A stretch of 36,439 nucleotides of DNA, from assembly GCA_949319575.1 (NCBI GenBank), contig CASGHD010000186.1, positions 1 through 36,439 on the forward strand, written 5' to 3'. This document shows, one piece after another, positions 1 through 36,439 of this stretch; positions within the stretch are counted from its first letter, which is position 1; every line of letters begins with the position of its first letter. The translations under genes and the position numbers were made by a program. Below the pieces are notes generated by a model. The model ran no database searches. It saw only the letters and a list, made by a program, of their open reading frames with translations, and was not told the DNA's origin. Source of the DNA: an uncultured Anaerolineales bacterium (GTDB lineage: Bacteria; Chloroflexota; Anaerolineae; Anaerolineales; Villigracilaceae).

Positions 1-70
1 CTTTGTCGGAAGCGTTTCAAAAGCCCGCAACCCACTGGTTGCACGAACTTTTCAATCTCCATGCCAAGGA

Positions 71-136
71 TTCCACGATGTCCTCAAGGTTATTCGGTTA
101 GTAAGGTTCGGTTCGTTCCATGATGTCCGTAAGGTT
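71..136. repeat. Two imperfect 21-bp direct repeats
   Basis: Bases 71-91 and 116-136 are near copies (about 18 of 21 identical, each starting TTCCA and ending AAGGTT), set 45 bp apart just beyond the 3' end of the serine recombinase gene. No gene is visible in 1-148. The position next to a recombinase makes a recombination or accessory-protein site possible, but nothing in the sequence proves it. Confidence 0.45.
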
Positions 137-148
137 GACAACTACTCA

Positions 149-1756
149 TTACAGCCGAGCTACAATTTCACCACCATTCGGAAAATCCAGTAGTTTTTTT
201 CTCACTTCCTGATCCATGATTTTGGCTCGAAACTCCACCTGAATATCCCGCTTGCCATTGATCATCGCTTCAGCAACAAGTTCATCCACCAGTTGCTTTT
301 TCATCAAAAAGACACGATGCTGCTCTTCGGGAGTTTTGGGGATAGCCTTGTTCAATTCTTCGATCCCTACCTGAAGATTCGACACATACTCCTTGACCTT
401 TTCTTCCCAATCCCACGTGGCATAGGTGTCTAACTCTTGTTCCAGGGCTGTCAGCCTGCGTTTCAATCGTTCTTCTACTGTATACAGTTCACGCATCCGC
501 GCATCAAATTCAGCATCCGCCCTCATCTTTATGCGGGCTTCCGTAATCACTTGTTGGCGCTTAGCGGACTCCTTATCCAGTTCTTCAAGAATCTGCCTCC
601 GATCTTTTTGTAGATGTTCGTACTTTTGCTGGAGTTGTTTGACCAGGTCTTTGGCTTGCGCATGTAGGAATTCCGGGTTCATTGCGAACTCATACAATTT
701 CTTCCAGACCTGAGTTTCTGCTCGTTTAGCACTCACGGATTTCGGGCATTCCGGGGGTCTGAGTTCCTTATGGGGTTGTGGGCAGAAATAGGTACTGATC
801 GGGGTCTTGCGCTCCACCCACTCTCCCTTGCGGCTGTTGCGATGGGTTGCTGTGCGTGCCCGCCAAGTCAAATTACAGGCACATTTCAAATGTCCGGCTA
901 TCAGGTAATCATTTTGCCGGCGGTGTTCGGGGTAAGTTTTGTTTTCTTCTCGCATTTTCATAAACAATTCATAGGTGGATATATTGATGATGGGTGCAAC
1001 AGGGATTTGGAAGGTCTGCCCTGCACGGGAATAGCTTTTGAATCCATAAGCATATTCTCTGGCAGACCGCAGTATAGCCTGAATACTGGACCGGGACCAT
1101 TGGATGTGTCGGGGAATGCTGCTCCCCTTTTGTGGAGCATTGCCAGCGATCAGGCGTTTTCGAATTAGATTGAGGGGAGTTTTTTGAATGTACCAATCAA
1201 AGATATTCCGAACCCATTTCGCCTCTTCTTCGACAAGGTGGATATTTTCACCTATACGAATATAGCCGTAGCGATCCTGTCCAGTATTTGCTTTTCCTGC
1301 TCCGAGCCGCGCTTTGACTCCCATCTCCATCCGCTCTTTCATCCCATCCAATTCCATTTGGGCTACCCAGGCACGGATGGGAGCGATCTTGGGATCGAAG
1401 TTTTCTTTTGCGAGCAGGATTTCGATCTTGTAGTCTTGGACGGTTTCCAAGACGGTCAACATCGCTCGTATCCCGCGATACAGTCTGTCTTCGCGCCAGA
1501 CGAGGATGACATCGAATTTGTCCCTAGACGCATCTTTGAGCATGGACTGCAAACCGGGACGGTCTGAACGGCTGCCAGAAGGCTCGACCAACCTGTTCCC
1601 CACTCGGTACTTTTCCACATCCCGATACACATGAATTACATCGAATCCTTTTTGTTTTGCTAGCATTTGGCAATCACTTTCTTGTTCACTGGGGCTGGAT
1701 TTTTCTCCTTGGATTTCGGATGATGTACGGATGTAGATCACTGCTCGGCGAGACAT
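149..1756 (-). CDS. Large serine recombinase (site-specific integrase/resolvase family)
   Basis: 535-residue serine recombinase that would cut and rejoin DNA through a 5'-phosphoserine link. The N-terminal resolvase domain (about 1-150) opens with YIRTSSE, so Ser12 is the predicted nucleophile with Arg10 beside it; the family DRPGLQ and WREDRLYRG stretches follow near 65-95. A recombinase domain spans about 160-285, then a zinc-ribbon-like part with Cys292, Cys294, Cys325 and Cys337, then a charged coiled coil at about 365-460, as in large serine integrases. The ATG has a good AAGGAG six bases upstream. Codon use is more AT-rich than in the central genes, which suggests transfer. It is probably the integrase of an element extending left of the window. 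Which att sites it uses cannot be read from here. Confidence 0.93.
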   Translation of the reverse strand: MSRRAVIYIRTSSEIQGEKSSPSEQESDCQMLAKQKGFDVIHVYRDVEKYRVGNRLVEPSGSRSDRPGLQSMLKDASRDKFDVILVWREDRLYRGIRAMLTVLETVQDYKIEILLAKENFDPKIAPIRAWVAQMELDGMKERMEMGVKARLGAGKANTGQDRYGYIRIGENIHLVEEEAKWVRNIFDWYIQKTPLNLIRKRLIAGNAPQKGSSIPRHIQWSRSSIQAILRSAREYAYGFKSYSRAGQTFQIPVAPIINISTYELFMKMREENKTYPEHRRQNDYLIAGHLKCACNLTWRARTATHRNSRKGEWVERKTPISTYFCPQPHKELRPPECPKSVSAKRAETQVWKKLYEFAMNPEFLHAQAKDLVKQLQQKYEHLQKDRRQILEELDKESAKRQQVITEARIKMRADAEFDARMRELYTVEERLKRRLTALEQELDTYATWDWEEKVKEYVSNLQVGIEELNKAIPKTPEEQHRVFLMKKQLVDELVAEAMINGKRDIQVEFRAKIMDQEVRKKLLDFPNGGEIVARL

Positions 1757-1836
1757 TTTTGACTCCTTGGTAATCTATGGTGCTTTTTATTCTATGCTCC
1801 AGAAATACCATTCGATATTTAGTCGCCGAGTTCTGG

Positions 1837-1877
1837 TTTGTACAATTACGCAACATTATTGCATATTTGTACAATTA
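1837..1877. repeat. Pair of 12-bp direct repeats TTTGTACAATTA
   Basis: TTTGTACAATTA occurs at 1837-1848 and again at 1866-1877, 29 bp apart. Each copy contains the palindrome TTGTACAA, and a GCAA...TTGC inverted pair lies between them. The array sits in the gap between the divergent recombinase and ATPase genes and overlaps the predicted ATPase promoter. It could be an operator or a recombinase-related site. Confidence 0.6.
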
Positions 1878-1887
1878 ATGATAAAAT
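1859..1887 (+). promoter_or_regulatory. Predicted promoter of the DUF4143 ATPase gene
   Basis: TTGCAT (1859-1864), a 17-bp spacer and TAAAAT (1882-1887) resemble a housekeeping promoter, placing transcription start near 1894, about 35 bases before the ATG. The second TTTGTACAATTA repeat falls inside the spacer, so a protein bound there would block this promoter. Confidence 0.4.
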
Positions 1888-1928
1888 AGAAACATCGATA
1901 GCCATTATCCGCTCAGTGGAGTGCTCTT

Positions 1929-3080
1929 ATGATCGAAAGAACTCTGGCAACCAAGCTAATTACACTTGCGAAGAAATTCCAAGTCATTACCCTCACTGGT
2001 CCTCGCCAATCAGGGAAGACCACCCTCGTTCGGGCTACCTTTCCTACCTTGCCTTATGTATCTTTGGAAGAGCCTGACATCCGCCAGATTGCGCTGACCG
2101 ATGCGCGTGGCTTCCTCGCCAATTATCCGAACGGGGCGATTTTAGATGAAATCCAAAATACTCCAGATTTGTTTTCCTACATTCAAAAGCTGGTAGATGA
2201 GAACCGAAAAATTCAATTCATTCTGACCGGTTCATCAAACTTCCTGTTGATGGAAAAAATCAGTCAAACGCTGGCAGGACGTACTGCTGTTCTACACTTG
2301 CTGCCGTTATCTTTTTCTGAAATGAAGCCAGGTGCGGTGCAATACGAAAGTCTGATTTTCAAAGGTCTATATCCACGTATTTATGATCGTGACATCGATC
2401 CCACTGATTTTTATCCGGCGTACATCCAAACCTATGTTGAGAAAGATGTGCGTTTGATGAAAAACATCGGAGATATCAATTCTTTTATTCAATTCACACA
2501 GTTATGCGCCGGGCGGATCGGACAGTTGCTCAACTATGCCAGCCTGGCAAGCGACGCTGGCATCAGCCCAAACACTGCCAAAGCCTGGCTATCCATTTTG
2601 GAGAGTTCCTACATCCTGTATCGTCTGCAACCCTATCATCGCAACTTCAACAAGCGGTTGGTCAAATCGCCTAAGTTATACTTTTACGACACGGGCATTG
2701 CTTGTTCCCTGCTTGGTATTCGCGAGGAAAATCAGGTTAACTCACACTATCTCAAGGGTGGGCTTTTTGAGAATCTGATCATCAATGAGTTTATTAAGCG
2801 CAACTTCCATCGTGGCGAGAATCGTCTGCCGTATTTTTGGCAGGACAACCATGGTAAAGAGATTGACTGTCTATTGGTAAATGGCGAAAAAATCACCCCA
2901 GTTGAGATCAAATCTGGTAAAACGATGTCTACCAGTTACTTCGACAACCTCCAATACTGGCAACAGTTGACGGCGGTTCCTAAAAAACAAGTGTATGTTG
3001 TTTATGGAGGAGAGCAGTCCATGCAGACTAGTACTGGATCTTTCATCAGTTGGCGAGAGTTGGAGCGTATTCCAGATTAA
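1929..3080 (+). CDS. AAA-type ATPase with DUF4143-like C-terminal domain
   Basis: 383 residues. The N-terminal P-loop domain has Walker A GPRQSGKTT at 24-32 and a Walker B-like AILDEIQ at about 70-76, followed by ILTGSSNFLL, a sensor-like segment typical of this family. The C-terminal half (LYFYDTGIACSLLG, GLFENLIINEF, then KEIDCLLV and VEIKSGK) matches the DUF4143 region, whose end resembles a PD-(D/E)xK nuclease fold (E-I-D ... E-I-K). The family is common, often beside mobile or toxin genes, and its role is not settled. The start is supported by GGAG upstream. Codon use resembles the recombinase rather than the central cluster. It is divergent from the recombinase and convergent with the selenoprotein gene. 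Confidence 0.9.
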   Translation: MIERTLATKLITLAKKFQVITLTGPRQSGKTTLVRATFPTLPYVSLEEPDIRQIALTDARGFLANYPNGAILDEIQNTPDLFSYIQKLVDENRKIQFILTGSSNFLLMEKISQTLAGRTAVLHLLPLSFSEMKPGAVQYESLIFKGLYPRIYDRDIDPTDFYPAYIQTYVEKDVRLMKNIGDINSFIQFTQLCAGRIGQLLNYASLASDAGISPNTAKAWLSILESSYILYRLQPYHRNFNKRLVKSPKLYFYDTGIACSLLGIREENQVNSHYLKGGLFENLIINEFIKRNFHRGENRLPYFWQDNHGKEIDCLLVNGEKITPVEIKSGKTMSTSYFDNLQYWQQLTAVPKKQVYVVYGGEQSMQTSTGSFISWRELERIPD

Positions 3081-3253
3081 TGAGTTGCTAGACGAGTGTA
3101 TCAGTATCCGCAAACGGTCATGCCGCACTTTCCATCAAAGGGTGCGTACATAAGGAAAAACGCCTCGATAATCCTTCCCTTTTTGCAGGATTGTTGGGGC
3201 AATATTTTTTATTAGAGTATAAGATTCGTTTACGATACTCGTCTTGGATTGGC

Positions 3254-3724
3254 TTATCCTAGGTTGATCTCATCCGCTAGGGACAAGATCTCCTCGTTGG
3301 CAGGGATATCCGTCATATCGTGCCCATAATGGACATAACGCGCCACTCCAGCCTTGTCAATCAGTACCTGGGCGGGCATGCGTCCCATTTTGAACAGGTT
3401 AACTTCCTGTCCGTACAGTTTCAGCACGCTGGACTTGGGATCGGGCAAGCCGATGAAGGGAAGCGCTTCTTTTTCGAAGTAGGCAGTGAAGGCTTTTACA
3501 TCTTCAGGTCCCACAACCACAACTTCGACATTGCATTCAATAAATTTCTGATGGTCCTGGCGCAACTGCGCCATCTGCTTTTGGCAGAATGGTCAGGCAA
3601 ATGTGCGGTTGAAGACCAGCAGCACATTCTTTTGGTTGCGCAGGGCTGATAATTTGAAAGTCTTGCCGGTGTAATCGGTCAGGTTGAAATCCGGGGCAGG
3701 CGTATTGATGGAAACGCGGGGCAT
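3254..3724 (-). CDS. Probable selenocysteine-containing peroxiredoxin-like protein (UxxC)
   Basis: Reading from the ATG at 3724 (AAAGGAT ribosome site upstream) gives 156 residues if one in-frame TGA at 3593-3595 is read through. The N-terminus (PAPDFNLTDYTGKTFKLSAL) is a classic AhpC/TSA-type thioredoxin fold. The TGA is codon 44, in FNRTFA-U-PFCQKQM, where relatives have the first Cys of a CxxC redox centre; the second Cys is Cys47. After it the frame runs without break through the expected fold (VVVVGPED, LPFIGLPDPKSSVLKLYG, PAQVLIDKAG) to the natural stop. A 6-bp GC-rich hairpin with loop AGUU starts 20 bases after the TGA, as bacterial SECIS elements do. Likely a thiol/selenol peroxidase or disulfide reductase. 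Alternatives are a nonsense-mutated pseudogene or a sequencing error; the exact position of the TGA makes selenocysteine more likely. No sel genes are in the window. Confidence 0.78.
3558..3573 (-). promoter_or_regulatory. Candidate bacterial SECIS hairpin
   Basis: On the minus strand, TGGCGC-AGTT-GCGCCA forms a perfect 6-bp stem with a four-base loop. The loop begins 26 bases after the first base of the TGA codon's end and has G as its second base, inside the spacing and apical-G rules described for bacterial SECIS elements bound by SelB. It lies inside the coding sequence, as bacterial SECIS must. Confidence 0.65.
3593..3595 (-). other. In-frame TGA, predicted selenocysteine codon (Sec44)
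   Basis: TGA on the minus strand replaces the first Cys codon of a CPFC-type motif. Upstream and downstream frames are the same and both encode conserved peroxiredoxin-fold sequence, so the codon interrupts an otherwise intact gene. Confidence 0.75.
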
Positions 3725-3772
3725 GGGTAAATCCTTTTTTATTTTTTGCTACCGTATATTTCCTTCGTAAAG

Positions 3773-3835
3773 AAACCCTAAAGGTCTTGCCGATTCATCG
3801 GTGATTTGCGAAGGCAAAACAGACCTTTAGGGTTT
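3773..3835. repeat. 15-bp perfect inverted repeat, long hairpin
   Basis: AAACCCTAAAGGTCT (3773-3787) and its exact complement (3821-3835) enclose 33 bases that contain smaller pairings (TGCC/GGCA, CGAT/ATCG). It lies between the SDR stop and the selenoprotein start, both on the minus strand. There is no U-run on either side, so it is better seen as a palindromic repeat or a structured leader than as a plain terminator. Confidence 0.7.
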
Positions 3836-3932
3836 GGGATGTAAGGTAGAGATTTTTTTACGGGTTAGTGAATCTCTTGCCCAATTTTTTCTGGGTTATC
3901 GCTCCGCTTTGTTGCGTGAAGCATTTGCAGCC

Positions 3933-4745
3933 TCACTCCGGCAGCAGCGACGCCATTTGCTTTGAAATAAATCTTGCCGCACGTTTGGAACTGATACGGT
4001 AAATGAAGTTCATGAACGCGGAATCACGCCCGACCAGAATTTCGTACTCATCACGCTCGATCCCGTCCACGATGATTTCCGCAGCTTTGCTGGGAGGCAG
4101 GACTTTCATGGCGCGTTGATTGCTCGATGCGTCCACCTTCAAACTGTCACCCACGCCAGAATTGTTCGCGATATTTGTGCCGATGGCGCCGGGGAAGATG
4201 ACCGTCACCTTGACGTTGGTGTTCGAGAGTTCGGAGTGCAGGGCTTCGGTCATCAATTTGACCGCCGCCTTCGACGCGCCGTAGATGCCCTGTCCCGGCA
4301 CGGGGAGGAATCCGCCCATACTGGAGATGTTGGCGATGTGCGCTTCGGGACGTTTGAGCAGGTGCGGCAGGAAGGTTTTGATCATGTAGAGCGTGCCGTA
4401 GAAATTGACGTTCATCACACGCTCGATGGCGGAATAGTCGAGATCGTTGATGCGAACGAAGGGCTGGATGATGCCCGCGACGTTGATTACCCCATCCACC
4501 GCGCCGTGTTTGGCGATGACCTGTTCGGGCAGGGCTTCCACTGCCGCACGGTCGGTGATGTTGACGACGTGCAGAGAGAGTTTATCTTTCTTGTCGCCCG
4601 CGAGTTCAGCGGTCTCTTTCAGCCCTGCTTCGCTAATGTCGAGCGCGGCGACGCGCGCGCCTTTGTTCAGAAGATGCAGAACCAGTTCTCGCCCGATGCC
4701 ATTTCCGCCGCCCGTGACGACGATGATTTTGTTTTGAGTTTTCAT
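3933..4745 (-). CDS. SDR-family NAD(P)-dependent oxidoreductase
   Basis: 270-residue classical short-chain dehydrogenase. The nucleotide site is TGGGNGIG (11-18); an Asp at the end of strand 2 (ALDIS, about 36) suggests NAD rather than NADP. The NAG-type motif reads NVAG (88-91), and the catalytic set is Ser142, Tyr155 and Lys159 (YGASK). The chosen ATG follows AAGGAG and gives the usual family length; a longer frame opening upstream at TTG 4850 adds 35 unconserved residues and is rejected. It follows the KstD-like flavoprotein gene on the same strand after 213 bp, so the two may act on the same steroid-like or lipid ketone/alcohol. The substrate cannot be read from sequence. Confidence 0.9.
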   Translation of the reverse strand: MKTQNKIIVVTGGGNGIGRELVLHLLNKGARVAALDISEAGLKETAELAGDKKDKLSLHVVNITDRAAVEALPEQVIAKHGAVDGVINVAGIIQPFVRINDLDYSAIERVMNVNFYGTLYMIKTFLPHLLKRPEAHIANISSMGGFLPVPGQGIYGASKAAVKLMTEALHSELSNTNVKVTVIFPGAIGTNIANNSGVGDSLKVDASSNQRAMKVLPPSKAAEIIVDGIERDEYEILVGRDSAFMNFIYRISSKRAARFISKQMASLLPE

Positions 4746-4843
4746 GAAGTATGCTCCTTGTTGTTTGGAATAAATCCTAAAATGCTTGAATATCTTTAAT
4801 ACATAACAAATGAATTTCTTGTTTTTTTGTGCAAGAATTTTTA

Positions 4844-4862
4844 AACACAACGGCGTTGTGTT
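4844..4862 (-). terminator. Possible terminator after the flavoprotein gene
   Basis: AACACAAC-GCC-GTTGTGTT on the minus strand is an 8-bp stem with a three-base loop followed by an A/T-rich TTTAAAAATT. It lies about 100 bases past the flavoprotein stop and before the SDR start. The U-tract is poor, so termination would be partial. Confidence 0.4.
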
Positions 4863-4958
4863 GAGCCTGCCGAAACAACACGAAGTACAGAAAGGTTTTA
4901 AAGGTTTTCCTTCGTGATCTTGGTGTACTTTGTGTTTAAAGCCTTTTCGGTTTCGGCT

Positions 4959-6647
4959 TTACGGCAATTTCCCAACGGGACGGATCTTCCCGCCCGCGAT
5001 GTGTTTCGCGGCGATGTAGCCGAAGGTCATCGAAGGTCCAATCGTGCTGCCCGCGCCGGGATAGGTGTTGCCCATCACCGAAGCGGAGTTGTTGCCGACG
5101 GCGTACAAGCCCGCGATGATAGAGCCGTCTTCGCGCAGGACGCGCGCGTGTTCGTCCATCACCAGCCCGCCCTTCGTGCCGAGATCGCCCGCCACCATCT
5201 GCACTGCGTAGAACGGCGGCTTCTCGATGGGCGCAAGGCAGGGATTGGGCTTCACCGTCGGGTCGCCGTAGTAGCGGTCGTAGGCGCTGTCGCCGCGACG
5301 GAAATCTTCGTCCACGCCGCTGCGGGCAAATTGATTGAAGCGTCCAATCGTCTCCGCGAGAGTGTTGGAATCCATGCCGCATTGCTTCGCCAGTTCTTCG
5401 ATGGTGTCGGCGCGTTTGAAATATCCGCTCGTGAAATAGGATTCGGGAATCGCCTGCATCGGGAACAACGTGCCGAAAATATATTTGCTGCGATAGCGGC
5501 TGTCCATGATGAAGGTCGCGGGGACGTGCGGGACTTCGGCGGTGTGCTTCTCGTACATCGCGTGGACGACTTCGACGTAGGACGCCGCTTCATTCGTGAA
5601 CCGTTTGCCTGCCGCGTTGACCATGATCCCGCCCGGGTACGAGCGTTCGCCGACGTGGAACATAGGCGGCGCGTTCGGCGGGACGCTGGTCGGTCCCCAC
5701 CAGGCGTCGTCCATCAGGTCAATTTTTCCGCCGATCTTCATCCCCGCCTGGATCACGTCGCCGGTGTTGGCGGGGTTGCCCGAACTCCACTCGTGATTGA
5801 CGGGCGCCTTCTGATATTTTTCGCGCATGGCTTGGTTGTGATCGAATCCGCCCGCCGCCAGAACCACGCCTTTGTTGGCGCGAATCCGAATCGGCTTGCC
5901 ATCTTTCTCGACGACGATTCCCACGCACGCCCCGTTCTCAATCACCAACTCCTTGAGCGGCGAGTTCAGCCAGATGGGGACGTTTTCATCTTTGAGCGAG
6001 AACCGCAGGCGCGCGATCAACGTCCGACCGAGAGTCAGATACTTCACGCCGGTCAGCATGTTGAAAATTGTCCGAATGCCCACTTTGAGCGCCGTCCACT
6101 TGCCCGCCCAGGTGGAGGTGATCATGCCCAGTTTGTTGTATTCGCCAATGCTGAACGCCAGTCCCGCCGGGGCTTCGAGACTCATCGGGCGCAGTTGCGG
6201 GAAGTCGCTGCCGAGTTTCGCGCCGTTGAAGGGAGCGGCTTCGAGCGCGCGTCCATCCGCCATGCCGCCGGGTCGTTCTGGATAATAATCGGCGTAGCCC
6301 TTTGCGCGTTGAAAGCGGACTTGCGAATTGCCTGCCAGATACTTCACCATCTCCGGGGCATTTTCCAGATACGCGTCCTGCAAGGATTGCGGCGTGCGAT
6401 TCCCGACGGTGCTTTGCAAATAAGTGCGCGCTTTTTCGGGCGAGTCGTCCAAACCGTCCCGTTGTAAAAGGTAATTATTCGGAATCCACAGCCCACCCCC
6501 GGAGAGAGCCGTCGAGCCGCCGTAGTATTCCGATTTCTCAACCATCAAAACATCCAGCCCCGCCTGCTTTGCCACCAGTGCGGCAGTCATCCCGCCGCCG
6601 CCCGTGCCGACAATAACGACATCGGTTGTGTGATCCCAGTTTGTCAT
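4959..6647 (-). CDS. FAD-dependent 3-ketosteroid delta-1-dehydrogenase-like flavoprotein
   Basis: 562 residues, the length of KstD and related fumarate-reductase-type flavoproteins. The N-terminal dinucleotide site is DVVIVGTGGGGMTAAL (9-24), followed by GGSTALSGGGLWIPNN (43-58), a stretch highly typical of 3-ketosteroid dehydrogenases and close FAD-binding dehydrogenases. The C-terminal FAD segment GLYAVGNNSASVMGNTYPGAGSTIGPSMTFG region is also present. It would desaturate a cyclic ketone next to the carbonyl, passing electrons through FAD. ATG is supported by AAGGAGAGG. It is divergent from a TetR gene that probably controls it. Narrow substrate assignment is uncertain because this superfamily is often over-annotated as KstD. 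Confidence 0.85.
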   Translation of the reverse strand: MTNWDHTTDVVIVGTGGGGMTAALVAKQAGLDVLMVEKSEYYGGSTALSGGGLWIPNNYLLQRDGLDDSPEKARTYLQSTVGNRTPQSLQDAYLENAPEMVKYLAGNSQVRFQRAKGYADYYPERPGGMADGRALEAAPFNGAKLGSDFPQLRPMSLEAPAGLAFSIGEYNKLGMITSTWAGKWTALKVGIRTIFNMLTGVKYLTLGRTLIARLRFSLKDENVPIWLNSPLKELVIENGACVGIVVEKDGKPIRIRANKGVVLAAGGFDHNQAMREKYQKAPVNHEWSSGNPANTGDVIQAGMKIGGKIDLMDDAWWGPTSVPPNAPPMFHVGERSYPGGIMVNAAGKRFTNEAASYVEVVHAMYEKHTAEVPHVPATFIMDSRYRSKYIFGTLFPMQAIPESYFTSGYFKRADTIEELAKQCGMDSNTLAETIGRFNQFARSGVDEDFRRGDSAYDRYYGDPTVKPNPCLAPIEKPPFYAVQMVAGDLGTKGGLVMDEHARVLREDGSIIAGLYAVGNNSASVMGNTYPGAGSTIGPSMTFGYIAAKHIAGGKIRPVGKLP

Positions 6648-6685
6648 GTGCCTCTCCTTGAGAAAGTTTGACCGATTTTACCCTT

Positions 6686-6709
6686 CTTACCTAACTAGCG
6701 CTAGGTAAG
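6686..6709. promoter_or_regulatory. Palindromic operator between flavoprotein and TetR genes
   Basis: CTTACCTA (6686-6693) and TAGGTAAG (6702-6709) form an 8-bp inverted repeat, and a second palindrome CTAGCGCTAG (6695-6704) overlaps it. The site lies upstream of both divergent genes and overlaps where their -35 regions should be, the usual layout for a TetR repressor controlling itself and its neighbour. Confidence 0.8.
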
Positions 6710-6726
6710 AAATTTGCAAAAACGTA

Positions 6727-6732
6727 TATAAT
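6727..6732 (+). promoter_or_regulatory. TATAAT -10 box of the TetR gene, probably leaderless
   Basis: A consensus TATAAT ends six bases before the ATG at 6739, so transcription should start at or next to the start codon. There is no Shine-Dalgarno sequence. The -35 position (about 6704-6709) falls in the operator. Confidence 0.6.
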
Positions 6733-6738
6733 CGGGGC

Positions 6739-7356
6739 ATGGCAAATTCAACCTCCCAAACAAAACCCAAACGCGTGCGACGTGACCGCAAGGATGAGAT
6801 TCTCGAAAAAGCCACGGCGCTCTTTGGCGAGTATGGCTTTCAAGGCGCAACCCTGGCGCGGATCGCCGAGGCGACCGGGCTGACCGAGCCGGGCGTCCTG
6901 CATTACTTCCCCAGCAAAGTGCATTTGTTGCAGGGCGTGTTGGAGTATCACGACCGGAAGGAGGTCGAACGATATTCAGGGATACTCCAAAAGGAAAAGG
7001 AGAGCGTCTTTGAAATTCTGAAACTTCACGAGGGCGTGCTGATCGAAGAGCAAAAGACCCCGGGGTTGATTCAACTGTTCGTGGTGTTGGTGGGGGAAAG
7101 CGTCCGAAGCGACCACCCCTCTCATGATTTTTTTGTGGAGCGTTACCGTCGCGTGCGCGAGATGTATGTGGAGCAATTTCTGCGCATGAACCAGCCGCGC
7201 TTCCGCCGCGACGTGGAACCTGAGAAACTCGCCACGCTCATCCTGGCAGTTGTGGACGGGTTGCAGATTCAGTGGCTGCTCGATCCTCAAAAAGTGGATG
7301 TGCAAGCGGCGTTCGAGTTGTTTTCGAAGATGGTTGCCGGGTATATGAGCGAGTAG
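6739..7356 (+). CDS. TetR/AcrR-family transcriptional regulator
   Basis: 205 residues. The N-terminal domain has RKDEILEKATALFGEYGFQGATLARIAEATGLTEPGVLHYFPSK (about 16-60 region), the classic TetR helix-turn-helix with a YF in the recognition helix. The C-terminal ligand-binding domain (about 75-205) resembles those of regulators of lipid or steroid genes (VVDGLQIQWLLDP). It is divergent from the flavoprotein gene across a strong palindrome, so it probably represses that gene and itself until a hydrophobic ligand binds. The predicted mRNA starts at the ATG. Confidence 0.93.
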   Translation: MANSTSQTKPKRVRRDRKDEILEKATALFGEYGFQGATLARIAEATGLTEPGVLHYFPSKVHLLQGVLEYHDRKEVERYSGILQKEKESVFEILKLHEGVLIEEQKTPGLIQLFVVLVGESVRSDHPSHDFFVERYRRVREMYVEQFLRMNQPRFRRDVEPEKLATLILAVVDGLQIQWLLDPQKVDVQAAFELFSKMVAGYMSE

Positions 7357-7695
7357 GCAACTACCGAGTTTTGAAAATTGACTAGCCGCCTGACAGCTTA
7401 CTCACTGAGAACATAAAGGTAAAGAAAAAGGCAGAGAGAGAAGCAAACATCGGTCTGTGTATTTCATAAGTTTTAAGGTTATAACTTTCAAGTGCAGGAC
7501 GTTTGTCAGTGTTTGATGAAGGTAGCGACATCGTACTGTAAATATACCAGCCTAATCCGTGTATCGGCACATTATGAAACTGGCATGGACAATTACGGAC
7601 TTGGCTAGGGTGAAGATATGCAGTCCGCGCATTCGGCGGATACGCTGCAGTATCGTCCAAAACTAGTGATGGGGTAAACTTGATGTCATCTCGTC
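7357..7695. other. 339-bp spacer without a convincing gene
   Basis: A/T-richer stretch between the TetR gene and the lipoprotein. One 92-codon minus-strand frame (7382-7660) lacks a ribosome site and has atypical composition. I see no clear promoter, terminator or repeat. Confidence 0.5.
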
Positions 7696-8511
7696 ATGAA
7701 AAAAATCGTTGCGATCCTCCTGTGCCTGTTACTTTCCGCCTGCGCGTCCGGGAATTCACCGGTCCAACTTCCAGTACAGAGTGCGCCAATACACGAAGGT
7801 CAATCTGTATTGATACGTCTCAACGCGGGAGATTTGACCGTTCGGGGCAGTGAAGAGGGGCAGGTGAGCGTTGCCGGTCAGACACTCGCCCCCGATCAAA
7901 CGGAATACAGTGTAACGACAGTTAACGATCAAATCCAGATCGTCGTCAATTACACGGGAAAGCGATCTTCCGATCCGCCGGTTCATTTGGAGATCAGCGT
8001 TCCAAATAAAGCCGCGTTGACAATCGAGACCGACTCTGCATCCATTGAGGTGCGGGATTACTCGGGCGAACTGGAAGCGGCTTCGGTTTCGGGAGATGTT
8101 TTGATCGAAGATGCACAAGGGGGGATTACGGCGCATTCCAACCGCGGGGATGTGACCGTGAAGAACAGCGCGGGGATCATCAGCGTCGTTGGAAATTACG
8201 GCTTGTTGACTCTCGATGGCGCGAACGGGGATATTGGCGTCTCGACGATCATGGGAACGATTAACTTCACCGGCTTGATTCATGCGGGCGACAATCTCCG
8301 CCTCGAAACCGACCATGGACCTGTGGATGTGACTCTCGAAGCGGATTCCACGCTGATGCTTAATGTGCAATCCACCAGCGGCGACATGGCTTGCATGTTA
8401 TCCGGCATTAACTCGTCCACGCGTTGGTGCGATGGGCGGTTTGGAACAGGCGACGGTGCGTTGCAGATCCGAACCGTGAGCGGGGCAGTCTGGATTCGGA
8501 TTATGCCCTGA
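7696..8511 (+). CDS. DUF4097-like beta-helix lipoprotein
   Basis: 271 residues with a type II signal peptide (MKKIVAILLCLLLSAC, lipidated Cys16), so it is a membrane-anchored exported protein. The mature part is built of short repeated beta-strands with D-G-D/V-type turns (LTVRGSEEGQVSVAG, SIEVRDYSGELEAASVSGDV, GDVTVKNSAGIISVVGNYGLLTL, GDIGVSTIMGTINFTG), the pattern of DUF4097/adhesin head families that fold as a beta-helix. The function is unknown; related proteins are envelope proteins. It stands alone, 40 bp before the dehydrogenase gene on the same strand, and may or may not be cotranscribed. Confidence 0.8.
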   Translation: MKKIVAILLCLLLSACASGNSPVQLPVQSAPIHEGQSVLIRLNAGDLTVRGSEEGQVSVAGQTLAPDQTEYSVTTVNDQIQIVVNYTGKRSSDPPVHLEISVPNKAALTIETDSASIEVRDYSGELEAASVSGDVLIEDAQGGITAHSNRGDVTVKNSAGIISVVGNYGLLTLDGANGDIGVSTIMGTINFTGLIHAGDNLRLETDHGPVDVTLEADSTLMLNVQSTSGDMACMLSGINSSTRWCDGRFGTGDGALQIRTVSGAVWIRIMP

Positions 8512-8551
8512 TACGCAATTTGCAACACCAGTCGTTCAAGGCGGAGGAAAC

Positions 8552-9592
8552 ATGAGTAAAGAAATGCGCGCGGCGGTCTATCTCGGTCCCGGAAAGATCG
8601 AGATTCAGAATCTTCCAATCCCTGAGCCGAAGGAGGGAGAGCTCCTGGTCAAAGTCCGCGCCGCGCCGACCTGCGGCACGGACGTGAAAACATACCGGCG
8701 CGGGCATCCCAAGTTTCCGCCGCCGTTCGTCTTCGGTCACGAATTCGGCGGGGATGTTGTATCTGTCGGAAGAGGCGTAACGCAATTCCGCGAAGGGATG
8801 CGCGTCACAGCCAATGTCTTTGCCGAGTGTGGGGAATGTTTCTTTTGCAGGCGCGGTCAGGGAAATCTGTGCGAGAACCTGGTCTACAACTTCGGCGCGT
8901 TCGCGGAGTACATGATCGTCCCCGCTTCGATCACGCGGAAGACGGCATTCGAGATTCCGGATCATATTCCTTACGCCGAAGCTGCCCTGCTCGAGCCGCT
9001 GGTTACGGTTGTGCATGGCTGGCATAAGGCGGCGATCCAGCCTGGGGATACGGTGGCAATTATCGGCGCGGGAGGACCCGTCAGTCTCCTGCATCTGCAA
9101 TTGGCGCAATGGTCAGGCGCGAGTCAGGTGATCGCAGTCGGGCATAGTCCTGCGCGGTTGAAAGTCGCGGCGGAGTTGGGCGCGGCGCACACTCTCAATG
9201 CACAAGAAGCAGATACCGTCGCTTTCATCCGCGAGTTTACCGGCGGTTACGGCGCGGATGTGGTGATCGAATGTGCGGGGACGAAGACTGCTTGGGAAAC
9301 GGCGGTGGAGGCTGTCCGCAAAGGCGGACGGGTATTATGGTTTGGCGGTTTGCCTGGCGGGACAAAAGTGGAGATCGACGCGGCGCGCGTCCATTACGGG
9401 GAGATTGACCTGCTCAACATGCACGGCGGGACGGCGGCGGAGGCGCGCAAAGCGTTCGACTTGATCGTCTCCGGCGGCGTGAAGACCGCCCCGTTGTTGA
9501 ACGGTGAACTTCCGTTGGAACAGGTGGAACTCGCTTTGAAAAGGATGATCGCGGGCGAAGCGGTCAAAGTGGTGATCAACCCGGAACTTTGA
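8552..9592 (+). CDS. Zinc-dependent medium-chain (polyol-type) dehydrogenase
   Basis: 346 residues, the length of sorbitol and galactitol-1-phosphate dehydrogenases. Catalytic zinc ligands are Cys41 (CGTD), His63 and Glu64 (GHE); structural zinc ligands are Cys93, Cys96, Cys99 and Cys107 (CGECFFCRRGQGNLC). The Rossmann site is IGAGGPVS (about 171-178). It would oxidise a secondary alcohol of a polyol or sugar derivative with NAD(P). GGAGGAAAC precedes the ATG. It lies 88 bp upstream of the PTS cluster and faces the same way, so a role as the phospho-polyol dehydrogenase of that pathway is a reasonable inference. The exact substrate is unknown. Confidence 0.9.
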   Translation: MSKEMRAAVYLGPGKIEIQNLPIPEPKEGELLVKVRAAPTCGTDVKTYRRGHPKFPPPFVFGHEFGGDVVSVGRGVTQFREGMRVTANVFAECGECFFCRRGQGNLCENLVYNFGAFAEYMIVPASITRKTAFEIPDHIPYAEAALLEPLVTVVHGWHKAAIQPGDTVAIIGAGGPVSLLHLQLAQWSGASQVIAVGHSPARLKVAAELGAAHTLNAQEADTVAFIREFTGGYGADVVIECAGTKTAWETAVEAVRKGGRVLWFGGLPGGTKVEIDAARVHYGEIDLLNMHGGTAAEARKAFDLIVSGGVKTAPLLNGELPLEQVELALKRMIAGEAVKVVINPEL

Positions 9593-9609
9593 AATTCGGC
9601 GCAACTCCG

Positions 9610-9638
9610 TTGACGAATGTGTGTTTTACTGATAAACT
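9610..9638 (+). promoter_or_regulatory. Predicted promoter of the PTS/methyl-transfer cluster
   Basis: TTGACG (9610-9615), a 17-bp spacer and TAAACT (9633-9638) place the transcription start near 9645, within the operator palindromes and about 36 bases before the ATG at 9681. Confidence 0.55.
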
Positions 9639-9670
9639 CACATAAGTGAATTTAAATTCACATTTGTGAA
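9638..9670. promoter_or_regulatory. Overlapping palindromic operators at the cluster promoter
   Basis: Three palindromes overlap: TCAC-ATAA-GTGA (9638-9649), GTGAATTTAAATTCAC (9646-9661, perfect) and TTCACA-TT-TGTGAA (9657-9670). They cover the transcription start, a repressor position. The SorC-type regulator encoded inside the cluster at 15241 is the obvious candidate to bind here. Confidence 0.7.
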
Positions 9671-9680
9671 TGGAGTGAAT

Positions 9681-10832
9681 ATGCCCGAACTTTCGCCGCG
9701 CGAACGCGTCGCACTGACACTTGACCACAAAGAACCGGACCGCGTCCCCATCACACTGGGAGGGTCGGCGAATCACCTGACGGAACAGCGTTATCTCTTA
9801 TTGCGCGACCATTTTCAGGTTCAGGACATTCCGCGGCGGACGCTGGTGGGCTTCTACACCACGCCTGATTACAACCCGGTGCTCGAAAAACTCGGCACGG
9901 ACTTCCGCTTCATCCACATCCGCCCGCCGACAAATTACATATCCAATTCGATGATCGGGGAGTTCAAGGAATTTGTGGACGAGTGGGGCATCACCCACCG
10001 GCTGGTCTCCGGCTATTACGATTTGCACGGCGCGCCGCTGGGCAAGGATCTGTCCATCGAGAAGATCGAGAAATATCCGTGGCCCAATCCATACGACCCG
10101 GTTCGATTAGAGGGGCTAAAAGAGGAAGTCGAACACCTGTATCACAATACAAATTACGCCATCGTGGCGCACCGCCCTGTTTATGGCAACTTGTGGGAGA
10201 TGACCCGCGCATTGGTCGGCATGGAAAACGCCCTGCTCCTGACCGTGATGGACACGCACATCTTGGATCACCTGCTCGGCAAACTCGCCGAAGTGCTGGA
10301 TGGTTTCTATGACGCCTTCCTCAGCGTGGTTGGTCCGTACGTGCAAATCGTGGAGATGGCGGACGATTACGGCACGAACGCGGGTCCCATGTTCAACCCG
10401 GCGGTGTACACCAAGTTCTTCAAACCGCGCTATAAAAAATCCATCGAGATGATCAAGAAGAAAGCGCCAAATGCAAAGGTGCTATTGCACAACGACGGCG
10501 CAATCCGCAAATTTATCCCCGACCTGATCGAGACTGGTTTCGATATCCTCAATCCCATCGAAGGACACCTGCGCGGCATGGACCCGGTCGAGTTGAAACG
10601 TGACTTCGGCAAGGACCTCACCTTCCAGGGCGGCGTGGATGTGAAGACGGTTCTCAACAACGGCACGGTGGAGGACGTGCGCCGTGAGGTTCGCCTGCGC
10701 ATCGAGCAGATGGGCGAAGGCGGCGGCTACATCCTTGCGCCGGCGCACAACTTCAGCAACGACATCCCGCTCGAAAACATGCTTGCCTTTTTCCAAGCCG
10801 GGCATGACCTTGGGAAATATCCGCTGAAATGA
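9681..10832 (+). CDS. Uroporphyrinogen decarboxylase-like (URO-D superfamily) protein, possible methyltransferase
   Basis: 383 residues from the ATG at 9681, chosen for its GGAG at 9672; an in-frame GTG at 9666 is possible. The opening PRERVALTLDHKEPDRVPI and the later GFDILNPIEGHLRGMDPVELKRDFG, FQGGVD and GGGYILAPAHNF are hallmarks of the URO-D superfamily, which includes corrinoid methyltransferases such as MtaA, MtbA and O-demethylase MtvB types. The zinc motif, often HxCG in MtaA-like proteins, reads HNDG here, so the Cys ligand is replaced by Asp. True HemE is unlikely given the context. With a corrinoid protein and methyl-H4folate methyltransferase in the same cluster, a substrate:corrinoid methyltransferase is the best guess. 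The stop overlaps the next start by 4 bp. Confidence 0.85.
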   Translation: MPELSPRERVALTLDHKEPDRVPITLGGSANHLTEQRYLLLRDHFQVQDIPRRTLVGFYTTPDYNPVLEKLGTDFRFIHIRPPTNYISNSMIGEFKEFVDEWGITHRLVSGYYDLHGAPLGKDLSIEKIEKYPWPNPYDPVRLEGLKEEVEHLYHNTNYAIVAHRPVYGNLWEMTRALVGMENALLLTVMDTHILDHLLGKLAEVLDGFYDAFLSVVGPYVQIVEMADDYGTNAGPMFNPAVYTKFFKPRYKKSIEMIKKKAPNAKVLLHNDGAIRKFIPDLIETGFDILNPIEGHLRGMDPVELKRDFGKDLTFQGGVDVKTVLNNGTVEDVRREVRLRIEQMGEGGGYILAPAHNFSNDIPLENMLAFFQAGHDLGKYPLK

Positions 10833-11485
10833 TCCTTGAAGAATTACGCGCCCACGTTTTGCAGACGGCTCTGCTCCTGCCGAAATACAACCTTGTATGG
10901 ATGGCGGGAGGGACAGTCTGCGCGCGCGACCCGGAGACAGGATACGTGGTCGTCACCCCCAGCGGGTTGGACTACGAACGCCTCACCCCGGACGACATGA
11001 TCGTCACCGATATGGACATGAATCTCGTCGAAGGCAAATTTCGACCGTCTGTGGCGCTCAATCTGTGGACCGGTTTTATGCGCGCCCGCCCCGATGAAAT
11101 TTTTGCGGTCGTCCATACCCATTCGCCACATGCGACTTCATTCTCCGTTGTCCATCAACCCATCCCGGTCATCACCGAGACGATGGCGGACTGGTTCGGT
11201 CAGCCTGTGCCGGTGACGCGTTACCTGAGCGTGGAAGATCCTGAATTCCCCACTCTACCCGTCCAGGTGATGGGAAATGGGTACGCAGTCCTGCTTGGGA
11301 ATCACGGACCGATCACCGTCGGGAAAACGCTCGAACACGCCCTTGAACGCGCCGTCACGCTGGAGGAAGCCGCCCGGACATATTCTATCGCCTGTTCGAT
11401 AGGCAAGCTTGTCACTTTGACCGCAGAGCAGGCGACCGCCTCCTTTGATTACTACCATCATCGTTATGGACAAAAGAAATCATGA
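10829..11485 (+). CDS. Class II aldolase/adducin-family protein
   Basis: 218 residues of the fuculose-phosphate aldolase / ribulose-phosphate 4-epimerase fold. Zinc ligands are His96 and His98 (VVHTHSPHA) and His159 (GNHG). It would cleave a keto-sugar phosphate to dihydroxyacetone phosphate (or a related ketone) and an aldehyde. Two things are odd. The GGNxS phosphate loop reads AGGTVCARD, and by eye the catalytic acid position (Glu73 in FucA, Asp in epimerases) is Ala76 in RPSVALNLW. A different reaction or substrate is therefore possible. It overlaps its neighbours on both sides by 4 bp, so it is translationally coupled to the URO-D protein and EIIA. Confidence 0.88.
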   Translation: MILEELRAHVLQTALLLPKYNLVWMAGGTVCARDPETGYVVVTPSGLDYERLTPDDMIVTDMDMNLVEGKFRPSVALNLWTGFMRARPDEIFAVVHTHSPHATSFSVVHQPIPVITETMADWFGQPVPVTRYLSVEDPEFPTLPVQVMGNGYAVLLGNHGPITVGKTLEHALERAVTLEEAARTYSIACSIGKLVTLTAEQATASFDYYHHRYGQKKS

Positions 11486-11946
11486 CACTGGAATTCAACG
11501 AAACCCTGATCGCATTTGATCTTCAAGCAGGTGACGCAAAAGAAGTCATTGACCTGTTGGCTGGCAGGATGCACGCGCAGGGATTTGTCGCCGCGGACTA
11601 CGGCAGGCAGACCTGGGAACGCGAACAGCACCATCCCACCGGATTGCCGACCAAGCCGTTTTGCATCGCCTTCCCCCACGCGGATGCCGAAGGAGTCCAC
11701 CGGTCCGCTTTGGGGGTGGCGGTGATGCGTCAGCCGGTGACATTTCAAAATATGGCCGACCCGGACGAAGGTCTGGATGTGAGCGTGGTCTTCATGCTGG
11801 CAAACCGCGATCCGGAGGAACAGATCCAAACCTTGAGAAACCTGGCCACGTTGTTCGGTCAGCCGGAAAAATTAGTTGAGTTGCGGGAACAGTCCACCCT
11901 GCTGGGGGTTGCATCCTGGCTCAGGCGTGAGCTCCGCCTGGGTTGA
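11482..11946 (+). CDS. PTS EIIA component, fructose/galactitol type
   Basis: 154-residue soluble phosphocarrier that takes phosphate from HPr and passes it to EIIB. The active site is GLPTKPFCIAFPHADAEGVH with His66 as the phosphorylated residue, as in GatA/SgcA/FruA-type EIIA domains. The start overlaps the aldolase stop (ATGA). It is the first of three separate PTS polypeptides (A, B, C), the arrangement of galactitol-family systems. Confidence 0.93.
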   Translation: MTLEFNETLIAFDLQAGDAKEVIDLLAGRMHAQGFVAADYGRQTWEREQHHPTGLPTKPFCIAFPHADAEGVHRSALGVAVMRQPVTFQNMADPDEGLDVSVVFMLANRDPEEQIQTLRNLATLFGQPEKLVELREQSTLLGVASWLRRELRLG

Positions 11947-11997
11947 GGAACCAGATGCTGGATTGTTTTCGAGAAGGAGGCAGGTCGCAGGAGATGA

Positions 11998-12038
11998 TTC
12001 CACTTGTTTGCCCCGATAGTCGACTATCTTGTGTGGAA
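11998..12038. promoter_or_regulatory. Hairpin with 14-bp perfect palindrome before EIIB
   Basis: GATAGTCGACTATC (12015-12028) is a perfect palindrome, flanked by TTCCAC on the left and GTGGAA on the right that can extend the pairing. It lies in the 109-bp EIIA-EIIB gap, just upstream of the EIIB ribosome site. It may be an operator or an mRNA structure setting EIIB/EIIC levels. Confidence 0.5.
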
Positions 12039-12055
12039 GGAGGCAGAAGGAAGAT

Positions 12056-12355
12056 ATGGGTAAATTGATCGTTGTAGCCTGCGGCGCGGGCATCAATACC
12101 TCCACGATTGCGGAGGATTCGATCCGTGAGCGCATAGCGCAGGAGGGGTTCGCAGACGTAGAGGTCAAGCGCATTTTGATGGCCGACATCGAAGGCTATC
12201 TGACGCGCACCGACCTGGTCCTGATCGTTTCGATGATGAAGATCTTCCGTACCTTCGATGTGCCGGTCATTCAGGGGATGCCGTTCCTGATCGGCTCGCA
12301 GGAGGAGAAGAACGTCCTGCTTAATAAGATTGTAGATGTGGTCAATAGTAAATGA
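12056..12355 (+). CDS. PTS EIIB component, galactitol type
   Basis: 99-residue EIIB. The P-loop VVACGAGINTST carries phospho-Cys9, matching the CGxGxxTS signature of GatB-like proteins; the later VIQGMPFLIG also matches GatB. It transfers phosphate from EIIA to the incoming sugar alcohol at EIIC. ATG 12056 is chosen over an upstream in-frame TTG (12029) because it has AAGGAAG before it and gives the family N-terminus. It lies 34 bp before EIIC. Confidence 0.93.
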   Translation: MGKLIVVACGAGINTSTIAEDSIRERIAQEGFADVEVKRILMADIEGYLTRTDLVLIVSMMKIFRTFDVPVIQGMPFLIGSQEEKNVLLNKIVDVVNSK

Positions 12356-12389
12356 CCGCAATCTCATAAAATCAAGAGGAGAATGCAAC

Positions 12390-13658
12390 ATGGAAATTCT
12401 ACAAACTGCTGTTGGCTGGTTTCTGGGATTAGGCTCGACGGTGATCGTGCCGATCGTGCTGATCATCCTGGGGCTCATCTTCCGCGTGGGCTTTGCCAAA
12501 GCCGTGCGCGGTGGCGTGACCACTGGCGTGGGTCTTGCCGGTCTGTTCCTGGTTGTCAACCTGATCATCTCCGCCCTGCAACCGGCGGTGCAGGCGCTGG
12601 CGACCAACATGGGCATCGAAAAATCCTATGTGGACGTCAACTGGGCGGATGCCGGGATTGCTTGGGGGTGGCCCGGTGTCGCAGGTTTGATCGTCTCCTT
12701 GCTGGTCATCAACATCCTGATGGTCGTGCTGAAACTCACCAAGACGCTGTGGACGGATGTCTGGTCCTACTGGCACGGCTCCGCTTTGGCGGGCTTCGTC
12801 TGGGCTCTCACCGGCGGGAACGTGGTGTTGGGTATCGCCGCTGGCGTGCTTTATCTTGTGCTGGGCAGTCTCATGAGCGACTTGACCGCCAAGAAATACC
12901 AGGAGTTCAACGACATGCCGGGCATCGGTGTGCCTTGCGGCACGACCGTGCAAGCCAGTCTCTTCGCCATGCCCGTGGTGTGGCTGCTCGACCGCATCCC
13001 CGGCATCAAGGATTGGGACGCCTCCCCCGACGGCATCAAGAAGCGTTTCGGCTTGATCGGTGAACCGGCGATCCTGGGACTTGTCCTGGGCTTCATCATC
13101 GGCATCGCGGCTGGATATTCCGTCCAGGCGTGGCTCGGCTTGGGTATGCAGGTGGCGACCATGATGGTCGTCCTGCCCCGCATGGTCTCGATCATCGCCG
13201 AAGGCATCGTGCCGATCACCATGTCCATCGTCCAGTACATGCGCGAGCGCTTCAAGGACCGCGAGATCTACGTCGCGGTGGACTGCGCCGTGTTGCTTGG
13301 TCACCCAGCGGTGATGGCGTCCTCCGTCATCCTGTTCCCGCTGTGCGTCCTGTTGGCGGCGGTACTGCCCGGCGTGCAGATGCTCCCCATCGCCTCCCTG
13401 GCGGTCATCCCGTTCTGGGCTGGCGCGGTGGTGCCTTATACCAAGGGCAACGTCATCAAGACCGTGATCGTGCTGTTGCTCTACGCGATCCCGTTCATGT
13501 ACTTCTCGACATGGACCGTGGAATCCCATACAGAGGCTTTCAATATGATGGGACAGTACGGCGAACAGATCTCCCAGGGCTTGAAACTCGCCAGCTGGGA
13601 TATGGGCGGCGACATCCTTGGCTTCTTCATCCAGAAGCTGTTTGGATTGTTCGGCTAG
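12390..13658 (+). CDS. PTS EIIC component, galactitol family permease
   Basis: 422-residue membrane permease with many hydrophobic helices (for example VIVPIVLIILGLIFRVGF near the N-terminus). Family features include GMPFxIG-type partner context, VNWADAGIAWGWPG, the charged AKKYQEFNDMPGIGVPCGTTVQASLF loop and HPAVMASSVI. It moves the substrate across the membrane while EIIB phosphorylates it. The ATG follows AGAGGAG. The family includes galactitol and related polyol or pentitol transporters, so the substrate is not fixed by homology. Confidence 0.93.
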   Translation: MEILQTAVGWFLGLGSTVIVPIVLIILGLIFRVGFAKAVRGGVTTGVGLAGLFLVVNLIISALQPAVQALATNMGIEKSYVDVNWADAGIAWGWPGVAGLIVSLLVINILMVVLKLTKTLWTDVWSYWHGSALAGFVWALTGGNVVLGIAAGVLYLVLGSLMSDLTAKKYQEFNDMPGIGVPCGTTVQASLFAMPVVWLLDRIPGIKDWDASPDGIKKRFGLIGEPAILGLVLGFIIGIAAGYSVQAWLGLGMQVATMMVVLPRMVSIIAEGIVPITMSIVQYMRERFKDREIYVAVDCAVLLGHPAVMASSVILFPLCVLLAAVLPGVQMLPIASLAVIPFWAGAVVPYTKGNVIKTVIVLLLYAIPFMYFSTWTVESHTEAFNMMGQYGEQISQGLKLASWDMGGDILGFFIQKLFGLFG

Positions 13659-13676
13659 ACTACAACTGAATAGTGA

Positions 13677-13713
13677 GGTGGCTTCCGTCTTACGAAAACG
13701 GGCGGAAGCCACC
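13677..13713 (+). promoter_or_regulatory. Strong intra-operon hairpin between EIIC and EIIB-like gene
   Basis: GGTGGCTTCCG (13677-13687) pairs perfectly with CGGAAGCCACC (13703-13713) around a 15-base loop. No U-run follows, so it is more likely an mRNA-processing or stability element than a terminator. It would protect the upstream EIIABC message from 3' decay. Confidence 0.65.
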
Positions 13714-13745
13714 CGCATCCCTCTTCGATAAAGCGAGAGACAGAC

Positions 13746-14048
13746 ATGACGACATACAAAGTTTGCGTGGTCGGCGGACATTGCTCCAACCGGGTGATGA
13801 TCGTGGCGGAGCAACTCACAGAGTTCTTCGAGAAGCAGGGCATCGCCTGCCAGGTCGTCACACATCTTGCGGCAGGCGAATACGGTTTCCCGCCGCGCTC
13901 GAACCTGATCCTGCAACTGCTGCCTGCCTTTACCGAGTCGGAAGCGGGCTGTCCGGTCATCAACATCAAGCCGCTGATCGGCGACCCGATGCATCCCGCC
14001 ACCATCGAAAAGATACTGACACAGATACAAGCCGATTACCCGACGTAA
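13746..14048 (+). CDS. Divergent second EIIB-like protein
   Basis: 100 residues with the size, beta-alpha start and C-terminal helix (PATIEKILTQIQADY) of galactitol/lactose-type EIIB proteins. The P-loop differs: it reads YKVCVVGGHCSNRVMI, so the Cys that normally follows strand 1 is missing and the nearest Cys is Cys13, three to four residues later. It may still be phosphorylated at Cys13, or act as a regulatory EIIB-like partner. It sits right after EIIC behind a strong hairpin and 26 bp before the cysteine desulfurase gene. Its identity as EIIB rests on length, pattern and context. Confidence 0.7.
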   Translation: MTTYKVCVVGGHCSNRVMIVAEQLTEFFEKQGIACQVVTHLAAGEYGFPPRSNLILQLLPAFTESEAGCPVINIKPLIGDPMHPATIEKILTQIQADYPT

Positions 14049-14074
14049 CGCCCTGTCATTTTTTTGGATTCATT

Positions 14075-15217
14075 ATGAAATCCCGCATTTATCTTGACTA
14101 TTGCGCCACCACACCTGTCCACTCGATCGTGCGGGATGCGATTCTTTCCGCGCTGGAGGCGGACTTCGGCAATCCGTCGAGCCTGCACTGGGCTGGACAA
14201 AATGCGGCTGGCTTGCTCAAACAGGCGCGCGCGGATGTCGCGTCCGCGTTGGGTTGCGCCCCCGATGAGATCATCTTTACCAGCGGCGCGACCGAAGCGG
14301 ACAATCTCGCCATTTTCGGGGGGTTGAAACGGCTCCCGCCAAACAAAACTCATCTCATCACCTCAGCCATCGAGCATCACGCGGTCCTTCATGCCGCGCA
14401 GGAATTGGAACGCGAAGGTTGTGCCGTGACCTGCCTGCCCGTGGATGGACGCGGTCTCGTTGACCCCGAAGATGTCCGCCGCGCCATCCGCCCTGAGACG
14501 GCGCTCATCTCCATCATGCTGGTCAACAACGAAGTCGGTTCGATCCAGCCCATCGCGGAGATCAGCCGCATCGCCCGCGAGCGCGGCATCTGCCTGCACA
14601 CCGACGCGGTGCAGGGCATCGGTCTGCTCGATGTGGATGTGAACGCCCTGGGCGTGGACATGCTCTCGCTGTCGGCGCATAAGATTTATGGACCGAAAGG
14701 CATCGGCGCATTATATGTTCGCAGGGGCATCGAACTCTCTCCGCTCATTGTCGGCGGGGCGCAGGAAGGTTCTCGGCGCGCCGGGACGGAAAATGTGCCA
14801 GGGATTCTCGGTCTGGCTGCGGCAGTCAAACTCGTCCGCGGGCATCGCGCAGAGGAACGCGCTCGTCTGCTTGGGCTGAGAGAACGCCTGGTCAACGCGA
14901 TGCAGGCTTCAGGTCCGGGCGTGATCGTGAACGGTCCAAAAGGAGAAGTCGCGCCGCATGTCGTCTCCGTCAGTTTTGAAGGCGCGGATGCCGAGATGCT
15001 GCAGATCCGTTTGAATCAGGAAGGTTTTGCCGTCTCGCTGGGGTCGGCTTGCAATTCAAAATCCATCGAGCCGTCGCATGTGTTGACCGCCATGGGACTG
15101 CCGCGCGAACAGATCGAAGCGACATTGCGCATCTCGCTGGGCATGTTCACCACGGAAGCGGAACTGGACCTGTTCGTGGATGCGTTGACGCGCGTTCTGC
15201 CCCGCGTGGCGGTTTAA
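14075..15217 (+). CDS. Cysteine desulfurase (NifS/IscS-like)
   Basis: 380-residue PLP enzyme that takes sulfur from L-cysteine. It has the N-terminal YLDYCATTPV, PLP-binding Lys203 in SLSAHKIYGPKG, and the catalytic Cys326 loop SLGSACNSKSIEPSHVL like IscS-class enzymes. The ATG at 14075 gives the family N-terminus, whereas the frame open further upstream covers the EIIB-like gene out of frame. The ribosome site is weak. Its place inside a PTS cluster is unusual. The sulfur may serve Fe-S or lipoate insertion for the 2-oxo acid dehydrogenase just downstream (inference), or this may be a specialised paralogue. Confidence 0.9.
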   Translation: MKSRIYLDYCATTPVHSIVRDAILSALEADFGNPSSLHWAGQNAAGLLKQARADVASALGCAPDEIIFTSGATEADNLAIFGGLKRLPPNKTHLITSAIEHHAVLHAAQELEREGCAVTCLPVDGRGLVDPEDVRRAIRPETALISIMLVNNEVGSIQPIAEISRIARERGICLHTDAVQGIGLLDVDVNALGVDMLSLSAHKIYGPKGIGALYVRRGIELSPLIVGGAQEGSRRAGTENVPGILGLAAAVKLVRGHRAEERARLLGLRERLVNAMQASGPGVIVNGPKGEVAPHVVSVSFEGADAEMLQIRLNQEGFAVSLGSACNSKSIEPSHVLTAMGLPREQIEATLRISLGMFTTEAELDLFVDALTRVLPRVAV

Positions 15218-15240
15218 AATTTTTTTATTGGAAGGATTAT

Positions 15241-16209
15241 ATGAAGGATAAGAGAGTCACCCAGGATCGCGCCAGTCTGCTGGCGGATGTCGCGGAGATG
15301 TATTACCTGGAGGATAAGAACCAGTCCGAGATCGCCAAAGCCGTGGGCGTGACGCGTTCGATGATCTCGCGCATGTTGACGGAGGCGCGGCAGGGCGGCA
15401 TCGTGGAGATCCGCATTCGGCGCGCGGCAAAATCGGACCCTGACCTGGAACTTGCGCTGGTCGAACGCTTCGGTTTGAAGGACGCCTTCGCAGTGACGGC
15501 TCCCGCGGAGGGCGAGCGTCTCGTACGCGCGCTGGGAAACGCGGGGGCGCAAATGTTGAAACGCTACGCCGCATCGGATATGACGCTCGGTCTGGCGTGG
15601 GGTACGTCCATCAGCGCGACTGTGGATGCCTTCGAAACCTCCGAAGCGCTCCCGATGCGGCTGGTGCAACTGGTCGGCGCGATGGGCGTGCGCAACATGG
15701 AATATGACGGGCACGACCTGGTGTCGCGCCTTTCGGAGAAGGTGGGCGGGGAGGCGTATTACCTCAACGCGCCATACGTCTGCAAGGACGAGCAAATGGT
15801 GGCGTCGCTGCTGGAGACAAAGAGCATCCAGGAAACGGTCAAGGCGGGGAGAAAGACCGATATGGCGCTGGTGGGCGTCGGCACGACATTGCCCGAATAT
15901 TCCAGTTTTTACCTGGCGGGTTATGTCTCGCTTCAAGAGTTGAAGGAGTTGCGGCGCGAAGGCGGCATCGGCGATGTGTGCGGGTTGCATTTCGACATCC
16001 ACGGTCAGCCCGCCTGTGAGGAATTCACGCGCCGCCTGATGACCATCCGCCGCAAGGATTTGCTGTCCATCCCGACCCGTTTGGGTGTGGCGGGCGGCGA
16101 AGGGAAAGTGGAGGCAATTCTCGGCGCGCTGCGCGGCGGGTATGTCAACGTGCTGGTGACAGATACTGCCACCGCCAGGAAAGTGCTCGACCTGGCGGAT
16201 GAAAAATAA
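15241..16209 (+). CDS. SorC/DeoR-type sugar-binding transcriptional regulator
   Basis: 322 residues. The N-terminal helix-turn-helix is at about 26-50 (KNQSEIAKAVGVTRSMISRMLTEAR), followed by the SorC sugar-phosphate-binding domain (GLAWGTSISATVDAF, LVGAMG, VGVGTTLPEYSSF, VAGGEGKVEAILGALRGGYVNVLVTD). Such regulators sense the phosphorylated sugar made by their operon. ATG follows GGAAGGATTAT. It probably controls the cluster through the palindromes at 9638-9670, which lie over the start of transcription. Confidence 0.92.
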   Translation: MKDKRVTQDRASLLADVAEMYYLEDKNQSEIAKAVGVTRSMISRMLTEARQGGIVEIRIRRAAKSDPDLELALVERFGLKDAFAVTAPAEGERLVRALGNAGAQMLKRYAASDMTLGLAWGTSISATVDAFETSEALPMRLVQLVGAMGVRNMEYDGHDLVSRLSEKVGGEAYYLNAPYVCKDEQMVASLLETKSIQETVKAGRKTDMALVGVGTTLPEYSSFYLAGYVSLQELKELRREGGIGDVCGLHFDIHGQPACEEFTRRLMTIRRKDLLSIPTRLGVAGGEGKVEAILGALRGGYVNVLVTDTATARKVLDLADEK

Positions 16210-16220
16210 TCGAGGCATTC

Positions 16221-17246
16221 ATGGCGAAACCAAAGGTGAAGGAAATCAATACGCAGGCTGATTTTGACGAACGCGTGCGACGGCTGGAGTTATCCGACGA
16301 GACGTTGATCGGTTTGTATCGGACGATGTGTACCGTCCGTCACTTCGAATATACGGCAGACCGACTCTACGCGGCGGGAAAAGTCCACGGCACGATGCAT
16401 CTCTCGGCGGGGCAGGAGGCGGTGGCGGCTGGCACGCGCCTGGCGTTGCAACCCGACGATTACCTCATCAACCATCATCGCGGACACGGTCACTTCATCG
16501 CCAAGGGCGCGGACGTCAACCTGATGATGGCGGAGTTTTTGGGCAAGGACACGGGCTTCAACCACGGACGCGGCGGCTCGATGCATATCGCGGACTTTCA
16601 ATCCAACAACCTGGGCGCGAATGGAATCGTCGGCGGCGGAATCCCGCAGGCGGTCGGCGTGGGACTCGCCCTCCAGATGCAGAGGCGCAAGGAGATTTGC
16701 GTCTGCATCTTCGGCGACGGCGCTTCCAATGAGGGCGTCTTCCACGAAGCCTTGAACATGGCGAGTTTGTGGAAACTGCCCATCCTTTATATCTGCGAGA
16801 ACAACAAGTACGGCATGTCCATGGATGTGGAACGCGTCGTGGCGAAACTGCCGATTGCCCAACGCGCCGAAGCGTACGGCATCCCCTGGTCCACGGTGGA
16901 CGGCAACGCGGTGGTCGAAGTATATGAGGCGATCAAGGAAGCCGCCGATCACGTCCGCGCGGGAAACGGTCCCTATTTTGTGGAGGCGCTGACGTACCGT
17001 TACTTCGGTCATTCCAAGAGCGACCGCAACCTGTACCGTTCGAAGGAGGAGATCGAAGACTGGAAGCAGAACCGCGATCCGATCATGCGTTTCACCAAAC
17101 ATTTGCTTCAAGCCGAAGTATTCAATGAAGAGCAGGCGCAGGAGGTGGATGCGCAGGCGGAACAGGTCATTCTCAAAGCGGTGGAATTCGCCGAAGCCTC
17201 CCCCGAACCCGACCTCTCGACACTGATGGATTACATCTATGCCTGA
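16221..17246 (+). CDS. 2-oxo acid dehydrogenase E1 alpha subunit (pyruvate/acetoin type)
   Basis: 341-residue thiamine diphosphate-binding subunit. The ThDP motif starts at GDGASNEG (165-172) and ends at ENNKYG (193-198). The stretches [33 protein letters not shown] and [14 protein letters not shown] resemble acetoin dehydrogenase AcoA and PDH E1-alpha. With E1-beta it decarboxylates the 2-oxo acid (or acetoin) and acylates the lipoyl group of E2. It overlaps the E1-beta start by 8 bp and follows the regulator by 11 bp, so it belongs to the same operon. Confidence 0.93.
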
Positions 17247-18225
17247 GATGACCTATCTCGAAGCGATCCGCCAGGCGCTCTGGCAGGAGATGAAACGTGA
17301 CGAGCGCGTCTTCCTGCTCGGCGAAGACATCGGCGTGTACGGCGGCGCATTTGGGCTGACCCACGGTATGTTGGACGAGTTCGGTCCCGAGCGCGTGCGC
17401 GAGACGCCCATCTCCGAAGCGACCATCGTCGCCACCGCCGTCGGCGCCTCCCTACTGGGAATGCGCCCCGTCGCCGAGATCATGTTCATGGACTTTGTCC
17501 TGCTGGCTCTCGACCAGATCGCCAACCAAGCCGCCAAGATGCGCTTCATGTTCGGCGGGCGCACCAGCGTTCCCATCGTCGTTCGTATGCCTGGCGGATC
17601 AGGCACGGGCGCGGCGTCGCAGCATTCGCAATCGCTCGAAAGCATCCTCATGCACTTCCCTGGTCTCAAGGTCGTCAATCCCTCCACGCCATACGACGCC
17701 AAAGGTTTGATGCTCGCCGCCATCCGCGACCCAAATCCCGTGTGCTTTGTCGAGCATAAGGTTCTCTACAAAACCAAGGGCGAAGTGCCAGAGGACGATT
17801 ATACGATTCCCATCGGCGTGGCGGAGGTCAAACGCGCAGGACGCGACATCACCGTCGTCGCCAACAACATCATGGTGATGAAGACACTCCATATCGCCGA
17901 ACGTCTCGCGCAGGACGGCATCGAAGTCGAAGTGATTGACCCGCGCACACTGCTTCCGCTCGACACCGAAACCATCATCAACTCGGTCACCAAAACGGGA
18001 CGCCTGCTCGTTGTCCATGAAGCCTGCCAGACGGGCGGCTGGGCGGGCGAAGTCATCGCGTCGGTCGTCGGCAGTCCCGCCTTCGATTATCTCGATACGC
18101 CCGTGCGTCGTCTCGGCGGCAGGGATATCCCCATCCCCTACAACCGCGGTCTCGAAAAATTCGCCATCCCGCAGGACGCCGACATCGAAGCCGAAATCCG
18201 CATGATGGTCTCGGGGAAGGTCTGA
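17239..18225 (+). CDS. 2-oxo acid dehydrogenase E1 beta subunit
   Basis: 328 residues of the transketolase-like beta subunit: [42 protein letters not shown], the [18 protein letters not shown] active-centre loop with its conserved His, and the C-terminal [17 protein letters not shown] and [10 protein letters not shown]. It forms the heterotetrameric E1 with the preceding alpha subunit. One base separates its stop from the E2 start. Confidence 0.94.
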
Positions 18226-18226
18226 C

Positions 18227-19540
18227 ATGCCCGTCCCATTCATCATGCCCAAGTTCGACATGGACCAGGAGCAAGCCACCATCATTTCATGGGAAAAGCG
18301 CGACGGCGACTTCATCAAATTCGAAGAGACCGTGCTGACGGTCGAGACCGACAAGGTCGCCATCGAAGTCCCCTCCCCCGCAACCGGCACGCTCGCCCGC
18401 ATCGCATACAAAGACGGCGATGTCGTCCCCGTGACAACCATCATCGCCTACATCTTGAAGGATGGTGAGACTCTCGCCGATTTACCCAAAGCGGATTCGA
18501 CCCCGCCTCTTTCCAAGCCCGAAGTTGATCCTGTTTCCCAAACCTTGGCCGCCGCCCAAGCCACGCCCGTCGCAGCGCGTATGGCAAAAGAGGAGGGCGT
18601 GGATCTAACGAAGGTCGCTTCCTCTGGCGACAAAATCACGCGCAAGGATGTGGAACTGTATCTTGCGAATCAAACGCCCGCATCGAGAGTCGCGGTCGCG
18701 GCAACCCCCGCCGCGCGCCGTGTCGCTCGAGAGAAGGGAATTGATCTCGAAAGCGTGGCAGGCTCGGGTCCGCGTGGACGCGTGCAATCCGCTGATGTGT
18801 CGAAGACGGCAAAGCACATCCCGGCATCCGTCAGTCACGAGCGCGAAGCGGAAGTCATCCCGTTGACGGGCATCCGCCGCACGATCGCCGAACGGATGCA
18901 ACAAAGTTTCCAGCAATCCCCGCACATCGCCCTGACCGTGGACGTGGACATGACCGAAGCGGAGGATGTCCGCAAGCGGTTCAACGCGCAAGCAGAAAAA
19001 CTCGCGCAACCGCGCGTCACCGTCACCGCGTTGATCATCAAGGTCGTCGCCTGGGCGCTGGTGCACAACCCGTACCTCAACGCATCGTTCAACGGCGATT
19101 CGATTTCGCTGTGGAAGGATGTGAACATCGGCGTCGCCGCCGCCGCGCCGCAAGGCTTGGTCGTGCCAGTGTTGAAGGGCGCGGATAAATTAGGCGTCGG
19201 AGAAATCAACCTGCGTCTCGTCGAATTGGCGGAACGGGCGCGTGAGAACAAATTGAAACTCGAAGACGTGCAGGGCGGCACGTTCACCATTTCCAACCTG
19301 GGCATGTTCGGCATCCGCCAATTCCGCGCCATCATCAACCCGCCAGAGAGCGCGATTCTCGCAGTCGGAAGCGCCGTGCGGAAACCCGTCGTGATTGACG
19401 AACAGGATCATGTCGAAGTCCGCCCGATTTTGTCGCTGACTCTTTCCGCAGACCACCGCGTCATTGACGGCATCGTGGCGGCGCGTTTCCTCTCAGATCT
19501 GGTGACCGGGCTCGAGTCACCGTCCATGCTTTTATATTGA
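18227..19540 (+). CDS. 2-oxo acid dehydrogenase E2 (dihydrolipoamide acyltransferase) with two subunit-binding domains
   Basis: 437 residues. A lipoyl domain (1-80) carries lipoylated Lys43 in ETDKVAIEV. Two peripheral-subunit-binding domains follow at about 112-147 (ATPVAARMAKEEGVDLTKV) and 159-192 (ATPAARRVAREKGIDLESVAGSGPRGRV), where one is usual. The catalytic domain (about 205-437) ends with SADHRVIDG, His410 and Asp414 being the acyltransferase residues. It transfers the acyl group to CoA. No E3 lipoamide dehydrogenase gene is in the cluster, so one must be supplied from elsewhere. Confidence 0.93.
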   Translation: MPVPFIMPKFDMDQEQATIISWEKRDGDFIKFEETVLTVETDKVAIEVPSPATGTLARIAYKDGDVVPVTTIIAYILKDGETLADLPKADSTPPLSKPEVDPVSQTLAAAQATPVAARMAKEEGVDLTKVASSGDKITRKDVELYLANQTPASRVAVAATPAARRVAREKGIDLESVAGSGPRGRVQSADVSKTAKHIPASVSHEREAEVIPLTGIRRTIAERMQQSFQQSPHIALTVDVDMTEAEDVRKRFNAQAEKLAQPRVTVTALIIKVVAWALVHNPYLNASFNGDSISLWKDVNIGVAAAAPQGLVVPVLKGADKLGVGEINLRLVELAERARENKLKLEDVQGGTFTISNLGMFGIRQFRAIINPPESAILAVGSAVRKPVVIDEQDHVEVRPILSLTLSADHRVIDGIVAARFLSDLVTGLESPSMLLY

Positions 19541-19562
19541 CTTATAGGAGAAATAAACCCTC

Positions 19563-19838
19563 ATGCTTGAAGCAACGATCCCGGTTAAACACAAGGTCGG
19601 ACTGCATGCGCGTCCCGCATCGCTGTTCGTTCAAACCGCCGCGAAGTTTTCCTCCGCCATCAAGGTGAAGAATCTCTCGGCAAACGGAAACTTCGTGGAC
19701 GCCAAAAGCATCATCATGGTGCTGACCCTGGGCGTGATGAAAGATCACGAGATCGTCATCCAGACCGAAGGCGCGGACGCCGACGCCGCACTTGCCGCGT
19801 TGAAATCATTGATCGAAAGCAACTTCGGCGAGTCGTAA
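19563..19838 (+). CDS. ptsH: PTS phosphocarrier protein HPr
   Basis: 91-residue HPr. The phosphorylated residue is His15 in GLHARPA. The regulatory-serine region reads VDAKSIIMVLTLG with Ser49 in the position of Ser46 of Gram-positive HPr; an HPr kinase is not in the window. Its gene lies 22 bp after E2 and 30 bp before Enzyme I. This suggests a dedicated, self-contained phosphate relay in this cluster. Confidence 0.95.
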   Translation: MLEATIPVKHKVGLHARPASLFVQTAAKFSSAIKVKNLSANGNFVDAKSIIMVLTLGVMKDHEIVIQTEGADADAALAALKSLIESNFGES

Positions 19839-19868
19839 CGCAAAATTCATTTTGCGGATGGAAGAATC

Positions 19869-21596
19869 ATGCCAGAGAAAACCCTGCAAGGAATCCCCGC
19901 CAGCGACGGTATCGCGATCGGTCCGGCTTTCCGCTACATCCCAACGGAATTGACCGTGCCTGCCCGCGCCGCCGAAAGCGCGGATGAAGAACTGTCCCGC
20001 TTCGATGCCGCCCGCGAACAAGCCCGCGTCGAATTGCAGGGCTTGTCCGATGCCATCGAGAAACGCGCGGGCAAAGAGGAAGCCGCCATCTTCGAAGCGC
20101 ACCGGGAAATGTTGAATGACCCCGCGCTTGAAGGAAGAGTCCGTGAACTCGTCGGGAGCGGTCAGACCGCCGAACAGGCATTGGTCAACGCCACAGACGA
20201 ACTCGCCGGTCTGCTCGCAGGCATGAACGATGAACTCTTCGCGGCGCGCGCGCTGGATGTGAAAGATGTCGGTCGCCGCATCCTGCGCGTCCTGCTTGGG
20301 TTGCCGGATACAGCCCTGGGCGCGGTCACTGAACCGTCCGTCATCATCGCCAGCGACCTGACTCCCTCCGACACTGCCAGTCTCGACCCGCATCTCACAC
20401 TTGGGTTTTGCACCGTTCATGGCGGGCTGACCTCACACTCCGCCATTCTGGCGCGCACACTTGGCATCCCCGCCATCGTCGGGTTGGGCGAGTCGCTGCT
20501 TGAGTCGATCTCGGCGCAAACACCGCTCGCGCTCGATGGAAAAGAGGGAGTGTTGATCGTTGCGCCTGCAAATCAAACCGTCGAAATTTTTCAAGGGCGT
20601 AAACAACAACGCGAGTCGCGCATGCAAGTCATGAAAGCCAGTGTGGATAAAGAAGCCCGCACCGCAAACGGTCGCCGCGTAGAGGTCGCCGCCAATATCG
20701 GCGAAGTCGCCTCGGCGCACACCGCGGTCGAAAACGGCGCGGAGGGCATCGGTCTGCTCCGCACCGAATTCCTCTATCTCGAGGACGCACAGCCGCCCAG
20801 TGAGGAAAAACAATTCCGCATCTATCGAGACATTTTCAAAGTCATGGGTGATCGCCCCGTGATTGTCCGCACGCTGGACATCGGCGGCGACAAACCGCCC
20901 TCCTATCTCCCATTTCCAAACGAAATGAATCCCTTCCTCGGCTGGCGCGCCATCCGCATCAGTCTGGACGAACCCGAACTGTTCAAGAAGCAGATTCGCG
21001 CCATTCTGCGCGCCGCGATGGGTCACAATGCCCGCATCATGTTCCCCATGGTATCGGATCTGGATGAACTGCGGCGTGCGCGCGACATCGTTGACACGGT
21101 CAAACGCGACCTGGCGCTTGCCTCCGTTGAATTTGCATTCGACGTCCCCGTGGGCATCATGGTCGAGACTCCCGCTGCGGCGGTTCTGGTGGATGTGCTC
21201 GCCGAAGCCTCCGACTTTTTCAGCCTCGGCACGAACGACCTGACCCAGTACACCCTTGCCGTGGATCGCGGCAACGCAAAAGTGGCGAATCTATTCCAGC
21301 CGTTGCATCCCGCGGTATTGCGCCTCATCAAACAGACGATTGACGCGGCGCACGCCAACGGGAAATGGGTTGGCATGTGCGGCGAACTGGCGGGCATGAC
21401 CAAAGCCATTCCGATCCTGCTCGGCTTCGGCTTGGACGAGTTCAGCATGAACCCGCGCGCCATCCCCGAAGCGAAATACCTCATCGGTCAATTGACGGAT
21501 GAGCGGGCGCGTGAAATCGCAAATCAAGCCATGTCGTTTGGCACGGCGACGGATATCGAAGATTATATAAAGGGGACGCTGGCTTTATACGTCTAA
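19869..21596 (+). CDS. ptsI: PTS Enzyme I (phosphoenolpyruvate-protein phosphotransferase)
   Basis: 575 residues, normal length for Enzyme I. The phosphohistidine is His190 in GGLTSHSAILAR. The PEP-binding domain has GIGLLRTEFLYL, the DIGGDKPPSYLPFPNEMNPFLGWRAIR region, SLGTNDLTQYTLAVDRGN and the GMCGELAG loop with its catalytic Cys. It starts the relay PEP to EI to HPr to EIIA. Together with HPr and EIIABC it makes the locus a complete PTS. Confidence 0.96.
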   Translation: MPEKTLQGIPASDGIAIGPAFRYIPTELTVPARAAESADEELSRFDAAREQARVELQGLSDAIEKRAGKEEAAIFEAHREMLNDPALEGRVRELVGSGQTAEQALVNATDELAGLLAGMNDELFAARALDVKDVGRRILRVLLGLPDTALGAVTEPSVIIASDLTPSDTASLDPHLTLGFCTVHGGLTSHSAILARTLGIPAIVGLGESLLESISAQTPLALDGKEGVLIVAPANQTVEIFQGRKQQRESRMQVMKASVDKEARTANGRRVEVAANIGEVASAHTAVENGAEGIGLLRTEFLYLEDAQPPSEEKQFRIYRDIFKVMGDRPVIVRTLDIGGDKPPSYLPFPNEMNPFLGWRAIRISLDEPELFKKQIRAILRAAMGHNARIMFPMVSDLDELRRARDIVDTVKRDLALASVEFAFDVPVGIMVETPAAAVLVDVLAEASDFFSLGTNDLTQYTLAVDRGNAKVANLFQPLHPAVLRLIKQTIDAAHANGKWVGMCGELAGMTKAIPILLGFGLDEFSMNPRAIPEAKYLIGQLTDERAREIANQAMSFGTATDIEDYIKGTLALYV

Positions 21597-21632
21597 CCCC
21601 CCATCAACCAAGTATTAAGGAGCAAATCAAAC

Positions 21633-22271
21633 ATGGAAGCGGTACTTCAAAAATTATTCGACGCAGTACTGGAAGGAGATTTCGGCGGCGTGCAATCCAA
21701 CGTGCAGGAAGCGCTGGATGCGAACCTCGACCCGAACACGATTCTGAACGACGGCATGATTGCCGCCATGCGCGAAGTGGGACGCCGCTTCGAAGAGGGT
21801 GAATATTACGTGCCTGAGATGTTGATTGCGGCACGCGCCATGCAAAGTGGGATGATGACGCTCAAGCCCCATCTGCAAAAGGGCGACGCCAAGCCCAGCG
21901 GCAAGGTGGTAATCGGCACGGTCAAGGGAGATTTGCACGATATTGGCAAGAATCTCGTCGCGTTGATGCTGGAAGGCGATGGCTATGTGATCAAAGACCT
22001 GGGTGTGGATGTGCCCGTCGAAGACTTTATCCGCGCAATCAAGGAGGAAAAACCGGACATCCTCGCCATGTCCGCGCTGTTGACGACCACCATGTCCATG
22101 ATGAAGACCACGATCGAAGCGGTAATAGCAGAGGGGTTACGGGATGAGGTGAAGATCATCATCGGCGGCGCGCCTGTGACAGAAACGTTTGCGAACCGTA
22201 TAGGCGCAGACGGCTTCTCCCCCGACGCCAGCCGTGCTGTGGGAATGGTCCATGCATTGCTAGAGAAATGA
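21633..22271 (+). CDS. Methyltransferase corrinoid protein (MtbC/MttC/MtvC type)
   Basis: 212 residues. A helical cap domain (about 1-85) is followed by a B12-binding Rossmann domain. The cobalamin signature is GDLHDIGKN (99-107) with His102 as the lower cobalt ligand; SALLTTTMSMM and GGAPVT complete the DxHxxG...SxL...GG pattern. It carries the methyl group between a substrate methyltransferase and the methyl-H4folate enzyme. AAGGAGC precedes the ATG. It lies 36 bp after ptsI and 18 bp before the next methyltransferase. Confidence 0.94.
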   Translation: MEAVLQKLFDAVLEGDFGGVQSNVQEALDANLDPNTILNDGMIAAMREVGRRFEEGEYYVPEMLIAARAMQSGMMTLKPHLQKGDAKPSGKVVIGTVKGDLHDIGKNLVALMLEGDGYVIKDLGVDVPVEDFIRAIKEEKPDILAMSALLTTTMSMMKTTIEAVIAEGLRDEVKIIIGGAPVTETFANRIGADGFSPDASRAVGMVHALLEK

Positions 22272-22289
22272 GACGAGCTAAAAAACATA

Positions 22290-23159
22290 ATGATCGAGAC
22301 TACATTAACCAACAAGAGCAAACGCGTCGTTATTCACCGCGATGCGCCGACCGTCATCATCGGCGAACGCATCAACCCCACGGGTCGCAAAGAAGTGTTA
22401 GCCGCCCTTGAAGCAGGCGATTTTGAATCCGTTCGCCGCGACGCGCTGGCGCAGGTCGCAGCTGGCGCAACCGTATTGGATATCAACGCGGGCGTCCCTG
22501 GCGCCGATGAAGCCGCCCTACTTGAACAGATCATAAAAGAAGTCATCGCCGTCACGGATGTTCCTTTGTGTATTGATACGGTCAACCCGAAGGCGCTCGA
22601 AGCGGCGCTCAACCTTTATAAAGGCAAGCCGCTTGTCAATTCGGTCAATGGTGAAATGAAATCGCTAGAGACAGTCCTGCCGCTGGTCAAAGAACACGGC
22701 GCGGCGGTCATCGGTTTGTGCATTGACAGCAACGGCATCCCCGCATCTCCTGAAGAGCGCGTTACTGTGGCAGAGAAGATCATCAAACGCGCCACCCAAC
22801 TTGGCATTCCCATCGAAGACATCGTGATCGATCCGCTGGCAATGGCAATGAGTGCCGATCACAAAGCGGGCTGGGTCACACTCGAATCTGTCAGACTCAT
22901 TGTGCAGGAATTCGGCGTGAACATTACCATGGGCGCAAGTAATGTTTCGTTCGGTTTACCTGATCGCAAATACGTCAATGCCACTTACATCGCCATGGCA
23001 ATTCAAGCTGGGCTCACATGCCCCATTACCAATCCCCTTGTCACTGAGATCAATGCCGCGATCCTTGCCGCCGACATGGCAATGGGCAGGGACGAGTTTA
23101 GTATGCGCTGGATTAAGGCATTTCGTAAACGCAACAAAGACGCTGGTGAAAAACGATAG
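22290..23159 (+). CDS. Methyltetrahydrofolate:corrinoid methyltransferase (MtvA/AcsE-like)
   Basis: 289 residues of the pterin-binding TIM-barrel family. Signatures include IIGERINPTGRKE, VLDINAGVPG, LCIDTVNPKAL, VNSVNGE and TMGASNVSFGLPDR. It would move a methyl group between the neighbouring corrinoid protein and tetrahydrofolate, feeding or draining the 5-methyl-H4folate pool used by MetF. It is shorter than methionine synthase and lacks its other domains, so it is a stand-alone MeTr. Confidence 0.93.
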   Translation: MIETTLTNKSKRVVIHRDAPTVIIGERINPTGRKEVLAALEAGDFESVRRDALAQVAAGATVLDINAGVPGADEAALLEQIIKEVIAVTDVPLCIDTVNPKALEAALNLYKGKPLVNSVNGEMKSLETVLPLVKEHGAAVIGLCIDSNGIPASPEERVTVAEKIIKRATQLGIPIEDIVIDPLAMAMSADHKAGWVTLESVRLIVQEFGVNITMGASNVSFGLPDRKYVNATYIAMAIQAGLTCPITNPLVTEINAAILAADMAMGRDEFSMRWIKAFRKRNKDAGEKR

Positions 23160-23679
23160 CAAACCAATCATCGCTTGTACTTCTGTCCGGGATATTGCAC
23201 GACGAAACTTTATGGGAAGATTAAACCGCCCACCTTGCGGTTATGGCAGACATTCGCATCATGAACTTGACCAGAGGTGATTCTGTCCGAGAGATGACTC
23301 TGGCAACTCTGGCAGAATCTCCCCAACGCTCCGCCCTGACAGGTTTCGCATTCGGCTGCGCTGTCGCCTTCGAACTCATGCGCCTTGCCCTGTTCGACAC
23401 CACACTCAGTCCCATCCGCCCCACAGCCGCAGACCTTTGGCGACCCATCGCAGAAACCAACGACCCTGAAAAAATCGTGTTGCTTGCCGCAAATTAATGT
23501 CCCTGCGCTGATATTGGCAGGGCGGGATGACGCCACTGAGATGGTGGTTGACTGGCATTGATGGTGGCATGGTGAACGGGACATGAATTAAGCCGTAGAC
23601 CGCAGACGGTGGACGAAAGTAATTGGTAATTGCGGTCAGCGATCGGTCGTCGTCGGTCATATTTTTGAGATATTCAACT
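23160..23679. other. 520-bp gap in the cluster; short ORF and a GACCG-rich stretch
   Basis: The gap between the MeTr and MetV-like genes is the longest in the cluster. It holds one plausible small ORF (23243-23497) and, from about 23588 to 23660, a low-complexity stretch rich in GTAGACCG/GGTCGTCGGTC-like units similar to degenerate repeats. No terminator was seen, so the downstream genes may still be cotranscribed. Confidence 0.5.
23243..23497 (+). CDS. Hypothetical 84-residue protein
   Basis: The frame is open with codon use like its neighbours and has a hydrophobic middle (ALTGFAFGCAVAFELMRLALF). I do not recognise the protein. No strong ribosome site precedes the ATG. It could be a real small gene of the C1 module or a remnant of a larger gene. 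Confidence 0.35.
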   Translation: MADIRIMNLTRGDSVREMTLATLAESPQRSALTGFAFGCAVAFELMRLALFDTTLSPIRPTAADLWRPIAETNDPEKIVLLAAN

Positions 23680-24177
23680 ATGTCATTCTTCAATCGTTTA
23701 CGAGATCATCCCTATTTATTGGAAGTTACCTATCAGGTTACCGAGCAGGTGGTGAATGCCTTGCAGCCGCTTTGGCGACGCATGGGGTATGACCGGGCGG
23801 AGGCGTTGTTTCGCACTCCTGAAAAAATCGGCAAAGGCGCAGTGTTCAACTGCAAGATGTGCGGTCAATGCACACTGCACTACACAGGCATGACCTGCCC
23901 CATGAGTTGCCCGAAAAATCTGCGCAACGGTCCATGCGGCGGGGTGCGGTTGGGCGGCTACTGTGAAGTTGACGCGACCATGAAATGTGTGTGGGTCGAA
24001 GTCTTCGAACGTTCGCAGAAAATGAAAATCTATGGCGATGATATTTACCAGATCCAGCCGCCGCTAAACCAGCAAAATATGGATAGATCGGCGTTTATGA
24101 ATATCGCGTTCATGAAAAGCGCGGAAATACCCGAAGCCTGGAAAACAGAAACAGGGTTAAGTCATGAACAAAAATAG
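23680..24177 (+). CDS. metV: MetV-like methylenetetrahydrofolate reductase C-terminal-domain protein
   Basis: 165 residues with a Cys-rich centre: Cys58, 61, 64, 73, 77, 86, 95 and 103 in CKMCGQC, CPMSC, NGPCGGV and YCEVD. This is the signature of the small MetV partner of MetF in acetogens, where it is a metal-binding subunit of the methylene-H4folate reductase. ATG 23680 gives the family start; an in-frame codon 57 bp upstream is not supported. It overlaps metF by 14 bp, which supports a MetVF complex. Confidence 0.88.
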   Translation: MSFFNRLRDHPYLLEVTYQVTEQVVNALQPLWRRMGYDRAEALFRTPEKIGKGAVFNCKMCGQCTLHYTGMTCPMSCPKNLRNGPCGGVRLGGYCEVDATMKCVWVEVFERSQKMKIYGDDIYQIQPPLNQQNMDRSAFMNIAFMKSAEIPEAWKTETGLSHEQK

Positions 24178-25099
24178 AACGAACGGACGTTTCGAATCCG
24201 CACTGCGCTCTGGCAAATTCGTGGTGGCTGCGGAAATCAGCCCGCCCGACAGCGCCAATCCGCAGGATGTGTTGAAGGCGGCAAATATCCTGGGTCCATA
24301 TGCTGACGCGTTGAATGTTACTGATGGGTCGGGGGCGAACTGTCATATTTCGAGTGTGGCGACGTGTACGATTTTGTCCAATGCGGGGTATGAGGTCATC
24401 TTTCAGATGTCGTGCCGTGACCGCAACCGCATTGCCATGCAGGGAGAATTGCTCGGCGCGAGCGCGCTGGGCTTGTATAACGTGTTGTGTATCACGGGCG
24501 ATGACGTGACGACCGGCGATCATCCGCAGGCGAAGCGGGTCTTCGATATGGATTCGATACAGTTGATTCAGACCGCGCGGATCATGCGAGATGACGGGAT
24601 TTTTTTGAGCGGGAGAAAACTGTCCGCGAAGCCAACGTTCTTTTTGGGAGGAGCAGACAACCCGTTTGTCGAACCGTTTGAATTTCGTCCATATCGCTTG
24701 GCGAAGAAGATCGAAGCGGGGGCGGAGTTCTTTCAATCCCAATATTGTTTTGATGTGGGGCGTTTGAAGAGTCATATGCAGAAAGTCTGCGACCTGGGTT
24801 TGCATGAAAAGAGTTTTATTCTCATCGGTGTGGGTCCGCTGCGTTCTGAGAAAACCGCCGAGTTCATGCGCACCAAAGTGCCGGGCGTGTATATCCCCGA
24901 TGAGATCGTGGAACGAATGCGAAAAACACCCAGCGAGAAAAAGCGAGAGGAAGGCAAAAAGATTTGCGCCGAGATCATTCAGCAAATCAAGGAAATCAAA
25001 GGTGTGGCTGGCATTCACATGATGGCATACAAGCAGGAAGAATCAGGCGCGGAGATATTGGAGATGGTTGGATTGACGGAAAAGAAGAAGATAGAATGA
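24164..25099 (+). CDS. metF: Methylenetetrahydrofolate reductase (MetF)
   Basis: 311 residues of the MetF TIM-barrel: KFVVAAEISPPDSANP at the start, ADALNVTDGSGAN, FQMSCRDRNRIAMQGELLGA, LCITGDD and the C-terminal GIHMMAYKQEESGAEIL. It links 5-methyl- and 5,10-methylene-H4folate. Next to MeTr, the corrinoid protein and MetV, it either oxidises methyl groups coming from a substrate or makes methyl-H4folate for a corrinoid acceptor. The direction cannot be told from sequence. It is the last gene before the terminator at 25245. Confidence 0.94.
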   Translation: MNKNRTNGRFESALRSGKFVVAAEISPPDSANPQDVLKAANILGPYADALNVTDGSGANCHISSVATCTILSNAGYEVIFQMSCRDRNRIAMQGELLGASALGLYNVLCITGDDVTTGDHPQAKRVFDMDSIQLIQTARIMRDDGIFLSGRKLSAKPTFFLGGADNPFVEPFEFRPYRLAKKIEAGAEFFQSQYCFDVGRLKSHMQKVCDLGLHEKSFILIGVGPLRSEKTAEFMRTKVPGVYIPDEIVERMRKTPSEKKREEGKKICAEIIQQIKEIKGVAGIHMMAYKQEESGAEILEMVGLTEKKKIE

Positions 25100-25244
25100 A
25101 GGATGTTGTGATTGTATCGAATACTTGGGATCGTCAGATTCCTCCTCACAACTGCAAGCGGATCTGTCCGGCGCGGCATATATCATGTATACGGGTATAA
25201 GTTCCGCCCCGCCGCTGTGTAGCATTTCCCACAAATGTTCTCCC

Positions 25245-25280
25245 ACTCCCCTGCTTTCATGGCATGGGGAGTTTGTTTTT
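25245..25280 (+). terminator. Intrinsic terminator of the PTS/C1 cluster
   Basis: ACTCCCC (25245-25251) pairs with GGGGAGT (25266-25272), extended by TGC/GCA inside, followed by TTGTTTTT. This is a textbook stem plus U-tract, 146 bp after the metF stop. Confidence 0.8.
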
Positions 25281-25289
25281 AATTTGTGA

Positions 25290-25399
25290 GTGGTCGAGTC
25301 CGGGCGCTCCGCTCGCGCCGGTGACGCGCGCTGTGCTAACACGGACTCCGTCCCCATCCCTTCGCTATCACTCAGGGCATGGCTCCGGCAAACGACCAC
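25290..25399. repeat. GTGGTCG-ended palindromic element
   Basis: About 110 bp bounded by GTGGTCG and CGACCAC with further imperfect pairing (CCGG) just inside. It is probably another small dispersed repeat; only one copy is seen here. Confidence 0.35.
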
Positions 25400-25650
25400 G
25401 ATTCGAGGATCGTTCCCGTTGTGCAGCCGCCCATCCGATTGGTGATGGCGGAGATTCTATTGTTTTGACAAGCTCAACACAAGTTTCCGCGTTGTAGGCT
25501 TGGGAGTAGGTGGCGCCGTTTCAGGCATTACACTTCATACTGTTCATCTATTTTGATTTTGAGGCGCCATCGTTTTGGAAATCAGGAGTAACTCAAATGA
25601 ACCGGGCGCGCTAAAAGTATGTAGATGGGTTTCACCACAGGCGGAAAACC

Positions 25651-25768
25651 CTAACCACGGAATCACGGAAACACGGAGAAAAACAATAAAAAAACAGGCG
25701 AAAAAAGTTTTTATCAGCGTTTTCAGCGTTCATCTGCGTCCAAAAAAAGGAAAGTGTCAGATAGTTAG
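25651..25768. repeat. Dispersed repeat, family C copy 1
   Basis: It begins CTAACCACGG and ends GATAGTTAG, with purine-rich CACGGAA units and the shared core CAGGCGAAAAAAG, TATCAGCGTTT and GGAAAGTGTCAG. The same core occurs in inverted orientation at 27990-28356. Confidence 0.6.
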
Positions 25769-25806
25769 AAGCACATCAGAGTTTTGATATTAAGGGTCTT
25801 TACGAG

Positions 25807-25889
25807 TTGCCGTGATGAACCGCCAGTTCCGGCGGCAGTTGCACTGCCGCCCGCCAGCCGTGCAACTGCTGGCGTAACAATCACGGCAA
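25807..25889. repeat. Long nested hairpin element
   Basis: TTGCCGTGAT (25807-25816) pairs with ATCACGGCAA (25880-25889), and inside it GCAGTTGCAC (25835-25844) pairs with GTGCAACTGC (25860-25869). Both arms are perfect 10-mers. No U-tract follows. It looks like a palindromic intergenic repeat. Confidence 0.65.
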
Positions 25890-25916
25890 TTCCCAGAGAG
25901 CCGATATTAATTCAGC

Positions 25917-26094
25917 GTAACTGCTCAGCCTCGGAACATGTCGCTGCGAGGCGCTCCTGGTTTTGCCGAAGCAGTCTCCCCATACCGGGAGATTGCTTCC
26001 CTTCGACAGGCTCAGGACAGGCGGCGGGACCCCGAAAAAACACCGGGGCAGGCGAGCAAGAGCCCTCCTCGCAACGACATGCCTGAGCAGATAC
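25917..26094. mobile_element. IS66-like MITE, copy 1 (178 bp) with 8-bp target duplication
   Basis: The ends GTAACTGCTCAG and CTGAGCAGATAC are inverted repeats. Perfect 8-bp direct repeats AATTCAGC flank it (25909-25916 and 26095-26102). It contains no ORF that could be a transposase. GTAA termini with 8-bp duplications are the pattern of the IS66 family, so it was probably moved in trans. Positions 25999-26021 are a 23-bp segment missing from copy 2. Confidence 0.85.
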
Positions 26095-26117
26095 AATTCA
26101 GCCGCCTTTATTTGCTG

Positions 26118-26123
26118 TATACT
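26118..26123 (+). promoter_or_regulatory. Possible -10 box (TATACT) for the mutase gene
   Basis: TATACT lies 29 bp before the ATG, right beside the MITE; no good -35 is seen, and the 17-bp-spaced position falls at the MITE's target duplication. Confidence 0.35.
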
Positions 26124-26152
26124 AGCGTAGAAAATGTTTTTATGGAGGCGCG

Positions 26153-27805
26153 ATGACACTTCAGGATCAATACAAAAAATGGCAGGAAAACGTCCTGAAA
26201 AAATCATTGGATAAATTCAAAGAGCGGCGCGAACGCTTCGAAACTTCCTCTGGAATCGAACTGCCCCGCCTCGCTCTTCCGGGGGAGGCTGATCCAGTTT
26301 ACTCCGAGCGACTCGGCTTCCCCGGCGAATACCCCTTCACACGCGGCGTCCAACCCACGATGTATCGCTCCCGTTTTTGGACCATGCGCCAATATGCGGG
26401 CTTCTCCACCGCGGAAGAGACCAATAAACGATATCTTTACCTATTACAAAATGGGCAAACTGGCTTATCCGTCGCCTTTGACCTGCCAACTCAAATTGGC
26501 TACGATGCGGACGACCCGATCGCGCAAGGCGAAGTTGGCAAAGTAGGCGTTTCGATTTCCTCCGTACACGATATGGAGCAGTTGTTCGACCAGATCCCGC
26601 TCGATAAAGTTTCCACATCCATGACGATCAACGCGCCTGCGGGAGTTTTGTTGGCGATGTATATCGCAGTCGCCAAGCGCCAGGGCGCAGACGTGAAAAA
26701 ACTGCGCGGCACGATTCAAAACGACATCCTCAAAGAATACGTCGCGCGCGGCACGTATATTTTTCCGCCTGCCCCCTCGATGCGACTCATTACCAATATT
26801 TTTCAATTCTGCGAGAAAGAAGTTCCGAACTGGAACACGATCTCGATCTCAGGCTATCACATCCGCGAGGCAGGCTCGACTTCGGCGCAGGAGGTCGCGT
26901 TCACGCTGGCGAACGGAATCGCCTACGTGGAAGCGGCGTTGCAGGCTGGCTTGAACGTGGACGAGTTTGCCGGTCAACTCTCCTTCTTTTTCAACGCGCA
27001 CAACAACTTTTTAGAAGAAGTGGCAAAGTTCCGCGCCGCGCGCAGGTTATGGGCAAAAATTATGCGCGAACGGTTCAAAGCGCAGAAGCCATCCTCGTGG
27101 CAGTTACGCTTCCACACACAGACCGCAGGCTCGACCCTCACCGCGCAACAGCCGGAGAACAATGTTGTGAGAGTGACTGTGCAAGCATTGTCTGCCATTC
27201 TCGGCGGGACGCAGTCCCTGCACACCAACAGCATGGACGAGGCGTTGTGGCTTCCCACCGAAAAAGCCGTGCGTGTCGCGCTCCGCACACAACAGATTCT
27301 CGCGTATGAGTCGGGCGTGGCAGACTCGGTTGATCCGCTGGCGGGGTCGTACCTGATCGAATATCTCACCGACGAGATGGAAAAAGGCGCGCAGGAATAC
27401 ATCTCCAAAATTGACGATATGGGCGGCGCATTGCAATCCATTGAAAAAGGATTCATGCAAAGCGAGATCCAAAATGCCGCGTACGCCGCGCAACAAGCCA
27501 TCGAAAGAGGAGAGCAGGTGGTAGTGGGCGTGAATCAATTTGCTGTTGACGAGGAAGTGACTTTGGAACGCCTGAAAGTTGACCCCGCCATTGAGTTGGG
27601 ACAGAGGGAAAGGTTGAGGGAATTAAGGGAAAGAAGAAAGAAGGAAAGAGTTGGCGAGTTGCTCGGCAAATTGAAGTCCGCGGCGGGAGGTTCCGATAAC
27701 CTGATGCCGTTGTTTATTGAGTGTGTCGAGAATGATGTCACACTCGGAGAGATTTGTAATGCGCTGAGACTGGTATGGGGCGAGTACGTGGCGGAGGGGT
27801 TTTAG
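26153..27805 (+). CDS. Methylmalonyl-CoA mutase large-subunit-type protein
   Basis: 550 residues covering the (beta/alpha)8 substrate domain only; there is no C-terminal B12-binding domain, so a separate small subunit is needed and is not in this window. Conserved parts include [33 protein letters not shown] with Tyr81, [57 protein letters not shown] and [15 protein letters not shown]. The Tyr and the Arg before TYIFPP match methylmalonyl-CoA rather than isobutyryl-CoA mutases as far as can be judged by eye. It interconverts succinyl-CoA and methylmalonyl-CoA with adenosylcobalamin. GGAGG precedes the ATG. It stands alone between repeat blocks. Confidence 0.93.
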
Positions 27806-27818
27806 GAACCTGCCTAAA

Positions 27819-27968
27819 AGAGTGCTTCTTAAGTCTGTGTCATCTTCTTTTTGTACACGGATTGCACGGAAAGCGCGGAAAAAGAGCCTCTTTTTGATGG
27901 TTTTTTCCGTGAAACTCAGCGAAATCCGCGGCGTCCGTGTTCAAAAAAGTCTTTAAGAAACAGTCTCT
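27819..27968 (+). repeat. 150-bp repeat, family B copy 1
   Basis: It starts AGAGTGCTTCTTAAG and ends CTTTAAGAAACAGTCTCT, imperfect terminal inverted repeats. The interior has many CACGGA/GCGGAA units and the core AGAGCCTCTTTTTGATGG. It is close to the reverse complement of 30330-30479 and exactly the same length. No target duplication is obvious. Confidence 0.85.
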
Positions 27969-27989
27969 AATCCACTGGCTAGTCTACAA

Positions 27990-28356
27990 CTAACCACCTG
28001 ACACTTTCCTTTTAGGACGTTGCAAACGCTGATAAAAAACTTTTTTCGCCTGCTTGTTGAAAAATCAGCGTTCATCTGTAACTACTCAGCCTGGGAACAT
28101 GTCGCTGCGAGGCGCTCTTGGTTTTGCCGAAGCAGTCTCCCAACGCCGGGAGATTGCTTCGTCGGGACCCCGAAAAACATTGGGGCAGGCGAGCAAGAGC
28201 CTCCTCGCAACGACATGCCTGAGCAGTTACGTTCATCTGTATTTTTCCGCGTCTCGTGATTTGGCGTAGAAACGAGGCGCCTCCACCGTTGACCCGGTTT
28301 TTGTCGCCACAGGAAACGCGGAGATGAATCTCGAAGTCTCTGTAACCTCGTGGTTA
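27990..28356 (-). repeat. Dispersed repeat, family C copy 2, interrupted by a MITE
   Basis: It begins CTAACCACCTGACAC and ends CGTGGTTA; in reverse orientation it shares several segments with 25651-25768. The MITE at 28078-28230 lies within it and splits the GTTCATCT motif that copy 1 also contains. Confidence 0.6.
28078..28230. mobile_element. IS66-like MITE, copy 2 (153 bp) with 8-bp target duplication
   Basis: The ends GTAACTACTCAG and CTGAGCAGTTAC are inverted repeats, flanked by perfect 8-bp direct repeats GTTCATCT (28070-28077 and 28231-28238). It lacks the 23-bp internal segment of copies 1 and 3; the junction is at 28159/28160. It has no coding capacity. Confidence 0.87.
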
Positions 28357-28432
28357 ATTGATTTCTAGTGTGAGCGCAAAGATAATTTTTTCTTCACGCT
28401 CCTGGCGTTCTGAGCGGTAACAATCAGTTGTC

Positions 28433-29446
28433 TTAAGCGTTATATCTCTTCCTGATCTCAGGCAAAAAGTAATCGTCGAAGAATCGATCCGCGTCATATT
28501 CCGGTAGCCAGCCCCATTCGGCGCGCGCCAGCGAATCATCCACATCCTGGGGCCACGAATCGACGATTCCCTGCCGGCGCGGGCTCGGCTCGAACGAGAT
28601 ATTCGCGCCGGGGAAGGCTCTCAAGGCGCGGTCACGGAATTCGCCAGCGGTAAGCGCGAAGGCGGCGATGTTATACACCTGGTGATTCAAATTCGCGCGC
28701 GGCGCGTCCATCAACATCAACAGCGAGCGGATCGCGTCGGGCATTGCCATGAACGAAATTTTCGAATCTTCGCGCACGAAACACGCGTAGTCTTTCCCTT
28801 GCGCCGCCGCATGGAGCATCTCCGGTCCATAGTCGCTGGTGCCGCTGCTGGGCAGGGTCAAGGCTGAGATCAAGCCGGGGAACCGAATCGACCGAAAGTC
28901 CAGGAAATGAGGCGGGTTGTCATCCAAATGTTTTTGCCCGAAAAACTTGCCGTAATAAATTCCCAATTTTTCACAATACAGTTTATTGCATCCATACATC
29001 GTCTGCGGCGAGTTGTATTCATTTTCCTTCACGCGCCCCGCCGACCTTTTCACCGCAAGACTCCCCATCCCGTACGCGGCGATCGAACTTGGGAATAAAA
29101 ATTTTACCGACTTGTGATGTTTCTCCGAACGATACGCGGCAAGCATGAGCAATTGCATCGTGCCCTCCACATTGATGCGATGCGCCTCCTCGCTTGCCGC
29201 CTCGGCTTTGGAAGACAGCGACGCCGCGAGATGAAAGATCACATCGAAGTCGTAATCGTAAAACGTTTTGATCTTATAAACCAAATCCCCCTGCACATGC
29301 TCTGCCGAAATTTTCCTGATGCTATCGGGCAACGGCGCCAGGTCCGACGTTGTGATTTGATATCCGCCGCGCATCGCCAATGCCTGCACAAGAGCCTGAC
29401 CAATTTCACCGCACGCGCCTGTCACGAGCGCCTTCGTATCAGTCAT
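28433..29446 (-). CDS. NAD-dependent epimerase/dehydratase-family protein, L-threonine 3-dehydrogenase-like
   Basis: 337 residues of the extended SDR family. The NAD motif is TGACGEIG (9-16) and the catalytic pair Tyr151/Lys155 lies in YGCNK. The stretch FRSIRFPGLIS followed by GTSDYGPEMLHAA and MAMPDAIRSLLMLM is like the UDP-galactose-epimerase-type L-threonine dehydrogenases, which oxidise threonine to 2-amino-3-ketobutyrate. A related sugar epimerase role cannot be excluded. The start at 29446 is set by AAGGAGATTGT; the longer frame upstream is not coding. It is divergent from the lipoprotein gene at 29493. Confidence 0.88.
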   Translation of the reverse strand: MTDTKALVTGACGEIGQALVQALAMRGGYQITTSDLAPLPDSIRKISAEHVQGDLVYKIKTFYDYDFDVIFHLAASLSSKAEAASEEAHRINVEGTMQLLMLAAYRSEKHHKSVKFLFPSSIAAYGMGSLAVKRSAGRVKENEYNSPQTMYGCNKLYCEKLGIYYGKFFGQKHLDDNPPHFLDFRSIRFPGLISALTLPSSGTSDYGPEMLHAAAQGKDYACFVREDSKISFMAMPDAIRSLLMLMDAPRANLNHQVYNIAAFALTAGEFRDRALRAFPGANISFEPSPRRQGIVDSWPQDVDDSLARAEWGWLPEYDADRFFDDYFLPEIRKRYNA

Positions 29447-29492
29447 ACAATCTCCTTGTATGCTAGAATGTCGAACGACGATATTGTACTTC

Positions 29493-30272
29493 ATGCGAAC
29501 TATATTCAAAATTTTCTTGATGGGATTCCTCCTCACCGCCTGCTCGCCAGCGGATGCGATTCCCGCCGCCTCGACTCTCCCTCCCTCGGAGACTCCGCTT
29601 CCAACGCCGAGTGTGATCTGGTTCCCCCCGTCCGCCACGCCAACCCTGCCGGAGATCGTTACCGCCACCTCCACACCGGAGATGAACCCCGGCATCGGCG
29701 CGTTGATCCTCGATGATGATTTCTCAGACTTCGCCTCATGGGACACTGCCCTATCCGACCAGGGGAGCGCCGCCATCAGCCGCAACCGTTTGACCATCGT
29801 CGTGCAACCCGGCATTTATCTCGCCAGCATGAGGCATGAACTCGCCGTCGGCAACTTCTACGCCGAGATCACCGCGCGGACGAGCACTTGCCGAGGCGAA
29901 GACAATTACGGACTCATCATCCGCGCCGCCGGGAATTCGTTCTACCGCTTTGCCCTCGCCTGCAATGGCTCCGTCTTCGTGGAGCGAATCAAAACCGGCA
30001 CGCGGCTCACCATCTTCGAGCCGGTCGCCAGCGGAGACGCTCCGCCGGGCGCGCCGGGCGAAGCGCGCATCGGAATTTGGGCGGTCGACGCCGAGATGCG
30101 GGTTTTTCTCAATGACCGTTTTCAATTCAGCATTGTCGATAAAAGTTTTCCCAACGGCGGTTTCGGCGTATACGCGCGTTCGACTGGCGATACCCCGGTC
30201 ACGGTTACGTTTTCAGATTTAATTGTGTATGATGTGGGGTATGAGTTCCCGACGAGGACGCCAAGCCCGTGA
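29493..30272 (+). CDS. Lipoprotein with concanavalin/LamG-like domain
   Basis: 259 residues. The lipoprotein signal MRTIFKIFLMGFLLTAC has Cys17 in the lipobox; the ATG at 29493 is chosen because it puts the signal at the N-terminus. A Pro/Thr/Ser-rich linker (about 18-70) leads to a beta-sandwich region (DDDFSDFASWDTALSDQGSA start, then GLIIRAAGNSFYRFAL, RIGIWAVDAEMRVFLNDRF, GGFGVYARS) of the kind found in LamG or DUF1080 proteins. It is probably a surface-exposed carbohydrate-binding or structural protein. No catalytic residues can be named. Confidence 0.75.
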   Translation: MRTIFKIFLMGFLLTACSPADAIPAASTLPPSETPLPTPSVIWFPPSATPTLPEIVTATSTPEMNPGIGALILDDDFSDFASWDTALSDQGSAAISRNRLTIVVQPGIYLASMRHELAVGNFYAEITARTSTCRGEDNYGLIIRAAGNSFYRFALACNGSVFVERIKTGTRLTIFEPVASGDAPPGAPGEARIGIWAVDAEMRVFLNDRFQFSIVDKSFPNGGFGVYARSTGDTPVTVTFSDLIVYDVGYEFPTRTPSP

Positions 30273-30329
30273 TACGCAGTACGGAGTATTTTTGCCGCGT
30301 ATTGCGCACTGCATAACCATGTCCCCCTG

Positions 30330-30479
30330 AGAGACTGTTTCTTAAAGACTTTTTTGGACACAGACGCCACGGATTTCACGGAGTTGCACGGAAAACCATC
30401 AAAAAAGAGGCTCTTCTCCGTGTTTTCCGCGCACTCCGTGTACAAAAAGAAGATGACACAGACTTAAGAAACACTCTCT
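30330..30479 (-). repeat. 150-bp repeat, family B copy 2 (inverted)
   Basis: AGAGACTGTTTCTTAAAG at one end and CTTAAGAAACACTCTCT at the other form terminal inverted repeats. The sequence matches the reverse complement of 27819-27968 with scattered changes. Together the two copies bracket the epimerase and lipoprotein genes in inverted orientation. Confidence 0.85.
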
Positions 30480-30542
30480 GAGTGTAGCGAAGGGTCTCAC
30501 TACGGGATTGGAGATGCTTCGCCCCGCTTAGCATGACATACC

Positions 30543-31349
30543 ATGAAAAATAAACTCAACAACCTCACCAACAAGGAATGGTTGAAATTCCAGAAGTCGT
30601 GGTTCATCCATAACCCTCCGCCGCGTAAGAAGGGCGTTTTGGTCCATCCCGCCAAATACCCAGAGACGATGGCGCAGGAGTTCATCGAGTTCTTCACCAA
30701 GGAGGGCGAAACCATTCTCGACCCCATGGCAGGGACAGGGTCCACTCTCGTCGCCGCGTTGCGCGCAGGGCGGAACAGTTACGGCATCGAGTTGAATCCC
30801 AAATACGCGAAGATTGCAGCGAAAATTATTGATGAGGAAAGAAACGTGTTGGGTGAAAAGGTCGAAGGTCTAACGTCGAAGGTCATCAATGGTGATGCCG
30901 CAAACGCGCTTGACCTTGGACTTGTGACCTTCGACTATGTTTTAACTTCGCCTCCCTATTGGGATATGTTGAAAGCAAAAGGCGCGGAGACTCAAAAGAA
31001 GCGCCGCGACTCGGACGAGTTGGACGTCCACTATTCGGACGACCCGAACGACTTGGGGAATATCGAAGATTATGAAAAATTTCTGGAGGGGTTGATTGAT
31101 ATTTACAAACGACTGAAGCCGTTACTACGCGAGAAGGCATATCTCACGATCATCGTCAAGAATGTGAAGAAGGGCGGGAAGATTTATCCGCTGGCGTGGG
31201 ATCTTGCGAGAGAATTGGGAAAGACGTACACGTTGAAGGATGAAAAAATTTGGCTGCAAGATAACCAGTCCCTCGCGCCGTTCGGGATGGGCTCCGCGTG
31301 GGTGAGTAATACGTTCCATCACTATTGTTTGCAGTTTAGGAATGAGTAA
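30543..31349 (+). CDS. DNA methyltransferase, SPPY-type (probable N4-cytosine)
   Basis: 268 residues. Motif X-like HPAKYPETMAQEFI (35-48) precedes motif I DPMAGTGST (60-68), the S-adenosylmethionine site with NSYGIELNPKYA after it, and catalytic motif IV TSPPYW (135-140) comes later. Order X-I-IV with SPPY suggests an N4-cytosine enzyme, although N6-adenine activity cannot be ruled out. There is no large target-recognition insert before motif IV; the DNA-contact region is probably 140-190. It lies 72 bp before an unknown protein with a nuclease-like motif on the same strand, so it may be the modification half of a restriction-modification pair. Alternatively it is an orphan methylase. Confidence 0.9.
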   Translation: MKNKLNNLTNKEWLKFQKSWFIHNPPPRKKGVLVHPAKYPETMAQEFIEFFTKEGETILDPMAGTGSTLVAALRAGRNSYGIELNPKYAKIAAKIIDEERNVLGEKVEGLTSKVINGDAANALDLGLVTFDYVLTSPPYWDMLKAKGAETQKKRRDSDELDVHYSDDPNDLGNIEDYEKFLEGLIDIYKRLKPLLREKAYLTIIVKNVKKGGKIYPLAWDLARELGKTYTLKDEKIWLQDNQSLAPFGMGSAWVSNTFHHYCLQFRNE

Positions 31350-31421
31350 CCAAAATACGCGGTTTGCAACATGCTGTAATCGCCATATTCCGTACTGCGT
31401 ATTGCGTAAACTAAATTCATT

Positions 31422-32405
31422 ATGCTCACCCCCTCCAACCTGCTCCACCTCCCCTACACCCGCGACTTGACCGAGGCGGGGATTGCGTACGCGCTAAGGG
31501 CATTGCCTCACACGTACCATCGCGCGGGAGGTTCGCCGTACAGCCGGTTGAGACGAACCGTCGCCGGCGTGGCGGTGGAGTTGGCGTTCCGGCGCTATCT
31601 TTCGGAGCGGAACATTCCCTTCGATGTGAAGGGCGCGGCGCCGTTCACGAACCCTGATCGCTATGATGTTTCATTGGGCGGGCGAAGATGCGACATCCAA
31701 TCGTTTCTCATTTCGCATCGCGAACAAATTTCGGAGATGAAGCGCAACCCGCAGGTGATCTTGAACGCGCCCGCGCTTGTCCCCTCCGACCAGAACGCGG
31801 CGGAGGGACATTCAGACCGCGACATTTACCTCTTCGCGTTTTTGCCGGGGTTGGTTGCCGCGTCGCAGGAGGAGATGAGGAAAGTCGTCGCCGCGAACCA
31901 GCCGCATTATTTGGTTCATGTTCTGCCCGATTCGTGGATGAGACCCGCCGCGTGGAATCCGCTCGGCGCGCTGGTCGTCAAGTCGGAGGCGGAGGAGGCG
32001 ATCACGCTTGAGTTGGGCGGGCAAGATGAAGGGCGAGAGACGCGTCTGCTTGAGGTGGAGATTCCGCCGCGCAAGCGAGTCGAAATCCCCAATGAATTCT
32101 TTTCGCTGGCGCGCATCCACAGCAAAGCGCCGCCGAATGCGCGCATCGGCATCCGAAACATGAGCGAAAACGAAGCGCATGTGATCGGCGCGTTCGATTG
32201 GGGTAATATCTGGGTCTACGGCATGGAGATCGTGCTGGCTGGTTTTCTTTCGCGCGAGGAGTTCAACCGCCGCGCAACGCCCGTCTATGAAGGGGCGCGC
32301 GTGTTTCAGTATGAAAAGACGCGCGTAAAAAATCTCGCGGTATCCGTGGTCGATCTGAAACCCGTCGCTGAATTATTCGAACGTATAAAGGAACATACCC
32401 TATGA
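31422..32405 (+). CDS. Unrecognised protein with PD-(D/E)xK-like motif, candidate restriction endonuclease
   Basis: 327 residues, no family recognised. An early helix has Glu53 (AGVAVELAFRRYL), and then NPDRYDVSLGGRRCDIQSF gives Asp82, nine residues on Asp91, and Gln93, a D-x8-D-x-Q pattern like the active site of BglII (D...ExQ). This is what a PD-(D/E)xK nuclease with Gln in place of Lys looks like. The remaining parts include mixed beta segments (RLLEVEIPPRKRVEIPNEFFSLARI) and end in VVDLKPVAELFERIKEH. It follows a DNA methyltransferase gene and overlaps the S41 protease start by 4 bp (ATGA). The nuclease role is inference from motif and context. Confidence 0.65.
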   Translation: MLTPSNLLHLPYTRDLTEAGIAYALRALPHTYHRAGGSPYSRLRRTVAGVAVELAFRRYLSERNIPFDVKGAAPFTNPDRYDVSLGGRRCDIQSFLISHREQISEMKRNPQVILNAPALVPSDQNAAEGHSDRDIYLFAFLPGLVAASQEEMRKVVAANQPHYLVHVLPDSWMRPAAWNPLGALVVKSEAEEAITLELGGQDEGRETRLLEVEIPPRKRVEIPNEFFSLARIHSKAPPNARIGIRNMSENEAHVIGAFDWGNIWVYGMEIVLAGFLSREEFNRRATPVYEGARVFQYEKTRVKNLAVSVVDLKPVAELFERIKEHTL

Positions 32406-33793
32406 AATTAAAACACGTCGGTTTGGGGTTGCTGGTTTTATCCATGCTTTCATGCAATTTTGTCACGCGGATGCTCGTCCCCGCGACCGCCACATCGGCG
32501 CCAATCACAACGCCGATTGCCACCCTCGCCTCTTTCCCGTCTCCGCTTGTTCCGTCATATATCCCGCCGGAGTGTCAGGCATCCGCGCCGTTCGCCACGA
32601 TCCCGCCGGAGCTTGCGCTGGCGCAACCCACCGTCACCTTCGAGCCGAATCCCGAAATTTCCAAAGACTTGCAATTGGATGTGTTCGACGAGCTCGCCAA
32701 AAAAGTGGACGCCGTGTATGTGTACCCCGATTTCAACGGCAAAGATTGGAAGGAGATCAAAGCGCGGTATCGCGCCAAGATCGAAGCGGGGCTGGAGACC
32801 GAAATGTTTTACCTCGAAATGCAGACCTTGATCAACGAACTGGGCGATGAGCATTCGTTCTATCTTTCGCCTCTCGAGGTGAAAGCCTCCGAAGCAGAAT
32901 TACGCGGCGAGAACGATTATGTTGGCGTGGGTATTTTCTCCCTGCCCGACCCCGAGCGGCAGATCATCTCGATCATTTCCACCTTTCCCAACTCGCCTGC
33001 CGAACACGCGGGCATCAAACCGCACGACAAGATCATCGGCGTGGATGGCGTTCCCCTGCAATTCGATGCCGATGCCACGCGTCAAATTCGCGGACCGAAA
33101 TGTTCGGCGGTGACGCTCACGGTGCAAACGCCGGGCGAGGCGCCGCGCGACATTATGCTGATCCGCACTTCGATCCAGGGAAACCTGAACATCGTTTCAC
33201 AACTTGTGCCCACCACCGACGGCTCGAAGATCGGCTATATTTTCATCCCCACCTTTTTCGATGAAACGATTCCCCCGCAGATCGATGACGCGCTGGAGGC
33301 GTTCGGTCCGCTGGATGGGTTGATCCTCGACGTGCGCTTGAACGGCGGCGGGAGCAGTTCTGTGGTAGACCCGATCTTCAAACTATTCGTAGATGGGACA
33401 CTGGGCAAATTCGTCAGCCGAAACGACTCGCGGGCGCTCCAAGTGAAAGCAGACCCGATTCACAACTCGCAGACTGTGCCCATTATCGTCATCGTGAGCG
33501 AGGATACCGTCAGTTATGGCGAGATCTTCGCCGGGGTGTTGAAAGACCTCGGCCGCGCCAAAGTCGTCGGGCAGACCAGCCTCGGCAACGTGGAAGTGTT
33601 GCATGGCTACAACTTCGACGACAACTCACAAGTGTGGATCGCCTCTGAAACGTTTTACTCCGCCACCTCCGAAACGAATTTTGAATTATCGGGAATCATC
33701 CCCGATGTGGAAGCCTTCGCCGAATGGGATACGATCACCTTCGAGACCGACCCTTCCATCAAAGCGGCGTTGGGGTTGTTGGGGCATCAATAA
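32402..33793 (+). CDS. S41-family (C-terminal processing type) peptidase, lipoprotein
   Basis: 463 residues. An N-terminal signal ends at SMLSCNF (Cys18), so it is probably a lipoprotein. The tail-protease core has a PDZ-like domain (about 170-255: VGVGIFSLPD, SPAEHAGIKPHDKIIGVDGVPL), GLILDVRLNGGG, and the nucleophile region VSEDTVSYGEIFAGVL, with Ser in T-V-S-Y-G-E. Where CtpA-type enzymes have Lys in a GKG motif, this protein has GQTSLGNVEV, so the general-base Lys seems replaced by Asn. Activity by another arrangement, or loss of activity, is possible. It overlaps the preceding gene by 4 bp. Confidence 0.87.
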   Translation: MKLKHVGLGLLVLSMLSCNFVTRMLVPATATSAPITTPIATLASFPSPLVPSYIPPECQASAPFATIPPELALAQPTVTFEPNPEISKDLQLDVFDELAKKVDAVYVYPDFNGKDWKEIKARYRAKIEAGLETEMFYLEMQTLINELGDEHSFYLSPLEVKASEAELRGENDYVGVGIFSLPDPERQIISIISTFPNSPAEHAGIKPHDKIIGVDGVPLQFDADATRQIRGPKCSAVTLTVQTPGEAPRDIMLIRTSIQGNLNIVSQLVPTTDGSKIGYIFIPTFFDETIPPQIDDALEAFGPLDGLILDVRLNGGGSSSVVDPIFKLFVDGTLGKFVSRNDSRALQVKADPIHNSQTVPIIVIVSEDTVSYGEIFAGVLKDLGRAKVVGQTSLGNVEVLHGYNFDDNSQVWIASETFYSATSETNFELSGIIPDVEAFAEWDTITFETDPSIKAALGLLGHQ

Positions 33794-33809
33794 AGACATC
33801 CGCAGAGTA

Positions 33810-33859
33810 CGCAGATTTCACAGATTTTTCTTTAATCCGCGTGCTCTGTAAAATCTGCG
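33810..33859. repeat. Inverted repeat after the S41 gene
   Basis: CGCAGATTTCACAGA (33810-33824) and TCTGTAAAATCTGCG (33845-33859) pair with one mismatch. It belongs to the AATCCGCAGATT-type palindromes and could also stop transcription weakly. Confidence 0.55.
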
Positions 33860-33899
33860 GATTAATCTCGACTCATCCGCCTCTGGTACACTTTTTCGC

Positions 33900-35150
33900 A
33901 TGACGAAAAAAAATATCGCATTCGGCGGCGCGGGGTTCATTCTGCTTGCCCTTCTGCTCTATCAAATCCCCGCCATCAACAGCCGCTTGTCGTGGCGGTT
34001 TGAAGTGGCGCGGACGTATGTAAAAAATGTGATCCACCCTGTCGGGGATGTGCCCACCGCGATCCCGCAACCGACAAAGCCCGTCACACCGACATCCGCT
34101 ATTCAACCAACTCCGACAACTGACCCACAGGGCGCAAGCGGAATCGTCACGACCGAGATTCCGCCGACGCCAACACTCGCTCCGCCTCCCGCGCAGGCTC
34201 TGCTCAACTCGCCTCCCTACGAAAAACAGACCGCCAACAATTGCGGCCCCGCCGCGCTTTCGATGATGCTTCACATGTTTGGCTGGAGCGGCTCGCAAAA
34301 AGATATTTCCGATGTTATCAAGCCTGTCAACGGCGACCGCAACGTCAACCCTGAAGAGATGGCGTTCTGGGCGCGCAATTACGCGGGCTGGCTCCGCATC
34401 GAATACCGTGTCGGCGGCGACCTCGACACCCTCAAACGCCTCCTCGCCGCGGCATACCCCGTCATCGTCGAATCCACCACCGCGCTCAACCCTCAAGACT
34501 CGGGCTGGGCAGACGATGATCTCTGGGCGGCGCATTATCTTTTGCTCACCGGCTACGACGACGCCACGCAAACCTTTACCGCGCAGGATACGTATCGCGG
34601 ACCCGACAAGAAAATTCCCTACAACCAACTCGAATCGGAATGGAAGCCGTTCAACTATTTGTACATGATCGTTTATCTGCCAGAACAGGAAGAGGAGATC
34701 AAGACGATCCTCGGCTCCAACTGGGACGCCGACCTGAATCGCCAGCGGACGCTGGAACTCGCCCAAGCCGCCACAGCCGCGGATCCCTCCGACGCGTTCG
34801 CGTGGTTCAACGTGGGGAGCAATCTCGTCTACTTCGAACGCTACGATGAAGCCAACGCCGCGTACGACAAATCGCGCGAACTCGGCTTGCCCCAGCGGAT
34901 GTTCCGCTATCAGTTCGGCGCGTTCCTCGCTAACTTCCACGCGAACCGCAACGATGACCTGCTCGCTCTAACGGAGTACGCCCTCCAACGCACCGAAATG
35001 TCCGAAGAAACCTGGCTCTGGCGCGGCTGGGCGCTGTATCGTAACGGCGACCTCAATGGAGCGATCAAGGCATGGCGCAAGGCGTTATCCATCCGACCCG
35101 CTTACGAAGACGCCCTATACGCGTTAAATTTCGTCGGCTCAACGCCATAG
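33900..35150 (+). CDS. Membrane-anchored C39-like peptidase with TPR repeats
   Basis: 416 residues. One N-terminal transmembrane helix (about 6-24) is followed by a Pro/Thr-rich linker (50-100). The papain-like domain has NNCGPAALSMML with Cys115 and WAAHYLLLTGYDD with His212, as in C39/C70-type peptidase-like proteins. From about 284 to 410, TPR-like helical pairs follow (DPSDAFAWFNVGSNLVYFERYDEANAAYDKS region, and WLWRGWALYRNGDLNGAIKAWRKAL). The active part should face outside the cell. The start ATG at 33900 has no strong ribosome site but gives the membrane anchor. Confidence 0.82.
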   Translation: MTKKNIAFGGAGFILLALLLYQIPAINSRLSWRFEVARTYVKNVIHPVGDVPTAIPQPTKPVTPTSAIQPTPTTDPQGASGIVTTEIPPTPTLAPPPAQALLNSPPYEKQTANNCGPAALSMMLHMFGWSGSQKDISDVIKPVNGDRNVNPEEMAFWARNYAGWLRIEYRVGGDLDTLKRLLAAAYPVIVESTTALNPQDSGWADDDLWAAHYLLLTGYDDATQTFTAQDTYRGPDKKIPYNQLESEWKPFNYLYMIVYLPEQEEEIKTILGSNWDADLNRQRTLELAQAATAADPSDAFAWFNVGSNLVYFERYDEANAAYDKSRELGLPQRMFRYQFGAFLANFHANRNDDLLALTEYALQRTEMSEETWLWRGWALYRNGDLNGAIKAWRKALSIRPAYEDALYALNFVGSTP

Positions 35151-35260
35151 TACGGCAAACTTCAATTTGCGTTTGTGCTTACAAAAACCGTTGTACTCGC
35201 ACAACTACGCCCTTGCAAAAATATGGGCGAAAAATAAACTTTGCATTACGAGATTACCTC

Positions 35261-36202
35261 ATGAAAAAAATTCTCCCAATTCTCCTTGCCCTCCTCGCCG
35301 CATGTTCCACTGCAACGCCTCTTCCCACCGTTGCGCCGGCTTCGCCCCCCTCCCCCGCCACAAGCGCGCCGACCTCCGTCCCTGCGAACACTGCCGAGGT
35401 AGCCGCGCCCAGCCCCACGTCCACGCTTGAAGCGCAGACCTTCCGCTTCTCATCCGCTGATGGGATGCCGCAAGTCTACATCCCTGCCGGCATCCTGCAC
35501 ATGGGCGGATACGATGCGCGCGCCGCGCCGGATGAATTCCCCGCGCATGAGGTCGCAATCGACGCATTTTGGATGGATCAACTTGAAGTGACCACCGCAA
35601 TGTATGCGTTGTGTGTGAGCGCGGGCGCGTGCGACCTGCCGCAGAATCCGGGCACGGCGAGAATAGCCAACTATTTTGGCAACCCTGAGTTCAAAGACTA
35701 TCCTGTGATCTACGTCACGTGGGGACAGGCAAAAACGTATTGCGAATGGGCAAACCGCAGACTCCCCGCCGAAGCGGAATGGGAACGCGCCGCGCGCGGA
35801 GACGATATGCGCTCCTTCCCCTGGGGCGAAGACAAACCCGACTGGCGCTTCGCCAACTTCAACATGCTCGTGACCGACACTTCGCGTGTTGGAAGTTATG
35901 CCATGGGAGCCAGCCCGTTCGGCGCGCTGGATATGGCAGGCAATGTTGCAGAGTGGACGAACGATTTTTACGATTTCGATTTTTATCTGACGTCACCGCT
36001 GGCAAATCCGCTTGGACCCGAATCGAGTTCGAGCCTGAATCGCGTGGTGCGCGGCGGAAGTTTGGGCGATGCGGAGATCAATATCCGCGTATCGAAGCGT
36101 TCGTCGGTGAGAGGATCGAGCATGAATTCCGCCCCGGGCTCCAAAACCTACCTCGGCGATTTTTCCCCACGCATCGGCTTTCGGTGCGCGGACGATGAAT
36201 AA
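35261..36202 (+). CDS. SUMF1/FGE-fold lipoprotein
   Basis: 313 residues. The lipoprotein signal MKKILPILLALLAAC has lipidated Cys15, which fixes the start at 35261 rather than a longer frame upstream. After a Pro/Thr/Ala-rich linker (about 16-60) comes a formylglycine-generating-enzyme-like domain: PAGILHMGGYDA, DEFPAHEVAIDAFWMDQLEVT, YVTWGQAKTYCEWANRRLPAEAEWE, FPWGEDKPDWRFANFN, DMAGNVAEWTNDFYD, RVVRGGSL and IGFRCADDE. Most proteins of this fold outside true FGE are binding proteins or have unknown function. It lies 110 bp after the C39-like gene. Confidence 0.9.
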   Translation: MKKILPILLALLAACSTATPLPTVAPASPPSPATSAPTSVPANTAEVAAPSPTSTLEAQTFRFSSADGMPQVYIPAGILHMGGYDARAAPDEFPAHEVAIDAFWMDQLEVTTAMYALCVSAGACDLPQNPGTARIANYFGNPEFKDYPVIYVTWGQAKTYCEWANRRLPAEAEWERAARGDDMRSFPWGEDKPDWRFANFNMLVTDTSRVGSYAMGASPFGALDMAGNVAEWTNDFYDFDFYLTSPLANPLGPESSSSLNRVVRGGSLGDAEINIRVSKRSSVRGSSMNSAPGSKTYLGDFSPRIGFRCADDE

Positions 36203-36237
36203 CTGGTCATAGACTGAAATATAGGATGGGTTTTTGT

Positions 36238-36259
36238 AGAAGCGACTTCAGTCGCTTCT
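36238..36259. repeat. Perfect 10-bp-stem hairpin after the FGE-fold gene
   Basis: AGAAGCGACT (36238-36247) and AGTCGCTTCT (36250-36259) separated by two bases. There is no U-tract after it on the plus strand. It may be a palindromic repeat or part of an unusual terminator. Confidence 0.55.
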
Positions 36260-36298
36260 GTGCCGAGAAAAGACAACTATTGCAGATTAAGAATTTAA

Positions 36299-36439
36299 GT
36301 AACTACTCAGCCTGGGAACATGTCGCTGCGAGGCGCTCTTGGTTTTGCCGAAGCAGTCCCCCAACGCCGGGAGATTGCTTCCCTTCGACAGGCTCAGGAC
36401 AGGCGTCGGGACCCCGAAAAATATCGGGGCAGGCGAGCA
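36299..36439. mobile_element. IS66-like MITE, copy 3, cut by the window end
   Basis: It begins GTAACTACTCAG like copy 2 and matches copies 1 and 2 to the last base. It carries the 23-bp segment (36381-36403) that copy 2 lacks. The left flank is GAATTTAA (36291-36298), the predicted target duplication. Confidence 0.85.

Follow-up and report, generated by a model that had tools for sequence, protein, structure and literature searches.

A predicted Prx-like UxxC selenoprotein gene, interrupted by one UGA codon, in an Anaerolineales genome and its relatives

Selenoproteins of a peroxiredoxin (Prx)-like type, with selenocysteine (Sec) in a UxxC motif, were listed as a family, and as "previously known", already in 2005 (PMC1088965), and the entries for Prx-like UxxC/UxxU selenoproteins in PMC1794560, PMC9312934 and PMC13188914 recur to it, with Pfam family PF00578 and the representative WP_010940744.1. 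The position of Sec differs between this family and the TxxU peroxiredoxins, as stated in a passage of PMC1914089. For the RNA signal, the bSECIS model as given in PMC13188914 has a loop of 3-9 nt, a stem of 4-16 bp, a G in the first two loop positions, a distance of 16-37 nt from the UGA and a minimum free energy of at most -7.5 kcal/mol. The gene described here lies in a stretch of 36,439 nucleotides, which we call the window, and it fits the known "Prx-like thiol:disulfide oxidoreductase, UxxC" selenoproteins, a placement made by domain and motif.

An interrupted frame and its predicted product

The minus strand of the window from 3724 to 3254 reads as a single frame of 157 codons whose sole interruption is a TGA at 3595-3593; it runs through 43 codons from the ATG at 3724, the TGA, 112 sense codons and a TAA at 3256-3254. 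The TGA stands where a CxxC-type motif, here UPFC, has its first residue. The features of the frame are as follows.

3254..3724, minus strand: predicted selenoprotein gene, Prx-like thiol:disulfide oxidoreductase with UPFC motif, 156 residues, Sec at 44
3593..3595, minus strand: predicted UGA codon for selenocysteine, residue 44
3584..3586, minus strand: Cys47, second redox residue of UxxC, aligned with the peroxidatic Cys of peroxiredoxins
3374..3385, minus strand: Gly-Arg-Met-Pro, residues 114-117, invariant in the 27-row alignment
3731..3736, minus strand: likely ribosome binding site AAGGAT before the ATG at 3724, read from the sequence

The joined frame matches Pfam AhpC-TSA (PF00578) over residues 6-130, spanning the TGA, with E = 6.9e-23 and 81.4 bits against a cut-off of 26. 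Together with the reading of the frame, this match confirms the initial annotation, in which an ATG at 3724 with a ribosome site opens a peroxiredoxin-fold frame that crosses one TGA and continues to 3254. The same annotation held that standard calling yields a 106-residue fragment, and we reproduce this: with table 11 and an 80-aa minimum, ORF calling reports only the fragment at 3574-3254. Ordinary gene finders easily break such a gene, and "hidden", as the annotation called it, is the right word for gene calling; it does not hold for the literature, where the Prx-like UxxC family is already published. Breakage of this kind is seen in a named species as well. For plasmid NC_011961.1 of Thermomicrobium roseum (L099:2001-2456) the PLSDB gene table shows the homologue as a "hypothetical protein" of 42 residues that ends at the TGA and has no gene over the rest, so that only the broken front part appears; the table describes itself as incomplete, and the original record may contain more.

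The product is predicted to be a thioredoxin-fold protein of the AhpC/TSA family. An AlphaFold2 model built with the window protein and 26 relatives has a mean pLDDT of 89.6 and a pTM of 0.88, and places residue 44 immediately before a helix (45-56); its best Foldseek matches in the PDB are the peroxiredoxins Bcp4 and Bcp1 (TM by query length 0.83 and 0.82) together with ResA (0.69-0.77). In sequence alignment with 2ywn, Sec44 falls on the TxxC Thr and Cys47 on the peroxidatic Cys; with the ResA chain 4nmu, the two fall on the first and the second Cys. Pro117 aligns with a Pro of ResA but with an Arg of 2ywn. That ResA Pro stands in what we take to be the place of the thioredoxin-fold cis-Pro. 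The classical peroxiredoxin motif T/S-x-x-C (or U) is absent from the protein, its Thr position being occupied by Sec. Accordingly, the earlier assignment of Sec to the first CxxC residue of a peroxiredoxin-like protein stands as regards UPFC, but the residue is not the peroxidatic Cys and aligns with the peroxiredoxin Thr.

Because Sec lies at the catalytic Thr of peroxiredoxins and Pro117 at the active-site Pro of ResA, a thiol:disulfide oxidoreductase or relay is likelier than a classical peroxidase, and alignment and motif make a ResA/thioredoxin-like thiol:disulfide oxidoreductase the probable role of the protein. In such an enzyme the nucleophile would be Sec44, attacking a disulfide or possibly a peroxide, and Cys47 would resolve it as a Se-S bond that a cellular thiol system would then reduce. 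A true selenoperoxidase, in which Sec44 reacts with peroxides and Cys47 resolves despite the lost TxxC, is the main rival, possible but rather unlikely. It would agree with the AhpC/TSA fold and with TM scores by query length of 0.81-0.83 to the structures of Bcp and AhpE peroxiredoxins, yet the TxxU arrangement of Sec peroxiredoxins is missing and relatives possess separate TxxU genes; in three of the five fetched the Thr aligns with Sec44 and the Sec with Cys47, the other two being gapped there. Moreover, it is Pro117 and not the invariant Arg115 that meets the Arg of 2ywn in the alignment, and Pro117 and UxxC resemble ResA.

The surroundings of the gene give no firm clue to function. Among 27 regions compared (ORFs within about 4.5 kb, some regions shortened by contig ends), no BLAST cluster is common to more than seven once the gene and the ORFs antisense to it are set aside; the most widespread neighbours are SDR-like proteins, found in 7/27 regions at differing distances. 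Pfam identifies an alpha/beta-hydrolase encoded upstream of the selenoprotein in L023, L041, L042 and L099, and BLAST clustering alone does so in L032 and L045; the upstream neighbour in the window is an SDR gene. Between this SDR gene and the selenoprotein gene, a perfect 15-base inverted repeat (3835-3821 with 3787-3773, 33-nt spacer; read by eye) is possibly a terminator. A serine recombinase with Resolvase and Recombinase domains is encoded at 149-1756, about 1.5 kb from the gene, and is perhaps part of a mobile element.

Decoding of the UGA codon

Relatives were sought with a pattern-based scan of one genome per species (84,980 species), which reaches close relatives only; one of its six patterns demanded Cys at the Sec codon, so that the scan did not favour TGA. 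It returned 30 loci, 27 of which cover the codon, three (L043, L044, L046) starting after it and being excluded from the codon counts. We find TGA in 26 of the 27, in proteins 48-75% identical to that of the window; the exception is a remote alphaproteobacterial protein (26% identical) with TGT, encoding Cys. The assemblies of the TGA relatives are labelled mostly Chloroflexota, with three loci under actinobacterial-lineage labels (Actinomycetota; L021, L036, L037) and four under Bacillota (L033, L035 and the Facklamia strains L039 and L040), and related TGA genes are not independent of one another. Relatives with TGC/TGT or with random nonsense mutations had been named as the finding that would speak against the gene, and the opposite is seen. 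In viral contigs a pattern was matched by 11 stretches, none of them coding for a relative.

Purifying selection acts on both sides of the TGA. The dN/dS ratio against the nearest relative is 0.18 upstream and 0.12 downstream, and upstream reaches up to 0.31 across the six relatives compared, rough values with dS about 1 for the nearest relative and saturated for several of the six. Since the TGA is conserved in relatives of such divergence and both sides are under purifying selection, the interrupted frame is more than chance. Frames interrupted by TGA were sought across the window (30 codons or more ahead of the TGA, 60 or more behind it, less than 50% overlap with 28 other marked ORFs); of the four returned, only that at 3254-3724 has a SECIS-like hairpin at or below -7.5 kcal/mol.

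The codon is a site of Cys in other homologues: UxxC-type homologues without TGA carry Cys, as the initial annotation had proposed to check by alignment. On a 68-row tree the five Cys homologues need 4 changes of the Cys label (shuffled mean 4.9; 50/500 shuffles as low), and by this tree the Cys forms are scattered among the Sec forms; the Cys gene L084 is joined to a Sec gene by a starred fork, and L082 by one of lower support (95/76). With five Cys rows and an arbitrary root, the pattern is compatible with repeated Sec-to-Cys change.

Downstream of the UGA lies the following element.

3558..3573, minus strand: predicted bacterial SECIS hairpin, stem UGGCGC/GCGCCA, loop AGUU, 25 nt from UGA to loop

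The hairpin, found at 3573-3558 within the stretch that the initial annotation had named for a search (3540-3600), has a 6-bp stem and a G at loop position 2, scores -10.0 kcal/mol alone and agrees with every term of the bSECIS model in our own coding of the published rule, by which 38 of the 1224 TGAs of the window reach -7.5. Rfam gave no match on the window at gathering scores. For comparison, subfamily A comprises the TGA genes that have Pro, His/Gln, Met/Leu and Gln at Sec+1, +6, +7 and +9, and subfamily B the remaining TGA genes with Pro at Sec+1; L049 was dropped (same DNA as L019), the Cys group leaves out L047 and L095, and no group includes the TxxU-type L092-L094, L097 and L098. In 38/38 distinct subfamily A genes the best hairpin has the loop AGTT at spacing 25; scored alone, 26 of these hairpins reach -7.5 and 12 fall short. 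The loop codons are CAG-TTG in all 38; as background, CAG makes up a fraction of 0.62 of the Gln codons, and TTG 0.17 of the Leu codons, in these A and B genes. Only codon choice and Leu at +10 are independent observations here, because Gln at +9 belongs to the definition of the group. All 38 segments fold more than 1 SD better than synonymous shuffles (mean z -2.0), the window segment alone being marginal (z -2.5, 6.5% of shuffles as low) and the Bacillota rows L033 and L039 being equalled by 37% and 32% of theirs. A hairpin of -7.5 or better occurs in none of the five Cys homologues.

Support from covariation in the stem is thin. Across 36 distinct rows 87.7% of cells are paired, double-change cells number 6 (shuffled mean 2.1) and stem covariation is 0.158, both unequalled in 500 shuffles, while 23/500 shuffles have as many pairs with a double change and the number of pair types does not beat shuffles (127/500 as high). 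Four of the six double-change cells come from two pairs in two distinct Bacillota rows of one clade and probably go back to a single inherited change, and the other two lie at the outermost pair, unformed in 28/36 rows.

The source genome (3.65 Mb, 227 contigs, 91% complete) encodes the machinery for which a search had been proposed. We find a tRNA-Sec (63.4 bits, over the Rfam cut-off; ARAGORN anticodon tca) and, all over their curated cut-offs, SelA (E 2.2e-164), SelB (E 2.8e-100) and SelD (E 5.3e-102), the last as a frame with one in-frame TGA. This selD TGA (L096, G000:C161:8300-10300) lies within GSGK-U-KPLS, and AGUU also occurs in the 8-nt loop of a hairpin predicted behind it; the Sec of SelD is given the motif UxxK in the SelD entry of PMC13188914. 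Among 61 genomes chosen as relatives, own genome included, 29 have a TGA gene of subfamily A or B among the matches listed, whose weak end is incomplete: 28 of the 51 with SelB over the cut-off and 1 of the 10 without (Fisher p = 0.014, kinship uncorrected). In the latter genome (G054) a below-cut-off match starts at contig base 2 and extends further into the SelB model than EF-Tu-like matches do, and we take it for a SelB cut at the contig edge.

Could codon 44 instead reflect a nonsense mutation, a decaying pseudogene or a sequencing error? A single in-frame stop in one draft genome would at first sight give a similar picture, yet the same TGA recurs across the relatives, selection is purifying on both its sides and the hairpin is conserved where the Cys homologues lack it, which leaves this explanation very improbable. 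Still less credible is a recoded genetic code or leaky readthrough that places Trp or some other ordinary amino acid at the UGA, which would equally leave an open frame downstream, since TGA ends 13 of 29 long marked ORFs in the window as a normal stop, homologues without Sec have Cys at the codon (L047, L077, L082-L085) or Thr (TxxC/TxxU peroxiredoxins) and never Trp, and the Sec machinery is complete and accompanied by a SECIS. All three readings (pseudogene, sequencing error, recoded UGA) were rejected on codon conservation, selection and the hairpin.

The UGA at codon 44 is thus very probably decoded as Sec in a predicted selenoprotein gene, and the earlier proposal of a UPFC selenoprotein with TGA at the first Cys position of CxxC is supported by relatives, SECIS and Sec machinery alike. 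From the parts present, SelB with Sec-tRNA(Sec) would bind the AGUU-loop hairpin 25 nt downstream of the codon, and selenocysteine would be inserted instead of termination.

Two positions of the SECIS hairpin

In subfamily B, a sister group, the hairpin lies elsewhere. The best hairpin is at spacing 16-17 in 16 of 19 genes, 8-9 nt closer to the UGA than in subfamily A, with loops AGTTG (12), AGTTA (2) and GTT (2). The 14 genes with AGTTG or AGTTA have Gln-Leu at Sec+6/+7, not Sec+9/+10, encoded by CAG-TTG (12) or CAG-TTA (2), and the two with GTT have Ser-Leu at Sec+6/+7. Three genes depart from this: L074 lacks a hairpin, L042 has only a weak one at another place, and in L079 the loop at spacing 25 is GCTT. 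Against synonymous shuffles the mean z of subfamily B is -1.3, with 13/19 below -1. On the tree the genes of spacing 16-17 and the Cys gene L082 make up a single 17-row group, joined by a weak fork (83/56), and 15 of these rows form a starred clade (100/99).

Relatives also carry a second, distant UxxC Prx-like selenoprotein family (L086-L091, motif RE[FY]xU[MI]QC), in which 5/6 genes have an AGTTG loop at spacing 25. The T. roseum homologue has a 7-bp hairpin after the UGA, with an AGTT loop at spacing 25. As this spacing occurs both in the distant family and in T. roseum, it is probably ancestral. The TxxU peroxiredoxins of relatives (WTP[VI]U; L092-L094, L097, L098) have long hairpins with other loop sequences; these and the subfamily B exceptions argue that the AGUU loop is not universal.

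We consider it an even call that the RNA element steered the protein, the C-AGUU-G loop having moved 9 nt toward the UGA in one group and taken the Gln-Leu of the active-site helix with it, from Sec+9/+10 to Sec+6/+7. If true, it would be SelB recognition, and not enzyme function, that fixes residues near the catalytic centre. In the literature searched, with searches not aimed exactly at relocation, we met no SECIS described as relocated. The dense set of Sec homologues, with the SECIS at two positions and Cys forms scattered among them, is a natural case for testing SelB loop recognition and the constraint that an RNA signal within a coding sequence places on an active site.

Comparison with known families

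Among curated models, the best NCBIfam match of each of five proteins tested is the SelL-related redox protein NF040769, and the nearest models stay below cut-off in all five; the window protein scores 76.8 bits against a cut-off of 120, over residues 9-105 only. Sec peroxiredoxins (TxxU) share its fold and Pfam family, but their Sec aligns with Cys47 and not with Sec44. ResA has a redox CxxC aligned with UxxC and a Pro aligned with Pro117, with TM by query length of 0.69-0.77 among the 50 Foldseek rows listed, and differs by Cys in place of Sec and an identity of 25-27%. Closest are the Prx-like UxxC selenoproteins as described in the family entries of PMC13188914, PMC1088965, PMC1794560 and PMC9312934, which have in common with the gene the AhpC/TSA domain, UxxC in place of TxxU, the existence of Sec and Cys versions and a predicted redox role. 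Compared with those entries, the set gathered here is mostly from Chloroflexota and has, in subfamily A, a constant AGUU loop in its SECIS hairpin.
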